A stretch of DNA of 64,000 nucleotides from positions 4,154,001-4,218,000 of the forward strand of contig NZ_CP044532.1 of NCBI RefSeq assembly GCF_026427775.1. Reading direction: 5' to 3'. Made by a program: the position numbers and the translations under genes. Of this stretch, positions 1-64,000 are shown piece after piece. Every line of letters begins with the position of its first letter. Position 1 is the stretch's first letter. Under the pieces are notes generated by a model. That model saw only the letters and a program-made list of their open reading frames with translations. It was not told the DNA's origin and ran no database searches. The stretch comes from Arthrobacter sp. CDRTa11 (GTDB taxonomy: Bacteria > Actinomycetota > Actinomycetes > Actinomycetales > Micrococcaceae).

Positions 1-1
1 C

Positions 2-202
2 CCCGTGTCCCTCGAAACCGAGTTCAACGGTGTGGCCGTGGACCCGTTCGGCAACACCCGCGCCGGCGTTTCCGCCGAGACCACCATCAGCCGCAAGGAC
101 TTCGGCCTCACCTGGAACGCCGTCCTGGAAGCCGGCGGCGTCCTGGTCAGCGACAAGGTTGCCATCAACCTCGAGCTCGCCTTCATCGCACCGGCAGCCT
201 GA
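2..202 (+). CDS. YceI-family protein, C-terminal part
   Basis: The reading frame is open from the left edge and stops at 200-202, so only the last 66 or so residues are present. The text runs EFNGVAVDPFGNTRAG, then SRKDFGLTWNAVLE, then KVAINLELAFIAPA. This is the end of the YceI lipocalin-like beta-barrel, whose members bind polyisoprenoid-type lipids. The GNxRAGF-like segment followed by a D-F-G/W-N stretch and a final beta strand ending in the stop are typical of the family. The start and any signal sequence lie outside the window. Assignment is by recognition of the family ending only. Confidence 0.8.
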   Translation, partial: PVSLETEFNGVAVDPFGNTRAGVSAETTISRKDFGLTWNAVLEAGGVLVSDKVAINLELAFIAPAA

Positions 203-242
203 TTTCCCCATCCTGATTTCCCACCGCTGATTTCCCACCGCA

Positions 243-281
243 CCCCGGCCGCTGGTTCCCCAGGAGTCAGACAGGCCGGGG
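243..281 (+). terminator. Possible terminator after the YceI gene
   Basis: Arms ccccggcc (243-250) and ggccgggg (274-281) pair perfectly over 8 bp with a 23-nt loop, followed by gctgtgttt. It sits 40 nt after the stop codon. The stem is short for its loop, so this is a moderate call. Confidence 0.4.
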
Positions 282-287
282 CGCTGT

Positions 288-332
288 GTTTAACGCCCTC
301 GCCGTTTAACGCCCTCATCGTTTAGCGCCCCC
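288..332. repeat. Three tandem copies of a 16-nt unit
   Basis: The unit gtttaacgccctc plus 3 nt occurs at 288, 304 and 320; the third copy has gtttagcgcccc. A related doublet (ctgatttcccac) lies just before it at about 212-238. The array is non-coding and lies between the YceI gene and the next gene. No function is evident. Confidence 0.6.
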
Positions 333-470
333 CTTCCAGGCCGTGCGCCTGTGCCTTAGCCAAGCGCATGTCCCAGGCAAGTCACTCGTCTGGAACAACC
401 CCTGCTGTTCCCCGACATGTCGCCGCAAATCTCCTGGATAAGAGTGGGTGCCCGGTCTACAGTGAGAGCC

Positions 471-1238
471 ATGACCAACCCCAGTGAAGTACCGCAGCCC
501 CCGCAGCCGGGTGCCCAGCCTCCGGCCGGCAACGTTCCCCCCGCCGGCAACGTTCCTCCAGCCGGCGCGGTGCCGCCACAGGGTCACCAGCCACAGCAGG
601 GTTACCAAGCGCCGCAGCAGGGCTATGAGGCACCGTCCCAGGGCTACCAGCCGCCGCCGGGTTATCAGGCACCGCCCCAGGCTTACGGACAGCCGTACCC
701 GCCGCAGAATCAGCCCTACCCGCCGCCAGGTCAGCCTTACGGCCAGCCCGGCTATGGTGCCGGCGCCGCCCCGAGCAATGTCCCGCCGTCGGGCCTGGGC
801 TACGCCGCCCCTCCACGCAACGTCTTTGGCCTCAGCCTGGACAACATTCAGCAGCGGTTCATTGACACCCAGGGTGTGCCGCAGCAGCTGGTCACGTCCT
901 ACTGGCTCTGGATCGCTGCAGCAGCGCTCGGGATCGTCTTCAGCCTGGTCAACATGTTCACCGTCAGCAGCGCCTTCGGCGGCATGATGATGGGGGCAGG
1001 GATTGGCGGATTTGTCTTCCAGCTCATCTTCGCGGCCCTGTACGTGTTCATCGCCATCCGGCTGAAGGAGGGTGCACGGTGGGCCCGCCTTGTCCTCTCC
1101 ATCCTGGGCGGCCTGGCCGTGATGGGCTTCTTCGCAAACCTTGTGTTCTTCAATCTCAGCCTCCTCAGCTCCGCGGCTGCCGTGGCCGCTGCGGTCATGA
1201 TGTGGCTGCCCCAATCCCAGGAACACTTCAAGGGCTAA
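471..1238 (+). CDS. Pro/Gln/Tyr-rich membrane protein of unknown function
   Basis: This 255-residue protein has two halves. Residues 1 to about 105 are a low-complexity tract of Gln-Gly-Tyr, Pro-Pro and Tyr-Gly-Gln motifs with almost no charge. Residues about 140-250 hold four hydrophobic segments, starting YWLWIAAAALGIVF and ending near VMMWLPQ. The frame is open further upstream, but ATG 471 (MTNPSEVPQ) begins the low-complexity tail and lies after a non-coding stretch, so it was chosen. The next gene has the same architecture, so the two are likely paralogues. Disordered Pro/Gln/Tyr tails on small membrane proteins are common in actinobacteria, but no role is assigned. Confidence 0.8.
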   Translation: MTNPSEVPQPPQPGAQPPAGNVPPAGNVPPAGAVPPQGHQPQQGYQAPQQGYEAPSQGYQPPPGYQAPPQAYGQPYPPQNQPYPPPGQPYGQPGYGAGAAPSNVPPSGLGYAAPPRNVFGLSLDNIQQRFIDTQGVPQQLVTSYWLWIAAAALGIVFSLVNMFTVSSAFGGMMMGAGIGGFVFQLIFAALYVFIAIRLKEGARWARLVLSILGGLAVMGFFANLVFFNLSLLSSAAAVAAAVMMWLPQSQEHFKG

Positions 1239-1265
1239 CACCGCCCTCAGTGGGGTTCACGTTAC

Positions 1266-1300
1266 AAAGGCCGCAGCCCGGATCACCGGCTGCGGCCTTT
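1266..1300 (+). terminator. Rho-independent terminator
   Basis: A perfect 13-bp stem pairs aaaggccgcagcc (1266-1278) with ggctgcggccttt (1288-1300) around a 9-nt loop and is followed by cttgt. It lies 28 nt after the stop of the preceding membrane-protein gene. Confidence 0.85.
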
Positions 1301-1534
1301 CTTGTGGCGGCTTCAGTTCCGGCGGACAAGATCGCCCGGCCGGTCCGCTCCCCCGCCAACGCTCCTGCCCCCATAGCCCCTGCTCACCGTGCGAAACCAT
1401 GTTCAGCGGAATACCTCTCTGGAATGACCCACTGCGGGCCCGCCCGGGGGTACGGTGGACTTAAGCCACGCTGGGGTAGGGCCAGTGAACCGATCCCGGC
1501 AGCCGTCAACAACTCGACATGCAAAGGACCGTCC

Positions 1535-2434
1535 ATGAGCACTCCTCCTGTCCCGCCTCCGACTCCCAACGAGCCTGAGTCCGGCGGCCAGCCGCAGGCT
1601 CCGCGTTACGGCGAGAATGCGCCCCAGTTTGGTCACCCGTCGCCACAGTCCGGCGACAACGCCCCTCAGTATGGGCAGAACGCACCGCAGTATGGCCAGA
1701 ACGCCCCCCAATACGGGCAGAACGCCCCACAGTACGGCCAAAACTCCCCTCAATCCGGGGACAACAGTCCGCAGTACGGGCAGAACGCGCCGCAATACGG
1801 CCAGAACCCGGCTACACCGCAGTACGGGCAGAACCCCTCACAGCCACCCGCTTACGGCCAGAACCCGCCGGCCCCCTATGGCCAGCAGCCGTATGGTCAG
1901 TCGCCCTACGGGCAGTCGCCTTATGGTCAGTACCCCTCCGAGCAGCCGCAGGGCTCAGGATCCTCCGGGGTCCCCCAGCTGGTCAATATTTCGTTCTGGC
2001 TGCTGATTGCATCCGGCGTTATCTACGTCATCTCCATGCTGATGGGCCTCGCCATGCTGGACGATCCGACAATGCGGCGCCAGTTTGAGGACGCCATGGC
2101 CAGTGGTGGCGCCGCGGGCGAAGTTGCGTTTGAAGACATCAAGGGCGTGATCGCCGGAACCCTGGTGGTGATAGCCATCATCGGCGCCGGGCTCTATGCG
2201 CTGGTGGCGTTCTTCGTCCGAAAGGGTAAGAACTGGGCCCGGATCCTGGGTACCGTCTTGGCCGCCATTTCGGTCGCCGGAGTGTTCGGCCCCCCGAGCT
2301 TCGGCACCCTGGGAACCCTGGCAGGAATCGTAGCCATTGTGTTGCTCTACCTTCCGGCAGCCGCTCCCTACTTCCGCAAGCAGCAGCCTTTCGCCAATCC
2401 GTACGGCGCACCGGGCAACCCCTACGGCCGCTAG
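1535..2434 (+). CDS. Membrane protein with PQYGQNA heptad repeats
   Basis: This is a 299-residue protein. Residues about 25-140 are built from a near-perfect heptad, Pro-Gln-Tyr-Gly-Gln-Asn-Ala, varied to PQSGDNS and then decaying into shorter PYGQS units. Four hydrophobic segments follow: ISFWLLIASGVIYVIS, VIAGTLVVIAIIGAGLYALV, a third near ILGTVLAAISVAG, and LAGIVAIVLLYLP. The C-terminus returns to NPYGAPGNPYGR. ATG 1535 follows aaagga at 1523 and starts MSTPPVPPPTP; the frame is open upstream but without protein-like content. It resembles the preceding gene in layout. The tail is predicted to be disordered; its function is unknown. Confidence 0.85.
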   Translation: MSTPPVPPPTPNEPESGGQPQAPRYGENAPQFGHPSPQSGDNAPQYGQNAPQYGQNAPQYGQNAPQYGQNSPQSGDNSPQYGQNAPQYGQNPATPQYGQNPSQPPAYGQNPPAPYGQQPYGQSPYGQSPYGQYPSEQPQGSGSSGVPQLVNISFWLLIASGVIYVISMLMGLAMLDDPTMRRQFEDAMASGGAAGEVAFEDIKGVIAGTLVVIAIIGAGLYALVAFFVRKGKNWARILGTVLAAISVAGVFGPPSFGTLGTLAGIVAIVLLYLPAAAPYFRKQQPFANPYGAPGNPYGR

Positions 2435-2517
2435 CCTCAGCAGGCCCGCGCCCAGGCAGAGGCCCAGATAAACAGCATGACCACTCCCACGGGCGTGGAT
2501 CCCGCAGCCGCTGGAAA

Positions 2518-3315
2518 CTAGGCGGTCTGGCCCGGGGTCTGCGCCCGTTGTGCGTGGTAGGCGAGAATCTGAAGTTCGGTGGCCATGTCCACCTTCCGGA
2601 GGTTGACGCCGTCGGGGACCTGTAGCATCACGGGCGCGAAGCTCAGGATGCTGCGTACACCCGCCGCCACCACCCGGTCACAGACCGCCTGGGCAACAGC
2701 TGCCGGCAGCGCCAGGACCACCATATTGGCGCCGGTCCGTTCCAGGACTGCTTCAAGGTCTGCGACGTCGCTGACGCGCAGCCAGCCCACCTCATTGCCC
2801 ACCACCATCTGGTCGGCGTCAAAGATGGCCACCACATCAAAGCCCCGGGATTCGAACCCGCCATAGCGCGCCAGGGCCTTGCCGAGGTTACCGGCACCAA
2901 CAATGGCAACTTTCCAGTCGTGGGTGAGTCCCAGGGCTGCGGCAATATGACGGCTGAGGTATTGCACCTCGTACCCCACACCTCGGGTGCCGTACGAGCC
3001 AACGTGCGAAAGATCCTTGCGGAGCGTTGCCGAACTCACCCCTGAGGCTTCCGCCAGGGATTCCGAGGAAACCCTTTCGACACCCTCTGCAAGCATCGTG
3101 TTCAGGGCGCGGAGGTACAGGGTCAGCCGGGCTACGGCAGCAGGCGGGATCTGTTTTCCGGTGGCGCCCTTGTCGCCCTGGACTGCTGGGTCGCCCTGGA
3201 CGGCGCCGGGAACACCCGGAGTGGCTGGAACACCCGGAACATCTGGAAGCGCGGGCACACCCGGAAGGCCGGGGGCAGCGGGGACAGCAGCAGGGGATGA
3301 ATCCAGTGAAGTCAC
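2518..3315 (-). CDS. rex: Redox-sensing transcriptional repressor Rex
   Basis: Rex senses the NADH/NAD+ ratio and represses respiratory and fermentative genes. The order is an N-terminal winged helix (LYLRALNTML, then ESLAEASGVSSATLRKDLS, then GYEVQYL) and a Rossmann domain starting KVAIVGAGNLGKAL with the GxGxxG nucleotide loop. I chose GTG 3315 (MTSLDSSP) because ggagggg precedes it by 4 nt; an ATG at 3327 and a GTG at 3348 lack a good site. With this start it is 265 residues. Residues about 10-50 are an unusual Gly-x-Pro/Val collagen-like extension before the canonical domain. The glutaredoxin-like gene lies 89 bp upstream on the same strand. The family call is firm. Confidence 0.93.
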   Translation of the reverse strand: MTSLDSSPAAVPAAPGLPGVPALPDVPGVPATPGVPGAVQGDPAVQGDKGATGKQIPPAAVARLTLYLRALNTMLAEGVERVSSESLAEASGVSSATLRKDLSHVGSYGTRGVGYEVQYLSRHIAAALGLTHDWKVAIVGAGNLGKALARYGGFESRGFDVVAIFDADQMVVGNEVGWLRVSDVADLEAVLERTGANMVVLALPAAVAQAVCDRVVAAGVRSILSFAPVMLQVPDGVNLRKVDMATELQILAYHAQRAQTPGQTA

Positions 3316-3404
3316 TTTCCCCTCCATCGCGTCGCGTCGTGACTCCACTCTAGAGCCCTCTCATGCGTGCCAACAAAGCTGTGCCATTGCGTGGGATCGC
3401 CTGC

Positions 3405-3659
3405 CTACCCGGCCATGGCGCGCTGGAGGACCCGCTCCAGCCTAAGCTCGTCGATTTTCCAGAAGTCACGCTGGATGCCATCCACCAGCACCACCGGAAT
3501 TTCCTCGGCGTAACGTTCGCGCAGCTCCGGCAAGTCGTCAACCAGCTGTTCGGTCCACTCAAGTCCCAGTGACGCAGTTACCCGCCCGACGGCGTCGCGC
3601 GCTTCTGCGCACAGGTGACAGTCTGCTTTGGTGATGAGGACAACCTCCGGTTTGGCCAT
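3405..3659 (-). CDS. Glutaredoxin-like protein (DUF836 family)
   Basis: This 84-residue thioredoxin-fold protein starts MAKPEVVLITKADCHLCAEA. The CHLC at residues 15-18 is the CxxC redox site. The middle IPVVLVDG segment is the cis-Pro region of the fold. It is likely a thiol-disulphide oxidoreductase, but the partner is unknown. It lies just upstream of rex in the same direction. In mycobacteria a protein of this family (Rv0508) also sits between the HAD phosphatase and hemA, so the placement is conserved. No clear ribosome binding site precedes ATG 3659. Confidence 0.85.
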   Translation of the reverse strand: MAKPEVVLITKADCHLCAEARDAVGRVTASLGLEWTEQLVDDLPELRERYAEEIPVVLVDGIQRDFWKIDELRLERVLQRAMAG

Positions 3660-3742
3660 GGTTTAACCGTATCGCCCTTTAACTCCGACAGCGCGGCCGA
3701 GGGCGGCGCGGACGGTAGTGGCCCTGAGCATTGACTAGACTC

Positions 3743-4567
3743 ATGCACATGCCCGAGGAGAAGTACGTCGCTGTGGTCACCCAGCCGGTCGCGATGCCGC
3801 AGACCGGCGAGGCCGCCTTCTTCGACGTCGACAACACCCTGATGAGGGGTGCCAGCCTGTTCCACGTGGCACGAAAAATGCACCAGCGCGGAGCTTTCAC
3901 GTTCGTACAGGCTGCCGGATTCGCGTGGCAGCAGTTCAAGTTCGTCACCCGCGGGGAGAACATGGATGATGTCCATGCGGTCCGCGATTCCGCCCTCACC
4001 CTCGCTGCCGGCATCACGGTGGAGGACATCAAGGCCCTGGGCGAAGAGGTCTATGACGAAATGATTGCGTCCAGGATCTGGCCCGGCGCCAAGGCCCTGG
4101 CACAGCAGCACCTCCGCGTCGGACGCCGCGTGTGGCTGGTCACCGCCACGCCCATCGAGGTAGCCACCGTCATCTCCACCAGGCTTGGCCTGACCGGCGC
4201 CCTCGGAACTGTGGGCGAGGTCGCCGACGGCATGTACACCGGCCGGCTGGTGGGCGATATCCTGCACGGGTCAGCAAAGGCAGTGGCCGTCCAGGGCATC
4301 GCCGACATCGAAGGACTGGACCTCAAGCGGTGCTGGGCCTACAGCGATTCCTTCAACGACATCCCGCTGCTGACCCTGGTGGGCCACCCCGTGGCCATCA
4401 ATCCGGATTCCAGGCTTAGGCGCCATGCCCGTGACAACAACTGGCCGGTCTACGACTTCCGTTCTGGCCGCCGGGCCGCCACGCTGGGGCTGAAGGCTGC
4501 AACCGCCGGTGGCGCCGTCTACGGCCTCTGGAAAGGCTTCGCCCGCATCCGCGGCCCCCGGGTTTAG
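3743..4567 (+). CDS. HAD-IB family phosphatase (SerB1-like)
   Basis: This is a cytosolic HAD-superfamily hydrolase of subfamily IB. Motif I is FFDVDNTL (nucleophile and acid/base Asp). Motif II is in WLVTATP, and motif III/IV is in YSDSFNDIPLL, where paired Asp residues hold Mg2+. A helical cap lies between motifs I and II, as in phosphoserine phosphatase-like members. Substrate cannot be read from sequence; relatives have been annotated as phosphoserine or lysophospholipid phosphatases. Start choice is uncertain: TTG 3731, ATG 3743 and ATG 3749 are all possible and none has a strong ribosome binding site. It is divergent from the glutaredoxin gene. Confidence 0.88.
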   Translation: MHMPEEKYVAVVTQPVAMPQTGEAAFFDVDNTLMRGASLFHVARKMHQRGAFTFVQAAGFAWQQFKFVTRGENMDDVHAVRDSALTLAAGITVEDIKALGEEVYDEMIASRIWPGAKALAQQHLRVGRRVWLVTATPIEVATVISTRLGLTGALGTVGEVADGMYTGRLVGDILHGSAKAVAVQGIADIEGLDLKRCWAYSDSFNDIPLLTLVGHPVAINPDSRLRRHARDNNWPVYDFRSGRRAATLGLKAATAGGAVYGLWKGFARIRGPRV

Positions 4568-4589
4568 GACCTATCCCACGGATCATAAG

Positions 4590-4634
4590 CTTGTTCGCCA
4601 ATCCGAACCATGACGGTTAGGATTCGCGAACAAG
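4590..4634. repeat. Long imperfect inverted repeat, probable terminator
   Basis: Arms at 4590-4609 and 4615-4634 (20 nt each, two mismatches) enclose a 5-nt loop. The core is cttgttcgcnaatccnaacc. It lies 22 nt after the HAD stop codon and faces the converging bS22 gene, so it probably ends transcription from the left. There is no T-tract. Confidence 0.7.
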
Positions 4635-4659
4635 GCCAGGAAGTTCGAGCAGGTAAACG

Positions 4660-4693
4660 AAATGCCCGCCGCCTCGGAAGGCGACGGGCATTT
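4660..4693 (-). terminator. Terminator of the bS22 gene
   Basis: A 15-bp stem with one mismatch pairs aaatgcccgccgcct (4660-4674) with aggcgacgggcattt (4679-4693). On the minus strand it is 20 nt beyond the bS22 stop and is followed by cgttt. The flanking A/T pairs make it work in either direction. Confidence 0.85.
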
Positions 4694-4713
4694 CTACGCT
4701 GTTCGAAGTATCT

Positions 4714-4812
4714 CTACTTCTTGTTACGGCGCTGGTGACGGGTCTTGCGAAGCAACTTGCGGTGCTTCTTCTTGGCCATACGCTTGCGACGCTTCTTAAT
4801 AACTGAACCCAC
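4714..4812 (-). CDS. Small ribosomal protein bS22 (AURKAIP1/COX24 domain)
   Basis: This 32-residue, very basic protein reads GSVIKKRRKRMAKKKHRKLL, then RKTRHQRRNKK. It is close to the 33-residue mycobacterial protein encoded at Rv0500B, which is seen as an extra 30S subunit protein (bS22). The start is GTG 4812, preceded by aaggaac about 6 nt away. The BldC-like gene lies upstream on the same strand, the same pair order as in mycobacteria. It is easily missed because of its size. The near identity over the whole length makes the call strong. Confidence 0.92.
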   Translation of the reverse strand: MGSVIKKRRKRMAKKKHRKLLRKTRHQRRNKK

Positions 4813-4976
4813 GAAAGTTCCTTACAAACTAGATGCAGTACCTGTCTGATGGAAATGGTCCGTGGACAGAGCTACAGACTGAACAACTGACAGATTCTTA
4901 CAATGACGTAAAACGTTCCTTAACAGGGTACCGCTTATCGGGAGGGCCCACTGACAGCCGCTCCCGGTGCGGCACG

Positions 4977-5189
4977 TCAGGCAGTTTCGGAGTGGCCCTC
5001 CACCACAGCACCCTTAAGGTACTGTTCGACGGCCTTTTCCGGCACCCGGTATGAACGGCCGAAACGCACCGCGGGCATTTCGCCGGAATGAACCAGCCGG
5101 TACACGGTCATTTTGGAGACGCGCATGACCTCGGCCACTTCGGCCACGGTCAGGAACTTCGCGTTGGAGAAGTTCTGTTCTGCGGACAT
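4977..5189 (-). CDS. BldC/excisionase-type helix-turn-helix protein
   Basis: A 70-residue MerR-like winged-helix protein. The core is FLTVAEVAEVMRVSKMTVYR followed by LVHSGEMPAVRFGRSYRVPE, the standard single-domain binding fold of the BldC/Xis group. BldC proteins bind DNA as asymmetric oligomers and control developmental or stress genes in actinobacteria. ATG 5189 was chosen because ggaataggga lies 4 nt upstream. The frame is open to 5273, but that adds no family-like residues. It is upstream of the bS22 gene, as in mycobacteria (Rv0500A). Confidence 0.9.
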   Translation of the reverse strand: MSAEQNFSNAKFLTVAEVAEVMRVSKMTVYRLVHSGEMPAVRFGRSYRVPEKAVEQYLKGAVVEGHSETA

Positions 5190-5330
5190 TTCCCTATTCC
5201 TTTGCTGACGGATGGACAACACTGACCCCAGGTATATGCCATTGCGGTGTGCCGATGCTGAGCCATCCACCAACCATGTGCTAGATACTCTAGAGGTTCA
5301 TGTGGCCATTGTGAAAGTCATGCCGGGTAA

Positions 5331-6458
5331 TCATTTCGCAGTCCGGCGCTTGCGGGCTGACGCCGCCAACTGGTCCAGCACGGAAACCGAGACATCCCAC
5401 TCCATGCAGGCGTCCGTTACGCTCTGCCCGTAGACCAGTCCGGACCGGCCGGCTGCATGCTCGGCCACGTCCAGGTTTTGGGCACCGCCCACCAGGAAAC
5501 TCTCCAGCATGACACCGGCTATGGCCTGTGCGGCCGCTCCCCCGTCCTCAAGCTGCGCCCCGATTTCCAGTGCCACCTCGGCCTGCCGGTGGTGGCTCTT
5601 CCCGCTGTTCGCGTGGCTTGCGTCCACGATCAGCCTTGGGTTCAGGTGCTTGCCGGCGAGCTTCGAGGATGCGGCCTCGACGTCGGCGGAGGAGTAGTTG
5701 GGCCCCTTGCGGCCGCCTCGGAGAATGACGTGGGTGTCTGGGTTCCCTGCGGTGGCCACCAGGGCTGCCCGCCCCTCGCCGTCGATTCCCAGGAAAGCCT
5801 GCGCGGCCGCCGCTGCACCGCAGGCGTCCACCGCCACCTGGAGGTCGCCGTCGGTACCATTCTTGAAGCCGATTGGCATGGACAGCCCGGATGCCAGCTG
5901 GCGGTGGATCTGGCTCTCGGTGGTGCGGGCCCCGATGGCTCCCCAGGAAACCAGGTCTGCCATGTACTGCGGGCTGATGGGTTCAAGGAATTCGGTGGCG
6001 GCGGGGAGCCCCAGTGACGTGACCTGCTGCAGGAAACTGCGTGCCGCGCGGAGCCCGGTGGCCATATCGTGGCTGCCGTCCAGCCGGGGATCGTTGATCA
6101 GGCCCTTCCAGCCAACGGTGGTGCGCGGCTTCTCGAAGTAGGCGCGCATCACGATCAGCAGGTCTTCCTTGTGCTTCTCCGCCTGGCTGACAAGCCGGCG
6201 GGCGTACTCCAGGCCTGCCTTGGGATCGTGGATGGAGCAGGGGCCAACAATCACCAGCAGCCGGTCGTCCACGCCATCCATGATGGCCCGGACTTCATCC
6301 CGTCCGCGCTCGACGACGTCCGTCACCCGGGCGTCCATGGGCAGCTCAGCGATGAGCTCCTGGGGTGTGGGCAGGGCTGTGAACTCGCTGACCCGCAGGT
6401 TGGACGTTGACTTGCCGGTGGGTGTGGTGCCGGTTGTGGCGGCTGTTGCGGTGCTCAT
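5331..6458 (-). CDS. 3-deoxy-7-phosphoheptulonate (DAHP) synthase, class I
   Basis: It catalyses phosphoenolpyruvate plus erythrose 4-phosphate to DAHP, the first step of the shikimate pathway. The 375-residue protein belongs to the AroF/AroG/AroH type, not the plant-like class II type. Landmarks are LLVIVGPCSIHDP near residues 67-80 (PEP site), MRAYFEKPRTTVGWKGLINDP (about 103-123), FKNGTDGD, LRGGRKGPNYS and the metal-binding Asp of LIVDASHANSGK. The first 20 residues are Thr/Ala-rich and not part of the fold. It starts at ATG 6458 after caggacc. A leader peptide and hairpins upstream suggest control by aromatic amino acid supply. The exact paralogue (AroF, G or H) cannot be named. Confidence 0.93.
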   Translation of the reverse strand: MSTATAATTGTTPTGKSTSNLRVSEFTALPTPQELIAELPMDARVTDVVERGRDEVRAIMDGVDDRLLVIVGPCSIHDPKAGLEYARRLVSQAEKHKEDLLIVMRAYFEKPRTTVGWKGLINDPRLDGSHDMATGLRAARSFLQQVTSLGLPAATEFLEPISPQYMADLVSWGAIGARTTESQIHRQLASGLSMPIGFKNGTDGDLQVAVDACGAAAAAQAFLGIDGEGRAALVATAGNPDTHVILRGGRKGPNYSSADVEAASSKLAGKHLNPRLIVDASHANSGKSHHRQAEVALEIGAQLEDGGAAAQAIAGVMLESFLVGGAQNLDVAEHAAGRSGLVYGQSVTDACMEWDVSVSVLDQLAASARKRRTAK

Positions 6459-6519
6459 GGTGGGGTCCTGTTCCAGAAGGGAAGCGGGCCCAGATCAGAA
6501 CCCGCCGAAGAAATGGCGA

Positions 6520-6603
6520 AGGGCAGAGAATGATCTCTGCCCTGTTGGCTCTGAAGGAAAGTTGGATGCGTGTCAGTTAGACGCGGGCCCCTCCAGAGCC
6601 AAC
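6520..6603 (-). promoter_or_regulatory. Predicted attenuator of the DAHP synthase gene
   Basis: In transcript order, a segment inside the leader peptide (6603-6594) is a perfect 10-nt complement of 6553-6544 (gttggctctg with cagagccaac). Directly after it comes a terminator-like hairpin with a perfect 10-bp stem, agggcagaga (6520-6529) with tctctgccct (6534-6543), and a 4-nt loop. A ribosome stalled at the aromatic codons (6620-6606) would cover the first segment. The alternative antiterminator pairing is not resolved by eye. The layout fits transcription attenuation. Confidence 0.7.
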
Positions 6604-6644
6604 GAAAAATACGCATACCAACGGTTAGTCATAGCCAAGACCAT
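6573..6644 (-). CDS. Aromatic-rich leader peptide of the DAHP synthase gene
   Basis: This 23-residue frame runs from ATG 6644 to TGA 6573. It contains TNRWYAYF: Trp, Tyr, Tyr and Phe within five codons at residues 9-13, immediately before the hairpin segments described in the attenuator entry. All three aromatic amino acids are end products of the shikimate pathway that the next gene starts. A g-rich stretch (agggtgggg) precedes ATG 6644; an internal in-frame ATG at 6632 is an alternative start. From memory, an analogous leader (AroR, with Phe-Tyr-Phe) has been described for aroF in Corynebacterium glutamicum. The peptide itself likely has no other role. Confidence 0.78.
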   Translation of the reverse strand: MVLAMTNRWYAYFSLALEGPASN

Positions 6645-6685
6645 AACCCCACCCTGCGGCCACCGCCAAATCCGCCAGTAACATG

Positions 6686-6748
6686 GCGCGAACTGGCAGA
6701 TAATGCCCTCAAATTCCTTGGGAAAGGTCATTACCTGCCAGTTCGCGC
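6686..6748. repeat. Long intergenic inverted repeat with GCGCGAACTG arms
   Basis: Arms 6686-6705 and 6729-6748 are 20 nt with one mismatch; the arm reads gcgcgaactggcagrtaatg. The loop is 23 nt. It lies 21 nt beyond the stop of the esterase gene at 6770, so termination of that operon is the simplest role. Related arms occur at 39660-39701 and 52067-52120. Confidence 0.8.
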
Positions 6749-6769
6749 GGGCTGTTCGTGGGCCGCGCG

Positions 6770-7789
6770 TCAGCCCAGGAGCTTGCGGAGGAACTCCAGC
6801 TGCCTGATCCAGTGGTGTTCCTGGCCGCCCTCATGGTTGTTGAACCGGTACACCTCGATGTCCTTTACCGCCCCGGTGTTTGAAGAGCCGGCCACTCCGG
6901 AACCGTAGGCGTTGAAGCTGGCGAACACGGTCGATGGAGGGCAAATATCGTCCATTTGGGCTGCCGAATACAGTGCCGGAACCGTGGCCGCCCGGGCCAG
7001 GTTGACGCCGTCGAAGTAGTTCAGCACCGCGAGCATTGGCTCGTACCGGTCACGGTGCCGGCCAAGGAAGGCGGCAATTTCCGGGTACGGGCCGCGCGGG
7101 GTGATGTCAATGGCGCGGGGGAAGTCCTGCAGGAACGGGACGTCCGGCAGCGCGGCGATGACGCCGTCGAGCCGTCCGGGCACGAGTCCCGCAACGGCAA
7201 CAACTATGCCGCCGCCCTGGCTGACCCCGGCCAGAACCACCCTGGACGGGTCCACCGCGGGGTGGGACTGGGCGGCCTCCACGGCCCGGAAAGCGTCGAC
7301 GTAGACCCGGCGGTAATAGTAGTCTTCGCGGGTCCCGGCCCCACGGGTCATCAGCCCGGCGTAGGCCACCTCACCGGCGCTCGGGTGGGGGTCGGCCGTC
7401 TCGCCGAGGGTTCCGCCGTAGCCCTGGCCCCGGGTATCCATGATGAAGTGCGCGTAGCCCGCCTGCGCCCACTTGGTGTCCTGGTTGACCAGGCCGCGCC
7501 CGCCGGAATAGCCAACGTAATTGACGACTACGGGCAGCTGTGTTCCGGGCGCGCGGTGCGCCGGGAGGTGCAGCCACCCTTTGATGGGGGCACCGCCGTA
7601 GCCGGCGAAGGTGACGTCGTACGTGTCGATGACCGACAGGTAGTTCTCGACGGGCTCAAAAGTGGCACCAAGGGGAAATATCCGGGCTTCCTCGATAGTG
7701 GCGTCCCAAAAGGCCTGGAAGTCGGCCGGCGGCGTCACTGCGGAGGTGTACCCGCGGAGCTGCTCGAGGGGAAGGTCAAAAAGGGGCAT
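6770..7789 (-). CDS. Acetyl xylan esterase / cephalosporin-C deacetylase family (AXE1, CE7)
   Basis: The 339-residue protein is an alpha/beta-hydrolase of carbohydrate esterase family 7, which removes acetyl groups from sugars and short oligosaccharides inside the cell. Ser190 is in the nucleophile elbow GVSQGGG, Asp280 in AQMDDICPPST, and His319 in NNHEGGQEHHW. The RGQG motif at residues 120-123 is characteristic of the family. There is no signal peptide. It follows rhaB by 137 bp in the same direction, so it probably belongs to the rhamnose operon, although a 13-bp direct repeat in the gap may mark a separate signal. Its substrate is likely an acetylated oligosaccharide, possibly rhamnose-containing. 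Confidence 0.9.
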   Translation of the reverse strand: MPLFDLPLEQLRGYTSAVTPPADFQAFWDATIEEARIFPLGATFEPVENYLSVIDTYDVTFAGYGGAPIKGWLHLPAHRAPGTQLPVVVNYVGYSGGRGLVNQDTKWAQAGYAHFIMDTRGQGYGGTLGETADPHPSAGEVAYAGLMTRGAGTREDYYYRRVYVDAFRAVEAAQSHPAVDPSRVVLAGVSQGGGIVVAVAGLVPGRLDGVIAALPDVPFLQDFPRAIDITPRGPYPEIAAFLGRHRDRYEPMLAVLNYFDGVNLARAATVPALYSAAQMDDICPPSTVFASFNAYGSGVAGSSNTGAVKDIEVYRFNNHEGGQEHHWIRQLEFLRKLLG

Positions 7790-7803
7790 GGTGCAGTCCG
7801 GTC

Positions 7804-7851
7804 CTGTCGGTTCTGGTGGTTGGTTGACCTTGCGGGCTCTGTCGGTTCTGG
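7804..7851. repeat. 13-bp direct repeat upstream of the esterase gene
   Basis: The sequence ctgtcggttctgg occurs at 7804-7816 and 7839-7851, 35 bp apart, in the gap between rhaB and the esterase start. Spacing of three to four helical turns would suit a regulator, but the unit is not palindromic and could be chance or a duplication. Confidence 0.5.
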
Positions 7852-7926
7852 CTACGTTGACTGATCCGCTTCCACATTAAGCGCCAACGAGCACTTGGGG
7901 CCCTATTTGCTGATGTTTTTGGGGCC

Positions 7927-9453
7927 TCAAGTGTTCGTTCGCGCAAGCTGCGGTGCGAACTCCTGCAGCCCGCCAGCATTGGCCACCAGGGCCCGGAGCT
8001 CGGATAGCCCGCCGGAGACAGCCCCGGCCGCCCGGGCCTGGACCAGCACGTTGCCCAGGGCTGTGGCTTCCACCGGGCCTGCCACCACACGCGTTCCGGT
8101 GGCGTCCGCCGTGAGCTGGCAGAGCAGGCGGTTCTGCGAGCCGCCACCCACCACGTGCACCACCTCGACCTGACGGTCCGCCAGCCGTTCCGCCGCTGAA
8201 ATGGCCTTGGCGTAGCCTGCGGCCAGGCTGTCCAGGATGCAGCGGGTGATGGCCGCGGGATGGTCCGCGAGCAGTCCCCCGGCGTTGTGCACCGCGGCCC
8301 GGATGCGTTCGGGCATGTTGTCCGGGGCAATAAAGGACGGATCCTCGGCGTTGATCCTGGGACCGCCCGAAGGCAGCTCCGCGGCTGCCTCCAACAGTTC
8401 CTCCAGGCTTGCCGCGTAGCCCTGGTGGGACCACTCCCGCTGGCATTCGCTCAGGAGCCAGAGCCCGCCCATGTTGCGCAGGTACCGGATGGTGCCGTCC
8501 ACGCCACGTTCATTAGTGAAGTTCGCCTCCCGGCTGGCCTCGGTGAGTACTGGGCGCGGCAGCTCAAGCCCCACCAGCGACCACGTTCCCGAGGAGATGT
8601 AGGCGAAATCTCGCTGCCCCTCTCCCGCTGCCGCGGCAGGGACGGCCGCTACGGCGGACGCTGTGTCGTGCGAGCCCACTGCCACCACCGTCGTTTCCTG
8701 CGGCAACCCCACTTGCCCGGCGATGGCCGGCAGGAGGGTGCCCACAGTTTCACCGGGTTGGATCAGCGGCGGGAAGAGGTCTTTCCGTAGGCCCAGGGCT
8801 GTGAGGAATTCGGTGGCCCACTCCCCTGCGACGGCGTCGAAGAGACCCGTGGTGGAGGCATTGGTGGCCTCGGTCCGCCGAACCCCGGTGAGGAAGAACG
8901 CGATCAGGTCCGGAATGAGCAGTGCCTGCAGCCCGTCCAGGTCCGGTTCGGTGGCCAGCTGGTAGATGGTGTTGAACTGCAGGAACTGCAGGCCGGTGGT
9001 GCCGTAGAGGCGCGCCGGGTCCAGTTTCCGGTGGACCGGTTCGACGGCGGTGCGGCTGCGGTCATCCCGGTAGCTGAAGGGCTGCGCCATCAGTTCCCCT
9101 GCGGCGTTGACCAGCCCATAATCTACTGCCCAGGTGTCGATACCAATGCTCGCCACCTGCTCGCCCTGCGCGGCGGCGACGGTGGACGCCGCCCGGAGGC
9201 CCTCGAGCACCTCAGCAAAAAGGGCGTCGAAGTCCCAGCGGAGGCCGCCGTCGAACTCCACAACGCCATTGGGAAAGCGGTGGACCACTTCGAGCTGCAC
9301 GCTGCCGTCACCGTCGGCGCCGCTGGTGACCCGGCCCAGGATAACCCGGCCTGAAGAGGCACCGATATCGACGGCGGCGAATACCTTGGGGGGCCCTGCG
9401 GAAACTGCCCCGGCCTGGACCGGGGCAGTTTCGTTGGTGCGTTGGGTGCTCAT
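7927..9453 (-). CDS. rhaB: Rhamnulokinase
   Basis: It phosphorylates L-rhamnulose to L-rhamnulose 1-phosphate with ATP. The 508-residue FGGY-family kinase has the N-terminal ATPase motif VDIGASSGRVILGRV (about residues 29-43), SIGIDTWAVDYGLVN near 104-118, VGSHDTASAV near 267, FAYISSGTWSLVG near 292, and VHVVGGGSQNRLLCQ near 455. The order and length match bacterial RhaB. ATG 9453 overlaps the stop of the aldolase gene by 4 nt (ATGA), so the two are translationally coupled. It is the third gene of the rhaI-aldolase-rhaB run. Confidence 0.94.
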   Translation of the reverse strand: MSTQRTNETAPVQAGAVSAGPPKVFAAVDIGASSGRVILGRVTSGADGDGSVQLEVVHRFPNGVVEFDGGLRWDFDALFAEVLEGLRAASTVAAAQGEQVASIGIDTWAVDYGLVNAAGELMAQPFSYRDDRSRTAVEPVHRKLDPARLYGTTGLQFLQFNTIYQLATEPDLDGLQALLIPDLIAFFLTGVRRTEATNASTTGLFDAVAGEWATEFLTALGLRKDLFPPLIQPGETVGTLLPAIAGQVGLPQETTVVAVGSHDTASAVAAVPAAAAGEGQRDFAYISSGTWSLVGLELPRPVLTEASREANFTNERGVDGTIRYLRNMGGLWLLSECQREWSHQGYAASLEELLEAAAELPSGGPRINAEDPSFIAPDNMPERIRAAVHNAGGLLADHPAAITRCILDSLAAGYAKAISAAERLADRQVEVVHVVGGGSQNRLLCQLTADATGTRVVAGPVEATALGNVLVQARAAGAVSGGLSELRALVANAGGLQEFAPQLARTNT

Positions 9454-11489
9454 CGCAGGAAGGCTGCGGCCACTCCGGCGTCCACGGGGATGTGCAGGCC
9501 GGTGGTGTGGGACAGTTCGTTGCTGGTGAGCACTGCGGCGGCGTTGGCCACGTGCTCGGGCAGGACTTCGCGCTTGAGCAGGGTGCGCTGGGCGTAGTAC
9601 TCGCCCAGTTTTTCCTCGTCCACGCCGTACACGGCGGCGCGCTTGGCGCCCCAGCCGCCGGCGAAGATGCCGGAGCCGCGGACCACGCCGTCGGGGTTGA
9701 TGCCGTTGACGCGGATGCCGTATTCGCCGAGTTCGGCCGCGAGCAGGCGCACCTGGTGGGCCTGGTCTGCCTTAGTGGCGGAGTAAGCGATGTTGTTGGG
9801 GCCGGCGAATACGGAGTTCTTGGAGGAGATGTAGACGATGTCCCCGCCCAGGCCCTGCGCGATCATGACCCTGGCCGCGGCTTTGGCCACCAGGAATGAG
9901 CCCTTGGCCATGACGTTGTGCTGCAGGTCCCAGTCCTTCTCGGTGGTTTCCAGCAGCGGCTTGGAGATGGATAGGCCTGCGTTGTTGACCACCAGGTCCA
10001 CACCGCCGAACGCCAGGACGGCGGCGTCGATGGCGGCGGCCACCTGGGCCTCGTCCGTCACGTCAGCCTGCACGCCGATGGCGACGTCGGGGCCGCCGAG
10101 CTCCTCGGCCACCTTTTCAGCGTTCTCCAGGTTCAGGTCGGCGATGACCACGCACGCGCCTTCAGCGGCGAGGCGGGTGGCGATGGCCTTGCCAATGCCG
10201 GAGGCTGCGCCGGTGACCAGGGCAATGCGGGTGGCGTGGGATTTCGGCTTGGGCAGCCGGGCAAGCTTGGCTTCCTCCAGCGCCCAGTATTCGATGCGGA
10301 ACTTCTCGGATTCCTCGATCGGCGCGTAGGTGGAGATCGCCTCGGCGCCGCGCATCACGTTGATGGCGTTGATGTAGAACTCGCCGGCAACGCGGGCGGT
10401 CTGCTTGTTCGCCCCGAAGGAGAACATACCGACGCCGGGCACCAGCACAATGGCCGGGTCCGCGCCGCGCAGTGCCGGGCTGCTTTCGTCCGCATGGCGG
10501 TCGTAATAGGCCTGGTAATCCTCGCGGTAGTCCGCGTGCAGCTCGTGCAGCCGCGCAATCGAGTCCTCAATGGACGCGTCGGCGGGCAGGTCCAGGATCA
10601 GCGGCTTGACCTTGGTGCGCAGGAAGTGGTCCGGGCAGGAGGTGCCCAGGGCGCCCAGGCGCGGGTGCTCGGCGGCTTCCAGGAAGTCAAGGACGACGGC
10701 GTCATCGCTGAAGTGCCCCAGCTGCGGTTTGTCCGTGGAGGCCAGGCCGCGGATCACGGGTGCCAGGGCTGCGGCTTTAGCCTTGCGCTCGGCCTCCGGC
10801 AGGGCCGCGTAACCGGGCAGGTTCGGGCCGAAGGGCTCGGCCTTGCCGTTGTCGCGGATGTACTTCTCCGCCTGTTCGATGATCCACAGCGAGTTCTGTT
10901 CTGCTTCTTCGCTGGTGGCGCCCCAGGCGGTGATGCCGTGCCCGCCCAGGATGGTGCCGATGGCCTGCGGGTTGGCTTCCTTGATCGCTGCGATGTCCAG
11001 GCCCAGCTGGAAACCGGGACGGCGCCAGGGAACCCAGAGAACCTTGTTGCCGAAGATTTTGGTGGTCAGTGCCTCGCCGTCCACTGAGGTGGCGATCGCG
11101 ATGCCGGAGTCCGGGTGCAGGTGGTCAACGTGCGCGGCGTCCACCAGTCCATGCATGGCGGTGTCGATCGAGGGAGCGGCACCGCCCTTGCCGTGCAGGC
11201 AGTAATCGAAGGCGGCCACCATCTCGTCTTCACGGTCCACGCCCGGGTAGACGTTCTTCAGCGCGTTCAGCCGGTCCAGGCGCAGCACCGCAAGGTTCTC
11301 CGCCTTCAGGGTGCCCAGGTCCCCGCCGGAGCCCTTGACCCACAGCAGCTGGACGTCCTCGCCCGTGACCGGGTCCTTTGCCGTGCCCTTCGCGGAGGTG
11401 TTGCCGCCCGCGAAGTTGGTGTTCCGCTTGTCCGCGCCCAGGCGGTTGGAACGGGAAATCAGCTCTTCAACAGTCTTATTGGTTGTCAT
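9450..11489 (-). CDS. Bifunctional rhamnulose-1-phosphate aldolase / lactaldehyde dehydrogenase
   Basis: This is a two-domain protein of 679 residues. Residues 1 to about 400 are a class II aldolase domain, with LWVKGSGGDL and HPDSGIAIATS segments and a GGHGITAWG motif. Residues about 410-679 are a short-chain dehydrogenase with LVTGAASGIGKAIA (NAD loop), NNAG and YSATKADQ (catalytic Tyr and Lys). The fusion splits L-rhamnulose 1-phosphate into dihydroxyacetone phosphate and L-lactaldehyde and then oxidises lactaldehyde to lactate, as described for the RhaE/RhaEW type. I chose ATG 11489, 5 nt after the rhaI stop; an in-frame ATG at 11507 would overlap rhaI by 13 nt. Confidence 0.92.
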   Translation of the reverse strand: MTTNKTVEELISRSNRLGADKRNTNFAGGNTSAKGTAKDPVTGEDVQLLWVKGSGGDLGTLKAENLAVLRLDRLNALKNVYPGVDREDEMVAAFDYCLHGKGGAAPSIDTAMHGLVDAAHVDHLHPDSGIAIATSVDGEALTTKIFGNKVLWVPWRRPGFQLGLDIAAIKEANPQAIGTILGGHGITAWGATSEEAEQNSLWIIEQAEKYIRDNGKAEPFGPNLPGYAALPEAERKAKAAALAPVIRGLASTDKPQLGHFSDDAVVLDFLEAAEHPRLGALGTSCPDHFLRTKVKPLILDLPADASIEDSIARLHELHADYREDYQAYYDRHADESSPALRGADPAIVLVPGVGMFSFGANKQTARVAGEFYINAINVMRGAEAISTYAPIEESEKFRIEYWALEEAKLARLPKPKSHATRIALVTGAASGIGKAIATRLAAEGACVVIADLNLENAEKVAEELGGPDVAIGVQADVTDEAQVAAAIDAAVLAFGGVDLVVNNAGLSISKPLLETTEKDWDLQHNVMAKGSFLVAKAAARVMIAQGLGGDIVYISSKNSVFAGPNNIAYSATKADQAHQVRLLAAELGEYGIRVNGINPDGVVRGSGIFAGGWGAKRAAVYGVDEEKLGEYYAQRTLLKREVLPEHVANAAAVLTSNELSHTTGLHIPVDAGVAAAFLR

Positions 11490-11494
11490 TGCAG

Positions 11495-12673
11495 TTACGC
11501 GCCCCATCCGGCTTGCTGGCCGCCCACGCGGTCCTCGTTGATCTTCTTCTGGTAACCGCTGGCCTTGAAGGCAGCCATCGGGTCCGCAGGCAGCCCGCGG
11601 GATTCACGCCACTCGGCCAGCAGGGGCCGGACGTCAGTGTAAAAGGCATCGTTGAAAATGCCGTTCGCTGCCAGGACATCACCGGCACGCTGGGCTTCGC
11701 CCAAGGCCTCGGTGTCCACCAACAGCGCCCGGGCCGTCATCTCCTGGACATTCAGCACGGACCGGATCTGGCCCGGAATCTTCTCCTCCAGGTTGTGGCA
11801 CTGGTCCAGCATCAGCGCGACAGCGGAATTTCCGTCCGAATTCCTTCCGAAGCCACCGCCGCGGATGACCTCATACATGATGCGGAAGAGCTGGAACGGA
11901 TCCGCGGCACCCACGATGAGGTCGTCGTCGGCATAGAAGCGCGAGTTGAAGTCAAAGGAGCCCAGCTTGCCCAGGCGCAGCAGCTGCATCACGATGAACT
12001 CGATGTTGGTGCCCGGGGCGTGGTGGCCGGTGTCCAGGCAGACGAAAGCCTTCTCGCCCAGGGCCAGGGTCTGGGCGTAGGACGTGCCCCAGTCCGGGAC
12101 ATCGGTGTGGTAAAAAGCCGGCTCGAAGAACTTGTACTCCAGCACCAGCCGCTGTTGATCGCCCAGGGCGGCGTAGATCTCCTGCAACGATTCGGCCAGG
12201 CGGTCCTGGCGGCCACGCATGTCATCCTGGCCCGGGTAGTTGGTGCCGTCCGCCAGCCAGATCTTCAGGTCCTTCGAACCCGTGGCGTGCATGATCTCGA
12301 TGCAGTCCAGGTGGTGGTCGATGGCGCGGCGGCGAACTGACTCGTTGGAGGACGTCAGCGACCCGAATTTGTACTCGTCATCCTGAAAGGTGTTGGAGTT
12401 GATGGTGCCCAGGCCCATACCCAGCCCGGCCGCGTACTCCTTCAGCGCGGCGTAGTCATCCACCTTGTCCCACGGAATATGAAGGGCAACGGTGGGCGCC
12501 AGACCGGTCAGCTCGTGTACTTTGGCGGCGTCCGCGATCTTCTCCTGCACCGTCCGCGGCGTGCCGGGCGTGCCGAACACCCTAAAACGCGTGCCTGAAT
12601 TTCCATAAGCCCACGAGGGGACCTCGATGGCAAGCTCCCCGAGCCTGCCCAGCGCCGTTGCTACGTCATTCAT
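11495..12673 (-). CDS. rhaI: L-rhamnose isomerase (RhaI type)
   Basis: It interconverts L-rhamnose and L-rhamnulose. The 392-residue TIM-barrel protein is the RhaI-type enzyme of actinobacteria and pseudomonads, not the longer E. coli RhaA. Visible features are PSWAYGNSGTRF near residue 20, LHIPWDKVDD, the metal-site segments EYKFFEPAFYHTD and CLDTGHHAPGTN, and FDFNSRFYADDDLIVG. It starts at ATG 12673 after ggaaagaacc. It follows rhaM by 67 bp and is followed directly by the aldolase gene. The LacI-type gene at 13239 is the likely regulator. Confidence 0.92.
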   Translation of the reverse strand: MNDVATALGRLGELAIEVPSWAYGNSGTRFRVFGTPGTPRTVQEKIADAAKVHELTGLAPTVALHIPWDKVDDYAALKEYAAGLGMGLGTINSNTFQDDEYKFGSLTSSNESVRRRAIDHHLDCIEIMHATGSKDLKIWLADGTNYPGQDDMRGRQDRLAESLQEIYAALGDQQRLVLEYKFFEPAFYHTDVPDWGTSYAQTLALGEKAFVCLDTGHHAPGTNIEFIVMQLLRLGKLGSFDFNSRFYADDDLIVGAADPFQLFRIMYEVIRGGGFGRNSDGNSAVALMLDQCHNLEEKIPGQIRSVLNVQEMTARALLVDTEALGEAQRAGDVLAANGIFNDAFYTDVRPLLAEWRESRGLPADPMAAFKASGYQKKINEDRVGGQQAGWGA

Positions 12674-12740
12674 GATGATGGTTCTTTCCGGTGTCTTTAT
12701 TGCTGCGGTCTGGGTTCAAGTACGGTGGCGGCCGGAGCCG

Positions 12741-13085
12741 CTAGGGCTCAGCAGCTGCCGCGGCGAGCTGGTCATCAAGATTGAAAACTTCGTCCAGGAC
12801 CTGGAACCCCTCATCGGGCGCCTGGTCCGGGTTGTTGAAAAGAGCGGCCATTTCCGCCTGCCAGCGGGCATTGATTTCTGTCAGCGCCATTCTGGCGCGG
12901 ACGGCGTCGAAATCGTCGCATTCGACGTAGCCGATGAGGAGGCCGTCAGATCCAAGGAACAGCGAGTAGTTGTTCCAGCCGGCCTGCTTGAGCTCCGCCA
13001 GCATCTCCGGCCACACGGCGGCATGCCGACGCCGGTATTCGTCGATCACCTCCGGCCTGACCGAGGAGCGGAAACACACCCTCAT
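12741..13085 (-). CDS. rhaM: L-rhamnose mutarotase
   Basis: It interconverts the alpha and beta anomers of L-rhamnose. The 114-residue dimeric alpha/beta-barrel protein starts MRVCFRSSVRPEVIDEYRRR and carries HAAVWPEMLAELKQAGWNNY, the conserved RhaM block with the catalytic His and a Trp. GYVECDDFD follows. ATG 13085 was chosen because ggtgag lies 6-7 nt upstream; a TTG at 13091 is in frame. It is the first gene of the rhamnose operon, just downstream of the shared operator region. Confidence 0.92.
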   Translation of the reverse strand: MRVCFRSSVRPEVIDEYRRRHAAVWPEMLAELKQAGWNNYSLFLGSDGLLIGYVECDDFDAVRARMALTEINARWQAEMAALFNNPDQAPDEGFQVLDEVFNLDDQLAAAAAEP

Positions 13086-13110
13086 CTGCAACTCACCGAA
13101 CTTCCCCTTT

Positions 13111-13139
13111 TTTGAATCGTTTCATTGTTACGATTCAAA
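13111..13139. promoter_or_regulatory. Operator of the rhamnose operon and its LacI regulator
   Basis: Perfect arms tttgaatcgt (13111-13120) and acgattcaaa (13130-13139) frame a 9-nt spacer. Within it, tgaatcgtttca at 13113-13124 is a 12-bp LacI-type palindrome with central CG. It lies between the divergent rhaM and regulator genes, 26 bp from the rhaM ATG. Close copies (11 of 12 positions) are found at 17760-17771 and 25978-25989. Confidence 0.82.
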
Positions 13140-13238
13140 GTACTCTGGTAGATAAGTAGGTGTCAAGCAAATTCCAGCGCACGGCCGAAAGCCGGGCCTG
13201 GGGCCGCTGCAGCACGTGGCATACAAGCACGGAGAACC

Positions 13239-14282
13239 ATGAATCGTTCAGCCAGTATCAAGGACGTCGCGAACCATGCGAGCGTGGCAGTGGGTACCGT
13301 ATCCAACGTCCTGAACTACCCTGACCGCGTATCCGAGCGGACTAAGGAGCGGGTACTCCGGGCCATCGACGAGCTGGGCTTCGTCCGAAATGATGCTGCG
13401 CGGCAGCTTCGCGCCGGCCATAGCCGGACCATCGGCCTGATCGTCCTGGACGTGGGCAACCCCTTCTTCACGTCCGTGGTGCGAGCCGCGGAAGACGCCG
13501 CTGCGCTGCAGGGCAGCGCGGTGCTGCTGGGCGACAGCGGGCATGATGCCAGCCGTGAGTCCAACTACATCGATCTTTTCCAGGAACAACGTGTCCAGGG
13601 CCTGCTCATCTCCCCCGTGGGCGACATCACCGAGCGGCTGGACCTGCTCCGCGAGCGCGGGGTTCCCACCGTTCTGGTGGACCGGCTCGCCGATGAGAGC
13701 AAGTACAGTTCAGTCTCCGTTGACGACGACGCCGGAGGTTACCTCGCTGCCCGGCACCTGCTGGACACCGGCCGCCGTCGGCTCGCCTTTGTGGGCGGCC
13801 CGGCATCGATCCGTCAGGTGGCGGACCGTCTGCAAGGTGCCCAACGAGCCGTGAAGGAGGAGCCGGACGCCACGCTTGAGGTGCTGGATTCAGACGGGCA
13901 GACAGTGCTGGCTGGGCGCAGTGTGGGCAATGCCCTGGTAGAGCGCAGCGGGGCGGAGTTGCCGGACGGGATCTTCTGCGCCAACGATCTCCTCGCCCTG
14001 GGAGTGATGCAGTCCCTCACCATGACCCACTCCCTGAGGATCCCGGAAGATATCGCCCTGATCGGTTATGACGACATCGATTTTGCAGTCTCGGCCGTGG
14101 TCCCGCTGTCCTCCATCCGGCAGCCTACCGAAGCTCTTGGCCGCACTGCCATAGAACTGCTGGCCGAGGAAGTGGAATCCGAAAACCCCAGGCACCGCGC
14201 AGTGATTTTTACACCGGAGCTGGTGATCCGCCAGAGCACCGGACCCACCACGGGGCTCAATCCCCTGGCTCACCCGCACTGA
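13239..14282 (+). CDS. LacI-family regulator, probably of rhamnose genes
   Basis: This 347-residue repressor has the LacI helix-turn-helix SIKDVANHASVAVGTVSNVLN at residues 5-25, a hinge helix ending in a RQLRAGHSRTIGLIV linker, and a periplasmic-binding-protein-like sensor domain to about residue 335. ATG 13239 follows ggagaa by 3 nt. It is divergent from rhaM, with a perfect palindrome between them. The effector is probably rhamnose, rhamnulose or a phosphate of these, by context only. The same operator occurs before the SGNH hydrolase and the beta-galactosidase/ABC divergon, so its regulon probably extends across the locus. Confidence 0.88.
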   Translation: MNRSASIKDVANHASVAVGTVSNVLNYPDRVSERTKERVLRAIDELGFVRNDAARQLRAGHSRTIGLIVLDVGNPFFTSVVRAAEDAAALQGSAVLLGDSGHDASRESNYIDLFQEQRVQGLLISPVGDITERLDLLRERGVPTVLVDRLADESKYSSVSVDDDAGGYLAARHLLDTGRRRLAFVGGPASIRQVADRLQGAQRAVKEEPDATLEVLDSDGQTVLAGRSVGNALVERSGAELPDGIFCANDLLALGVMQSLTMTHSLRIPEDIALIGYDDIDFAVSAVVPLSSIRQPTEALGRTAIELLAEEVESENPRHRAVIFTPELVIRQSTGPTTGLNPLAHPH

Positions 14283-14351
14283 TTGGCCCGTCGGCACAGT
14301 GACCAACCACCTCTTGTGAGAAAATAGTAAGGGTGCTTAGCTTAAAGTGCC

Positions 14352-14389
14352 GCCCGGTTCCTTCCGGTACCCTCCAGCAGGAACCGGGC
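14352..14389 (+). terminator. Hairpin after the LacI gene
   Basis: Perfect 11-bp arms gcccggttcct (14352-14362) and aggaaccgggc (14379-14389) enclose 16 nt. A second small palindrome (ccggtagtgctaccgg, 14389-14404) follows at once. The interval 14283-14574 holds nothing else recognised apart from the promoter of the next gene. Confidence 0.65.
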
Positions 14390-14574
14390 CGGTAGTGCTA
14401 CCGGACCGGCTCATCGCCGGACTACAGCCCGCACACCAGCCGCACTTGATCGCTTCACCGGTCCCGCCAGGCCGGGGAAGGTTATCCTGAAGATAACGTG
14501 TGTTTTGTGTACAGGCGTCGTCTGGCGGATCGTTCCGAGTGCTGGTTCGCCAAACACTGGCCGGAGGAAAGGCG

Positions 14575-15294
14575 ATGGAGCAGAATCTCCCTCTTGATGA
14601 ACTCTCCGTTGTGATTGGCAGGATCACGGGCCTGCTTCTCACGGAAGAAAAAGTAGACCGCGCTGTGCACCTTCTGGCCCGGGCGATCAAGGACGCGATA
14701 CCAGGGACCATAGGGGCAGGCGTCTCCCTTCTGGACAGTCAGGGCCGCAGGACCAGTGCCGGATTTACGGATCGGATTGTCGAACGTGTGGATGCCCTGC
14801 AGTATGAGCTTGGACAGGGCCCCTGCCTGACTGCCTGGGCAGCCGAGGAAACTGTGCTTGTTGATGACGTCCGGGCTGATCCCCGCTGGCCGGACTGGAG
14901 TGCTGCAGTGGAAGCCCTGCCGGTCCGCTCTGTGGTCAGTACAGTGCTCGTCTCAGGGAAGGAATGCGTCGGCGCCCTAAAGGTCTACGCCGCCCTTCCC
15001 TCTGTCTACGATTCCGGCACGGGCCAACTCCTTGAGCTGTTTGCGGCCCCGGCGGCGACACTGCTGTCCCACATCCAAACCAACGAATCACCACACCGTT
15101 TGAGTGCTGGGCTGCAGGCCGCGCTGCGCAGCAGGGATGCAGTCAACCGTGCTTGCGGGATCCTGATGGAACGGCATGGCATGAGTTACGAGCAGGCACT
15201 GCAGCAGCTCATGCGTCAGGCCCGCGACGCAGGACAAACCCTGCCGCAGACCAGCTCTGACACAATCGCCGGAACGCCGGCCAACCGGAACTAA
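14575..15294 (+). CDS. GAF and ANTAR domain protein
   Basis: The 239-residue protein has an N-terminal GAF sensor domain (residues about 25-165, with YELGQGPCLTAWAAEE and DVRADPRWPDW) and a C-terminal ANTAR RNA-binding domain (about 180-225, with ALRSRDAVNRACGILMERHG and MSYEQALQQLMRQA). ANTAR proteins bind paired hairpins in nascent RNA and block termination. This one lacks an obvious partner kinase, so its GAF domain is likely the sensor. ATG 14575 follows ggaggaaagg. A small gene follows after 12 nt, and a second GAF-ANTAR gene lies 0.9 kb downstream. Confidence 0.9.
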   Translation: MEQNLPLDELSVVIGRITGLLLTEEKVDRAVHLLARAIKDAIPGTIGAGVSLLDSQGRRTSAGFTDRIVERVDALQYELGQGPCLTAWAAEETVLVDDVRADPRWPDWSAAVEALPVRSVVSTVLVSGKECVGALKVYAALPSVYDSGTGQLLELFAAPAATLLSHIQTNESPHRLSAGLQAALRSRDAVNRACGILMERHGMSYEQALQQLMRQARDAGQTLPQTSSDTIAGTPANRN

Positions 15295-15306
15295 AGGTGT
15301 ACCGCC

Positions 15307-15699
15307 GTGGGCTTCGATCCCCATGAACCTGAACAAAGCCGCCGGCTTCGGGAAGCGCTCAAAGCCTCAGACCTCGGCATCGGGGAGCTATGGCTGAATT
15401 ACTTCAGCCTTGGCGGCAGTGTGGGCGAATATGAAGTCGAGGCCTACTTGCAGGGCCTTTTGTCGCTCCCGCCCACTGAACGGGATCTGCTGGCCATGGC
15501 GGGTAACGAACTCATCGACAGGGTTCCGCGGATCCACGCACCTTATTCAGACGACCTTGATTCAGACGACCTCACCGCACCAACCGAAGAGAATCGTGGC
15601 GAACGGGACCAAACCGGCTTGGGCGGAGAACTGAGCCAGCCGGGCAAGGATCAGGGCACGGGCGAGGACGAACACGGCCAGGAACCGCCCCGGACGTAG
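15307..15699 (+). CDS. Hypothetical protein following a GAF-ANTAR gene
   Basis: I do not recognise a family with certainty. The protein is 130 residues, starts at GTG 15307 (MGFDPHEPEQSRRLREALKA), and lies 12 nt after the GAF-ANTAR stop, so it is in the same transcript. Residues 1-70 look helical and include GELWLNYFSLGGSVGEYEVEA and LLSLPPTERDLLAMAGNELI. Residues about 78-130 are acidic and polar, probably disordered. No membrane segment or metal motif is visible. Confidence 0.7.
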   Translation: MGFDPHEPEQSRRLREALKASDLGIGELWLNYFSLGGSVGEYEVEAYLQGLLSLPPTERDLLAMAGNELIDRVPRIHAPYSDDLDSDDLTAPTEENRGERDQTGLGGELSQPGKDQGTGEDEHGQEPPRT

Positions 15700-15728
15700 G
15701 AACGGCCTCCAGCCCGGCCCGGAAGGCA

Positions 15729-15947
15729 TCACCGGAAAAGCCACGTTCCGTCCGACGGCGATTCGGACTTTCCCCGTCGCCGGAGTCTGTGAAACAGGAC
15801 GATGAAAGGCAAAGCAATAAGCTGCAGAACGCCCGCTATCAACAGCAGCAAAACCACAAGGATCAATACGGGCGAGTACAACAGGAACACTGTGATGGCC
15901 GTTGCGAGATACCCGCCGATCAACGCGAGGATCGACTCTGCACCCAT
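15729..15947 (-). CDS. Small membrane protein
   Basis: This predicted 72-residue protein starts at ATG 15947 (MGAESILALIGGYLATAIT), preceded by cggag. It has two hydrophobic stretches, LATAITVFLLYSPVLILVVLLLL and AGVLQLIALPFIVLF, and a basic tail HRLRRRGKSES. The frame is open to 16061, but the extra 38 residues look non-protein-like. It is antisense to its neighbours and lies between two GAF-ANTAR genes. No function can be assigned. Confidence 0.6.
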   Translation of the reverse strand: MGAESILALIGGYLATAITVFLLYSPVLILVVLLLLIAGVLQLIALPFIVLFHRLRRRGKSESPSDGTWLFR

Positions 15948-16212
15948 CGGGACTCCGATCAACTGGCCGCTCCCGTGTGGGGCGGCGATGCCGCTGAAAT
16001 CCGTCTCTGCTGACCTGTATCGAATTTTTCGCTGCAACTTTTGATACCAACGTGATAGCACTTGAAGGCCCCGAAGACAATGGGTTTTCTGCCACCTCTC
16101 TTGTGTACCAATCTCACCGCAACTGCACGGGCGTAGACTGGGATTTCGTCACCCTGACGGATATTTGGTCCAAGTGCCGCTCCCGAAGGGATCAACCAGG
16201 ATCGAGGCCACC

Positions 16213-16956
16213 ATGGCCCAGGAACCCAACAGCTTGCCCCAAATGGACGTCGCGGAGCAGCTCCAGGACTTAGTCCTTCAGTGCGCCGACGTCGAGGAGC
16301 TCCTCAACGAACTCGCGGCCTTCTCGGCCTCCAGCCTTTCCACTCGTGATGAGGTGTTCTGCAGCGTCACGTTGATGCGGAAAAAGAAGGCAGCCACCGT
16401 AGCCGCCAGCGATCACCGCGCCCTTCCCCTGGATGAACTGCAGTACGGCTTTGGCGACGGACCCTGCCTCACTGCAATCCGGGAGCTGACCACGATGCAC
16501 GTCCCGGATCTGAGGGAGGAACACCGCTGGCCCGGCTACATCGCCGCAGCCTGGAAGCACGGAGTCGGTTCAATCCTGGCTGTTCCGCTCCCCCTCGAGG
16601 GCGAAGCGAACGCCGCTCTGAACGTCTATTCGGCTCAGACGCACGCCTTCAGCGGCGAGGAGATTCAAAAAGCCGAAGCCTACGCCGAACAGGCTTCCAA
16701 GTCCTTGCGCCTGGCCGTCCGAATCGCCCGGCTCACCGACGACCGGAATAACCTGAAAGCGGCAATGGAATCCCGCACCACCATCGATCTTGCCGCCGGC
16801 GCGATCATGGCCCAGAACCGCTGCAGCCAGGATGCGGCATTCCAGATCCTGAGAATCGCATCGAGTTCGCGCAACATGAAACTCCGGGACGTCGCAAACT
16901 CAATCGTCACCTCAGTGTCCCGGGATCCCAACGTCCTCACCCACTTCGACGCCTAG
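16213..16956 (+). CDS. GAF and ANTAR domain protein (second copy)
   Basis: The 247-residue protein has the same layout as the gene at 14575: a GAF domain (about residues 20-165, with YGFGDGPCLTAIRELTTMHV and EEHRWPGYIAAAWKHGVGS) and a C-terminal ANTAR domain (about 180-235, with MESRTTIDLAAGAIMAQNRC and DAAFQILRIASSSRNMKLRD). The shared GDGPCLTA / GQGPCLTA block marks the two as homologues. ATG 16213 was chosen over the upstream in-frame codon because the preceding residues are not conserved-looking. Its last 45 nt overlap the end of the convergent SGNH hydrolase gene. Confidence 0.88.
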   Translation: MAQEPNSLPQMDVAEQLQDLVLQCADVEELLNELAAFSASSLSTRDEVFCSVTLMRKKKAATVAASDHRALPLDELQYGFGDGPCLTAIRELTTMHVPDLREEHRWPGYIAAAWKHGVGSILAVPLPLEGEANAALNVYSAQTHAFSGEEIQKAEAYAEQASKSLRLAVRIARLTDDRNNLKAAMESRTTIDLAAGAIMAQNRCSQDAAFQILRIASSSRNMKLRDVANSIVTSVSRDPNVLTHFDA

Positions 16957-17661
16957 CGCGGGAAGTTGCGAGCGGAAGGTTCCCACGCTCTCAGGTTCCC
17001 CGCTCTCAGGGGCGAGGCCCAGCAAGGCGATCTGGTTGGCGACGTGCTCAGCCACCAGGGCTGCCCCTCGCTCGGAAAAGTGGGTGTTGTCGGTCAGCCC
17101 TGCCGGCCAAAAGGCGTGCTCACCAGGTCCGAAATGGCAGAACAGCTGTTTTGATCCCTCAACGCCGAGGTCTGTATACAGGTCACGGGTCCAGGAATTG
17201 AGGTCGACGACGGGCAGCTGCAGTTCGAGGGCAATCTCGCGGACCACTTCCGGATAGTCCTCCAGGGTCTCGTCCAGCTCTGCGCCAGCGCCGGCGTCAT
17301 GAAGGAAGTGCCGGCGCTCCACCGACGTGCACAACACCGGCCTGGCCCCCAGCGCGCGGACCTCCGCCACCATGGTGCGCAGGTTTGCGGCATATCCAGT
17401 CCGGGCCGCAAGATGGATCTTCTTCTGGTCGTTGTGGCCGAACTGGATCAGGACCAGATCCCCTTCTTCGACCGACTCCAGGAGCTGGCGCCACAGCCCC
17501 TCCGCGCGGAAAGACTCCGTGCTGGCACCGCCCTTGGCGAAATTGTGCACGGCAGCCCAGGTGTATACGTGCCGGGGTAGCTGAGCTCCCCAGCCACTCA
17601 TGGGGTACTCGTGGGTGGGACAGTTCGCCACCGTGGAATCTCCAGCCAGCAGGATTTTCAT
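16912..17661 (-). CDS. Rhamnogalacturonan acetylesterase-like SGNH hydrolase
   Basis: This 249-residue GDSL/SGNH hydrolase resembles RhgT-type (CE12) esterases that deacetylate rhamnogalacturonan. Block I is LLAGDSTVAN with Ser9; block II is NFAKGGASTESF (Gly44 or so); block III is FGHNDQKK with Asn77; block V is DNTHFSERGA with Asp191 and His194. There is no signal peptide, so it should act on imported oligosaccharides in the cytoplasm. ATG 17661 follows agaggg. Its stop overlaps the 3' end of the GAF-ANTAR gene tail to tail. The divergent intergenic region holds LacI-type operators. Confidence 0.88.
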   Translation of the reverse strand: MKILLAGDSTVANCPTHEYPMSGWGAQLPRHVYTWAAVHNFAKGGASTESFRAEGLWRQLLESVEEGDLVLIQFGHNDQKKIHLAARTGYAANLRTMVAEVRALGARPVLCTSVERRHFLHDAGAGAELDETLEDYPEVVREIALELQLPVVDLNSWTRDLYTDLGVEGSKQLFCHFGPGEHAFWPAGLTDNTHFSERGAALVAEHVANQIALLGLAPESGEPESVGTFRSQLPALGVEVGEDVGIPGH

Positions 17662-17759
17662 CAGGTGCCCTCTGTTGGTGGACGGCTAGCAGCCACCCGG
17701 CGGGTAATCGGTTTCTCACAAGAAACTAAACTCGAAACGCCGGAACGTCAAGCACATTC

Positions 17760-17826
17760 TGAATCGTTACAGGACTGGACTCGGGGCCATCCCCTGGTTC
17801 ACACTGGAAAAGAGGGAAAGCGCTTG
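17760..17826. promoter_or_regulatory. Two LacI-type operators in the SGNH hydrolase / oxidoreductase divergon
   Basis: Site 1, tgaatcgttaca (17760-17771), matches the rhamnose operator at 11 of 12 positions. Site 2, ggaaagcgcttg (17815-17826), belongs to a different class also present at 26013-26024 (as its complement). The divergent region 17662-17941 has no gene. Two operator classes in one region suggest control by two repressors. Confidence 0.65.
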
Positions 17827-17941
17827 CCGAACCTAAGAGACGGCTAGCCCTGAAGCAATTCGTCCTGAAGCACATCGTCCTGAAGCCGCATCAGCCGCAG
17901 GTACTGAAGCTTGTGCCCCTGCCGGGGAGAAACGGAGACCC

Positions 17942-19216
17942 ATGGGAACGCCATCCGGCGCCGACGCCGAGCCAACTTTCGCGGAGCCACACTCGGCCCG
18001 CACCCAGCCCACCACGCGGGAGGGCAGGCCGGCAACCCGCGTTGCGCTGGTAGGCGTCCATGGCTTTGGTACCCATCATCTGCGCAATCTTGAACGCCTA
18101 CAGGCGAAAGGCCTCGTGGACCTCGTGGCTGTGGCCGATCCGCAGCCGCCCTCACCAGGTTCCGTGCCCGCAACAGCTGCTGTTTTTCCCGGGCTCACTG
18201 AACTCCTGGCGGAAACCCCGGACTTGGATGTCATTATCGTGGCCACCCCTATCCAAACCCACGCACCGCTGGGCCTTGCCGCGCTGGCAACGGCTGCAGA
18301 TCTCTACCTGGAGAAGCCGCCCGTTGCCTCCCTGGCAGACTTCAACAAGCTGCGGAACGCTGCCGCGGCCTCAGGCCGGAGCGTACAGATTGGCTTCCAG
18401 AGCCTCGGTTCGCAGGCACTAAAGGCCATCGAGGAATTGTTGGCGGCCGGGACCATTGGCTCCCTCCAGGGCGTCTCGGCAACAGGCCGGTGGGTGCGGG
18501 ACCGCGCCTACTACCAGCGCTCCCGCTGGGCAGGAAAGCGGCGCTTGGACGGTGTTGACGTGGTGGACGGTGTGGCCACCAACCCGCTGGCCCATGGGGT
18601 AGCCACCGCCCTGCGGATTGCTGGCGCACGGACGGTGGATGACGTCGCATCGGTGGTAACAGACCTGTACCACGCCAACCAGATCGAATCCGATGACACC
18701 TCTGTCATCCGGATCCGCACGGCGTCCGGGATCTCAGTCACCTGCGCGCTGACGCTGTGCGCCAGCGAATCCGTGGAACCGTACATCACCCTGCAGGGAT
18801 CGGCGGGGACGGCCATCTTCCATTACACGGAGGATCGGCTCACAGTCAGCACCAAAGAAAGCTGGACCGAGCAGGTGTTCAGCCGTGACGATCTGACCGA
18901 GAATCTGATCGCCCACCGCAACCATGGCACTGCACTCATCAGCCCGCTCCTGGACAGCGGTGCCTTCATGCTGGTCCTTGAGGCCATCCGCACCGCACCA
19001 CCTCCGGCCCCGATAGATCCCGGTTTCGTGCGCTGGGAAGGCGACGGCGAGGCCGCCCACGCGGTGGTGGTCGGGATCGAAGACGCGCTGGAACGTGCCG
19101 TGCAGGAGCAGGCAACGTTCAGCGAACTCGGGCTCCCCTGGGCACTCCCCGGAAAGGCCACGGCCGGCGCAGCACCCCATCCTGCCCGGCCCCAGTTAGC
19201 GTCCGGCCCCAGATAA
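17942..19216 (+). CDS. Gfo/Idh/MocA family oxidoreductase
   Basis: A 424-residue NAD(P)-dependent sugar oxidoreductase candidate. The Rossmann domain begins VALVGVHGFGTHHLRNL near residue 36, and LYLEKPPVAS (about 120) carries the EKP motif with the catalytic-region Lys. The C-terminal alpha/beta domain follows, with WAGKRRLDGVDVVDGVATN and HANQIESDDTSVIRI. It is clearly paralogous to residues 1-390 of the fusion at 36320, sharing VGVHGFG, ATPIQTHAPL, EKPPVAS, VGFQSLGSQAL and DGVDVVDGVATN blocks, but it lacks the PmoA-like domain. The substrate is unknown; context suggests a pectic sugar or glycoside. Confidence 0.88.
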   Translation: MGTPSGADAEPTFAEPHSARTQPTTREGRPATRVALVGVHGFGTHHLRNLERLQAKGLVDLVAVADPQPPSPGSVPATAAVFPGLTELLAETPDLDVIIVATPIQTHAPLGLAALATAADLYLEKPPVASLADFNKLRNAAAASGRSVQIGFQSLGSQALKAIEELLAAGTIGSLQGVSATGRWVRDRAYYQRSRWAGKRRLDGVDVVDGVATNPLAHGVATALRIAGARTVDDVASVVTDLYHANQIESDDTSVIRIRTASGISVTCALTLCASESVEPYITLQGSAGTAIFHYTEDRLTVSTKESWTEQVFSRDDLTENLIAHRNHGTALISPLLDSGAFMLVLEAIRTAPPPAPIDPGFVRWEGDGEAAHAVVVGIEDALERAVQEQATFSELGLPWALPGKATAGAAPHPARPQLASGPR

Positions 19217-19336
19217 CGTCCAGCGGCAGTAACTGCCTGTACGACGGCGGCCGCTGCCTTAAGCGGCGCCCTTCAGGCGTCACCTCAAAGGGCCGCAACG
19301 GCGCGGCGCTTGAGGATCAGCCGGGAAGGTGGAAGT

Positions 19337-20623
19337 TCACGCCGGATCAGGCGTCGCAGCAAGAACCGGCGTGAGCTCCGGCTGCGGCAGCCGTTCCGTC
19401 ACAGCCTCCGAGTTCCGGTAGGACGCCAGGAAGGCTGCAATCCGTCTAACCGCCTCCCTGATGTCCTGGACAGCCGGCAGAATCACAAACCGGAAATGAT
19501 CGGGCCTGGGCCAATTGAACGCCGAGCCGTGGGACACCAGGATCTTCTGTTCCCGCAGAAGGTCAAGGACAAACTGCTCGTCGCTTTCGAAGGGGTAAAC
19601 CTCCGGGTCCAGCCGCGGGAAAAGGTACATGGCACCGGCAGCGGGAACGCACGTCACGCCCGGAATGGCAGTGAGGAGTTCCAGGGCCAAGTCCCGCTGT
19701 TCCCGGAGCCTGCCACCGGGCCGGATCAGTTCATCAATGCTCTGGTAGCCGCCAAGGCACGTCTGGATGGCGTGCTGGGCGGGCACATTGGGGCACAGCC
19801 GCAGCGAGGCCAGCAATTCCAGCGCTTCCCGGTACGCCAGAGTGGCCGTGCGGGGACCGGTGATGGCTACCCAGCCCGCCCGGTATCCCGGCATGCGGTA
19901 AGCCTTGGAAAGTCCGCTGAACGTCAGGCAGCAAACATCTTCTGCCACGGCAGCGGTATGGATGTGCTCGGCATCCTCATACCTGACTTTCTCGTAGATC
20001 TCGTCAGAGAAAAGCACCAGGTCATGTTTGCGGGCCAGGGCAGCAAACTCTTCCACGATGCGCCTGGGATAGACCGCGCCTGTGGGATTGTTGGGATTGA
20101 TGATGACGATCCCTTTGGTCCGGCTGGTGATCTTGGACTCGACGTCTGCCATGTCCGGCCACCAGTTCCGGTCCTCATCACAGAGGTAGTGGACAGGCCG
20201 CCCACCAGTCAGCGTCACGGCAGCTGTCCAGAGCGGGTAGTCCGGCGCGGGGACCAGGATTTCGTCATCGTTTTCCAGGAACGCCTGGAGGGTCATGGAA
20301 ATGAGTTCGCTGACACCGTTGCCAATGAAAATGTCCTCGACGCCGATCTGCATCAGCCCGCGCGTCTGGTAATACTGCGAAATGGCAGTCCGGGCCGAGA
20401 ATATGCCCTTTGAATCGCTGTAGCCCTGCGCTCCACGCAGATGGTGGATCATGTCCACCACGACGGATTCAGGCGCTTCCAGGCCAAAGGGAGCTGTGTC
20501 TCCAAGATTCATTTTGAGGATACGGTGCCCCTCCGCCTCCATCTTTCGTGCCGCCTGGAGGATGGGACCCCTGAGTTCATACTTGACGTTCTGGAGCTTG
20601 CTGGAATATTGCATCGGAGGCAT
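19337..20623 (-). CDS. PLP-dependent aminotransferase, class I (AlaA-like)
   Basis: The 428-residue fold type I aminotransferase resembles alanine/glutamate-pyruvate aminotransferases. Key features are GYSDSKGIFSAR near residue 88, NGVSELISM near 122, PDYPLWTAAV (PLP stacking Tyr), NPNNPTGAVYP with the Asn that binds the cofactor, FSDEIYEKVRYE, and FSGLSKAYRMPGYRAGW with the PLP lysine and phosphate Arg. The last 20 residues are not conserved-looking. Two start codons (20623 and 20614) are close together. It probably makes alanine from pyruvate and is unrelated to the sugar genes around it. Confidence 0.87.
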   Translation of the reverse strand: MPPMQYSSKLQNVKYELRGPILQAARKMEAEGHRILKMNLGDTAPFGLEAPESVVVDMIHHLRGAQGYSDSKGIFSARTAISQYYQTRGLMQIGVEDIFIGNGVSELISMTLQAFLENDDEILVPAPDYPLWTAAVTLTGGRPVHYLCDEDRNWWPDMADVESKITSRTKGIVIINPNNPTGAVYPRRIVEEFAALARKHDLVLFSDEIYEKVRYEDAEHIHTAAVAEDVCCLTFSGLSKAYRMPGYRAGWVAITGPRTATLAYREALELLASLRLCPNVPAQHAIQTCLGGYQSIDELIRPGGRLREQRDLALELLTAIPGVTCVPAAGAMYLFPRLDPEVYPFESDEQFVLDLLREQKILVSHGSAFNWPRPDHFRFVILPAVQDIREAVRRIAAFLASYRNSEAVTERLPQPELTPVLAATPDPA

Positions 20624-20651
20624 GACTCATCATTTCACAGCGGAGGCCCGG

Positions 20652-21926
20652 TCAGGAGGGGCCCGTCTGGACCGCAACGCGCCGCGCATTCATCCACAAC
20701 AGCAGGCCAATGACCGCGGCCGACGCCATGCCCAGCGCCCCGGTGACAACCAGTCCCGTCCGAACGCCGAAGGCCTCGGTGAGCCAGCCCGCCAAAAGGC
20801 CACCCAGGGCATGCCCGCCCAGCAGAAGCGGCAAGTAGAGCGCCATCACCCTTCCGCGGATTTCCGGACCGGCCTCCAGCTGCACGGCGGTGACCGCACT
20901 GGTGAGGAACAGCAGCGTCATGAGGCCCACAATGACCAGCATGATGGCGAAGAGCACCAGGGAGGGCATCAGGGCGGCCACCAATTGGGTAAGCCCAAAA
21001 AGTCCGGCAGCGGCAACGATCCCCCTGCGGCCCATGTTTTTGAGGCGGGCCGCCAGCAGTGCTCCGGCCAGTGCGCCCAAGGAACTGAGTGTGTTGAACA
21101 TGCCAAATCCGGCCACACCGTTGTGCCACACCCGCTCGGCGAAGGCCGCCAGCACCACGGGGCCGTTCATGCCAAATGCCCCCATGAGGCCGGCCAGGGC
21201 GATGATCAGCAGGAGTGAGGGCCTGTCCCTGACGTAACGGAACCCGGCCAGGAGCTGGCCGCGCCCACGGACGGCCGGTGTGCTGTGATGCAGTTGTGCG
21301 GGACGGATGGCTGCAATCATGGCCAGCACCAGCAGGCATAGGAGGGAATTGGCAGCGAAGGCCACTGCAGATCCGGCCTGGGCGATGATCACGCCGCCTA
21401 ATGCGGGACCGACCATTGCTCCCAGCTGGGCAATGGCGTTATTGAGGCCGATGGCAGGCTGCAGGGCGGCGTCGCCCACCACCTCGTTCACGAACACATG
21501 GCTTGCAGGCTGGTTGATTGCGGCGGTAACACCCAGCGCAACGCAGCTTGCGTACACGGCCCAGACAGTGATGGTGCCGCTGGCTGCCCAGGCGGCCAGG
21601 CCCATCGCAAGGAGGGCAATCACGGCCTGGCAGATAAGCATGATGCGGCGCTTCGGAAAGACATCCACCAGCAATCCAGCCAGCGGCCCAACAATGAGCA
21701 TGGGCAGAAACTGCAGGGCTACGGCTACACCCACGGCAGCGGGGCTTCCGGTCAACTGGAGCACCAGCCAGTCCTGGGCCAGCCGCTGCATCCACACGCC
21801 AACGTTGCCGGTCAGCTGTACACCGAGAAAGAGGCGGTAATTGCGGTGCGCCAGCGGGTGATACCAGCGGGGCGGAGGCTCTGGAACGCGGAGGGACTCT
21901 GGGGACTGGTGGCGGTCGGAAGACAC
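20652..21926 (-). CDS. MFS transporter (drug/enterobactin-exporter-like)
   Basis: The 424-residue protein has about 12 hydrophobic segments. It starts at GTG 21926. The N-terminal half includes HRNYRLFLGVQLTGNVGVWMQR and DVFPKRRIMLICQAVIALLA, which matches the MFS_3/EntS-type exporter family; the loop between helices 2 and 3 carries LLVDVFPKRR, the family's basic motif A. The C-terminal half includes LVQLEAGPEIRGRVMALY, the repeated motif. It is likely an efflux carrier with unknown substrate. It follows the YesL-like gene in the same direction by about 50 bp. Confidence 0.85.
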   Translation of the reverse strand: MSSDRHQSPESLRVPEPPPRWYHPLAHRNYRLFLGVQLTGNVGVWMQRLAQDWLVLQLTGSPAAVGVAVALQFLPMLIVGPLAGLLVDVFPKRRIMLICQAVIALLAMGLAAWAASGTITVWAVYASCVALGVTAAINQPASHVFVNEVVGDAALQPAIGLNNAIAQLGAMVGPALGGVIIAQAGSAVAFAANSLLCLLVLAMIAAIRPAQLHHSTPAVRGRGQLLAGFRYVRDRPSLLLIIALAGLMGAFGMNGPVVLAAFAERVWHNGVAGFGMFNTLSSLGALAGALLAARLKNMGRRGIVAAAGLFGLTQLVAALMPSLVLFAIMLVIVGLMTLLFLTSAVTAVQLEAGPEIRGRVMALYLPLLLGGHALGGLLAGWLTEAFGVRTGLVVTGALGMASAAVIGLLLWMNARRVAVQTGPS

Positions 21927-21978
21927 GTCGGACTCAACTCGGTAGTGATGGGGAAGGGCGTGGAAAGCACCCGGGAAG

Positions 21979-22683
21979 CTAGGTGCGGGTGGAGCGCATC
22001 TTGACTGAAGCGGAAGCCAGGATCAGGGTGCCCGGAACCACCACAAACAGGGCCGCGAGCATCCAGACGAACACCACCGCGGCAAATAGAGCAGCGGCGA
22101 GGAGGAGGGAACCTGTCCAGTCACGCAGGGACAGCACTTTCGCCGTCGCCAACGCCGCCGTCCAAGATGTATCTTTCAATGCTGTGTCTTTCGCTGCTGG
22201 TCCGGACACTGCCGGTCCCGCCCCTGTGACTCCTGGCCCTGTGGCTCCCCACCCTGCGGCGTCGCCGGAAAAGTCGGACCACGCTGCTGCGGTGCGCAGA
22301 AGCAGGACCGCCGCCGCGGCGGCAAGAACCAGGGTGGCCGGAAGGATGACCGCCCGGCCGGGCAACTGCCCCACCAGTGCGAGCAACAGGTTCAGCCCAA
22401 TCACGACGGCGGCTGCCGCCGTCGTGATTCCCAGCTTCCAGCTGCCCGGAAGGGCTAAGCGGAAGGTGCCCCAGAGGGCGCGGAGGGAATCGTCACGGCC
22501 GGAGAGGTGGCGTTCCAAGTGGGCGATGCCTGCCGCGTAGGCGGCGGGAATGGTGACCAGCGGAATGGACAGCACCAGCACCAGCAGCCCGGCCAGCAGG
22601 GTCTCGGAAAACAGCGCGAAGCGGTTGACCGGGATGGGTTCATTGCGGCCGGATGCGGGTGTGGTGCTGTCCATGATGCTCAT
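21979..22683 (-). CDS. YesL/DUF624-like membrane protein
   Basis: This 234-residue membrane protein has around six hydrophobic segments. The early block TLLAGLLVLVLSIPLVTIPA followed by AYAAGIAHLERHL resembles the DUF624/YesL signature. YesL-type proteins are found next to sugar ABC transporters in rhamnogalacturonan clusters of Bacillus, but their role is unknown. A Gly/Pro/Ala-rich loop (residues about 145-175) splits the protein. It starts 21 nt after the permease stop, so it is probably the last gene of the ABC operon. The family call is tentative. Confidence 0.55.
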   Translation of the reverse strand: MSIMDSTTPASGRNEPIPVNRFALFSETLLAGLLVLVLSIPLVTIPAAYAAGIAHLERHLSGRDDSLRALWGTFRLALPGSWKLGITTAAAAVVIGLNLLLALVGQLPGRAVILPATLVLAAAAAVLLLRTAAAWSDFSGDAAGWGATGPGVTGAGPAVSGPAAKDTALKDTSWTAALATAKVLSLRDWTGSLLLAAALFAAVVFVWMLAALFVVVPGTLILASASVKMRSTRT

Positions 22684-22704
22684 ATTCTGTCAGCCCTCGG
22701 TTCT

Positions 22705-23622
22705 CTAGCCCTTGAGGCCCTGGGTGGAGACGCCTTCAACGATGTAGCGCTGGAACACCAGGAAGAAGATCAGCACCGGCAGCAGGGCCAGGACGGACAT
22801 GGCGATCATTGCGCCGTAGTCCGAGCTCTGGGTCTGGTCCTGGTAGAGGCGCAGCGCCAGGGGCAGCGGGTACTTTTCCGGGGTGTTCAGGTACAGCAGC
22901 GGAGCAAGGAAGTCGTTCCAGCTCCAGATGAAGGAGAAGATCGACGTGGAGATCAGCGCCGGTTTCATCAGGGGCAGCATGATGGAGCCGAAGATCCTCA
23001 CGTGTCCGGCGCCGTCGATCCGGGCTGCCTCGTCCAGTTCAGACGGAAGGTTGCGCATGAACTGCACCATCAGGAACACGAAGAACGCGTCAGCAGCCAG
23101 GAACTTACCGATCAGCAGCGGGATGTACGTATCCACCAGGCCCAGCTGCTGGAAGACGATGTACTGCGGAATGATGACCACGTGGAACGGCAGGAGCAAG
23201 GTGGCGATCATCATGCCGAAGAACACGTTGCGGCCGGGAAACTTGATCCTGGCGAAAGCGTAGGCCGAGACGCTGGCGGACACGATGGTGCCCACCACGG
23301 CACCGAGGGCCAGGATCAGGGAATTGGTGAAGAACTGCAGGGTGGTGACCCCACCGATTCCCTCCATGGCCGTGACGAAGTTGTCGAAGCTGAAGTTGTT
23401 CGACCACAACGCAGTCGTGGCGCCGCCGATCTCGGAGTTTGGCTTGAACGACGATGCGACCATCCACAGTGCCGGGTAGAGCACCACAGCCGTCAGGCCA
23501 AGGGCCACGACGTGGAAGATGATGCTCTTCATCCGTTTGGCACCGGCTGATTCGGACTTCGGGTTGTAGTGTTCGGCCGGCGCCTGGGGCGCCGACTGGG
23601 TGGGGGTTGCCATGGTTGTCAT
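22705..23622 (-). CDS. Sugar ABC transporter permease, MalG-type
   Basis: This 305-residue CUT1 permease has six membrane segments and the cytoplasmic EAA loop ELDEAARIDGAGHVRIFGSI (near residue 200-220), which docks the ATPase. The N-terminal 35 residues are polar and Ala/Pro-rich. It starts with ATG 23622, overlapping the stop of the MalF-type gene by 4 nt. No ATPase gene is in the operon. The predicted substrate is an oligosaccharide, probably galactose-containing or pectic, given the divergent GH42 gene. Confidence 0.92.
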   Translation of the reverse strand: MTTMATPTQSAPQAPAEHYNPKSESAGAKRMKSIIFHVVALGLTAVVLYPALWMVASSFKPNSEIGGATTALWSNNFSFDNFVTAMEGIGGVTTLQFFTNSLILALGAVVGTIVSASVSAYAFARIKFPGRNVFFGMMIATLLLPFHVVIIPQYIVFQQLGLVDTYIPLLIGKFLAADAFFVFLMVQFMRNLPSELDEAARIDGAGHVRIFGSIMLPLMKPALISTSIFSFIWSWNDFLAPLLYLNTPEKYPLPLALRLYQDQTQSSDYGAMIAMSVLALLPVLIFFLVFQRYIVEGVSTQGLKG

Positions 23623-24569
23623 TTTGCATCACCGCTGTAGTGGACCCAGGACTTGGACGTGCGGAAGAAGATCAGGGTAATGATGCCGACGACGATCACC
23701 AGGAGCCAGGCCATTGCCGAGGCGTAGCCCATCCGGAAGTCGCTGAAGCCCCGCAGGTACAGGTAAAGGGTGTAGAAGAGTGTGGAGCCGGCCGGTCCGC
23801 CTTCACCGTTGGAGATGATGTAGGCCGAGGCGAAGATCTGGAACGCGTGGATGGTTTCCATCAGCAGGTTGAAGAAGATCACCGGGGAGAGCATGGGCCA
23901 GGTGATGTTGAAGAACTTCCGCACCGGTCCGGCACCGTCCATGGACGCTGCCTCGTAGAGGTCTGCCGGGATCTGCTTGAGGCCGGCGAGGAAGATCACC
24001 ATGGGAGCGCCGAACTGCCAGACAGTCAACAGGACGAACATGGGCATGGTCATGGAAGGGTTGCCCACCCAGCCACCGAGGTTGATTCCGAAGAAGGACA
24101 AGCCCTGGTCCACCGGGCCGGCGTCGCCGAAAATCGCCTTCCAGACGATCGCGATGGAGACGGACGCGCCGATCAGGGAGGGGGCATAGAAAGCCGAGCG
24201 GTAAAAGCCCTGGCCCTTGCGCTTGCTGTTGAGCAGCATGGCCACTGCCAGCGCGGCGGCCAGCTTGAGCGGGGTACCGAACACCACGTAGGACACGGTC
24301 ACGCCCACCGACTGCAGGAACCGTTCGTCCTGGAACAGGGTGGTGTAGTTGTCCAGCCCGATCCATTTGGGCGGCTCGAAGAGATTGTAGTTGGTGAAGG
24401 AGAGGTACAGCGAGGAAATCATCGGGCCCACGGTGAGTGCGATGAATCCCAGCAGCCAGGGCAGCAGGAAAGTGTAGCCGGCGCGGGCGTCCGCCCCGCG
24501 CTGCTTTGACTTACGCAGCGTGGGAGCGGACGGCGTCGAACGCCTGCTCAGGGTTGGGCTTTGAGTCAC
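23619..24569 (-). CDS. Sugar ABC transporter permease, MalF-type
   Basis: This 316-residue CUT1 permease opens with a polar tail and YTFLLPWLLGFIALTVGPMI as its first membrane helix. YLSFTNYNLFEPPKWIGLDN is the periplasmic loop typical of MalF-type partners, and YEAASMDGAGPVRKFFNI is the EAA loop. It starts at GTG 24569, 45 bp downstream of the binding-protein stop. It pairs with the MalG-type protein to form the membrane channel. Confidence 0.92.
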   Translation of the reverse strand: MTQSPTLSRRSTPSAPTLRKSKQRGADARAGYTFLLPWLLGFIALTVGPMISSLYLSFTNYNLFEPPKWIGLDNYTTLFQDERFLQSVGVTVSYVVFGTPLKLAAALAVAMLLNSKRKGQGFYRSAFYAPSLIGASVSIAIVWKAIFGDAGPVDQGLSFFGINLGGWVGNPSMTMPMFVLLTVWQFGAPMVIFLAGLKQIPADLYEAASMDGAGPVRKFFNITWPMLSPVIFFNLLMETIHAFQIFASAYIISNGEGGPAGSTLFYTLYLYLRGFSDFRMGYASAMAWLLVIVVGIITLIFFRTSKSWVHYSGDAK

Positions 24570-24614
24570 GAGTTCATTCCGTCAGTTGTGAAGGTCTGGC
24601 AGCCAGTCTGCTGC

Positions 24615-25904
24615 TCAGGCGTTCTGCTTGATGAGGTCTTCGGCTTCCTTGAACCATGCGTCCGCGGCGCCGTCGATCGTCACCTTGCCGTAGTTCAGGT
24701 CAGAGCTGATGCGCTTGAAGGAAGCCTCCAGCGTGCCGAAACCGACGATGGGCGGCTCAGGCGCATCCTTGAGGTACTTCTCGATGGACTTCTCGTAGTC
24801 AACAACCAGCTTGTCGGTGCCTTCGAACGTGGTGCCGTCACGCTGGGTCTTGGACGCCGGAACACCACGGGAAGTCTTGAAGATCTGGCCGACCTCAGGA
24901 TCGTTGACCATAAAGTCGATGAAGCGTGCTGCAGCGTCCTTGTTCTTGGTCTTGGCGCTGGCCACCATCAGCATCGAGGGCTTGAGGAAGAGGCCCAGGT
25001 TGTCCTGGTCATCCGAGGGGACCGGAACCAGCTTCAGTTCCTTGGCGCCGCTGTCCGAAAGGTAGCCGGCCATGAAGTTGTCCCAGGTGACTTCCGTTGC
25101 GGTCACGTTGGAACCGAACGGGGACTTCGGCGCGAGCTGGGTAACGCGCTCTTCCGAAACGATGGCCGGCGTACCGCGGAGGCCTGCGGTGGTGTTCCAC
25201 CACTTCTTCATATCGTCCTTGGTGAAGCCGAGCTTGCCGTCTTCGGTGAACGCTTCGATGTTGTTCTGGCGCAGCCAGATGTTGAACATCCACCACACAC
25301 CGGTGTAGTCGGTGCCGCCGAAGATCGCGCCGTTGCTCTTGCTTCCCACCTGGGTCAGGAACTCGTTGAATTCCTTGTAGGACCAGCTGCCGTCCGGCTC
25401 GGCAATGCCGAGGGAAGCCAGCTTGGCCGGATCGTAGTAGACAGCGAAGGCGTTGGTGCTGGTGGGGATGCCGTAGGTCTTGCCCCTGATCTGGCCGGAG
25501 GGCAGGAGGGACTTGTCGAAGGCGTCCGTGTTGATCTTGACGGTGCCCAGGTCCAGGAGCTGGTTGCGCTGGCCGTAGTCACGCAGGTAGGAGAGGTCCC
25601 ACTGCATCACGTCAGGCAGGCCGCCGCCGGCTGCCTCGGTGGCACGCTTCTGCCAGTAGCCCGCGAAGTCGGTGAAGTTGCCGTTGACCTTGATGTCCGG
25701 GTTCTTCGACTCAAACAGGGCGATGGCCTTGCGGGTGCGCTCGGCGCGGTCGTCGTTGCCCCACCAGGTGTAGTCAATGTTGACCGGGTTTTCCGCTGAG
25801 CCCGTCTCCCCGGACGTGCTGGAACCTGTGCCACAGGCCGCCAAAGCTGCGGCAGATGCGGTGCCTACAGCCACAGTGGTGAGGAAATTCCTTCGGTTGA
25901 TCAT
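24615..25904 (-). CDS. Sugar ABC transporter substrate-binding lipoprotein
   Basis: A 429-residue extracellular CUT1 binding protein. The signal peptide is MINRRNFLTTVAVGTASAAA followed by LAACGTG; Cys24 is the lipidated residue, and Arg4-Arg5 with NFL gives a twin-arginine look. The mature protein begins with a Ser/Gly/Glu linker and then NIDYTWWGNDDRAERTRKAI, the first strand of the CUT1 fold. ATG 25904 follows a strong aaggagg. Together with the two permeases it forms an importer; the ATPase must come from elsewhere (MsiK type). LacI-type operators lie upstream. Confidence 0.93.
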   Translation of the reverse strand: MINRRNFLTTVAVGTASAAALAACGTGSSTSGETGSAENPVNIDYTWWGNDDRAERTRKAIALFESKNPDIKVNGNFTDFAGYWQKRATEAAGGGLPDVMQWDLSYLRDYGQRNQLLDLGTVKINTDAFDKSLLPSGQIRGKTYGIPTSTNAFAVYYDPAKLASLGIAEPDGSWSYKEFNEFLTQVGSKSNGAIFGGTDYTGVWWMFNIWLRQNNIEAFTEDGKLGFTKDDMKKWWNTTAGLRGTPAIVSEERVTQLAPKSPFGSNVTATEVTWDNFMAGYLSDSGAKELKLVPVPSDDQDNLGLFLKPSMLMVASAKTKNKDAAARFIDFMVNDPEVGQIFKTSRGVPASKTQRDGTTFEGTDKLVVDYEKSIEKYLKDAPEPPIVGFGTLEASFKRISSDLNYGKVTIDGAADAWFKEAEDLIKQNA

Positions 25905-25977
25905 GAGAGCCTCCTTGCTCGATATGGTGCAAACCCTATTCCCCCATTGGGAGCAGTGAGCTGGCTTACACACCTTC

Positions 25978-26024
25978 TGAAACGATACAATATCTTCAAT
26001 TCCCGTGATGGGCAAGCGTTTTCC
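25978..26024. promoter_or_regulatory. Two LacI-type operators in the ABC / beta-galactosidase divergon
   Basis: Site 1, tgaaacgataca (25978-25989), is the complement of tgtatcgtttca and matches the rhamnose operator at 11 of 12. Site 2, caagcgttttcc (26013-26024), is the complement of ggaaaacgcttg, one base from the site at 17815. Both fall between the binding-protein gene and the GH42 gene, which are divergent. Confidence 0.68.
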
Positions 26025-26074
26025 AAACATCCGATTTCGGGTACGTTCTTACTTACCCCTAAACAAGGAGTCCT

Positions 26075-28090
26075 ATGACTTTGCAGCAAACCCCTGGCCC
26101 GGAGAGTGTTTGGAGCAAGGTGGAAGGGATCGCCTACGGCGGCGATTACAACCCCGAGCAGTGGCCTCAGAGCGTCCGGCTTGAAGACCTGGAATTGATG
26201 AAGGAAGCCGGCGTTACCTTCCTCAGCGTGGGGATCTTTTCCTGGGCCCTTCTGGAACCGACCGAAGGCACGTACGACTTCGGCTGGCTGGACGAGGTGA
26301 TGGACAACCTTGCATCCGCGGGAATCAGAGTAGCCCTGGCAACGGCAACCGCTGCTCCCCCGGCCTGGCTGGTGCGCAAGCATCCGGAAATCCTGCCGGT
26401 GACGGCTGACGGGACCGTGCTGGGACCCGGATCGCGGCGGCACTACACGCCGTCGTCGGCTGTTTACAGGCGGTATGCAACGGGCATCACCCGCGTCATC
26501 GCGGAGAGGTACAAGGAGCACCCGGCGTTGGCGCTGTGGCACGTGGACAACGAGCTGGGCTGCCATGTCAGTGAGTTCTACGGGCCGGAGGACGCCGCTG
26601 CCTTCCGGGCCTGGCTGGAGCGGCGGCACGGAAGCATCTCCGCCCTCAACGCCGCCTGGGGAACTGCATTCTGGTCGCAAAACTACGGATCCTTCGACGA
26701 AATCCTCCCGCCCGGAGCGGCGCCCTCCACCCTGAATCCAGGGCAGCAGCTGGACTTCAAGCGGTTCAGCTCCTGGGCGTTGATGGACTACTACTGTGAA
26801 CTCGTCGCGGTCCTGCGGGAGGTCACGCCGGGCACTCCGGCCACCACCAACCTGATGGCATCGAGCGGCTGCAAGGCATTGGACTACTTCGACTGGGCCA
26901 AGGACCTGGATGTCATCGCCAACGACCACTACCTGGTGGCTGAGGATCCGGAACGGCACATCGAGCTGGCGTTCAGCGCGGACCTGACCCGGGGAATTGC
27001 AGGCGGTGACCCGTGGATCCTGATGGAACATTCCACGTCGGCCGTCAACTGGCAGCCACGCAACCAGCCCAAGATGCCCGGCGAGATGCTGCGCAATTCG
27101 CTGGCGCACGTGGCACGCGGCGCGGACGCTGTGATGTTCTTCCAGTGGCGCCAGAGCTTTGCGGGTTCGGAGAAATTCCATTCGGCGATGGTGCCGCACG
27201 CCGGACGCGATACGCGGGTGTTCCGGGAGGTGGTGGGCTTGGGTGCCGCGCTGAAGCAATTGGCTCCGGTCCGGGGCTCACGGGTGGAGTCCCAGGTGGC
27301 CATCGTGTTCGATTACGAAGCGTGGTGGGCCAGCGAAATCGACTCCAAACCGAGCCAGGATGTTAAGTACCTGGACCTGCTCAGGGCTTTCCACCGGTCA
27401 CTTTTCCTGCGGGGGATCTCGGTGGACATCGTGCATCCTTCTGCGTCGCTGGAGGGCTACAGCCTTGTTCTTGTCTGCACGCTGTACTCCGTCAGTGATG
27501 CCGCTGCCGCGAATATTGCGGACGCCGCGCGCGCCGGGGCCACCGTCCTCATCACCTATTTCAGCGGAATCGCGGATGAGAACGACCACGTCAGGTTGGG
27601 CGGCTACCCTGGTGCTTTCCGCGAGCTCCTGGGCGTTCGCGTGGAGGAATTCCACCCACTGCTGCAGGGGGTTCAGCTGAAGTTGAGCGATGGCGGGCTG
27701 TCTTCTGTGTGGAGCGAACATGTCCAGCTGGCGGGGGCCGAAGCGGTTCAGACTTTCACCCAATACCCGTTGGAGGATGTCCCGTCACTGACGCGGAACA
27801 CCGTTGGCGACGGCGCGGCCTGGTACTTGGCCACATTCCCGGACCCCGACGGCATCGAGGCGATCGTGGACCGGCTGGTAGCTGAATCCGGTGTGGCAGC
27901 CGCTGCCTCCGCGGATGCCGGTGTGGAACTGACCCGCCGCCGTGCTGATGACGGCCGCAGTTTCCTGTTCGCCATCAACCACTCACAGTCTTCGGCCACG
28001 GTGCACGCATCCGGACTTGACCTGCTCACGGGAGATCGATTTGGGGGCAGCGTTTCGGCTGGAAGCGTTGCGGTGATCGCGGAGGACTAA
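26075..28090 (+). CDS. Beta-galactosidase, GH42
   Basis: The 671-residue enzyme is a GH42 beta-galactosidase. Residues 1 to about 390 are the catalytic TIM barrel: YGGDYNPEQWP at 21-31, the acid/base Glu160 in LWHVDNELG, and the nucleophile Glu318 in PWILMEHSTSAVNW. A trimerisation domain follows (about 400-600, with VAIVFDYEAWWASE), then a small beta-rich domain at the C-terminus. There is no signal peptide. It is divergent from the ABC operon, with LacI-type sites between. It probably removes beta-galactose from imported galactan or rhamnogalacturonan side-chain oligosaccharides. Confidence 0.95.
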   Translation: MTLQQTPGPESVWSKVEGIAYGGDYNPEQWPQSVRLEDLELMKEAGVTFLSVGIFSWALLEPTEGTYDFGWLDEVMDNLASAGIRVALATATAAPPAWLVRKHPEILPVTADGTVLGPGSRRHYTPSSAVYRRYATGITRVIAERYKEHPALALWHVDNELGCHVSEFYGPEDAAAFRAWLERRHGSISALNAAWGTAFWSQNYGSFDEILPPGAAPSTLNPGQQLDFKRFSSWALMDYYCELVAVLREVTPGTPATTNLMASSGCKALDYFDWAKDLDVIANDHYLVAEDPERHIELAFSADLTRGIAGGDPWILMEHSTSAVNWQPRNQPKMPGEMLRNSLAHVARGADAVMFFQWRQSFAGSEKFHSAMVPHAGRDTRVFREVVGLGAALKQLAPVRGSRVESQVAIVFDYEAWWASEIDSKPSQDVKYLDLLRAFHRSLFLRGISVDIVHPSASLEGYSLVLVCTLYSVSDAAAANIADAARAGATVLITYFSGIADENDHVRLGGYPGAFRELLGVRVEEFHPLLQGVQLKLSDGGLSSVWSEHVQLAGAEAVQTFTQYPLEDVPSLTRNTVGDGAAWYLATFPDPDGIEAIVDRLVAESGVAAAASADAGVELTRRRADDGRSFLFAINHSQSSATVHASGLDLLTGDRFGGSVSAGSVAVIAED

Positions 28091-28139
28091 CCGGGTTCTC
28101 AGGTATCCGGCTCCGTTCCTCCCGACCCGTACCCTTGAT

Positions 28140-28165
28140 CTGGTCACCCGCCTACGGGTGACCAG
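28140..28165 (+). terminator. Terminator of the beta-galactosidase gene
   Basis: A perfect 11-bp stem pairs ctggtcacccg (28140-28150) with cgggtgaccag (28155-28165) around a 4-nt loop, followed by ttattg. It is 50 nt after the stop codon. Confidence 0.85.
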
Positions 28166-28170
28166 TTATT

Positions 28171-28394
28171 GTCGTACCCCTTTGGCAGAGTGGACCTATG
28201 GAAGCCATTGGGGAACAGCTTGCGGAGCACCGCGGTACCGTCGCCGCGCTTTCCCTGGCGTCGCGCGATGCCCATCGGGCCGCTCCTTCCAGGATCACGA
28301 CGCAAAATCCGGTGACCCCTTAAATGTCGCACCTCTTTGGCAGAGTGGACCTATGGAAGCGATTGGGGAACAGCTTGCGGAGCACGGCGGTATC
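28171..28394 (+). repeat. Duplicated 5' end of the DUF222/HNH gene
   Basis: About 69 nt at 28171-28239 recur at 28326-28394 (offset 155 nt) with only about five differences. Each copy holds the upstream stretch tttggcagagtggacct and the ATG with the first 11 or so codons of the same protein. The spacer between them has no repeat. Confidence 0.85.
28198..28323 (+). pseudogene. Truncated first copy of the DUF222/HNH gene start
   Basis: From ATG 28198 the frame reads MEAIGEQLAEH, identical to the start of the full gene at 28353, then diverges and stops at TAA 28321 after 41 residues. It therefore looks like a decayed remnant of a duplicated copy or of a recombination event. It could be translated as a short peptide, but nothing suggests a function. 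Confidence 0.6.
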
Positions 28395-30374
28395 GCCTTG
28401 CTGACACCTGCAGGCACCCCGGTGGCCGGCCTTTCAAATTCAAGTAAGGCGTCCGACGGCGGTGCCCGGCATGGCGGGCTTTCTCACCTTCGCGCCGTCC
28501 CGGCCAGCCCAGCATGGACGGCCGAAACCGCCGAGGGAGCCGTGGCGGCCGGGCCTGCTGAGGCCTCGGGCCCATCTGAAGCGGTTGGACCGACTGGAAC
28601 GATTGGGGTGGCCGGCCTGGTTTCGCTTGTGAACCGTGCTGCGGCCGCCGCTCCGGACATTCTGGCGCTGGCAGGCTACGTGGAGGCCTCAGACTTCGCC
28701 GGAGAGGTCGAGGAGCTCGCCCGGACCGTGGACTACCTGCAAATCCTCTCCGCCGGCGCCGTGGACCGCACCCGGACCCAGGCCATCACCGAAGCCAACA
28801 CCAGAACCAGCCGCCCCAGCCCCGGCACACCATCCGCCGCCACCGGCACCAGCGGCTGGGTCACTGGCTGGAACAACGGAACAGAAACCCTCCGCGAAAC
28901 GGACGCCGCCTGGCCCGCCACCAGCCCCACAAGCACCAGCCCCGAAATGACCGCTAGGACGGAAACATCAGTGCCGCGGTCCCCTGCCGATGACGGCTGC
29001 CGGAACACCGCCGAATTCCTGCGCCTCAGACTCCGGATCGGCATCAGCGAGGCCCGCCGCCGGCTCCACCTCGCCCACGACACCCTCCCCGCCACCACCC
29101 TCACCGGAGACCCCACACCCCCACCCCGGGAACACCTCGCCACAGCACTGGCACCAACAACCAGCACACAACAACCCGGCACCGAAGAAGCCGACGCCCC
29201 TGACGGGACCGGCCTCCCCGGCAGCCGCATCGCGTGCAGCCCGGCTGTGTCCTCCCGCGCCGGGACTATCATCGCCACCACCCTGGACCGGCTCCGGCAC
29301 CACACCACCCCCGAAACGCTCACCCGGATCGAACAGCACCTCACCGGCACCGCAGCCACCGCCGATCCCGACTTCCTCACCCGCGTCGCCCGCCGCTGGT
29401 CAGACACCATCGACGCCGACGGCACCGAACCCAGTGAAGAAGCACTCCGCAACACTCAAGGCGCCTTCATCCGCAAACCCCGCCACGGCCTCCACCGCAT
29501 CGAAATCCTGGCCACCACCGACCAATACGAACACTTCCTCACCGTCATGAACACCGCCACCAACCCCCGCACCACCACCCCACCCACCGGAACAGGTGAC
29601 GGTGCCGGCATTGGTGCAGGCGGCGGGGACGGCGGACAAACGGGTGCACAAACAAGCGGGCATCAGCAGGTCTGGCAGGACGCGGACGTGGACCTGGACC
29701 GGCGCACCCGCTCCCAAAAACAACTCGACGGCATCATCACCGCCATCAAAGCCGGCCTCACCACCAACACCCTGCCCACCACCGGCGGCAACCGACCCCA
29801 AATCCTCGCCACCATCAACTACCAAGACCTCCTCCCCCACCTCCCCCAAACCGATTTCATAGCCAACCCAGAAAACAGCGCCGCCGCAGCCACCGGCAAA
29901 ACAATCGGCACAGGCACTGGCGCTGGCAAACAGACAGGGACCGGGAACTTCACCTTCACCGGACCCGTCGCCGCCACCACCCTCCGCAAAATCGCCTGCG
30001 ACGCCGACATCATCCCCGCCCTCCTCGGCACCCACGGCGAGATCCTGGACCTCGGCCGCAAAACCCGCCTCTTCACCACCACCCAACGCCTCGCCCTCAC
30101 CGCCCGCGACCAAGGCTGCACCTTCCTCCACTGCACCATCCCAGCCCCCTGGTGCGAAGCCCACCACATCACCTACTGGTCACACGGCGGCCCCACCAAC
30201 CTCAACAACGGCGCCCTCCTCTGCACCCACCACTATCACCTCATCCACAAAGAACAATGGACCATCACCAACAGCAACGGCGTCCCCTGGTACACACCCC
30301 CACCCCACATCGACCCCACCCAAAAACCCCAACAAAACACCTACTTCAAACCACCCCCACCACCACAGGAATAA
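28353..30374 (+). CDS. DUF222 and HNH endonuclease domain protein
   Basis: This 673-residue protein belongs to the actinobacterial DUF222/13E12-repeat family. Residues about 130-480 carry the DUF222 region (AEFLRLRLRIGISEARRRLH near 235 and RIEILATTDQYEHFLTVMNT). The C-terminal HNH motif is near residues 600-640: CTFLHCTIPAPWCEAHHITY, WSHGGPTNLNNGALLCTHHY, with paired Cys and His ligands. Start ATG 28353 begins MEAIGEQLAEHGG. Toward the 3' end the coding strand is strongly C-rich and G-poor, unlike its neighbours. These genes are multicopy in Arthrobacter; the role (mobile or nuclease) is unproven. Confidence 0.85.
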   Translation: MEAIGEQLAEHGGIALLTPAGTPVAGLSNSSKASDGGARHGGLSHLRAVPASPAWTAETAEGAVAAGPAEASGPSEAVGPTGTIGVAGLVSLVNRAAAAAPDILALAGYVEASDFAGEVEELARTVDYLQILSAGAVDRTRTQAITEANTRTSRPSPGTPSAATGTSGWVTGWNNGTETLRETDAAWPATSPTSTSPEMTARTETSVPRSPADDGCRNTAEFLRLRLRIGISEARRRLHLAHDTLPATTLTGDPTPPPREHLATALAPTTSTQQPGTEEADAPDGTGLPGSRIACSPAVSSRAGTIIATTLDRLRHHTTPETLTRIEQHLTGTAATADPDFLTRVARRWSDTIDADGTEPSEEALRNTQGAFIRKPRHGLHRIEILATTDQYEHFLTVMNTATNPRTTTPPTGTGDGAGIGAGGGDGGQTGAQTSGHQQVWQDADVDLDRRTRSQKQLDGIITAIKAGLTTNTLPTTGGNRPQILATINYQDLLPHLPQTDFIANPENSAAAATGKTIGTGTGAGKQTGTGNFTFTGPVAATTLRKIACDADIIPALLGTHGEILDLGRKTRLFTTTQRLALTARDQGCTFLHCTIPAPWCEAHHITYWSHGGPTNLNNGALLCTHHYHLIHKEQWTITNSNGVPWYTPPPHIDPTQKPQQNTYFKPPPPPQE

Positions 30375-30507
30375 ATTTGGCGGATCGTGCTGAAGTGGTC
30401 TGCGTCTTCGCCGGTCGCGGCTCGTAACGGATCCTGCAGGGAAAATCACTGCAGGGACAGCAGGTTCCAATTCTGGGACTAAGCATGTTGCCTGGTCCAC
30501 GAACCTC

Positions 30508-30975
30508 CTACGGGTTGGCTATGACCTTCAGTGGTCCTTCCTCCGCCGTCGGAACTTCGAAGTGGTCAAAGTACTCGGCGGCCAGTTCCTCACTTAAAGT
30601 GAAGTCGTTCGCATGCGCGGCCAATCGGGATCGGATTCGGGACAGAACCACCTCCCGGGGTGTAGCCAGATAGATGGTCTCCGGCTCCACCCCCAGCGGC
30701 CTCAGCAGACGACGGTATTTCTCACGCATTTCCAAAGACCAGAAGGAAAAGTCGAGGACCACATCCTTCCCCGACTCCACAAGGGCGACAAGACGGTCTT
30801 GAAGATCCGACTCAATTTCGGTGTGAAGCCCTGCCCCCAAAGGCATGGCGCGAAGGCCCAGCTCCCAGGCAGCCTCATCAAAGGAGAGCCGCACCATTCC
30901 GTCCCTCTCCAACTGGCAAGCGATCGTGGATTTGCCGGCGCCTGCTGGACCACACATGAAAATGACCTGGGACAT
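30508..30975 (-). CDS. P-loop kinase-like ATPase (zeta-toxin/adenylate-kinase-like)
   Basis: The 155-residue protein has the Walker A motif CGPAGAGKST at residues 8-17 and a hydrophobic VVLDFSFWS strand near 77-85. LATPREVVLSRIRSRL near 110 fits a lid-type basic segment. The size and layout match small P-loop kinases annotated as AAA_33 or zeta-toxin-like proteins. No antitoxin gene is adjacent, so a toxin role is not supported. ATG 30975 (MSQVIFMCGP) was chosen because the extra 12 residues upstream are not part of the fold. Confidence 0.78.
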   Translation of the reverse strand: MSQVIFMCGPAGAGKSTIACQLERDGMVRLSFDEAAWELGLRAMPLGAGLHTEIESDLQDRLVALVESGKDVVLDFSFWSLEMREKYRRLLRPLGVEPETIYLATPREVVLSRIRSRLAAHANDFTLSEELAAEYFDHFEVPTAEEGPLKVIANP

Positions 30976-31039
30976 GTCCCCGATCCTAGGTGCGCAAACT
31001 CCTAGGCGCACGAAGTGGACAGTAGCCGTTAAATAGATC

Positions 31040-31074
31040 CGTCCCGGCCGGAACCAGAGGTTCCAACCGGGACG
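31040..31074 (-). terminator. Terminator of the second binding-protein gene
   Basis: Arms cgtcccggccggaacc (31040-31055) and ggttccaaccgggacg (31059-31074) form a 16-bp stem with two G-U-type positions and a 3-nt loop. It is 75 nt beyond the stop of the minus-strand gene at 31149 and is followed by a U-rich stretch (atctattt). Confidence 0.75.
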
Positions 31075-31148
31075 GAAGCCGCTTCCCGCCGTCGGACGTG
31101 CTCTGCAAGCACTGCGTAAGCAGTGAATGTCCTGAGCGGTAAGCGGAT

Positions 31149-32522
31149 TTAGCTGCTGATGGCCGATTTCATTTCGTCATGGGCCTTCTTGCCGGCCTCA
31201 TCCGTGGAAAGCCTGTTGAAGAGGACCTCAGAGGTGTAGCGCTTGACGATTTCCTGGATGGCTCCGGCACCCTTCGGCGGCGGGGCCGGGGCCTCACCCA
31301 ACTCTTCCTTGATCTGGTCAATGAACTTGACCACCTTGATGTCAGCGGGGGTCAGCTTGGATTCGATGGCTGCCCGGACATCGGAGTTCGGGTAGACACC
31401 GCGGTCCGCCAGCAGTGCCTCGCCGGCTTTTTCGTTGTTGGCCAGGAAGTTGATGAACTGGGCTGTCTCCTCGGGGTGCTTGGTGCGTGAGGAAGCTGAC
31501 CAGAACTGGGATGCCTTGTACCAAAGCTGAGTATCCGCGGCTTTCCCGGTCTTGGACGGGAAGCGAAGGATCTGGAGTTCTGTGCCTGCTGCCTTCTCAA
31601 GTGCCGGAAGCTGGTTGGACCACCAGAAGGCGAGCCCGTTCTTGCCTGTAGCCAAGCCACTCTGATCGAGCGGCGCAGCCTCCGCCTCCACAACCTCGGA
31701 CGCTGAAGGAACTGCCTTGTTCTCGCTCAGCTGCTTCAGGAAGGCCCACCATTCGGCGATGTCGCCGGGCTCAAAACCCAGCTTGCCGTCGGAGGTGTAC
31801 AGCGACTTGCCGTTCTGACGGAGCCAGACGCCCAACGACGCTTCATCAGTACCGTACGCCGCAGCGCCGTAGCTGCCCTTGGGGGACTTGGCGGTAACCT
31901 CCGCGGCGATCCGCTCGAAGTCCTCCCAGGTCCACGTCTTGTCATCCGGAAGCGGCACGCCGGCAGCCTGGAAAACGGCAGGGTTGGCGATGATAGTCGC
32001 CGCGTTGATGCCGGCCGCGATACCCGTCAGGCCGTCCTCGCTCTTTCCGGCATTGAGAGCCGCTTCGTCAAGCTTGGACGTATCAATCTCGTACTTGGAC
32101 AAATCCAGAAGCGCACCCCGACTGGAATATTCCGTGATGTACTTTTCATCCATCTGGATAATATCGGGGGCGTCATTGGCAGCAACCTGGGTGGCGAGCT
32201 TGTCCCAATAGCCGCTCCAGTCGCCATATTCAGGCTTGATCTTGATCTTCGGATTCTCGGCTTCGAAAGCGTCAATGGCCGCCTGTGTCAGCTGAGCCCG
32301 CTTGTCGCTGCCCCACCAGGAGAAACGAAGCTCAACGGTTCCGTCCGCACTTTGCGGCGCGGCTCCCCCACCGCAGGCACTCAGGGCAAGGACGACGGCG
32401 GCTGCCGCGGCAACCACGCCTGTCTTGCGCAGGGGGCTCTTACGGAGTCGGCGGACTGCTCCGGTGGATGATGTCTCTGCCTGGCGTTGCCTTGCAGAGT
32501 CAGGGCGGGGAAAAAGCTGCAC
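31149..32522 (-). CDS. Sugar ABC transporter substrate-binding lipoprotein (second system)
   Basis: This CUT1 binding protein is about 457 residues. The lipobox is LALSACGGG, with Cys50 lipidated after a long basic n-region (AVRRLRKSPLRKTG). The mature fold starts VELRFSWWGSDKRAQLTQAA, matching the other binding protein. GTG 32522 was chosen since ggag lies 8 nt upstream; the frame is open to 32675 but the added residues look non-coding. Unlike the first system, the gene lies downstream of its permeases and has its own operator-bearing region. A hairpin separates it from the permease genes. Confidence 0.88.
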   Translation of the reverse strand: MQLFPRPDSARQRQAETSSTGAVRRLRKSPLRKTGVVAAAAAVVLALSACGGGAAPQSADGTVELRFSWWGSDKRAQLTQAAIDAFEAENPKIKIKPEYGDWSGYWDKLATQVAANDAPDIIQMDEKYITEYSSRGALLDLSKYEIDTSKLDEAALNAGKSEDGLTGIAAGINAATIIANPAVFQAAGVPLPDDKTWTWEDFERIAAEVTAKSPKGSYGAAAYGTDEASLGVWLRQNGKSLYTSDGKLGFEPGDIAEWWAFLKQLSENKAVPSASEVVEAEAAPLDQSGLATGKNGLAFWWSNQLPALEKAAGTELQILRFPSKTGKAADTQLWYKASQFWSASSRTKHPEETAQFINFLANNEKAGEALLADRGVYPNSDVRAAIESKLTPADIKVVKFIDQIKEELGEAPAPPPKGAGAIQEIVKRYTSEVLFNRLSTDEAGKKAHDEMKSAISS

Positions 32523-32569
32523 TGGGTACTCCGATCTTCTTTGATCTTGTCGCTGGGGATGAGAAATGA

Positions 32570-32629
32570 GGAAACGCTTTCTTGGATCTGATACTACAAG
32601 TAGAAAACTTGTATTACAAGGTGTTTTCC
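32570..32629. promoter_or_regulatory. LacI-type sites upstream of the second binding-protein gene
   Basis: ggaaacgctttc (32570-32581) is the complement of gaaagcgtttcc and is one base from the site at 34959. aaggtgttttcc (32618-32629) is a weaker match to the caagcgttttcc class. Between them is the imperfect palindrome tactacaag...cttgtatta (about 32591-32615). They lie 48-107 bp before the start codon. Confidence 0.55.
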
Positions 32630-32679
32630 AAGGGAAATAGTGGGCACAATCTGGACCGCGCTTCAGTGAGCACATCGCA

Positions 32680-32716
32680 GATCCGGCGGCGCCACCCTAA
32701 AGCGGGCCGCCGGATC
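32680..32716 (-). terminator. Hairpin between permease and binding-protein genes
   Basis: Perfect 10-bp arms gatccggcgg (32680-32689) and ccgccggatc (32707-32716) lie 78 nt after the MalG-type stop on the minus strand. It may stop or weaken read-through from the permeases and separates them from the binding-protein transcript. Confidence 0.65.
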
Positions 32717-32793
32717 AAAAGGGTGTAATTGGTGCGTGCGCGTCAGCGCGGAGGCGGAGTCTGAAAGAAGGCTCCCCGCGCAGTGGGGTATAG

Positions 32794-33744
32794 CTATTTG
32801 ATGCCGGTGGTGGCGATGCCCTTGATGAGGAACCGCTGGCCAAAGAGGAACACCAGGAACACCGGCAGGAGCGACACGATGGACATGGCAAACAGCGATC
32901 CCCAACTGGTGGCGGACTGCGAATCCACAAACGCCCGCAGCGCCACCGGAACCGTGAACATATCCGGATCCGTCAGGTAGATGAGCGCCCCGAAGAAGTC
33001 GTTCCAGGTCCAGATGAAGGTGAAGATGGTGGTGGTGGCCAGCGCCGGAACCATCAGCGGCAGGATAACCCGCAGGAAGATGCGGGGGTGGCCGGCGCCG
33101 TCGATCCTTGCGGCCTCATCCAGGTCCTTGGGGATGCCGCGGATGAACTGGACCATCAGGAAGATGAAGAACGCGTCGGTGGCCAGGAGCTTGGGCACCA
33201 GGAGCGGCCAGAAGGTGTTCACCCAGCCGATCTGGGAGAACAGGATGTACTGCGGCACAATCACCACGTGGAACGGCAGCATGATGGTCAGCAGCATGAT
33301 GCCGAAGAACAGCTTTTTGCCCGTGAACTGCAGGCGGGCGAAGGCGTAGGCAGCCATGGAGCATGAAATCAGGTTTCCGAGGATGGACCCAATCACCACT
33401 ATGGCCGAGTTCAGCATGTAGTGCCCGAAGGGATGGGTCAGCGCGGACCAGCCATCGGTGTAGTTGCTCATTTCCAGGCTGTTGAGCCACAGGCCGGGCT
33501 CCCGGAAGATGAGATCGTTGGGCCGAAGCGAGGAAACAACCATCCACAACAGCGGGTAAATCATCAGGCCGCCGGCCAGAATCAGGATGGCATGCTTCAT
33601 CAGGGCCTTGGAGCGGGCCGCACGGCTGAAGGCAAGGGTCCCGCGGGATTCGCGGGCCTTCCTGGGCTTGCGGTGGTTCGTTGGCGTACCGGCGCCGGCA
33701 GATTCTTTGTCCGGGGCGGGCAGCGTCTGAAGCTTAGTCATCAT
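32794..33744 (-). CDS. Sugar ABC transporter permease, MalG-type (second system)
   Basis: The 316-residue CUT1 permease carries a basic polar N-terminus (residues 1-48), then about six membrane helices starting HAILILAGGLMIYPLLWMVV. The EAA loop is LDEAARIDGAGHPRIFLRVI. ATG 33744 overlaps the last codons of the MalF-type gene (TATGATGACTAA), so the two are coupled. A stretch upstream of this ATG is also open but is antisense-like in character and was not used. It resembles the protein at 22705. Confidence 0.92.
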   Translation of the reverse strand: MMTKLQTLPAPDKESAGAGTPTNHRKPRKARESRGTLAFSRAARSKALMKHAILILAGGLMIYPLLWMVVSSLRPNDLIFREPGLWLNSLEMSNYTDGWSALTHPFGHYMLNSAIVVIGSILGNLISCSMAAYAFARLQFTGKKLFFGIMLLTIMLPFHVVIVPQYILFSQIGWVNTFWPLLVPKLLATDAFFIFLMVQFIRGIPKDLDEAARIDGAGHPRIFLRVILPLMVPALATTTIFTFIWTWNDFFGALIYLTDPDMFTVPVALRAFVDSQSATSWGSLFAMSIVSLLPVFLVFLFGQRFLIKGIATTGIK

Positions 33745-34678
33745 AGAAAACCCAATACTTTGCGGCGATGAAGTTGATGGCGGTAAACACACCGATGATG
33801 ACCAGCAGGAACCACGCCATGGCGGAGGCATAGCCCATGTCGAACTGGCCAAAGCCCTTCTGGTACAGGTACAGCGTGAAGAACATCGTGGAATCCGAGG
33901 GGCCGCCGTTGCCGCCCGAGACGATGAACGCCTGTGTGAAGGACTGGAATGACCCGATGATCTGGAGCACCAGGTTGAAGAAGATGATGGGGCTCAGCAT
34001 CGGCAGGGTGATCCGCCAGAACTGCTGGAGTGTGCCGGCGCCGTCCACCCTCGCGGCCTCGTAATACATCACCGGAATCTGCCGGAGGCCGGCCAGGAAG
34101 ATAATCATGGGTGCACCGAAGGTCCATACGTGCAACAGGATGATGGAGCTCAATGCGGTGCTGGGATCGGAAATCCACCCAGGCCCCTGGATGCCGAACA
34201 TTGCCAGGGCCTGGTTCACCAGGCCAGTGGTTCCAAAAATCTGCTTCCAGAGGATGGCCACAGCCACTGAACCACCAAGGAGCGATGGCAGGTAGAACAC
34301 GGACCGGTAGAACGGAAGGCCGCGGAGGCCCTTGTCCAGCACCAGCGCGATCAGCAGCGCCACAGCAAGCTGGAGTGGCACGCCCACCAGGACATAAGTG
34401 AAGGTCACACCGAGAGAGTTATGCAGCCGGGCGTCGCTGAACATGCGGATGAAGTTGTCCAGGCCGGTCCATTCTGGGGGCTGCAGCAGGTTGTAGTCCG
34501 TGAAGGAGAGATACAGCGACATCAGCATGGGGCCGATGGTGATGGCCACCAGGCCCACCAGCCACGGCAGGAGGAAGATGTAAGCGGCCTTGTTGTCGCG
34601 GCCGTTTGCCTTCTTCTCTTCGGCCGTGACGGGTCCCTTGCGCTTTGTCAGGGAGCTTAATTCGCTGATGGCACTCAT
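33734..34678 (-). CDS. Sugar ABC transporter permease, MalF-type (second system)
   Basis: The 314-residue CUT1 permease starts MSAISELSSLTKRKGPVTAE and its first helix is AAYIFLLPWLVGLVAITIGP. YLSFTDYNLLQPPEWTGLDN and the EAA loop YEAARVDGAGTLQQFWRI are family features. ATG 34678 follows gcggggtgg by 6 nt; a GTG at 34687 is possible. It is the first gene of the second transport operon and is divergent from the esterase/oxidoreductase operon. Confidence 0.92.
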   Translation of the reverse strand: MSAISELSSLTKRKGPVTAEEKKANGRDNKAAYIFLLPWLVGLVAITIGPMLMSLYLSFTDYNLLQPPEWTGLDNFIRMFSDARLHNSLGVTFTYVLVGVPLQLAVALLIALVLDKGLRGLPFYRSVFYLPSLLGGSVAVAILWKQIFGTTGLVNQALAMFGIQGPGWISDPSTALSSIILLHVWTFGAPMIIFLAGLRQIPVMYYEAARVDGAGTLQQFWRITLPMLSPIIFFNLVLQIIGSFQSFTQAFIVSGGNGGPSDSTMFFTLYLYQKGFGQFDMGYASAMAWFLLVIIGVFTAINFIAAKYWVFYDD

Positions 34679-34712
34679 TGCGGCCACCCCGCTGCTCGCA
34701 GCAGCCCCGCTC

Positions 34713-34730
34713 CGGCAGGCATGCCTGCCG
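34713..34730. repeat. Perfect 18-bp palindrome upstream of the permease gene
   Basis: cggcaggcatgcctgccg reads the same on both strands. It lies 35 bp before the permease start on the minus strand, so it would form a hairpin in the 5' leader or serve as a binding site. The divergent gap 34679-35133 (455 bp) holds this, the operators below and no gene. Confidence 0.6.
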
Positions 34731-34913
34731 GCCGCGGTGCCCGGGGGATATGTTTAGCGGCCATGTGGTCTCCTTTGGTCATCGTGGCCATCCACGTTGT
34801 GGTGATCGCCGTTGGACGATCAGTGTTTGGTCCGCCCCCAATGGCGGAGCTGTTGTCAAAGCTCTCCCAGCCGGCCTTGGGCCGCGGAGCGTTGAAAGCG
34901 GCTCCGTACCAAA

Positions 34914-34970
34914 GTAAACGGTTTCTTGACTCCTGTATAGCCCTTTGTTAGTTTTTGAGAAAGCGTTTTC
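34914..34970. promoter_or_regulatory. Divergent promoters with two LacI-type operators
   Basis: gtaaacggtttc (34914-34925) is the complement of gaaaccgtttac, one base from the second LacI regulator's site gaaaccgttttc. gaaagcgttttc (34959-34970) is a second site. For the + strand, ttgact (34926-34931) and tagttt, 17 nt apart, make a plausible -35/-10 with the second operator at or near the transcription start. For the - strand, tataca is followed by the first operator. Confidence 0.65.
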
Positions 34971-35133
34971 TGCTCTAGCAGTCACTCTACCTGTTTCTTC
35001 CTCGGCATATTGTGGGGACCGGTGTCCTCTGAGGGACCCAGTAACCTCCCGAACACCCGAATCCTTCGAAAAGCGGTAGACCGGAAGAGCAGTAGACCAG
35101 ACCAGCAGCATCCTTCGATTCACAGGCAGGCCA

Positions 35134-36303
35134 GTGAGCATACAAATCCAGCCCGTCCGGCCAAGCGCCATCGCCGGTTACGAAGATTGGCCTGCATACG
35201 TTCGAAACACTGCCCGCTACCAGGCTGCCAGCCCCCAATCCCAGGAATTAGCGGACGTCCTCGGCGTTCCGGGCGCTTCCCCCACACCGCGCGTCACCAC
35301 GGTGTGGGAGCAAACGTACGACGGCGTCACCACCTCCCAGCTCAGCTGGCAGTTGGGTTTCGGTCCCCGCACCACTGGCTGGCTTTTGCGTCCGGCCGGA
35401 AGCCCCGGACCCCTGCCCGGAATCCTGGCCCTGCACTGCCACGGCGGGAACAAATTCGGCGGGGCCGACAGGCTGGTGGACCTGCCCAAATCCCACCCCT
35501 CGGCGAAAGCCGCTCGCGCAGCCCTCTACGACGGCCGTGCACTGGCGACCGAAATCGCCCGAGCAGGCTCCGCCGTCCTGGCCCACGACACCTTCGCCTG
35601 GGGCAGCCGCCGCTTTGACCTTTCCGTCCCTCCGTGGCGGACGGGCGCGGCACTGGAGGCGAGGATGTCGCAGTGGCGGCAGGACGGCGTCGTACCTTCC
35701 GACGCTGACCTCTACAACGCTGCCGCGGGAATCCACGAGGACACCGTGGCGAAGGCTGCGGGCCTGCTGGGCACAAGCTTTGCCGGCATGGTGGCGCACG
35801 ATGACCTCGCAGCATTGGAGATCCTTGGCGGCCTGCCGGGCGTGGATTCGGAGCGCCTGGGCTGCCTCGGCTTCTCCGGCGGCGGTGGACGCGCACTGAC
35901 GCTGGCAGCCCTCAGCCCACGGGTCCGGAACTACGTGGTGACGTGCATGATGGCAACGTTCCAGTCGCTGCTGCCAGCCTACCTGGATGCGCATTCCTGG
36001 CTGCTGCAGACGCCCGGCATCTGGAAACTTGGCGATTGGCCGGAGCTGACGGCGAGGTCGGCTGCCACCGGATTTCTGGTGCAGTATGCCCTGAACGACG
36101 AACTGTTTCCTGAAGCGGGCATGCGCGACGCCCATCAGCTCCTGGAGTCCCTGCACACCTCCGCCGGCTACCAAGGCAGCTGGTGGCCGGGCCAGCACGT
36201 CTTCACGGGCGAGATGCAAAAAGAGGCCATAAGTTTTCTCGCAAATACCCTGGGTGCCCAGAACCCTTCCGGCCTGAACCATCCAACCGTTCCCACCATT
36301 TAG
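35134..36303 (+). CDS. Alpha/beta-hydrolase, probable carbohydrate esterase
   Basis: The 389-residue protein has an alpha/beta-hydrolase core: oxyanion segment ALHCHGGNKFGG near residue 100, nucleophile Ser248 in CLGFSGGGGRAL, an acidic residue in YALNDELFPEAG near 330, and a candidate His in GQHVFTGEM near 360. It resembles dienelactone-hydrolase or acetyl-esterase proteins found in sugar clusters, and there is no signal peptide. It starts at GTG 35134 and is the first gene of a three-gene operon, followed by the oxidoreductase fusion after 16 bp. The ester it cuts is not known; a pectic acetyl, methyl or uronoyl ester is a reasonable guess. Confidence 0.78.
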   Translation: MSIQIQPVRPSAIAGYEDWPAYVRNTARYQAASPQSQELADVLGVPGASPTPRVTTVWEQTYDGVTTSQLSWQLGFGPRTTGWLLRPAGSPGPLPGILALHCHGGNKFGGADRLVDLPKSHPSAKAARAALYDGRALATEIARAGSAVLAHDTFAWGSRRFDLSVPPWRTGAALEARMSQWRQDGVVPSDADLYNAAAGIHEDTVAKAAGLLGTSFAGMVAHDDLAALEILGGLPGVDSERLGCLGFSGGGGRALTLAALSPRVRNYVVTCMMATFQSLLPAYLDAHSWLLQTPGIWKLGDWPELTARSAATGFLVQYALNDELFPEAGMRDAHQLLESLHTSAGYQGSWWPGQHVFTGEMQKEAISFLANTLGAQNPSGLNHPTVPTI

Positions 36304-36319
36304 CAGGCAAGGATCCTTG

Positions 36320-38431
36320 ATGACGCAGCAACCCGCCACCACCGCACCCGGTACCTCTGTAGCGGCAGGCGAAGCCACCGTCCCGGATGCACGCCCCCGA
36401 ATAGCCTTGGTGGGCGTGCATGGCTTCGGCGAACGGCACCTTGCGAACTTGGCGCGGCTCGAGGGATCGGGCGCCCTGGAGCTGGTGGCCGTGGCGGATC
36501 CCAACCCGCCCCAGTCGGGACGGCTCGCCGAATCGGTAGCGGTTTTCAACACCCTGGACCAACTGCTGGCCGCCGGCCCGGTCCCAGACGTGGTCATCCT
36601 GGCCACCCCGATCCAGACCCACGCACCCCTGGCACTGGCAGCCCTCGCCGCCGGCGCGGACGTCTACGTGGAGAAGCCGCCGGTGGCCTCCCTGGCCCAG
36701 TTCCAGAGTGTCCTGGCAGCGGCGGAAATCTCCGGACGGCTGGTCCAGGTGGGATTCCAGAGCCTCGGGTCCCAGGCTCTGCCGGCCATCCGGGACGCCA
36801 TCGAGTCCGGTACGGTCGGCCAGGTATTGGGCTTTAGCGCCACCGGGATGTGGCAGCGGAACAAGGGCTATTTCAAGCGCTCACGCTGGGCGGGCAAGCG
36901 AAGCCTGGACGGGGTGGACGTGGTGGACGGCGTGGCCACCAACGCACTGGCTCACGCGGTTGCCACCGCGCTCAGTATGGCCGGCGCCCACACTATCGCG
37001 GACGTGGCATCAGTGGAGACGGACCTCTACCGCGCCAACGGGACCCAAAGCGATGACACGTCCATCCTCCGCGTCCGCACCGCCGCCGGGCAAACCCTGC
37101 TCTGCGCCCTCACGCTCTGCGCGCCGGAACAGCAGAATCCGTCCGTTACAGTCCACGGCACCCTGGGCGAGATCACGTTCTTGTACACGGAGGACGAGCT
37201 GGTGATCACCACACCGGCCGGGGAACGCCGTGAATCTTTCGGCCGGACCGACCTGCTGGAGAACCTGCTCGAAGCCCGGAAGTCCGGAACACCGCTGCTT
37301 TGCGCCCTTCCGGACACCGGTGCGTTCACTTCCGTGCTCGAGGCCATCCGCATCTCTCCTGATCCGCAGGAGATCGGCCCTGAACACTTCACCTGGGTTG
37401 GCGAAGGGGACAATGCCCATGCCGTGGTCCACGGCATTGCCGGACTGATCGAACGAGCCGTCAAGGCCCAGGCGACCTTTGCTGAACTGGGTGTCCCGTG
37501 GGCCCGCAGCCTGCCCCCGGCCCAGACCCTCAGCATCGACGGGAAGCCAGTGGCCGGCTACCAGGACGGGAGCCATATCCGGGCCGTTTCTTCGCCTCGG
37601 CCCTACCTGCACCCGGTCCGAACTCTTGCCGGAACTGTCGTCACCGACCATCAGCCGTTGGACCATGTCTGGCACCTTGGCGTCGGCGCGGCCCTCCAGG
37701 ATGTGGATGGCGTCAATTTCTGGGGTGGCCGCACCTATACCCGTGCCGCCGGAGAATACATCTGGCGCCCGGACCACGGCCGGATCGTGCGCACTGAGGC
37801 TGCCGAGTCCGAGGGCCGGCTGAGCGAGACGCTCTCCTGGAACGGACCCGACGGCGACCCGATCCTCAACGAGCAGCGCACCTGGACGTGGGACGCTGTG
37901 AGCCCCTCCGTCTGGCGCCTGACCCTGCATTTTGCGCTGTCCCCCGCCGGCAATCAGCCGGTGAGCCTGGGCAGCCCCGGTTCAAACGGACGCCACCAAG
38001 GCGGCTACGGCGGCTTCTTCTGGCGGCTTCCCGAATGTAGTGGCGCCGCTGTGTGGACCCCTGCGGCTGCCGGGGAGGCCGCCGTTCACGGGAGTGTGGC
38101 ACCGTGGCTGGCCTGGTCCGGAACGTTCGATGCAGGATTCAGCGGCGGGACGGGCGACGGCGGGACGGACGACGGCGGCGGAACGGCGGACGGCGGTGGC
38201 ACTGACCGAAGCGCAACCTTGGTGTTCGTTGCCGAGGAAGGTTCCACCGATCCGTGGTTTGTCCGGGTGGACGGATATCCGGGTGTGGGCCAATCGCTCG
38301 CCTGGGATACCCCGGTCATCGCCGAACCCGGTACTGCCGTTCGCCGCGGAGTAACCGTGTTCATAGCCGACGGAATCCTGGCTGCGGAAGACATCGAGGC
38401 ATTGATCAACAAACAGGGGGAAAAACGATGA
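36320..38431 (+). CDS. Gfo/Idh/MocA oxidoreductase fused to a PmoA-like domain
   Basis: This 703-residue protein has two parts. Residues about 25-385 are a Gfo/Idh/MocA oxidoreductase: IALVGVHGFGERHLANL, VYVEKPPVAS with the EKP motif, and WAGKRSLDGVDVVDGVATN. Residues about 400-695 are a beta-rich domain with SSPRPYLHPVRTLAGTVVTD and DHVWHLGVGAALQDVDGVNF, which match the PmoA/DUF6807 family. A Gly/Asp/Thr linker (GGTGDGGTDDGGGTADGGGT) interrupts that domain. The first part is a paralogue of the gene at 17942. The start is ATG 36320, with aagga 7 nt upstream. Its stop overlaps the next start (ATGA). The reaction is unknown. Confidence 0.85.
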   Translation: MTQQPATTAPGTSVAAGEATVPDARPRIALVGVHGFGERHLANLARLEGSGALELVAVADPNPPQSGRLAESVAVFNTLDQLLAAGPVPDVVILATPIQTHAPLALAALAAGADVYVEKPPVASLAQFQSVLAAAEISGRLVQVGFQSLGSQALPAIRDAIESGTVGQVLGFSATGMWQRNKGYFKRSRWAGKRSLDGVDVVDGVATNALAHAVATALSMAGAHTIADVASVETDLYRANGTQSDDTSILRVRTAAGQTLLCALTLCAPEQQNPSVTVHGTLGEITFLYTEDELVITTPAGERRESFGRTDLLENLLEARKSGTPLLCALPDTGAFTSVLEAIRISPDPQEIGPEHFTWVGEGDNAHAVVHGIAGLIERAVKAQATFAELGVPWARSLPPAQTLSIDGKPVAGYQDGSHIRAVSSPRPYLHPVRTLAGTVVTDHQPLDHVWHLGVGAALQDVDGVNFWGGRTYTRAAGEYIWRPDHGRIVRTEAAESEGRLSETLSWNGPDGDPILNEQRTWTWDAVSPSVWRLTLHFALSPAGNQPVSLGSPGSNGRHQGGYGGFFWRLPECSGAAVWTPAAAGEAAVHGSVAPWLAWSGTFDAGFSGGTGDGGTDDGGGTADGGGTDRSATLVFVAEEGSTDPWFVRVDGYPGVGQSLAWDTPVIAEPGTAVRRGVTVFIADGILAAEDIEALINKQGEKR

Positions 38432-39630
38432 GCCAGACAGCAACCGAGGCAACGGCCACGCAAGTGGTGCCGGCGCAGGATCCAAAACAGTCAGCGGACG
38501 TGGCCGGGCGGGTGACGCCGGCGTCGGCGGAAGACCGGGCCATCAAACGGCGCCGTGTCCTGGACATCCTTGACTCCGCCGGCCGTGACTCGCTGCTTCT
38601 GACCAGCCACACGGCGCTGACCTGGTACCTGGACGGCAGCCGGGTACACATCAGCCTGGCAGGGGACCCGATCGCTGCGTTGCTGGTGGACCGGGAGAGC
38701 GATCACCTGGTGACGTTCAACAACGAGGCAGGACGCATAGCCGCCGAGGAACTGCCTGCCGGCGTCTCCCTTCACTCCGTGCCCTGGTACGGCAACCTGC
38801 ACGAGGCTGCTGCCGCCGTCGGCCTCAACACCAGGGATGGCGGTTCCACGGGTGCGATCACCAACGGCTCGGCTCCACACGAAGGGCCGCTGGCGGAAGC
38901 CGCCGTCGCCGACAAGCTCAGGGCGGCACGCCAGCAGTTGCTGCCGGCTGAAAGCGCACGTTATGCCCACCTGAGCGCGGAACTCGCAGGCATCATGACC
39001 GATGTCCTGTCCACGGCGAAGCCAGACACCACAGAGTTCGAGCTGGTGTCGGCACTCGCCGGCCGGGTAGTAGCCGCCGGCGCCGAGCCGCTGGTGCTTT
39101 TGTGCAACGGCAGCTCGCGCAGTGACTTCCGCCATCCCCTGGCCACACACTCCCCATTGGGCCGTCGCGCCATGGCCGTGGTGTGCGCCCGCCGGGACGG
39201 GCTGGTCTCCAACATCACCCGCTGGGTAAGATTCGACGCCGGCACTCCGGAGGAGCTGGATGCCGAGGCCCGGATTGCGGCCGTGGAAGCCGACATCTTC
39301 GACGCCACAGTCCCGGGTGCCCGGCTGGACCGCATCTTCACCGAGATCAAATCGGCCTACACCCGGCATGGTCTTGGGGCAGACCAGTGGGAGAATCACC
39401 ACCAGGGCGGGCCTGCCGGGTACGCGGGACGTGATCCCCGGGTCACCGGCGCCGTCCCAGATACCGTCGTGCTGAACCAGACGTTCACTTGGAACCCGTC
39501 CGGACCCGCCGTCAAGATTGAAGACACCATCCAGCTCACGGAGTCGGGCATCAAGGTACTCACGGTCGACGAACGCTGGCCGGCAACCCTCGTCAACGGA
39601 ATCCGCCGGCCCCTGACGCTTCAGCTCTGA
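38428..39630 (+). CDS. M24 (aminopeptidase P/creatinase)-fold protein with lost metal ligands
   Basis: The 400-residue protein follows the two-domain aminopeptidase P/creatinase layout: an N-terminal domain (TALTWYLDGSRVHI near 62-75) and a C-terminal pita-bread domain from about residue 170. In active M24 peptidases two Asp, one His and two Glu bind the metals. Here the stretch VVCARRDGLVSNITRW has Val251/Cys253 and Asn262 where the two Asp should be, the region HHQGGPAGY (324-332) keeps the His, the first Glu position appears to be Asn356, and Glu365 remains. It may be a non-peptidase such as a creatinase-like hydrolase. ATG 38428 overlaps the fusion gene stop. Confidence 0.75.
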   Translation: MSQTATEATATQVVPAQDPKQSADVAGRVTPASAEDRAIKRRRVLDILDSAGRDSLLLTSHTALTWYLDGSRVHISLAGDPIAALLVDRESDHLVTFNNEAGRIAAEELPAGVSLHSVPWYGNLHEAAAAVGLNTRDGGSTGAITNGSAPHEGPLAEAAVADKLRAARQQLLPAESARYAHLSAELAGIMTDVLSTAKPDTTEFELVSALAGRVVAAGAEPLVLLCNGSSRSDFRHPLATHSPLGRRAMAVVCARRDGLVSNITRWVRFDAGTPEELDAEARIAAVEADIFDATVPGARLDRIFTEIKSAYTRHGLGADQWENHHQGGPAGYAGRDPRVTGAVPDTVVLNQTFTWNPSGPAVKIEDTIQLTESGIKVLTVDERWPATLVNGIRRPLTLQL

Positions 39631-39647
39631 CGTGCGGGTTCCAGTCT

Positions 39648-39713
39648 CCCAACTAAGTCGCGCTATCTGTCGTTTTGAAGGGTCATAACGACAGTTAGCG
39701 CTACCCAGTTGGG
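39648..39713. repeat. Composite intergenic inverted repeat, probable terminator
   Basis: Inner arms 39660-39674 and 39687-39701 (gcgctnnctgtcgtt, one mismatch) enclose a 12-nt loop. Outer arms cccaact (39648-39654) and agttggg (39707-39713) extend it. It is 18 nt after the M24-like stop. The rest of the gap 39631-40086 holds nothing I recognise. The core gcgctaactg links it to the repeats at 6686 and 52067. Confidence 0.8.
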
Positions 39714-40086
39714 CGAAGGGAAGTCCTGGGCGCACAGTTGGGCCGGGGCTGGCAAACCAGAAGCGCAACAGAGCGTCATTGGTATAGACCAACGCGCCAT
39801 TTCGATGCTTCGGCAGGCAGTAATTTCACCTGGATGCTGCTCCTTAAGCCCTGTTGAGGCGGATTTGACTTGAATCCCGGGCCGAAGTGGGCAGGCCGTC
39901 CCTCCCTTGATCAGGCCGCGGCGTGTGCCAATTCGAAACCGCAGGCCAGGCCCCAAAAGGACCCGCGGTTGGAGGCCCGGAACAGGTTTTTTGGCGTGTT
40001 TTTTCTCACCCTGGCTGTCCTTGCAGGCCGGACCGGCGTCTCAATAGCGTGACACGGGACCGCGAAGCATCAGCGAAGGGACCGCA

Positions 40087-42471
40087 ATGCCATCAGAAAC
40101 TGTCATCACACCAGCCAGCAAACTCCGAAGATCCCTGACGGCAGGGCTCCGGTGGGACCTCCCGGCGTCACTGGTGGTGTTCCTGGTGGCAGTACCACTG
40201 TCCTTGGGAATAGCGGCTGCATCCGGCGCCCCCGTTATGGCTGGCCTGATTGCCGCGGCCGTCGGAGGAATCGTGGCAGGGAGCCTCGGTGGATCAGCTC
40301 TTCAGGTCAGCGGACCCGCCGCCGGCCTCACTGTCATTGTGGCTGGCCTGATCGAACAGTTCGGCTGGCAGGCAACGTGTGCCATCACCGCCGCAGCCGG
40401 TGTGCTTCAGGCGTTGCTCGGTGCGGCCAGGATCGGCCGTGTGGCACTGGCCATCGCCCCGGTGGTGGTACACGCCATGCTGGCCGGCATCGGCATCACC
40501 ATCGTGCTGCAGCAGCTTCACGTGATGCTTGGTTCGGCATCCGCCAGTTCCGCCTGGGAGAACATCACCGCCATTCCGGCAAGCATCTTCTCGATTGACA
40601 TGACTGCAGCTGTTCTGGGGGCCGTTGTCATTGGGGTGCTCGTGGTCTGGAAGCACCTTCCCTCCCCCGTCCGCCGGATTCCGGGGCCGCTCGTAGCCGT
40701 CATCGCAGCCACCCTCCTCTCCCTGCCTTTCACCGTGGACAGAATCACCTTCGACGGCTCGCTCCTGGACGCCCTGTCCTTCCCCGAGCTGCCGGACGGG
40801 AACTGGACAGCTGCAGTCGTAGGAGTGTTCACGATCGCACTGATTGCCAGCGTTGAGTCGCTGCTGTCGGCGGTGGCCGTGGACAAGATGCACCACGGCC
40901 GGCGGACCAATTTCAACCGTGAGCTCGTTGGCCAGGGCGCAGCCAACCTGACTTCCGGGCTGCTGGGTGGGCTTCCGGTGACGGGCGTCATCGTGCGAAG
41001 CGCCACCAATGTGGAGGCCGGCGCCCGGACACGGAAGTCAGCCGTGCTCCACGGTGTGTGGGTGCTGGTCTTCTCGCTGCTGCTGGCAGGCCTGATCCAG
41101 CTGATTCCCGAAGCCGTGCTTGCAGGACTGCTGATCGTGATCGGCACCCGGCTGGTCCGCGCCGCCGACATCCGGACTGCCCGGCTGACCGGCGATCTTA
41201 CGGTCTATTGCGTCACACTGTTCTGCGTTGTTTTCGTCAACCTGCTCGCCGGCGTAGTTGCCGGGCTGCTTCTGGCGGTGGGACTTGTCCTCTGGCGCGT
41301 TGTGCGCGCCAGCATCCATGCAGAACAGCTTGCTGACCCCACCAGCAGCGGATCCAATGCCAGCTCCGGGGACCGGGACCGTTGGCGCGTGGTCATCGAC
41401 GGATCCTGCAGTTTCCTTTCCCTGCCCCGCTTGAGTACCGTGCTGGCCTCCGTGCCGGCCGGCACTCACGTCACGGTGGAGCTGGAGGTGGACTTCCTGG
41501 ATCACCCGGTTCACGACACCCTGGACGCGTGGCGGAACCGGCATGTGGGGAACGGCGGCACGGTGGTGATCGAGGAGAGTGGAACCGCCACACTCCACGG
41601 CGCCCAGGCCGGCCCGCCAAGCCGCGGCACCTCACGCTCGGCGCTTCGGGGCGGGTTTGCGCCCTGGCGCAGCTGGCAGCAGCGGATCCTGGCCGGGCAC
41701 GGTGCAGCAGCACCGGACGTTCCCGGGCCCCTGCGTTCCATACTCTCGGGCGTGGACAACTACCACCGGCGTAACGCCCACCTTGTCCGGCCGCACGTCC
41801 AGGAGTTGGCTTCGTTCCAGGATCCGAACACCCTGTTCCTGACCTGCTCGGACTCCCGCCTGGTGCCGAACCTGATCACCAGCAGCGGTCCCGGAGACCT
41901 CTTCACTGTCCGGAATGTGGGCAACGTGGTGGGCAGCCAAGGGCTGGATTCATCTGTTGAAGCCGCCCTGGACTTTGCGCTCAACAAGCTGTCGGTGGAA
42001 TCAGTGGTGGTGTGCGGTCATTCGGGTTGCGGCGCCATGACCGCGCTGAGCGCCGACCCGCAAGCCGTTGGGGCTTTCGACGACGGCCTGCAGGCCTCCA
42101 CACGGGAAGGAACCTCCGGCGCGGCAACGGCTGCCGGGGAGCGGGGCGCCGTTGACGTCTGGCTTGATCATGCCAGGCCAAGCCTTGGCGCTTTCCGCAC
42201 CGGGCATCCCGTCCAGGTGGCCGCAGCCGAAGCCGGGTACGACGCCGTGGACCAACTGGCGATGGTTAACGTCGCGGTGCAGCTGGACCGGCTCAACCGC
42301 CACCCCGGCCTGCAGGAGGCGCTGCAGGCCGGACGGGTTCACGTGGCCGGACTCTTTTACGATATTTCCACGGCCCAGGTCCTTCGGATCACGTCCACCG
42401 GCATCAGCCACCTAGATCCGCTGCCGTCCCAGTCCGTGGAGACCATGGAGGAAGAACAGCCTGTGCACTAG
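40087..42471 (+). CDS. SulP-type transporter fused to beta-carbonic anhydrase
   Basis: This 794-residue protein combines an N-terminal SulP/SLC26 transporter and a C-terminal carbonic anhydrase. Residues about 20-410 hold the transporter (DLPASLVVFLVAVPLSLGIA, SGPAAGLTVIVAGLIEQFG, and SVESLLSAVAVDKMH); about 435-530 resemble a STAS-like region. Residues about 555-780 are a beta-carbonic anhydrase, with zinc ligands Cys587, His645 and Cys648 and the Asp589-Arg591 pair in CSDSRL and CGHSGCGAM. A related fusion is known in mycobacteria (Rv3273). It likely imports bicarbonate or a related anion and hydrates CO2 at the membrane. Unrelated to the sugar genes. Confidence 0.92.
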   Translation: MPSETVITPASKLRRSLTAGLRWDLPASLVVFLVAVPLSLGIAAASGAPVMAGLIAAAVGGIVAGSLGGSALQVSGPAAGLTVIVAGLIEQFGWQATCAITAAAGVLQALLGAARIGRVALAIAPVVVHAMLAGIGITIVLQQLHVMLGSASASSAWENITAIPASIFSIDMTAAVLGAVVIGVLVVWKHLPSPVRRIPGPLVAVIAATLLSLPFTVDRITFDGSLLDALSFPELPDGNWTAAVVGVFTIALIASVESLLSAVAVDKMHHGRRTNFNRELVGQGAANLTSGLLGGLPVTGVIVRSATNVEAGARTRKSAVLHGVWVLVFSLLLAGLIQLIPEAVLAGLLIVIGTRLVRAADIRTARLTGDLTVYCVTLFCVVFVNLLAGVVAGLLLAVGLVLWRVVRASIHAEQLADPTSSGSNASSGDRDRWRVVIDGSCSFLSLPRLSTVLASVPAGTHVTVELEVDFLDHPVHDTLDAWRNRHVGNGGTVVIEESGTATLHGAQAGPPSRGTSRSALRGGFAPWRSWQQRILAGHGAAAPDVPGPLRSILSGVDNYHRRNAHLVRPHVQELASFQDPNTLFLTCSDSRLVPNLITSSGPGDLFTVRNVGNVVGSQGLDSSVEAALDFALNKLSVESVVVCGHSGCGAMTALSADPQAVGAFDDGLQASTREGTSGAATAAGERGAVDVWLDHARPSLGAFRTGHPVQVAAAEAGYDAVDQLAMVNVAVQLDRLNRHPGLQEALQAGRVHVAGLFYDISTAQVLRITSTGISHLDPLPSQSVETMEEEQPVH

Positions 42472-42494
42472 CAGGCAGCGGCTATTGGTATGAC

Positions 42495-42535
42495 ACTGCA
42501 GGCGGGGAAACCATCTCGGGTTCCCCGCCTGCAGT
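42495..42535. terminator. Bidirectional terminator
   Basis: A perfect 15-bp stem pairs actgcaggcggggaa (42495-42509) with ttccccgcctgcagt (42521-42535). It sits between the converging carbonic-anhydrase fusion (stop 42471) and aldehyde dehydrogenase (stop 42554), so it can serve both. Confidence 0.88.
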
Positions 42536-42553
42536 AATCCGCGAAGCGATTCG

Positions 42554-44014
42554 CTAAGGCAGCACCAGTTCGCCATCAACACGGCGCGGGATTCCCAGCG
42601 GGTTGCTTTCCCGGAGGGCCGGATGCAGGACGGCTTCGGGAGCATCCTGGTAGGCCACCGGCCGCTGGAACCGGCGTACCGCCGTCGCTCCCACCGAAGT
42701 GAACAGTGAGGTGGTGGCCGGGTAGGGTCCGCCGTGCTGCTGCGCCCAGTTGACGGCGACGCCGGTGGGCCAGCCGTCGAACAGCACGCGGCCGGCAAGG
42801 CCGGACAGCTGTTCCACGAGACCTGAAACGTCCTCGCCGGGCAGGGCGTGGACCGTGGCGGTGAGGCTGCCCGGAACCTTGGCCAGGACAGGGAAGAGCT
42901 CGTCCTGGTCCTGGTATTCGATCAGCAGCGTGGTGGGACCAAAGCACTCTTCAAGCAGCTCGTCCGGGCGCTCCAGGACATTGGCGGCTGAGGTGGAGAA
43001 CACCACCGGTGCGGCACCGTCCCGGGTGGCATCCTGCTGCACCGTGCCACTGACTACAGTCACGCCGGGGACCGAAGCGACGCTGCGCAGGCCGTCCGGG
43101 TACGCGTCAGCGATGCGGCCGGTGAGCATGGCCGACGTCGGTTTGTCTTTGGTTGCCGCCGCCAAATCAGCGGCAAAACCGGTGCCGGTAGGGATAAAGA
43201 CCAGGCCTGGCTTGGTGCAGAACTGGCCTGCTCCCATGGTGAAGGACCCTGCTAATCCGGCGGCGAGTTCGGCGGACTTCTCTGCCAGGGCCGCGCTGGT
43301 GATGACCACGGGGTTCAGGCTGCCGAGTTCGCCGTAGAACGGGATGGGATCGGGCCGGGAAACGGCCAGGTCAAAGAGCGCGCGGCCACCTGGGATGGAG
43401 CCCGTGAAGCCGACAGCCTTGATGTTGGGGTCCTGCACCAGGGCGGTGCCAACTTCGCGGCCACTGACCAAGGCGAAGAGGCCGTCCGGGGCACCGGCCG
43501 AACGCAGGGCCTCTGCCACAATCTCCGCGGTCCGTTCAGACAGCTTCAGGTGCCCGGAGTGGGCCTTGACAATAACCGAACATCCAACGGCCAGCGCGGA
43601 TGCGGTGTCGCCGCCGGCCACCGAGAAAGCGAACGGGAAGTTGGAGGCTGAGAACACCGCCACCGGTCCGATGGGCCGCAGCAGGCGCCGCAGGTCATGC
43701 TTGGGCGGACTGGCGGCAGCGTCCGCGTGGTCAATGATGGCTTCGAGATACGAGCCTTCAGTAATCACCCGGGCAAAGAGGCGCAGCTGTCCGGAGGTGC
43801 GGGCCACTTCGCCCGTCAGCCGGACGGGGCCCAGGCTGGTCTCAGAATCGGCGATGTCCACCAGTTCGGCCACGTTGGCGTCAAGCGCGTCAGCAACGGC
43901 CGTCAGCCAGGCCGCGCGTTCGGCATCGGACGCGGCCGCCGCGATCTGCGCGGCCCGGGTGGCGGCGGCGGTGAGTTCGGACAGGGAAAGTGTTGCAGTT
44001 GTCACGTAAGGCAC
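42554..44014 (-). CDS. 2,5-dioxovalerate (alpha-ketoglutaric semialdehyde) dehydrogenase
   Basis: This 486-residue aldehyde dehydrogenase oxidises 2,5-dioxopentanoate to 2-oxoglutarate. Landmarks are FSASNFPFAFSVAGGDTASA at 121-140 (characteristic of the KGSADH family), GFTGSIPGGRALFDLA (202-217), the general base Glu229 in FYGELGSLNPV, and the nucleophile Cys266 in GQFCTKPG. It is the last gene of the uronate operon, 18 bp after the enolase-superfamily gene. It completes the pathway with KdgD. Confidence 0.92.
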   Translation of the reverse strand: MPYVTTATLSLSELTAAATRAAQIAAAASDAERAAWLTAVADALDANVAELVDIADSETSLGPVRLTGEVARTSGQLRLFARVITEGSYLEAIIDHADAAASPPKHDLRRLLRPIGPVAVFSASNFPFAFSVAGGDTASALAVGCSVIVKAHSGHLKLSERTAEIVAEALRSAGAPDGLFALVSGREVGTALVQDPNIKAVGFTGSIPGGRALFDLAVSRPDPIPFYGELGSLNPVVITSAALAEKSAELAAGLAGSFTMGAGQFCTKPGLVFIPTGTGFAADLAAATKDKPTSAMLTGRIADAYPDGLRSVASVPGVTVVSGTVQQDATRDGAAPVVFSTSAANVLERPDELLEECFGPTTLLIEYQDQDELFPVLAKVPGSLTATVHALPGEDVSGLVEQLSGLAGRVLFDGWPTGVAVNWAQQHGGPYPATTSLFTSVGATAVRRFQRPVAYQDAPEAVLHPALRESNPLGIPRRVDGELVLP

Positions 44015-44032
44015 CTGTTCTTCGTACGTCGT

Positions 44033-45136
44033 TTAAAGTTCGTCCCGGAAGCGGAAGCCGAGGCCCGGCTGGCCAGTGAGCGTCACGCGGCTGTTGCTGA
44101 ACCGGACCGGAGATGGCGCCGCCAGGATACCCAACTGCTCGAACGAGGCATCTTCGACATCCTCCACGAGAGTGGGTTCGGCCAGGGTCAGGGCAAGCTG
44201 GCCGGAGAGCTCGGGCAGCAAGTGCGGCATCACCCGGATGCTGTTGGTCCGTGCCAGTTCAACAATCCGCCGGAACGGCGTAATGCCGCCCACCCGGATG
44301 ATGTTCGGCTGGATGATATCTACGGCTTCGGCGGCTATAAAATCGCGGAAGCGGTAGATGGTGTGCAGGTTTTCGCCCAGGGCGATGGGCACGGGCGAAT
44401 GTTTGCGCAGCCTGCGGTAGGCCCAGAGATCGTCCGCCCGGATGGGTTCTTCGAGCCATTCCAGCCCGAATTCAGCGAGGACGTCCAACGCCTTAAACGT
44501 AGTCGGCAGGTCCCAGCGCTGGTTCGCATCCACCATGAGCTTGCGGTCCGGCCCCAGCACGGAACGGACGGCGGCCACCCGCTCGGCGTCCTCCCGGATG
44601 TCGGGCTTGCCCACCTTGATCTTGACGGCCTGGTGCCCTGCGCTTATCCAGCGCTCAACCTGGGCCACCAGCTCCTCAAGGGTGTAATGCAGGTTCACGC
44701 CCGAGCCATACACCTGTGCGGACTCCTGCCGCTGGCCCAGGAGTCCGGTCACGGAGGTGTTTGCCCTGCGCGCCTGCAGGTCCCAGAGGGCAAGGTCCAC
44801 GCCCGCCATGGCGATGGTGGTCAGTCCCCCGCCACCGGCCTCATGCAGCCGCTTCCACAGTGCGTCCCACACCGTCTCAGGATTGGCTGGCAGCCCGGTA
44901 ACGAAAGGAGCGATGTCGTAGTCGAGCAGGGCTTTGACGGCCTGCGGACCGATGGTGGGCGTCCACGAAAAACCGTGCCCCGCGCCGCCGTCGTCCGTTT
45001 GGATGTCCGTGACGATCACGTGGTTTTCCGGCGCCTCCGCACCCCAGCTGCGCCGCAGCGGGACTGTCAGAAGCCGGGTGGAAAGGCCGGTGATCCGCGG
45101 TGCTGTCCGGACTGCTTCGGCGACGGGCATGCTCAT
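44033..45136 (-). CDS. Enolase-superfamily (mandelate racemase type) sugar acid dehydratase or cycloisomerase
   Basis: The 367-residue protein has the mandelate racemase subgroup catalytic set: Lys172-x-Lys174 in AVKIKVG, metal ligands Asp203 (MVDANQRW), Glu229 (EWLEEP) and Glu255 (ALGENL), and the Asp273-His305 dyad. In the operon it should convert the aldaric acid or its lactone made by the SDR to 5-dehydro-4-deoxyglucarate. It could be a galactarate/glucarate dehydratase or a galactarolactone cycloisomerase. The start ATG shares its A with the stop of kdgD (TGATG), so the two are coupled. Confidence 0.85.
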   Translation of the reverse strand: MSMPVAEAVRTAPRITGLSTRLLTVPLRRSWGAEAPENHVIVTDIQTDDGGAGHGFSWTPTIGPQAVKALLDYDIAPFVTGLPANPETVWDALWKRLHEAGGGGLTTIAMAGVDLALWDLQARRANTSVTGLLGQRQESAQVYGSGVNLHYTLEELVAQVERWISAGHQAVKIKVGKPDIREDAERVAAVRSVLGPDRKLMVDANQRWDLPTTFKALDVLAEFGLEWLEEPIRADDLWAYRRLRKHSPVPIALGENLHTIYRFRDFIAAEAVDIIQPNIIRVGGITPFRRIVELARTNSIRVMPHLLPELSGQLALTLAEPTLVEDVEDASFEQLGILAAPSPVRFSNSRVTLTGQPGLGFRFRDEL

Positions 45137-46041
45137 CAGCGGCCGGCCAGCTCGTAGCCCTTGGCAAGGATGGCCTTCAACTGCACCAGCTGCTCGTCCG
45201 TGGGATCCACCAGCGGCGGACGGACAGAGCCAACAGCAAGGCCGCCCAGCCGGAGCCCGGCCTTGATCAGCGAAACACCAAAACCGGGGGTCTGGTCGCG
45301 GAGCCGAACCAGCGGGGCGTAGAAGCCTTCCAGCAGGGCATTGCGGCGGTCCTCGTCCCCTGACATGTAGGCGTCGTAGTAGGCCTTGGCGATCTCCGGG
45401 GCCATGGCGAACGCGGCGGAGGAGTACAGCGGGATGCCGAGTCCCCGGTAGGCGCCCTGCGTCAGTTCGGCGGTCAGCAGGCCGTTGAACAAGGCAAACT
45501 CTTCGCGGCCGGTGGCACGGACCGCGGTGACGATCTCCTGCGCCAGGCCAACATCGCCCAGTCCGTCCTTGAAGCCGATGACCTTGGGGTTGCCCGCGAG
45601 CCGGGCCATGGAGGCGGCGGTGAACCTGGCATTGCCGCGGTGGTAGACGATCACGGGGAGGCTGCTGGCGTCTGCCACAGCCTCGATGTAGGCCACCAGA
45701 CCCTCGGTGGGGCCGGTAACCAGGTACGGCGGCAGAACGAGAAGGGCGTCGGCGCCGGCTTCTTCGGCAGCGCGGGCGGCAGCGATCGCGTGACCCAGGG
45801 GGCCTCCTGCTCCGGCAACCACGGGCACCTTGCCTGCCACAACCTCGACGGCGGCCGTCACCACTGTGCGCACCTCTTCAAGGCTCAGGGCGTGGAACTC
45901 GCCTGTCCCGCAGGCCGGGAAGACGCCGCCGGGGCCAAACGCCAGCCTGGAACCGATGTGTTCCTTCAGGAGCTCGACGTCGACGCCGCCTTCAGGAGTG
46001 AACGGGGTGACGGGGAAAAACAGTACGCCGTCGAATTTCAT
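45136..46041 (-). CDS. kdgD: 5-dehydro-4-deoxyglucarate dehydratase
   Basis: The 301-residue DapA-family TIM barrel decarboxylates and dehydrates 5-dehydro-4-deoxyglucarate to 2,5-dioxopentanoate. Lys158 in VIGFKDGLGDV is the Schiff-base residue and Tyr133 in VIVYHRGNAR is the catalytic Tyr. FPACGTGEFHALS (41-53) is the KdgD form of the T-G-E loop. It starts at ATG 46041, overlapping the SDR stop by 4 nt. Placement between uronate dehydrogenase-like and dehydratase genes supports the call. Confidence 0.92.
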   Translation of the reverse strand: MKFDGVLFFPVTPFTPEGGVDVELLKEHIGSRLAFGPGGVFPACGTGEFHALSLEEVRTVVTAAVEVVAGKVPVVAGAGGPLGHAIAAARAAEEAGADALLVLPPYLVTGPTEGLVAYIEAVADASSLPVIVYHRGNARFTAASMARLAGNPKVIGFKDGLGDVGLAQEIVTAVRATGREEFALFNGLLTAELTQGAYRGLGIPLYSSAAFAMAPEIAKAYYDAYMSGDEDRRNALLEGFYAPLVRLRDQTPGFGVSLIKAGLRLGGLAVGSVRPPLVDPTDEQLVQLKAILAKGYELAGR

Positions 46042-47003
46042 GATGTCTCCTTGGATCCCGTGCCAGCCGTCACCAGCGCGGCGGAGGTCCCGTCGTAGGG
46101 GGTGGGTGTTTTGAGTTCGGTCCGCCAGCTCCGTTTGGGTTGCCAGCCGAGCATGTCATGGGCTTTGTCGATCGAAAATGCCGGAGCCGCGCCCGTGAGT
46201 CCGGAGCACAGCTCCGCGCTGCCGGGAAGGAACCGGGGCATGAGCTCGGCCAGCGGAGTCGTTGCCAGGGCGTCTGCGGCGCCAACAAAGAACGTTTCGC
46301 CGTTGGGGATCGAGTCCATCTTCCGCAGCAGGACGTCCAGGAAGTCAGCGACGTCGCGCGCATCCACGTAGTTAAACAGCGCGGGGGCGGACAGTGCCGG
46401 ATCTGTGAGCCGTTCGGCAACGGTGTGACCCTGCTGGGTGGGCGCGCCCTCCCATTCCTCCGGCGAGATGACGTAGCAGGGCCGGAAGGCCGCGTACCGG
46501 ATCCTCTCCCCCTGCGCTGCGGCAAACATCTGCACGGTCTGTTCCGCGATCAACTTTGACAGCGCGTAGGCGTTCCAGGGCTTGGGTGGGGTGCGCTCGT
46601 CCAACGGGAAGCTGGCCGGAAGCCAGCCTGCCGGCGAGCCGTATCCGAGAACGGTGGGGCTGCTGGCGGTGACGATCTTGCCGACTCCCAGCTCCGTGGC
46701 CGCACTGACCACTGCGTACGCAAGGCGGGTGTTGGTGGCAAAAATAACGTCTTCCGGCGCGCTGAAAGGGACGGCAATCGCCGCGAGGTGGATGACGGCG
46801 TCGGGCATGGTTTCCCGGAGGAGGCGCAGCGCCTCGCCCGGGGCGAGGAGGTCTGCCGTTTCCTGCACCACGCCGGCGGGCAGCTGATCCGCCGGTACGG
46901 CATCGCGGTCAACCGAGATCACGTGGTGGCCCTTTTCGGCCAGCCCGGCCACAACGCTGCGGCCCAGGCGGCCGGAGCCGCCGGTGACAAAGATCCTGCT
47001 CAT
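46038..47003 (-). CDS. Extended SDR, candidate uronate dehydrogenase
   Basis: This 321-residue NAD-dependent SDR has the loop IFVTGGSGRLGRSV, catalytic Ser114/115 (TASSPTVLGYG), Tyr146 and Lys150 (YALSK). It resembles the epimerase/dehydratase family. In the operon, oxidation of galacturonate or glucuronate to the aldarolactone is the missing step, so uronate dehydrogenase is the best guess. Its length exceeds typical Udh (about 265 residues), and a sugar-nucleotide epimerase or another aldose dehydrogenase cannot be excluded. It overlaps kdgD by 4 nt and lies 28 bp after the oxidoreductase. Confidence 0.72.
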   Translation of the reverse strand: MSRIFVTGGSGRLGRSVVAGLAEKGHHVISVDRDAVPADQLPAGVVQETADLLAPGEALRLLRETMPDAVIHLAAIAVPFSAPEDVIFATNTRLAYAVVSAATELGVGKIVTASSPTVLGYGSPAGWLPASFPLDERTPPKPWNAYALSKLIAEQTVQMFAAAQGERIRYAAFRPCYVISPEEWEGAPTQQGHTVAERLTDPALSAPALFNYVDARDVADFLDVLLRKMDSIPNGETFFVGAADALATTPLAELMPRFLPGSAELCSGLTGAAPAFSIDKAHDMLGWQPKRSWRTELKTPTPYDGTSAALVTAGTGSKETS

Positions 47004-47031
47004 GGTTTTCCTTTAGGTTTGAGGCGCCGGA

Positions 47032-48474
47032 CTAAGCACCCCGGCGGAGGTCAACGCCGAGGTCCAGGTCTTCAATGCGGACGGGAAGTGACGATTCGAG
47101 GGAGCGGTTCCCGGCGATGCCCACAGAGACGGAACGAAGCCCGTCCAGGTAGCCCGAGGGACGTCCCAGCGGGTCCTCGCCCGGTCCGTTGAAGAGGTCC
47201 GAAAGCAGGAGCTCGTCGCCGCCTCCGTGGCCGCCTTCACCGTTGACGATCGGCACCTCATAAGCCGCTTCCCAGTGGCGCTGGACCACCAGGCGTTCGC
47301 CGTTGCGGCGGATGGCGTCGTCCTCCTCGATGGGGGTTGCGCTGGGGTCCACCACCGTCTTTTTGTCAGTACTGGAGGTGACTGCGGCTCGTTCCACCAC
47401 TTCGAGTTCCGCACGGCCTTCGGTCCCATTAACCGCCACCCGGTAACCCTCCCAGGGGCTGTGGGCGTTCAGCGAGTAGCTCAGGCGCGGACCACCCTGG
47501 TACTCCACCACCAGGGCCAGGTTGTCCTCGATGGTGATGCCGCCGGTGAAGACGTCCTGGTCGCGGCGGTAGCCGTCGTAGTGCTCGTTGTCCAGGAAAA
47601 GCGCCTTGAGCCGCTCATCCTCACGCAGGTCCAAGGTGAAGGGGTCCTTCTCGGCAGTCGCAGGCGCCGCGGCATCCGGTGTGCCGCGTTCCGGGCGGGG
47701 ACCAAGCCCGCGTTCGGCCGCGTTCCTGTCGCCGTAGAACTTGAGCCCTCCAGAGGCGAAGACGCGCTCGGGGACGTCATCGATCCACCAGTTGACGAGG
47801 TCGAAGTGGTGGGACGCCTTGTGGATCAGCAGGCCGCCGGAGTTCTTCTTTTCCCGGTGCCAGCGGCGGAAGTAGTCCGCACCATGAACCGTGTCCAGGA
47901 CCCAGCTGAAGTCGATGGAGGTGACCTTGCCGATCACACCGCTCTGGATGATCTCCTTGAGGGCACTGTTGCGCGGCGAATAGCGGTAGTTGAAGGTGAC
48001 CACAACGTTGCGGCCTGTCTCGTGCACTGCTTTGGTGATGCGGCGGCAGCCCTCGGCGTCGATGGTGAGGGGCTTTTCAACGACGACGTCGGCGCCTGCG
48101 TTGAGCGCCTCCACGATGTAGTCGGCGTGGGTGTAGTCAGGCGTCGTCACCACGACGCGGTCGATGTTATTGGATTGGACGAAGGCGGTGAGATCTGCGG
48201 GATCAAAGGCGGCAACTGGTCCGGCGGCCCCTAGTTCCTGGATCAGCTTCTGGTAGAACTGCACCCGTCCGGGGTTGACGTCAGAGAACGCCACCAGCTC
48301 GGCGGTGTCCGCGTGCTTGCCAAAAATTGCCCGGATGTACATTTCCGAACGGCCGCCGGTGCCGATCAGGGCAATGCGCGCCTTGGACTGCCCTGCCTGG
48401 GTTCCCGCTGCACCCTTGAGGGTTTCAGAGCCCGAAGCCGCTGTGGCGGACGTCGACTCGGCTGTGTTGACCAT
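47032..48474 (-). CDS. Gfo/Idh/MocA family oxidoreductase (third copy)
   Basis: The 480-residue protein has ARIALIGTGGRSEMYIR (about residues 32-48) as the nucleotide-binding strand, VVVEKPLTIDAEGC with the EKP motif, and a long C-terminal domain (NYRYSPRNSALKEIIQSGVI, then FRRWHREKKNSGGLLIHKAS). Its motifs differ from the two paralogues at 17942 and 36320, so it belongs to another branch. It is the first gene of the uronate operon (ATG 48474 after aaagggac) and would act on a uronate, rhamnose or disaccharide. The divergent region carries three LacI-type sites. Confidence 0.85.
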   Translation of the reverse strand: MVNTAESTSATAASGSETLKGAAGTQAGQSKARIALIGTGGRSEMYIRAIFGKHADTAELVAFSDVNPGRVQFYQKLIQELGAAGPVAAFDPADLTAFVQSNNIDRVVVTTPDYTHADYIVEALNAGADVVVEKPLTIDAEGCRRITKAVHETGRNVVVTFNYRYSPRNSALKEIIQSGVIGKVTSIDFSWVLDTVHGADYFRRWHREKKNSGGLLIHKASHHFDLVNWWIDDVPERVFASGGLKFYGDRNAAERGLGPRPERGTPDAAAPATAEKDPFTLDLREDERLKALFLDNEHYDGYRRDQDVFTGGITIEDNLALVVEYQGGPRLSYSLNAHSPWEGYRVAVNGTEGRAELEVVERAAVTSSTDKKTVVDPSATPIEEDDAIRRNGERLVVQRHWEAAYEVPIVNGEGGHGGGDELLLSDLFNGPGEDPLGRPSGYLDGLRSVSVGIAGNRSLESSLPVRIEDLDLGVDLRRGA

Positions 48475-48575
48475 GGGGGTCCCTTTCGAAAAGCTTCGGT
48501 GCCCGGCGGTTGCCGGCCGTTGTTCGATGGAGTGACTGAGGTTGGATGGTTCATCCAGGAGGGTCGACCTGCTCA

Positions 48576-48743
48576 GAAACCGTTTTCTCAGTTGGTTATT
48601 AGATTTGTATCAAGAGATGCACGGTCCCGTCAACCATTATCCCCCTTGAGAGAAACCGTTTTCCAGCTCTGGCGTCAAGGTGGTTGGCACGGCCACCTCG
48701 CAGATGATCCGATGTTGACGCACTATGGATGGAAATCGGTTTC
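48576..48743. promoter_or_regulatory. Three LacI-type operators upstream of the second LacI gene
   Basis: gaaaccgttttc occurs at 48576-48587 and 48652-48663, and gaaatcggtttc at 48732-48743 (complement gaaaccgatttc). Spacings are 76 and 80 bp. They lie between the divergent oxidoreductase and LacI genes (48475-48838), where no gene is present. Spacing and copies suit repression by looping. Confidence 0.8.
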
Positions 48744-48838
48744 TAGTCGCGTTATATGCTTTCACTCACGAACCGCTGGTCTCCGGCCCTCACGCCCGCC
48801 AAGGCGATTCGGTCCCGGGGACTTACGAAAGGCAGGCC

Positions 48839-49852
48839 ATGGTCAGGAAATCGGCAACGGGCAGGATCGGCATCGCGGACGTTGCCATCAGGGCCGGCGT
48901 CTCGCATGCCACTGTTTCGCGGGTAATGAACGGCAATTTCACCGTGGATCCTGAGATCGCTGCCCGGGTCCGGGCAGCCGCGGCGGAGCTGAAGTACCAG
49001 CCCAACCCGGTGGGCCGAAGCCTGGCACTGGGCAAAACGGACACCATCGGCATTGTGGTCCCCGACCTCGCCAACCCCACCTTCCAGGCCATTCTCCGTG
49101 GACTAAGCCGGGCCGCGGCACAGGACGGCTACCGCGTCCTGATTGCCGACTCCTTCGAAGTGTCCAGCGAAGAATCCATCCTCGCCGGCGAAGCCCGACG
49201 GCGTTGTGACGGCCTGGTGCTGTGCGCTCCCCGCATGAGCGATGCCGAACTGGAGGAGATAGCCCCCTCACTGCATCCGCTGGTCCTGATCAACAGGACC
49301 ACCACGGCCCCCAACGTACCCAGCCTGGTGGTGGATTACGGCCAGGGCGTCCAGGACCTTGCTGAGCATCTGGCAGAGCTCGGCCACACACGCCTGGCGT
49401 TCCTGGCCGGCCCGGCACGCAGCGCCTCCAATGCCATGCGCCTCCAGGGCCTGGAAGCGTTCAAGGCTGCCCATCCGCACGTGGACGTCAGGATGCTCGA
49501 AGGCGGCTCGGACTTCGACACAGGCCACGGTGCCGTGGATGCTGTGCTGGACAGTGGCGCCACGGGCATCCTGGCCTTCAATGACCTCGTCGCCATGGGC
49601 CTGATGAGCGGGCTTCACGAACGCGGAGTGGACGTACCCGGCGATATTTCCGTCACGGGCTTCGATGACATTCCCTTCGCCAGGTACACCACCCCCGCCC
49701 TCACCACGGCGGCTGTGCCCATCACGGAGCTTGGCCAACAGGCGTGGCACCAGCTGCGGGCACTGATCCGGAAGGAAGACAACGACGCACCCGGCAGCAG
49801 GTACCAGCCGCGCCTGGAGGTCAGGGCCAGCAGCGGACCGGCGAAGGGCTGA
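48839..49852 (+). CDS. LacI-family regulator (second), probably of uronate and esterase operons
   Basis: The 337-residue repressor has the helix-turn-helix IGIADVAIRAGVSHATVSRV (about residues 10-29), a hinge and a periplasmic-binding-protein-like domain starting TDTIGIVVPDLANPTFQAIL. ATG 48839 (MVRKSATGRIG) follows aaaggcagg; the frame is open upstream but adds nothing. Three palindromes gaaaccgttttc lie upstream, and a close copy lies at 34914, so it likely represses its own divergon and the second transport/esterase operon. The effector is unknown, probably a uronate derivative. Confidence 0.88.
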   Translation: MVRKSATGRIGIADVAIRAGVSHATVSRVMNGNFTVDPEIAARVRAAAAELKYQPNPVGRSLALGKTDTIGIVVPDLANPTFQAILRGLSRAAAQDGYRVLIADSFEVSSEESILAGEARRRCDGLVLCAPRMSDAELEEIAPSLHPLVLINRTTTAPNVPSLVVDYGQGVQDLAEHLAELGHTRLAFLAGPARSASNAMRLQGLEAFKAAHPHVDVRMLEGGSDFDTGHGAVDAVLDSGATGILAFNDLVAMGLMSGLHERGVDVPGDISVTGFDDIPFARYTTPALTTAAVPITELGQQAWHQLRALIRKEDNDAPGSRYQPRLEVRASSGPAKG

Positions 49853-49911
49853 CTGCTCCCAGCCTTGCGAGGTGGCAGTGCAACGTGGCTGTGCGGTGAC
49901 AGTTCACGCGC

Positions 49912-50631
49912 CTAGTGCTGAACCCCTGCTTCGCGGTAGTAGCCCTCGATGTGCGCGGCCACCAGCTTGGCCCCCCGCTCGCCGTCGCCGTTCCGGATGG
50001 CGGCAAGGATCTCCCGGTGCTCGGCCCGGAGGCGCGTGGCAGTGGCGTCCCAGTCGGGGAGATTGGACGTGAGCTCTGCGGCGTAGCCCTGGATCGACTC
50101 CCGCAGCGATCCCATCATGGCGCTCACCACTGCATTTCCGGCGGCATCGGCAAGGGCCAGGTGGAACCTGACATCCAGCGCGAGAAAGTCATCAACAGGC
50201 GAGCCCGTTTTCGCAGCCCCTGCCCTGGCAGCTGATCCGACGGCGTCCATCTCGTCCAGGAGGCTGGCTGCGGTATCCAGTTCGGGGGCATCTGGCTTCG
50301 CCCGTTCGGCCGCCCAGGACTCCAGCAACACCCGGGTTTCCACAATGTCAGACACCGGAAGATGCTGCGTGGCCACGTGCAGGCGCAGAGCGGAGCCGAG
50401 GGCCGCCGTCGGATCTGAGATCACCACCGTTCCCGCTTCCGGTCCCGAGCCCACGCCCGCGCGGACTACGCCCATGGCCTCCAGTATCCGGATGGCCTCC
50501 CGCACCGAGGTCCGGGAAACCTGCAGCTGTTCGGCCAGCGTGCGCTCGGCGGGAAGGCGGCCGCCCACGGTCAGCCGGCCCTCGGAGAGCTGCCTCTCGA
50601 TCCAGTGCAGGACAAGTTGGTGGGTGCGCAT
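49912..50631 (-). CDS. FadR-subfamily GntR regulator (LldR-like)
   Basis: The 239-residue repressor has the N-terminal GntR winged helix (RLPAERTLAEQLQVSRTSVR then EAIRILEAMGVV) and a FadR-type all-helical C-terminal domain (VDDFLALDVRFHLALADAAG near residues 135-155; further Asp/His residues usually bind a metal in this domain). It is divergent from the L-lactate dehydrogenase gene, with two palindromes between, so it should be an LldR-type lactate-responsive repressor. Confidence 0.87.
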   Translation of the reverse strand: MRTHQLVLHWIERQLSEGRLTVGGRLPAERTLAEQLQVSRTSVREAIRILEAMGVVRAGVGSGPEAGTVVISDPTAALGSALRLHVATQHLPVSDIVETRVLLESWAAERAKPDAPELDTAASLLDEMDAVGSAARAGAAKTGSPVDDFLALDVRFHLALADAAGNAVVSAMMGSLRESIQGYAAELTSNLPDWDATATRLRAEHREILAAIRNGDGERGAKLVAAHIEGYYREAGVQH

Positions 50632-50647
50632 AGGGCCATCCTAGTTG

Positions 50648-50688
50648 ATGTGGTTGGACCACATGGCTTACAGTGTGGTTAGACCACA
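50648..50688. promoter_or_regulatory. Two GntR/LldR-type operators
   Basis: atgtggttggaccacat (50648-50664) and tgtggttagaccaca (50674-50688) share tgtggttnnaccaca and are centred 25 bp apart. They lie between the GntR gene (start 50631) and lldD (start 50713). LldR-type proteins bind tggt-n-acca palindromes, which fits. Confidence 0.8.
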
Positions 50689-50712
50689 GCAGTCCGGCCC
50701 ATGAAGGAAGCC

Positions 50713-52050
50713 ATGACCCATACGATCCAGCCGAACAACCCCGAGACCACTCCGGCGCCGGACGCCACGGACGTTCCCGCCGTCGGAACACGGCCCCTCC
50801 CCGCAGCGGCGGCTCCTCTGCCCGCCGCCCTCAAGCGCCGCCTCCCCAAGTACTCCGACCTTGCCCCCCTCATGCAATTCAAAAAGCCTGAGTTCAGCAA
50901 GGAAGCCAGGCTCAAGCGCGCCAGCACCATCTGGGATCTCCGGGACATCGCCAAGCGCCGCACCCCGCAGGCGCCTTTCGATTACACCGACGGCGCCGCA
51001 GAAGGCGAGATCACGCTGCGGCGCGCCCGCGAAGCTTTCCTGGACATCGAGTTCCGGCCCGGCATCCTGCGCAACGTATCGAGCATCGACCTGAGCACTG
51101 AAATCCTGGGAAAGTCCTCCCGGCTGCCGGTGGGAATCGCCCCCACCGGGTTCACCCGCATGATGCAGTCGGAGGGCGAGTACGCCGGTTCACAGGCTGC
51201 CGAGGCCGCAGGCATTCCCTACACGCTTTCCACGATGGGCACGGCCTCAATCGAGGACGTGGCTGCCGCCGCTCCCGGCGGCCGCAACTGGTTCCAGCTC
51301 TACCTCTGGACAGACCGCGACCGCTCGCTGGAACTGATCGATCGCGCCGCCAAGGCCGGGAACGACACCCTGATGGTGACCGTGGACACCGCTGTGGCCG
51401 GAGCCCGCCTCCGGGACGTCCGCAACGGCATGACCATCCCGCCGGCGCTCACCATCAAGACGGTGCTGGATGCGTCCTACCGCCCGGCCTGGTGGTTCAA
51501 CTTCCTCACGCACGAGCCGCTGACGTTCGCCTCGCTGTCCCGCTACACCGGCACCGTGGCCGACCTCATCAACTCAATGTTCGATCCCACCCTCACGTTC
51601 GAGGACCTCGACTGGCTGCGCGAGACCTGGAAGGGCAAGCTGGTGGTCAAGGGCATCCAGACCGTCGAGGATGCCCGCAGGGTGGTGGACCACGGCGCCG
51701 ACGGCGTGATCCTCTCCAACCACGGCGGACGCCAGCTGGACCGGGCACCCATCCCGTTCCACCTGCTCCCCGAGGTCAAGCAGGCCTTCACCAAGGACAA
51801 CACGGACGCAGCCATCATGCTTGATACGGGCATCATGAGCGGCGCGGACATCGTGGCTGCCCTGGCCCTGGGCGCCGACTTCACGCTGATCGGCCGCGCC
51901 TACCTCTACGGCCTGATGGCGGGCGGCCGGGCAGGGGTGGACCGCGCCATCCAGATCCTGGAGAAGGACATGGCCCGCACCATGGCGCTGCTGGGGGTCA
52001 GCAGGATCTCCGAGCTCACGCCGGACCACGTGCGGCTGCTCAACAAGTAA
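50713..52050 (+). CDS. lldD: FMN-dependent L-lactate dehydrogenase
   Basis: This 445-residue FMN-dependent alpha-hydroxy acid oxidase oxidises L-lactate to pyruvate and passes electrons to the quinone pool. Features are [20 protein letters not shown] (near 85), [19 protein letters not shown] (about 140), [20 protein letters not shown] (about 195), and [20 protein letters not shown] near 333, with the catalytic His. ATG 50713 follows gaagga; an upstream in-frame codon is unlikely. It can use the lactate made from rhamnose by the aldolase/dehydrogenase at 9450. Regulated by the divergent GntR. Confidence 0.93.
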
Positions 52051-52066
52051 GGTCCGCCCGCCCAAG

Positions 52067-52120
52067 TGACTCGCAATTAACGCTGTGAAAACCCGTTTTG
52101 GGAGCGTTAACTGCGAGTCA
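52067..52120. repeat. Long intergenic inverted repeat, probable lldD terminator
   Basis: Arms 52067-52084 and 52103-52120 (18 nt, one mismatch) read tgactcgcanttaacgct. The complement, agcgttaactgcgagtca, shares gcg-t-aactg with the arms at 6686 and 39660. The 18-nt loop holds aaaacccgtttt. It lies 17 nt after lldD. Confidence 0.8.
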
Positions 52121-52139
52121 GCGGATGAGCGTCGCTGGC

Positions 52140-52406
52140 GCGCCGTGGGATAGGGAAAGTATGCGTTCGGCCCGCCCAGACTCTGGTCCTGACTGGGCTG
52201 GTGGGGTGATCATGGTGGTGTCCGTCTCGGTCAACGCCGACCCAACTTGGTGCCCTGAGTCCGTGAGTCAGCGTGGTGTGGAGGGCTTCCACGGGAACCG
52301 TGGATTGTTGCTTTGAAGCACGGGTATTAGATTCCTGAATGATTTCCCTGTCCTCCCCGAGACTGACACTGTCATAGCCGTCTAGCAGTGTTGGAGGGAA
52401 GCCGGA
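52140..52406 (+). ncRNA. Possible bridge RNA region of the IS110 element
   Basis: The 5' non-coding part of IS110-group elements is now known to encode a bridge RNA that guides target choice. Here it contains potential hairpins: gcccag with ctgggc (52174-52179/52193-52198), and tccacgg with ccgtgga (52288-52304, 3-nt loop). The ends of the RNA cannot be set by eye. Confidence 0.35.
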
Positions 52407-53645
52407 ATGGACATCGTGCATGAACGCGCTGCGGGGATGGATATCTCCAAACGGGACGCGAAGGTCTGCGTTCGGGTGCCCGGAGCCCGGGCCGGGACGT
52501 ACACGTCAAAGGTCACGACCTGGGGTGCGACGACGCAATCGATCCTGGAGCTGCGCGAGTTCCTGGAACACGAGCACGTCACTACCGTCGTGATGGAAGC
52601 GACCAGTGATTACTGGAAACCCTTCTTCTATCTGCTCGAGGAGACGCTGCCGGTGATGCTCGTCAATGCCAAAGCTGCCCGGAATATCCCCGGCCGTAAA
52701 ACCGATGTCTCAGACGCTGCCTGGCTGGCGCAACTGGCAGCGCATGGGCTGCTGCGCGCCTCCTTCGTACCACCAGAACCGATCCGTGAACTGCGGGACC
52801 TCACCCGGGCCCGTGCCCTCGCGACCCGGGACCGCGCCCGGGAAATCCAGCGCCTGGAGAAGTTCCTGGAGAGCTCCGGGATCAAGCTCTCCTCGGTGGT
52901 CTCTGACCTGACCGGGGTCTCTTCCAGGGACATGCTCGAAGCCCTCATCAACGGAGAGCGGAACCCGGAAGTCCTGGCCGGCATGGCCCGTGGAACGATG
53001 CGCTCAAAAATCCCGGCTCTCGTTGATGCACTCACCGGCAGGTTCAAACCCCACCATGCGTTCATGGCGAGGCTTCACCTGGACCAGATCGATGCCCATA
53101 CCCGAACCATCCAGGCACTTACTTCACGGATCGAGGAGGCGATGGAGCCCTTTCGTGACGCCAGGGAAGCCCTGGCCACCATCCCCGGAGTCTCCCAACG
53201 CGTCGCCGAGGTAATCATCGCCGAAACAGGCGGAGACATGACAGTCTTTGAAACCCCCGGTAGGCTCGCGTCCTGGACCGGCGTCTGCCCCAGCGCCAAC
53301 GAATCCGCCGGCCGGATCAAATCAGCCCACATCCTGCCCGGCAACAAATACCTCAAGGGAGCCCTAGGCACCGCCGCCATGTCAGCAGCGCACTCGAAGA
53401 ACACTTACCTCGCCGCGAAATACCACCGCATCACCGCCCGCAGCGGGCGCAACAAAGCCCTCGTCGCCGTCGAGCACTCCATCCTCACCGCAACCTGGCA
53501 CATGCTCACCAACGGCGAGTGCTACACCGACCCCGGCGCCGACCACTACACCAGACTCAACCCATCCCGGGCCAAGAACAACGCCATCAAACAACTCAAC
53601 AGCCTCGGCTACAACGTCACCATCACCCCGGCCACCGCAGCCTAA
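52407..53645 (+). CDS. IS110-family transposase
   Basis: The 412-residue DEDD transposase starts MDIVHERAAGMDISKRDAKV, with the first Asp, then TTVVMEATSDYWKPF (Glu) and GRKTDVSDAAWLAQLAAHGL (the two Asp). The C-terminal transposase_20 domain includes TIPGVSQRVAEVIIAETGGD and SWTGVCPSANESAGRIKSAH, with its catalytic Ser, and SKNTYLAAKYHRITARSGRN. All motifs are intact with no frameshift. It uses a guide RNA-like mechanism. It is probably active, or was recently. Confidence 0.93.
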   Translation: MDIVHERAAGMDISKRDAKVCVRVPGARAGTYTSKVTTWGATTQSILELREFLEHEHVTTVVMEATSDYWKPFFYLLEETLPVMLVNAKAARNIPGRKTDVSDAAWLAQLAAHGLLRASFVPPEPIRELRDLTRARALATRDRAREIQRLEKFLESSGIKLSSVVSDLTGVSSRDMLEALINGERNPEVLAGMARGTMRSKIPALVDALTGRFKPHHAFMARLHLDQIDAHTRTIQALTSRIEEAMEPFRDAREALATIPGVSQRVAEVIIAETGGDMTVFETPGRLASWTGVCPSANESAGRIKSAHILPGNKYLKGALGTAAMSAAHSKNTYLAAKYHRITARSGRNKALVAVEHSILTATWHMLTNGECYTDPGADHYTRLNPSRAKNNAIKQLNSLGYNVTITPATAA

Positions 53646-53680
53646 CCCACCTCCACTTTCGTATTAGTTGGGCTGAGGGG

Positions 53681-54304
53681 CTACTTCTTGCGGCCGAACT
53701 TCGGGAGGTTGGGGAGGTTGGCCAGCAGGTCCGCGGCCTTGGTGGCGGCACGGCCCACAGTGCGGCCGATCTGCTGCGGGACCGTGTCGTCACTCAACGG
53801 AGCGGTGGTACCACCGGGAATGACGACGGCGGGACTCAACTCCGCGCCTCCGCGCGCGCCAGCGCCGGCAGGCACGGCCCCGGGAGCAACAGACCCTGCC
53901 GCCAAGGCAGTAGCGGCCACCAACTCACCATCGCGGTTCTGCGTTGGCGTCCCCTGGGTTGGCGTTCCCTGGGCCGGAGTGACCTCGGCCGGGGCGACTT
54001 GGATTCCCTCCAGCTCCGGCGACCTGTTTACTGCGGCGGAAGGCCCGACGTCGAACGTCCCCAGCCAGCTGGCCACGGTCTCCAGCGGCTTGGAGTTCAG
54101 CGCGTAATAACGCTTCTGGCCCTGCGCGCGCATGGTGACAAGCTGCGCTTCACGGAGAACCTTGAGGTGCTTCGAAATGGTGGGCTGACTGGCTGACAGT
54201 TCTTCTACCAACTCCCCCACCGCCTTGTCCCCTGAACGAAGGGATACCAGGATGTCACGCCGGGTTGCTTCCGCAATGACGGCAAATACGTCGTCTGTCA
54301 CCAT
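53681..54304 (-). CDS. ArsR-family transcriptional regulator with disordered tail
   Basis: The 207-residue protein has the ArsR winged helix at residues 1-90 (FAVIAEATRRDILVSLRSGD, then SASQPTISKHLKVLREAQLV), without the usual Cys metal ligands, so it is more SdpR-like. Residues about 95-190 are Pro/Thr/Ala/Gly-rich and unstructured-looking, with repeats such as TPAQGTPTQGTPTQ; the C-terminus is basic (ADLLANLPNLPKFGRKK). Start ATG 54304 or GTG 54301: ggagg lies just upstream. It precedes the AcuC gene on the opposite side of a short gap. Confidence 0.82.
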   Translation of the reverse strand: MVTDDVFAVIAEATRRDILVSLRSGDKAVGELVEELSASQPTISKHLKVLREAQLVTMRAQGQKRYYALNSKPLETVASWLGTFDVGPSAAVNRSPELEGIQVAPAEVTPAQGTPTQGTPTQNRDGELVAATALAAGSVAPGAVPAGAGARGGAELSPAVVIPGGTTAPLSDDTVPQQIGRTVGRAATKAADLLANLPNLPKFGRKK

Positions 54305-54393
54305 GCCTCCCACCCTAGCGACATATACGCCGAAAGGCATCAACTATTTCGCCTGCTGACGCACTTCCAAAGCAGTGTGTAGTTGCATCCGGC

Positions 54394-55605
54394 TCAGTCG
54401 AACCAGGGGTCCAGTCCGTGGAGCGGAAAGACTGCTTTCCGCGTAGCCATGACCGTCCTGTCCACGGCGTCGTTGGGATCGAACCCCACTTCCCAGGAGC
54501 GCCACCAGAGTTCCACGTCATCGCCCATGAGCCCTGGAGCTGCCGTGCCGAACTTGTCCTGGACGTAGCTGCGCCAGTCCTCTGGCACGCTGCTCCCCAG
54601 CGGAATAGGGCGGCCAGCTGCGATCGCGATGAGATGGCTCCAGGACCGTGGCACCACATCCAGCACGTTGTAGCCACCTCCGCCGGTGGCAATCCACCGG
54701 TTCCCGCAGTGCCGGGCAGCAAGGGCGGCGATGGCAGTGGCGGCCTCGCGCTGCCCGTCAACGCTCACGTTCAAGTGGGCCAGGGGGTCCAGGCGGTGCG
54801 AGTCGCAACCGTGCTGGCTGACGATCACTTCAGGCTTGAACGCACCAACCAGTTGCGGCACCACAGCATGAAAGGCGCGCAGCCAGCCGGCGTCCGCCGT
54901 CCCCGACGGCAGCGCAACATTCACGGCAGTGCCCTCAGCCTGCGGGCCACCGACCTCATCGGCGAAGCCGGTTCCCGGAAACAACGTGAGCCCGCTTTCG
55001 TGCAGCGAAATGGTGAGCACCCGCGGGTCATCCCAGAAGATGCTTTCCGTCCCGTCCCCGTGGTGCGCGTCGACGTCGATATAGACAACGCGGCGAATGC
55101 CGCCGTCGAGCAGCCTGCGGACGGCAAGCGCGGAATCGTTGTAGATGCAGAAGCCGCTGGCCCGGTCGCGGGCGGCATGGTGGAGGCCACCGCCAAAGTT
55201 CACGGCACGGAGGGCCGAGCCGTCCAGGATGGCGGAGGCGGCGAGCAGGGAACCGCCGGCCAGCCTTGCAGCGGCCTCGTGCATGCCGGCAAAGGCCGGA
55301 TCATCCTCGGTCCCCAAACCCCGGGCTTCGTCGGCGAAATAGGGATCCTCGCTGACCCGGTGTACCGCCGCCACGAAATCCGGAGAATGCACGGTCTCCA
55401 GTTCGGCGTCGGACGCTATGTCCGGCGCGGCAACGGAGACGTGGTCAAGGTCCAGCAGCCCCAGGCTCCGGGCAAGCCGCGCTGTAAGATCCATCCGCTC
55501 CGGCGCCATCGGGTGTCCCGGGCCGAAGTTGTACGCGGTCATGGACGAGTTCCACACCACCGTCGTTGGTGGTGCGGGCTGGCTGAGACCGGGCAGGAAT
55601 GTCAT
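54394..55605 (-). CDS. acuC: Acetoin utilisation protein AcuC / class I histone deacetylase-like
   Basis: The 403-residue protein has the zinc deacetylase fold: GGGLHHAARDRASGFCIYND (near 139-158), YIDVDAHHGDGTESIFWDDP (near 175-194, with the zinc Asp and His), and SLHESGLTLFPGTGFADEVG. The C-terminal ATGGGGYN block is also typical. It deacetylates acetyl-lysine or small amides, and in bacilli AcuC acts on acetyl-CoA synthetase. The start is ATG 55605 (MTFLPGLSQ). It converges on nothing in particular and lies next to the ArsR gene. Confidence 0.9.
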   Translation of the reverse strand: MTFLPGLSQPAPPTTVVWNSSMTAYNFGPGHPMAPERMDLTARLARSLGLLDLDHVSVAAPDIASDAELETVHSPDFVAAVHRVSEDPYFADEARGLGTEDDPAFAGMHEAAARLAGGSLLAASAILDGSALRAVNFGGGLHHAARDRASGFCIYNDSALAVRRLLDGGIRRVVYIDVDAHHGDGTESIFWDDPRVLTISLHESGLTLFPGTGFADEVGGPQAEGTAVNVALPSGTADAGWLRAFHAVVPQLVGAFKPEVIVSQHGCDSHRLDPLAHLNVSVDGQREAATAIAALAARHCGNRWIATGGGGYNVLDVVPRSWSHLIAIAAGRPIPLGSSVPEDWRSYVQDKFGTAAPGLMGDDVELWWRSWEVGFDPNDAVDRTVMATRKAVFPLHGLDPWFD

Positions 55606-55700
55606 CAATCACAGGCTACCCGAGCCCGCCGCCCCTCTGGCCCGGCCATTAGTGGTTTACTACTGAAGGAAACAGTTTCTACCGAGGAAAAGCCACACAC

Positions 55701-57134
55701 ATGACGGAACGCCAGTCGAGGCCCCGGAGCCCGGCCAGCTGGCACCCTGCCGCCCAAGAGCGGGAAGGCCTCTGGATCTTTACGCGGCTGCGCGACTTCA
55801 TCGACGATATTGCCAATACTTCGCCGGCCCGGCTTGCCCTGAGTGTGTTCGGCGTGGTCATCCTGGTGTTCACCCTCCTGCTTTCCCTGCCCGTTTCTGC
55901 TGCCAGCGGCGAGGCAACACCCCTGCACCAGGCAATGTTCACGGCCGCTTCCGCCGTATGCGTCACCGGCCTGACAGTGGTCTCGACGGCGGTCCACTGG
56001 TCCTTCTTCGGCCAGCTGGTCATCCTGGTGGGCATCTTCGTCGGCGGCCTGGGCACTTTGACGCTGGCGTCCCTGCTGGCCCTGATGGTGAGCAAGAGGC
56101 TTGGCGTCCGCGGCAAGCTCATCGCCCAGGAAGCCATGAACAACGCGGGCCGCCTCGGCGAGGTGGGTACGCTGCTCCGGATCGTCATCACCACGTCCGT
56201 GGTCATCGAGGGGATCCTGGCGCTGGCCCTGATCCCGCGGTTCATGACCTTGGGCGAGCCCTTCTGGCAGTCCGTCTGGCACGGCATTTTCTACGCGATC
56301 TCCGCCTTTAACAACGCCGGTTTTACTCCCCATTCAGACGGCATCGTCCCCTACGAGACAGATCTCTGGATCCTGGTTCCGCTGATGCTGGGTGTGTTCC
56401 TGGGCAGCCTGGGCTTCCCCGTGGTGATGGTACTGCAGCAGAACGGGCTGAACTGGAAAAAGTGGAACCTGCACACCAAACTGACCATCCAGGTCTCCTT
56501 CATCCTGCTGGCCGCAGGAACAGTCCTCTGGGCGCTGATGGAGTGGGACAACGCACGGACCATCGGCCCCATGAACCTGGGCGACAAGATCACACACTCC
56601 CTCTTTGCCTCAGTCATGACAAGGTCAGGCGGGTTCAACCTCGTTGACCAGAACCACATGGAATCCACCACCATGCTGCTCACGGACGCCCTGATGTTCG
56701 CGGGCGGCGGCTCGGCCTCCACCGCGGGCGGCATCAAGGTCACCACCATTGCCGTGATGTTCCTGGCCATTGTTGCCGAGGCCCGCGGCGATTCCGACGT
56801 CCAGGTCTACGGCCGGACCATTCCGCAGGGCACCATGCGCGTGGCCATCTCCGTGATCGTGGCCGGCGCCACCCTTGTTTCCGTCTCCGCCTTCCTGCTT
56901 CTTCAGATCAGTGGCGCGTCGCTGGACCGGGTGCTGTTCGAAACCATTTCAGCCTTCGCCACCGTGGGGCTCAGCACAAACCTCAGTGCCGAGCTCCCGC
57001 CGACGGGCGTTTACGTCCTTACTGCCTTGATGTTCGCCGGCCGCGTGGGCACCGTTACCCTTGCAGCTGCGCTGGCGTTGCGACAGCGTAGCCAGCTGTA
57101 CCACTACCCGGAAGAGAGGCCCATCATTGGCTAA
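55701..57134 (+). CDS. Potassium transporter subunit TrkH/KtrB
   Basis: The 477-residue membrane protein has repeated M1-P-M2 units with the selectivity-filter Gly pattern: VCVTGLTVV, SAFNNAGFTP, MTRSGGFNLVD and ATVGLSTNLSAE. It mediates K+ (or Na+-coupled K+) uptake. The N-terminal 30 residues are polar. It starts at ATG 55701, and the next gene (a cytosolic regulatory ring) overlaps its end by 8 nt. Confidence 0.92.
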   Translation: MTERQSRPRSPASWHPAAQEREGLWIFTRLRDFIDDIANTSPARLALSVFGVVILVFTLLLSLPVSAASGEATPLHQAMFTAASAVCVTGLTVVSTAVHWSFFGQLVILVGIFVGGLGTLTLASLLALMVSKRLGVRGKLIAQEAMNNAGRLGEVGTLLRIVITTSVVIEGILALALIPRFMTLGEPFWQSVWHGIFYAISAFNNAGFTPHSDGIVPYETDLWILVPLMLGVFLGSLGFPVVMVLQQNGLNWKKWNLHTKLTIQVSFILLAAGTVLWALMEWDNARTIGPMNLGDKITHSLFASVMTRSGGFNLVDQNHMESTTMLLTDALMFAGGGSASTAGGIKVTTIAVMFLAIVAEARGDSDVQVYGRTIPQGTMRVAISVIVAGATLVSVSAFLLLQISGASLDRVLFETISAFATVGLSTNLSAELPPTGVYVLTALMFAGRVGTVTLAAALALRQRSQLYHYPEERPIIG

Positions 57135-57813
57135 TTCCTCAGGCATCCCCAACCGCCCCGCCCACAATGCGCCGGTCCTGGTGATCGGGCTGGGCCGCTT
57201 TGGCTCCTCCACGGCTGAACAGCTCGTCAAGCAGGGCCGGGAAGTGCTCGCCATCGAACGCGACCGGACGCTGGTGCAGAAGTGGGCGCCGCTGCTGACA
57301 CACGTGGTGGAGGCGGACGCCACCAACATCGATGCGCTGCGCCAGCTCGGCGCCCAGGAATTTACCTCGGCGGTGGTGGGAGTGGGCACGTCCATCGAGT
57401 CCTCAGTGCTGATCACCGTAAACCTGGTGGATCTGGGCATCGAGCACCTGTGGGTCAAGGCGATCACGCCGTCGCACGGCAAGATCCTGACCAGGATCGG
57501 CGCCAACCATGTGATCTACCCTGAGGCCGACGCCGGGGTCCGGGCGGCGCACCTGGTGTCCGGCCGCATGCTGGACTTCATCGAGTTCGACGACGACTTC
57601 GCGATCGTCAAAATGTACCCGCCGCGTGAAACAGTAGGTTTCACGCTGGACGAATCCAAGGTCCGCTCCAAATACGGAGTGACAATCGTCGGCGTTAAGT
57701 CACCCGGTGAGGACTTCACCTATGCGCGTCCGGAAACCAAGGTCTCGTCACGCGACATGCTGATTGTGTCCGGCCACGTTGACCTGCTGGAACGGTTCGC
57801 CGCCCGCCCCTAA
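57127..57813 (+). CDS. Potassium uptake regulator TrkA/KtrA
   Basis: The 228-residue RCK protein forms the regulatory ring of the channel. NAPVLVIGLGRFGSSTAEQL is the NAD(H)-binding strand and loop, and ADATNIDALRQLGAQ is the family's follow-on block. A TrkA-C domain follows after residue 140. The start is TTG 57127, with agagagg 7 nt upstream and the gene overlapping trkH by 8 nt; an upstream in-frame ATG at 57061 would read through non-homologous residues. Confidence 0.88.
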   Translation: MANSSGIPNRPAHNAPVLVIGLGRFGSSTAEQLVKQGREVLAIERDRTLVQKWAPLLTHVVEADATNIDALRQLGAQEFTSAVVGVGTSIESSVLITVNLVDLGIEHLWVKAITPSHGKILTRIGANHVIYPEADAGVRAAHLVSGRMLDFIEFDDDFAIVKMYPPRETVGFTLDESKVRSKYGVTIVGVKSPGEDFTYARPETKVSSRDMLIVSGHVDLLERFAARP

Positions 57814-57882
57814 GCGGTTCGGGTGGGCCCACGACCGCAGGGTTCCCTGGCCGAGCTTGCGAGGTCAGGGTGCGGTTGGGGA

Positions 57883-58716
57883 CTAGCCCAGCTGGCGCGT
57901 GATCTCGGCAGCACGGTCGGCGGCAGCGCGGGCGCCCGCAGCGATGATCGAGGGAATCCCCTGCTCATCAAACGTGGCGATGGCGCGTTCGGTGGTGCCG
58001 TTGGGGCTGGTCACCGACTTTCGCAGCGCCGACGGGTCCGCACCCGGCTCGGCCAGCATAAAGCCCGCCCCCGCCACAGTTTCCCGGGCGAGGAGAAGCG
58101 ACAGTTCCCGGTCAAGGCCCAGCTCAACGCCGGCGGCTGCCATGGCCTCGGCCAGGTAGAACGCGTAGGCCGGCCCCGAGCCGCTGATTGCCGACAGCGC
58201 ATCCACCTGTTCCTCAGGCACCTCCACCACAGTGCCTGCCGGTTTGAGGATGTCCTTGGCCTTCTGCAGCTGTTCAGGGGTGCAGTTGCTGCCAGGCGAT
58301 ACGGAGACCACACCACGGCCGAGTTTTGCCGGAGTGTTGGGCATGGTACGGATTACCGGCTGACCGGGTGGCAGGGCGGCTTCCAGCTGCTCCAGCGAAA
58401 CCGCTGCGGCCACGCTGATGACGATGGCATCCGGCGACAGCGAGCCGCTGATCTCCCGGGCCAGGTCAGCTATGCCTGCCGGTTTGACGCCCAGGATGAC
58501 CACCCCTGAACCCTTGGCCGCCTGCCTGTTGTTTTCGGGTTCCTCCTCGCTGGCGATGGCGGTGATGCCATGGTGGCGCTGCGCCAGTTCGGCCGCCCGC
58601 TCCGCCCTTCGAACGGTGGCCACGATGTCGGCAGGGTCCACTCCACCTTCCACCAGGCCGGTCAGGATAGCTTCGTTCATGGATCCACAGCCAAGGAATG
58701 CGATTCGGTTACTCAT
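57883..58716 (-). CDS. proC: Pyrroline-5-carboxylate reductase
   Basis: It catalyses the last step of proline synthesis. The 277-residue Rossmann protein starts MSNRIAFLGCGSMNEAIL with the GxGxxx loop, followed by VVILGVKPAGIADLAREI, the active-site SAAVSLEQLEA region, RTMPNTPAKLGRGV, and the C-terminal ISGSGPAYAFYLAEAM helix pair. ATG 58716 was chosen over an open extension to 58818. In mycobacteria proC lies next to bldC and bS22, whereas here they are about 52 kb apart. Confidence 0.93.
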   Translation of the reverse strand: MSNRIAFLGCGSMNEAILTGLVEGGVDPADIVATVRRAERAAELAQRHHGITAIASEEEPENNRQAAKGSGVVILGVKPAGIADLAREISGSLSPDAIVISVAAAVSLEQLEAALPPGQPVIRTMPNTPAKLGRGVVSVSPGSNCTPEQLQKAKDILKPAGTVVEVPEEQVDALSAISGSGPAYAFYLAEAMAAAGVELGLDRELSLLLARETVAGAGFMLAEPGADPSALRKSVTSPNGTTERAIATFDEQGIPSIIAAGARAAADRAAEITRQLG

Positions 58717-58908
58717 GGTTCCATCATGGCAGTTCAGGCGCTGCGCTGACCAAACTGAAAGTGAACGGACGACGCCGGAACTGGCATTCGGCGATTCACA
58801 GCCGGCTCCCATGTTCATTGCAGGTTGCTCCCACGTTGGGCACCTAATGTAGTTATTACCTCATTGAGGGTGCGAGTGATGCGGCAAGCATGGGGATGTT
58901 TGCCCGAG

Positions 58909-58962
58909 GCGCCGGCAGTCTGCAGCAGGTTTTCCCCCCATTTTCCTGCTGCGGGCGCCGGC
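58909..58962 (-). terminator. Long GC-rich hairpin after Ppx/GppA
   Basis: Nested arms pair around a tttccccccatttt loop: outer gcgccggc (58909-58916) with gcgccggc (58955-58962), and inner gcagcagg (58922-58929) with cctgctgc (58945-58952). It lies about 40 nt past the Ppx/GppA stop on the minus strand. No U-tract follows. The gap 58717-59003 has no other feature. Confidence 0.55.
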
Positions 58963-59003
58963 GCTTTCGCGTTAACCGGCCACCCTGGGGACCAGCAGCT
59001 GCC

Positions 59004-59990
59004 TCAGCTGGCCAGCGAGCCCTCCGGCGCAATCACATGCGGGGCCGGATGCAGGGGCCCGGAGAAGACCAGCTGGTCCAGCCGGCGCAGGATCAGCCCT
59101 TCACGCAGCGCCCACGGACAGATCTTGACCTTCTTGAACTTGAACAGCTCCAAAGCTGCTTCGGCCACCAATGCCCCTGCAAGGAGCTGGTTGGCGCGGG
59201 CTTCGGAGACGCCCGGCAGGTGCAGGCGGTCCTCGGATTTCATGGCGGAGATGCGCTGGGCCCAGACTCCCAAGTCGGTGGCGTTCAGCTCACGCTTGAC
59301 GTACGGCCCGGCCGCACTGGGGGCTGCCCCCGCGATCCTGGCCAGGGACCGGAAAGTCTTCGATGTTCCGCCGACGAGGTTCGCCCGGCCCAGGCCGTCG
59401 AATTCGCGGACGGCGGGTTTCAGGGTGGCGCGGATGTAGCGGCGCAGCTCCTTGACGCTCTTGGCCGACGGCGGGTCCTCGGACAGCCAGTCCCGGGTTA
59501 GGCGGCTGGCGCCGAGCGGAACGGACGTGGCCACTTCCGGAAGCTCGTCCTGGCCGAAGGCCATTTCAAAGGAACCGCCGCCGATATCGAGGTTAAGGAT
59601 GGGGCCGGCACCCCAGCCGTACCAGCGGCGGACGGCGAAGAAGGTCATGGACGCCTCTTCGCTTCCTGTCAGCTCCTGCAGGGTCACGGTGGTCTCGTGC
59701 TTGACGCGTGCCAGCACGGCGGGGCCATTCGTGGCTTCCCGGATGGCCGACGTACAGAACGCCAGGAGATCCGCAGCCTTGTGCTTGGCCGCGAACTCCC
59801 AGGCCTCCAGGACGAATTCAGTCAGCTCGTGTTGGCCCGCATCGGTGATGTTGCCGTCGTCGTCCAGGTATTGGACCAGCGATAGTGGCCGCTTGTGGGA
59901 CGCGAAAGGAACCGGGCGCGCGCCGGGGTGGGCATCCACCAGGAGAAGGTGGACAGTGTTGGACCCGATATCGAGGACGCCTAGCCGCAT
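59004..59990 (-). CDS. Ppx/GppA family phosphatase
   Basis: The 328-residue protein is an exopolyphosphatase or pppGpp phosphohydrolase. It has two actin-like ATPase motifs, RLGVLDIGSNTVHLLLVDAH at the N-terminus and LNLDIGGGSFEMAFGQDELP near 145-165, and ends with a short C-terminal helical domain. Length fits the single-domain short form found in actinobacteria (Ppx1). It is upstream of proC in the same direction with about 290 bp between. Confidence 0.9.
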   Translation of the reverse strand: MRLGVLDIGSNTVHLLLVDAHPGARPVPFASHKRPLSLVQYLDDDGNITDAGQHELTEFVLEAWEFAAKHKAADLLAFCTSAIREATNGPAVLARVKHETTVTLQELTGSEEASMTFFAVRRWYGWGAGPILNLDIGGGSFEMAFGQDELPEVATSVPLGASRLTRDWLSEDPPSAKSVKELRRYIRATLKPAVREFDGLGRANLVGGTSKTFRSLARIAGAAPSAAGPYVKRELNATDLGVWAQRISAMKSEDRLHLPGVSEARANQLLAGALVAEAALELFKFKKVKICPWALREGLILRRLDQLVFSGPLHPAPHVIAPEGSLAS

Positions 59991-60058
59991 GCAGCCATTA
60001 TTGCCCGGTACGGCCCCCGGCTCACAACCGGGACGCCGGATGTCGGCTACGGCCGGCG

Positions 60059-60511
60059 TCAGTTCGCGGCGGGATCCGCGGGCGCACCGTCGGGAAGCTC
60101 ATCAGCGCGCTTGAAGTCCCGCTTGATGTTGGCCACGCCCTCTGGGTTGATCTCGAAGCCGAAGGCGGCCCCCGGATTGATCACCATGCCCAGCTCCTCA
60201 CCGATGTTGGCGATGATGGCGGCGCCCTGCGTGCCCAGGATGTTCGGGGCTGCCTCAAGGTACTGCTGGTCAACGCGGGTGGGGTGCGAGAAGACCGCCA
60301 GGACGGGCTCGCCGTCGGCGTTGGCCAGGACGAGGGGCTCAACCTGCGAGTCTTCCCCCTCGATGCCTTCGGTGCTGATGACATAGACCTCGCTGTTGAG
60401 GAAGGACAGGATGACGTCCACCGGGCTGGCGTCGGGCTGTCCGCCCTGGGCGAGCTTCTCTTCGAGGTCGTTCAGCGGGTTGGTATCGGCAATTCCAGGC
60501 TGTTCAGTCAT
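60059..60511 (-). CDS. SseB-family protein
   Basis: The 150-residue protein has an SseB N-terminal domain: LSFLNSEVYVISTEG near residues 36-50, LVLANADGEPVLAVFSHP near 64-81, and YLEAAPNILGTQGAAIIANI near 90. The family is widespread; its function is not settled. The C-terminal 20 residues are acidic. It starts at ATG 60511 and lies between topA and the Ppx/GppA gene on the same strand. Confidence 0.8.
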   Translation of the reverse strand: MTEQPGIADTNPLNDLEEKLAQGGQPDASPVDVILSFLNSEVYVISTEGIEGEDSQVEPLVLANADGEPVLAVFSHPTRVDQQYLEAAPNILGTQGAAIIANIGEELGMVINPGAAFGFEINPEGVANIKRDFKRADELPDGAPADPAAN

Positions 60512-60586
60512 GCATCTACTCGATCACGTTGCGAACCCCGGCGCAAACACAGTCTGTGCCCACAAAGCGAAATCAGCGGTCCGACC

Positions 60587-63316
60587 CTACTTTTTGGCCG
60601 CGGCCTTCTTCTTAGCCGGCGCCTTGCGGGCCGTCGTCGTGCGCTTGACCGGACCCTTGGCGCGCTTCTCGGCCAGGAGTTCCACCGCCTGCTCCCGCGT
60701 CAGTTCCTCCAGGGAGGTCGCCCGCGGGACGGTGATGTTGGTGACGCCGTCGGTGATGTACGGGCCGAAGCGGCCCTCCTTCACCACGATGTTCTTTTCC
60801 GACACAGGGTCCGGACCGAACTCGGCCAGCGGCGGCACCGCGGCACGGGCACCGCGCTGCTTGGGCTGGGAGTAGATCTCCAGGGCCTGCTCCAGCGTGA
60901 TGGTGAAGATTTCCTCTTCCGAACCGATGGAACGGGAGTCGGTGCCCTTCTTCAGGTACGGGCCGAAACGGCCGTTCTGCACCGTGATGAGGTTGCCCTC
61001 GGCGTCCTCGCCCAGTGCCCGGGGCAGGCTCATTAGCTGCAGCGCCTCATCCAGGGTCACGGAATCAACCGACATCGAGGCAAACAGCGATCCCGTGCGC
61101 GGCTTGGCCTTGACGGGCTTCTTCGGCGGCTTGGGCTTGCCGTTCTTGTAATACTCCACGGGCTGGTTGGCCAGCTGTTCGTCGGTCATCTCCGGGATGA
61201 CCTCCGTGACATAGGCACCATAACGGCCGTTTTTGGCCACGACGGTGTGTCCGGTGTGCGGATCGGTGCCCAACACACGTTCTTCCGGTGCGGCCGTCTC
61301 CATCAGCTCCACGGCCTTGGCAGCGGTCAGCTCGTCCGGGGCCAGGTCCTCAGGAACGTTGGCACGCGAGGACTCAACTATCTCTCCCGTTTTGGCGTCC
61401 ACCGTGGGGATGGTGCTTTCCAGATACGGGCCAAACTTCCCCACACGGAGGGTGATGCCCTCAGCGATGGGCACGGAGTTGATTTCGCGCGCATCGATCT
61501 CGCCGAGGTTGTTCACGATACTCAGCAGGCCAGGATCGGCGTCTTCGCCGTAGTAGAAGTGCTTGAGCCAGGCTGAACCGACGGCCTGGCCGTTGGCGAT
61601 CTTGTCCAGGTCGCCTTCCATATCGGCCGTGAACTCGTAATCCACGTAGTCGGTGAAGTGCTGCTCCAGCAGGCGGATCACGGAGAACGCGATCCAGCTG
61701 GGAACCAGTGCTGAGCCCTGTTTCCGGACGTAGCCGCGGTCCTGGATGGTGGAAATCGTGGAGGCGTAGGTGGAAGGGCGTCCAATGCCCTTCTTTTCCA
61801 GTTCGGCCGTCAGGGATGCTTCCGTGAAGCGCGGCGGCGGCGAGGTTTCGTGGCCGACGGCGATGATGTCCGAGGCCTTGAGGGCATCACCCTTGGCAAC
61901 GTTCGGCAGCCGGCGGGTCTCCTCGGAGTCCTCGTCGCCACGGGTTTCGTCCTTGCCTTCTTCGTAGGCGGCGAGGAAACCGGGGAAGGTGATGACAGTA
62001 CCCGAGGCGGAGAATTCTGCGTCGCGGCCGTCAGCAGCCACTGCGCCGAGACGGATGGTGGCCGTCGACCCCTTGGCATCACCCATCTGGGAGGCGACGG
62101 TGCGCTTCCAGATCAGTTCGTAGAGGCGGAACTCGTCGCCGGAGAGCTGTTTGGCAACCTGCGCCGGCGTGCGGAACGAGTCTCCGGCGGGGCGGATGGC
62201 CTCGTGGGCTTCCTGCGCGTTCGCGGCCTTGCTGGAGTAGACGCGCGGCGACGCCGGGATGTACTCCGGGCCGTACAGTTCGGACGCCTGGCGACGGGCG
62301 GCAGTGACGGCCTCGTCGCTCAACGCCGAGGAGTCCGTACGCATATAGGTGATGTAGCCGTTTTCATACAGGCGCTGGGCAACCTGCATGGTGCTCTTGG
62401 AGGAGAAGCGCAGCTTGCGGCCGGCTTCCTGCTGCAGCGTGGAAGTGGTGAACGGTGCCGCGGGCCGGCGGGTGTACGGCTTGGTGTCAACGGAGCGGAC
62501 AGCGAACGAAGCGTCCTGCAGCCCGGCTGCCAGGGACGTGGCGAGTTCCTCGTTCAGGTGCGCCACGTTGCGCGAGGTGAGGACGCCGTCGTCGTTGAAG
62601 TCACGGCCGGTGGCTACCTTGGCGCCGTCAACGGCTGCCAGTTTCGCTTTGAAGGAACCGGAATCGGCTCCGAACTGCCCGGTCAGGTCCCAGTAGGACG
62701 CGGCCTTGAATGCCATCCGCTCGCGTTCACGGTCCACCACCATGCGGGTGACCACTGACTGCACGCGGCCGGCGGACAGGCCGCGGGCCACCTTGCGCCA
62801 CAGGACCGGGGAGATCTCGTAGCCGTAGAGGCGGTCCAGCACCCGGCGGGTTTCCTGGGCATCCACCAGGGCAGCATCAACATCGCGCAGGTTGTCCATA
62901 GCGCGGTGGATGGCTTCCTTGGTGATTTCGCCGAACGTCATCCGGTATACCGGGACCTTGGGCTTGAGCACCTCCAGCAGGTGCCACGCGATGGCCTCGC
63001 CCTCGCGGTCCCCATCGGTTGCGAGATAAAGAGCGTCAGCGTCTTTGAGTTGGGCCTTGAGCTCGGCAACCTTTTTCTTCTTGTCCGGGGACACCACGTA
63101 GTACGGCTTGAAGTCGTTTTCGATGTCGACGGCGAACTTGCCCACCGATGTTTTCTTCAGTTCAGCGGGGAGCTCTGACGGCTGCGGCAGGTCGCGGATG
63201 TGACCGATGGAGGCCTCTACGATGAAGCCCTCGCCGAGGTACTTGGCGATGGTCTTGCTCTTGGCGGGAGACTCCACAATCACGAGTTTCTTGCCGGTTT
63301 TGGCCTTGCTTGGCAC
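60587..63316 (-). CDS. topA: DNA topoisomerase I
   Basis: The type IA topoisomerase relaxes negative supercoils. Residues 1-135 carry the TOPRIM domain (KLVIVESPAKSKTIAKYLGE and LATDGDREGEAIAWHLLEVL), and Tyr324 in YITYMRTDSSALSD is the nucleophile. A long C-terminal domain has at least four repeats with a GRYGxY or GRFGPYL core (e.g. VAKNGRYGAYVTEV, VQNGRFGPYLKKG, VKEGRFGPYITDG) and a Lys/Ala-rich tail (KAPAKKKAAAKK). Zinc-finger Cys motifs are absent, as in other actinobacterial TopA. GTG 63316 follows taggagc; the frame is open to 63358 but without conservation. It is 909 residues. Confidence 0.95.
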   Translation of the reverse strand: MPSKAKTGKKLVIVESPAKSKTIAKYLGEGFIVEASIGHIRDLPQPSELPAELKKTSVGKFAVDIENDFKPYYVVSPDKKKKVAELKAQLKDADALYLATDGDREGEAIAWHLLEVLKPKVPVYRMTFGEITKEAIHRAMDNLRDVDAALVDAQETRRVLDRLYGYEISPVLWRKVARGLSAGRVQSVVTRMVVDRERERMAFKAASYWDLTGQFGADSGSFKAKLAAVDGAKVATGRDFNDDGVLTSRNVAHLNEELATSLAAGLQDASFAVRSVDTKPYTRRPAAPFTTSTLQQEAGRKLRFSSKSTMQVAQRLYENGYITYMRTDSSALSDEAVTAARRQASELYGPEYIPASPRVYSSKAANAQEAHEAIRPAGDSFRTPAQVAKQLSGDEFRLYELIWKRTVASQMGDAKGSTATIRLGAVAADGRDAEFSASGTVITFPGFLAAYEEGKDETRGDEDSEETRRLPNVAKGDALKASDIIAVGHETSPPPRFTEASLTAELEKKGIGRPSTYASTISTIQDRGYVRKQGSALVPSWIAFSVIRLLEQHFTDYVDYEFTADMEGDLDKIANGQAVGSAWLKHFYYGEDADPGLLSIVNNLGEIDAREINSVPIAEGITLRVGKFGPYLESTIPTVDAKTGEIVESSRANVPEDLAPDELTAAKAVELMETAAPEERVLGTDPHTGHTVVAKNGRYGAYVTEVIPEMTDEQLANQPVEYYKNGKPKPPKKPVKAKPRTGSLFASMSVDSVTLDEALQLMSLPRALGEDAEGNLITVQNGRFGPYLKKGTDSRSIGSEEEIFTITLEQALEIYSQPKQRGARAAVPPLAEFGPDPVSEKNIVVKEGRFGPYITDGVTNITVPRATSLEELTREQAVELLAEKRAKGPVKRTTTARKAPAKKKAAAKK

Positions 63317-63453
63317 GGTGCTCCTACAGAAAAAGGTTGCTCGGGCAGATGAGCCCATACTGGCCTAGTTCACCATATTTTGGACAAACATGCGCATTCC
63401 TGTGGAAAAGACCTTGCTTTTCGGGGTGCGGTGATGTCCCGGATTTCCAGTGT

Positions 63454-64000
63454 TTACACAGTTGAACCGGAGTCTGTTCCGGGGCCTGAAACAGGGTCTG
63501 AAGCAAGGTCTGAACGGTCGTCCGGAATCAGCGACCACATGGCGGCCATCCGCTCGGACCCAGGCGGAATCCGTCGGGGATCCTCCAGCTCGTACTCCCT
63601 GAGCAGCGCAAACAGGCGCTGGGTCAGTTCTGCCTGCTGCTCCCGGGTCAGGTGCAGCAGGTTGCTCGCGAGGACGACGGCGGTGGGGGCCTGGGCCTGG
63701 CCCCCGTTGCCCTGCCTTTCCTCCCGGGAGTGGCGGTAGGCCCGGACCCGGCGGCGGAAGGCGTCCAGTTCCAGCTCGAGGACGGCGAACTCTGGACTGG
63801 CTGCTCCCCCGCCCGAATTGATGGTGACGTCGGTTCCCGCTGCCTTCCAGCGGCGCTCCCGGGCGTCACCGGAGGCTGCAGCCGGCACCACGATGCCCCA
63901 CTTCTGCAGCGCCCGCAGGTGATAGCTCATGGCGCTGGGCGTCAGCCCGGTCTGGACAGCCAGTTCCGTGGCCGTCCGGCTCAGCTGGGTGGAATACAGC
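63454..64000 (-). CDS. ArsR-like HTH regulator, start outside the window
   Basis: The frame is open from the right edge to the stop at 63454. The residues nearest the edge read LSRTATELAVQTGLTPSAMS then YHLRALQKWGIV, a winged-helix recognition unit like ArsR. GDARERRWKAAG follows, and then a helical dimerisation tail (LELELDAFRRRVRAYRHSRE and LHLTREQQAELTQRLFALLR). The true N-terminus is missing. The target is unknown; it is next to topA on the same strand. Confidence 0.75.
   Translation of the reverse strand, partial: LYSTQLSRTATELAVQTGLTPSAMSYHLRALQKWGIVVPAAASGDARERRWKAAGTDVTINSGGGAASPEFAVLELELDAFRRRVRAYRHSREERQGNGGQAQAPTAVVLASNLLHLTREQQAELTQRLFALLREYELEDPRRIPPGSERMAAMWSLIPDDRSDLASDPVSGPGTDSGSTV

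Follow-up and report, generated by a model that had tools for sequence, protein, structure and literature searches.

The synthesis of all aromatic amino acids begins with DAHP synthase, and actinobacteria are industrial producers of these amino acids. In the stretch of Arthrobacter sp. CDRTa11 DNA analyzed here (64,000 nucleotides, hereafter the window), a class I DAHP synthase gene is directly preceded by a short open reading frame (ORF) with aromatic codons, as is the case for the AroR leader of Corynebacterium glutamicum. This arrangement raises the questions of what the leader reads, in which lineages it is kept, and by which route its reading could reach the gene. The gene matches its profile with 472 bits against a cut-off of 173.2. 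The leader and the gene comprise the following features.

6640..6645, minus strand: candidate -10 hexamer TATGGT, 7 nt 5' of the leader ATG and containing the ATG at 6644
6573..6632, minus strand: putative leaderless leader ORF of 19 codons, MTNRWYAYFSLALEGPASN, with stop codon TGA at 6575-6573
6606..6620, minus strand: control codons TGG TAT GCG TAT TTT (Trp-Tyr-Ala-Tyr-Phe), from the sequence and codon counts
6463..6470, minus strand: Shine-Dalgarno (SD) region of the DAHP synthase gene, CAGGACCC, from the sequence and swap tests
5331..6458, minus strand: class I DAHP synthase gene (TIGR00034, aroFGH), 375 amino acids, from a profile match

The first-pass annotation of this DNA had described a 23-codon frame at 6644-6573 with aromatic codons. 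This minus-strand frame exists (translation, MVLAMTNRWYAYFSLALEGPASN) and contains the RWYAYF codons, but its start did not hold up. Since the ATG at 6644 belongs to the -10 box TATGGT, it was rejected as the leader start; the peptide most likely starts at 6632, with 19 codons, on a transcript that is probably leaderless. The actinobacterial -10 consensus is TAnnnT, with a mean of 6.3 nt to the start site in Streptomyces lividans, where several leader peptides are described as leaderless (PMC8079986). All 127 leaders examined have a TAnnnT hexamer 6-8 nt 5' of their start (126 before the start of one, L099, was shifted by one codon), compared with 67 of 22,671 control upstream positions. The distance from hexamer to start is 6 nt in 60 leaders, 7 nt in 63, and 8 nt in four, and only one of the 127 has an SD-like motif before its start. 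Among named loci, the hexamer is found at the proper distance from the chosen start in 14 of 18 aromatic leaders.

The aromatic amino acids encoded by the leader are mostly kept as a set rather than in a fixed order. Trp, Tyr, and Phe all occur within residues 2-14 in 131 of 141 leaders (Trp in 136, Tyr in 141, Phe in 136), and their order varies between families, with RWYAYF, RWYWRF, RYWF, RWFTYA, YWRF, and YFWF all represented. Rare variants include CWQAYF (L053), QWYAYF (L072), RWYANF (L046), and RRFIY without Trp (L098). Measured against the 34 long ORFs of the window, the leaders favor the rarer synonym at their control codons: TAT outnumbers TAC by 229 to 2 and TTT outnumbers TTC by 131 to 7 in the leaders, whereas the long ORFs have 46 TAT to 288 TAC and 93 TTT to 445 TTC. 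It is well supported by these comparisons that the predicted peptide senses the supply of Trp-, Tyr-, and Phe-tRNA jointly. The first-pass annotation had already proposed such joint sensing, which is borne out by the retention of all three residues despite changes of order and by the use of rarer codons. The varied order and the codon choice fit a mechanism in which charged tRNAs are sensed through slow codons, not a specific arrest peptide.

All 30 same-genus loci read have the leader element in nearly unchanged form, two of them having been recognized by eye outside the search pattern. One same-genus leader (L090, genome G177) has an extra base within the codons of segment 2 (listed below), so that its downstream frame differs while its aromatic codons are intact. 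Class I DAHP synthase occurs in 61 of 149 genomes and 14 of 31 genera of the window's family, and the leader is present in all 86 DAHP synthase loci read there, i.e., the 30 same-genus loci and 56 others. Beyond the 30, 60 regions were taken, 56 from the family (55 by script, L053 separately) and four from outside it; among the latter, the leaders of L085 (family f13) and L086 (family f8) are divergent, whereas L087 and L088 (both family f4) have no leader upstream of the gene. Across the order, the synthase is found in 78 of 297 genomes and the leader in 39 of 40 further regions, with L092, L097, L098, L101, and L109 scored by eye and L130 (f4) as the sole exception. Across the class, the synthase is found in 52 of 246 genomes and the leader in 14 of 20 regions taken from 48 new places (L225 scored by eye), distributed as seven of seven in f36, six of six in f22, one of one in f48, and none of six in f33. 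The leader is present in seven families of the class besides the window's own. Conservation in relatives had been set beforehand as one of two points on which the first-pass reading would stand or fall; the aromatic codons and the hairpin before the gene are both kept.

When 24 of 80 named loci were read, an aromatic leader was found in 18 and was absent from six, one of which (L148) has only 145 upstream bases. Named carriers include Arthrobacter, Isoptericola, Puerhibacterium, a Microbacterium MAG, Dietzia, Williamsia, Rhodococcus, Pseudonocardia, Amycolatopsis, Paractinoplanes, and mycobacteria. An RNA model was built from 33 leaders, of which the searched family contributed 18. Run against 148 genomes of that family, it gave 60 strong matches (92 bits or more), all of them adjoining a class I DAHP synthase gene; the next match scored 28.1 bits. 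In the own genome, the single strong match (131.4 bits) is at this locus, and no second copy of the leader was found, the next match scoring 15.1 bits. The leader counts above leave out six same-genus DAHP synthase loci and four family loci, the latter four being strong matches to the model. The L061 leader (genome G205) is absent from the matches, and G205 may not have been among the 148 genomes. Twelve weak matches (22-28 bits) lie elsewhere in the family. Seven were inspected and rejected as leaders: three are at tRNA genes with a hairpin behind them, and the other four, some of which are hairpins, lack an aromatic leader ORF. One of the five remaining corresponds to the reverse strand of a leader included above. 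A search of window positions 4000-9000 with Rfam 15 gave no family above its gathering cut-off, the two matches with E<1 both belonging to one microRNA family and lying far below it, and the leader peptide has no match in NCBIfam or Pfam.

The RNA between leader and gene contains several segments with more than one possible partner.

6611..6622, minus strand: segment 1, GTTGGTATGCGT, complementary to segment 3 apart from one bulged T
6590..6603, minus strand: segment 2, GTTGGCTCTGGAGG, pairing with segment 4
6561..6571, minus strand: segment 3, ACGCATCCAAC, partner of segment 1
6544..6557, minus strand: segment 4, CCTTCAGAGCCAAC, pairing with segment 2 or segment 6
6520..6543, minus strand: hairpin T1, 10 bp, loop TCAT, tail TCGCCATTTC without a U-run, from the sequence and covariation
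6503..6518, minus strand: small hairpin H5, CGCC ... GGCG, directly 5' of segment 6, from swap tests and covariation
6495..6502, minus strand: segment 6, GGTTCTGA, an imperfect second copy of GGCTCTGG in segment 2
6484..6491, minus strand: segment 7, GGGCCCGC, pairing with GCGGG (6505-6501) or with the SD region

Two of these structures had been noticed at first pass. The 10-nt perfect complement is present, GTTGGCTCTG (6603-6594) being the exact reverse complement of CAGAGCCAAC (6553-6544), and it lengthens to 14 pairs with one G-U (6603-6590 with 6557-6544); the 10-bp hairpin before the gene is perfect and lies at 6543-6520. The structure of the leader is not due to chance. The 177-nt RNA that runs from 6632 to the start codon of the gene has a folding energy of -74.1 kcal/mol, compared with -51.8 for shuffled sequences (z -5.45; none of 200 as stable), and adding 28 more upstream bases gives z -5.65. 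Segment 6 can pair with segment 4, with segment 7 (together with the preceding GGCGGG), or, in the window, with the SD region. The window's own 7:SD helix has a mismatch, and segment 6 can pair there instead (GGGTTCTG with CAGGACCC). Several of these helices exclude one another: 1:3 excludes 2:4, 2:4 excludes 4:6, 4:6 excludes 6:7, and 6:7 excludes 7:SD.

Which of the possible helices are selected was addressed by a swap test, in which same-genus partners were compared with partners swapped between genera for the 55 pairs of 11 segments. The sample comprised 49 of the 86 family leaders from 14 genera, and segment borders were set after viewing the alignment; the p-values ignore phylogeny and are calibrated by the remaining pairs of each test. 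Six pairs reach the permutation floor (p=0.00025), namely 2:4, T1, H5, 4:6, 6:7, and 7:SD. The next are H5a with segment 6, which overlaps H5b (p=0.0007), and 4:T1b (p=0.0085). Segment 6 shows no co-evolution with the SD region in the family (p=0.31). Segment 1 shows too little variation for the swap test to inform on 1:3; against shuffles, this helix has a mean z of -2.07 and is negative in 12 of 14 genera and positive in g40 and g52. In 55 sequences from 26 genera outside the family, where three of the six pairs were examined, all three, 2:4 (p=0.00025), 4:6 (p=0.0037), and 7:SD (p=0.002), recur, as does segment 2 with the SD region (p=0.004), while eight other pairs have p-values of 0.09-0.999. 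Two doubtful DAHP synthase starts (L221, L227) were kept in this second test, and segments 6 and 7 were represented by windows rather than exact segments.

Covariation was counted for two sets of helices. In the structure made of 2:4, T1, and 6:7, 95.6% of cells are paired, and both sides have changed in 12 of 29 pairs (7.5 in shuffles) and in 78 cells (19.4 in shuffles); for 4:6, T1, and H5, the corresponding values are 10 of 21 pairs (5.9) and 70 cells (17.2). These changes are distributed unevenly, with six of nine pairs in T1, five in 6:7, three of four in H5, one of 14 in 2:4, and one of eight in 4:6. Segments 2 and 4 are paired in 98.3% of cells. Further pair types are barely above shuffles, 22 and 204 of 500 of which reach them. 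RNAalifold predicts 2:4, T1, and 6:7 from the same alignment. The last helix of the series can also be read directly from the sequences, as GTCCCG/CGGGAC in g52, GGGTCC/GGACCC in g40 and f11, GGGGGCC/GGCCCCC in g43, CGGATC/GATCCG in g50, and GGCTCC/GGAGCC in f8; it is weak in genus g45. Taken together, the co-evolving pairs suggest a chain of mutually exclusive helices that ends on the SD region.

Since the chain ends there, the output is probably translation, a point with moderate support. On this basis, the leader would read charged Trp-, Tyr-, and Phe-tRNA, reset the fold downstream, and control DAHP synthase through a relay to the SD region, a reading to which we give an even chance. When aromatic amino acids are ample, the ribosome would clear the leader and 1:3 could form; segment 4 would then be left for segment 6, enclosing T1 and H5, and segment 7 would cover the SD region (off). 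When Trp, Tyr, or Phe is short, the ribosome would stall over segment 1, allowing 2:4 to form, 6:7 to pair, and the SD region to remain free (on). T1 may contribute as well, either as a partial terminator or as a pause site that gives the ribosome time to decide before segment 6 is made. We infer that the switch most likely raises DAHP synthase when Trp, Tyr, and Phe are short; for starvation to have this effect, a stall over segment 1 must favor 2:4, hence 6:7 and an open SD region. A segment that pairs with the SD region and has an alternative partner is present: within the family, both 7:SD and 6:7 reach the floor, and outside it 7:SD has p=0.002. The wider proposal is that of an RNA switch spread over much of the actinobacterial class, in which a leaderless, rare-codon peptide integrates three shikimate end products and a helix domino (1:3, 2:4, 4:6 closing a three-way junction, 6:7, and 7:SD) sets DAHP synthase translation; its probability falls somewhat short of even.

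Model folds agree with parts of the relay and complicate others. A ribosome at Trp5 or Tyr6 leaves segment 2 free, in agreement with the starvation-on sign. The model value of 2:4 is 0.93 with the ribosome at Trp5 or Tyr6, 0.5 at Tyr8, 0.77 at the stop codon, and 0 at Phe9, this last value being partly due to construction, as the measure uses positions covered by the Phe9 footprint. Without a ribosome, 2:4 is already dominant (0.81), except in genera g28 and g40. The ribosome at Phe9 favors 4:6 (0.95 over 86 sequences), which is opposite to Trp5. In line with the chain, blocking segment 2 leads to 4:6, and 7:SD pairing then increases in 13 of 14 genera. The mean openness of the SD region is nearly equal with segment 2 free or blocked (0.32 and 0.33 in the window's genus), because in the 2:4 state other partners take the SD region; the folds thus leave it covered in either state. 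The cost of opening it has the predicted sign in eight of 14 genera and 50 of 86 sequences and is near zero in the window's genus.

Among the other readings of this locus, the one first proposed for it was classical transcription attenuation, in which T1 is a terminator and a stalled ribosome prevents its formation through an antiterminator. Several features speak for it: T1 is conserved in alignments and covaries, and U-runs follow it in genus g41, Williamsia, and Paractinoplanes. AroR of C. glutamicum is likewise treated as transcription attenuation (PMC11802643; PMC6892785), or as possibly so (PMC3890552). T1's CCTTCG-type tail is shared by hairpins behind three tRNA genes in family genomes. 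These hairpins (L255, L256, and L257, from genera g35, g31, and g24) immediately follow their tRNA genes, of which two are tRNA-Ala and one is tRNA-Leu. Their GC stems are long, they have no U-run, and they suggest what terminators of the family look like. In the window, however, a U-tailed terminator had to be rejected, as no intrinsic terminator was found before the gene and no U-run follows T1. An antiterminator against T1 was rejected as well; no segment other than its own partner reaches the floor with either T1 arm, 4:T1b being the best, and the co-evolving network ends on the SD region rather than on T1. Attenuation at the 10-bp hairpin, as originally suggested, is less likely than the relay, although T1 could be a partial terminator or pause site.

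For the window's genus at least, a second alternative retains the helices and reverses their sign. When amino acids are plentiful, 2:4 would form and segment 6 would cover the SD region, whereas a ribosome stalled at Tyr8 or Phe9 would mask segment 2, leaving segment 4 to pair with segment 6 and allowing translation. The best fold of the window's transcript does combine 2:4 with segment 6 on the SD region (6:SD, 0.71), which would reverse the sign there, and a stall at Phe9 gives 4:6 and raises the openness of the window's SD region from 0.23 to 0.62. Against this, 6:SD lacks the co-evolution that 7:SD shows, and blocking segment 2 in the window leads 7:SD to cover the SD region in the model (0.65). 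Moreover, segment 2 stays free when the ribosome stands at Trp5, which is where Trp most often occurs. The reversed switch is improbable, and the starvation-on relay is preferred to it.

Action of the peptide itself, as an arrest peptide or in trans, has a precedent in peTrpL of Sinorhizobium, a leader peptide reported to act itself, and would account for a peptide that is nearly identical within the family. The third positions of leader codons 4-16 are, however, identical in all pairs of the 30 same-genus loci, compared with 66% in DAHP synthase (200 codons), and the stretch from -60 to -16 is 38% identical among the same loci. Because third positions are as frozen as the others, the nucleotides, and not the peptide alone, are under selection. 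In addition, the aromatic order is permuted between families (RWYAYF, RWYWRF, RYWF, YFWF, RWFTYA), which a specific arrest sequence could hardly tolerate, leaving this explanation very improbable. An RNA that binds a ligand or protein, with an incidental ORF, would suit the near-invariant nucleotides and compact helix set, but it is scarcely credible given that families differing in nucleotides share the start codon, the frame, and the Trp, Tyr, and Phe codons, and that no Rfam family matches.

The proposed relay through the SD region shares parts with known leader systems. In the E. coli trp operon attenuator, control codons lie in segment 1 and exclusive helices follow downstream. Both features are found here; in contrast to that system, the window has no U-run terminator, and no antiterminator against T1 was found. 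In translational attenuators of the ermC type, a ribosome stalled on the leader shifts exclusive helices and frees the SD region, which is also what is proposed here. Such attenuators respond to antibiotics and have four segments, whereas the putative switch described here would respond to aminoacyl-tRNA supply through a longer chain with two embedded hairpins.

The LEU element upstream of leuA in Actinobacteria, in which leucine codons pair with the SD region (Seliverstov 2005, PMC1262725), resembles the present leader, as described there, in having a leader peptide, no obvious terminator, and alternative structures that involve the SD region of the gene. The same source reports no conserved RNA structure upstream of actinobacterial phenylalanine and tyrosine operons (PMC1262725). 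Unlike the codons of the LEU element, segment 1 shows no co-evolution with the SD region (p=0.19 and 0.20 in the family, 0.26 outside it), and pairing of the control codons with the SD region was rejected. The nearest known system is AroR, a Phe-Tyr-Phe leader upstream of aroF in C. glutamicum that is described as derepressed under Phe limitation and as having no response to Tyr (Mentz 2013, PMC4046766; PMC11802643), and that one source calls a translational regulatory leader peptide (PMC7356990). Both are short leader ORFs with aromatic codons upstream of an actinobacterial DAHP synthase gene, and common descent is likely, AroR being compared by its description alone. As had been suspected, the present form differs from AroR: the Phe-Tyr-Phe codons are absent and Trp-Tyr-Ala-Tyr-Phe takes their place, with Trp included and rarer codons used. 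The passages on AroR in these sources describe no SD relay. In the titles and abstract openings of a literature in which few subscription journals are represented, no account was found of the Trp-Tyr-Phe leader form or of the helix relay.

The element looks like a shared control of pathway entry across several families. It makes testable how one leader may weigh three end products, whether rare U-ending codons tune sensing, and how a leader peptide may reach the SD region through a chain of helices. Its removal is an obvious step for producer strains, as with aroR, which has been removed in C. glutamicum (PMC7356990).

In family f4, no aromatic leader was found in three upstream regions from two genomes, and 19 of the 21 genomes with a DAHP synthase match have two class I genes; one f8 genome (G432) has three. 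In another genome of the window's genus, the synthase matches in two pieces overlapping by ten bases (G029:C1:3085911-3087004), possibly a frameshift. A class II DAHP synthase (PF01474, 665 bits) lies elsewhere in the own genome (G000:C1:1889851-1891143), and inspection by eye of the 400 bases preceding that match revealed no aromatic leader. The protein encoded in the window behind the class I gene (4977-5273, minus strand) is small, of the excisionase DNA-binding type, and weakly matches BldC. The window's only tRNA gene, a selenocysteine tRNA (anticodon tca) called by ARAGORN, lies on the minus strand at 27910-27982.
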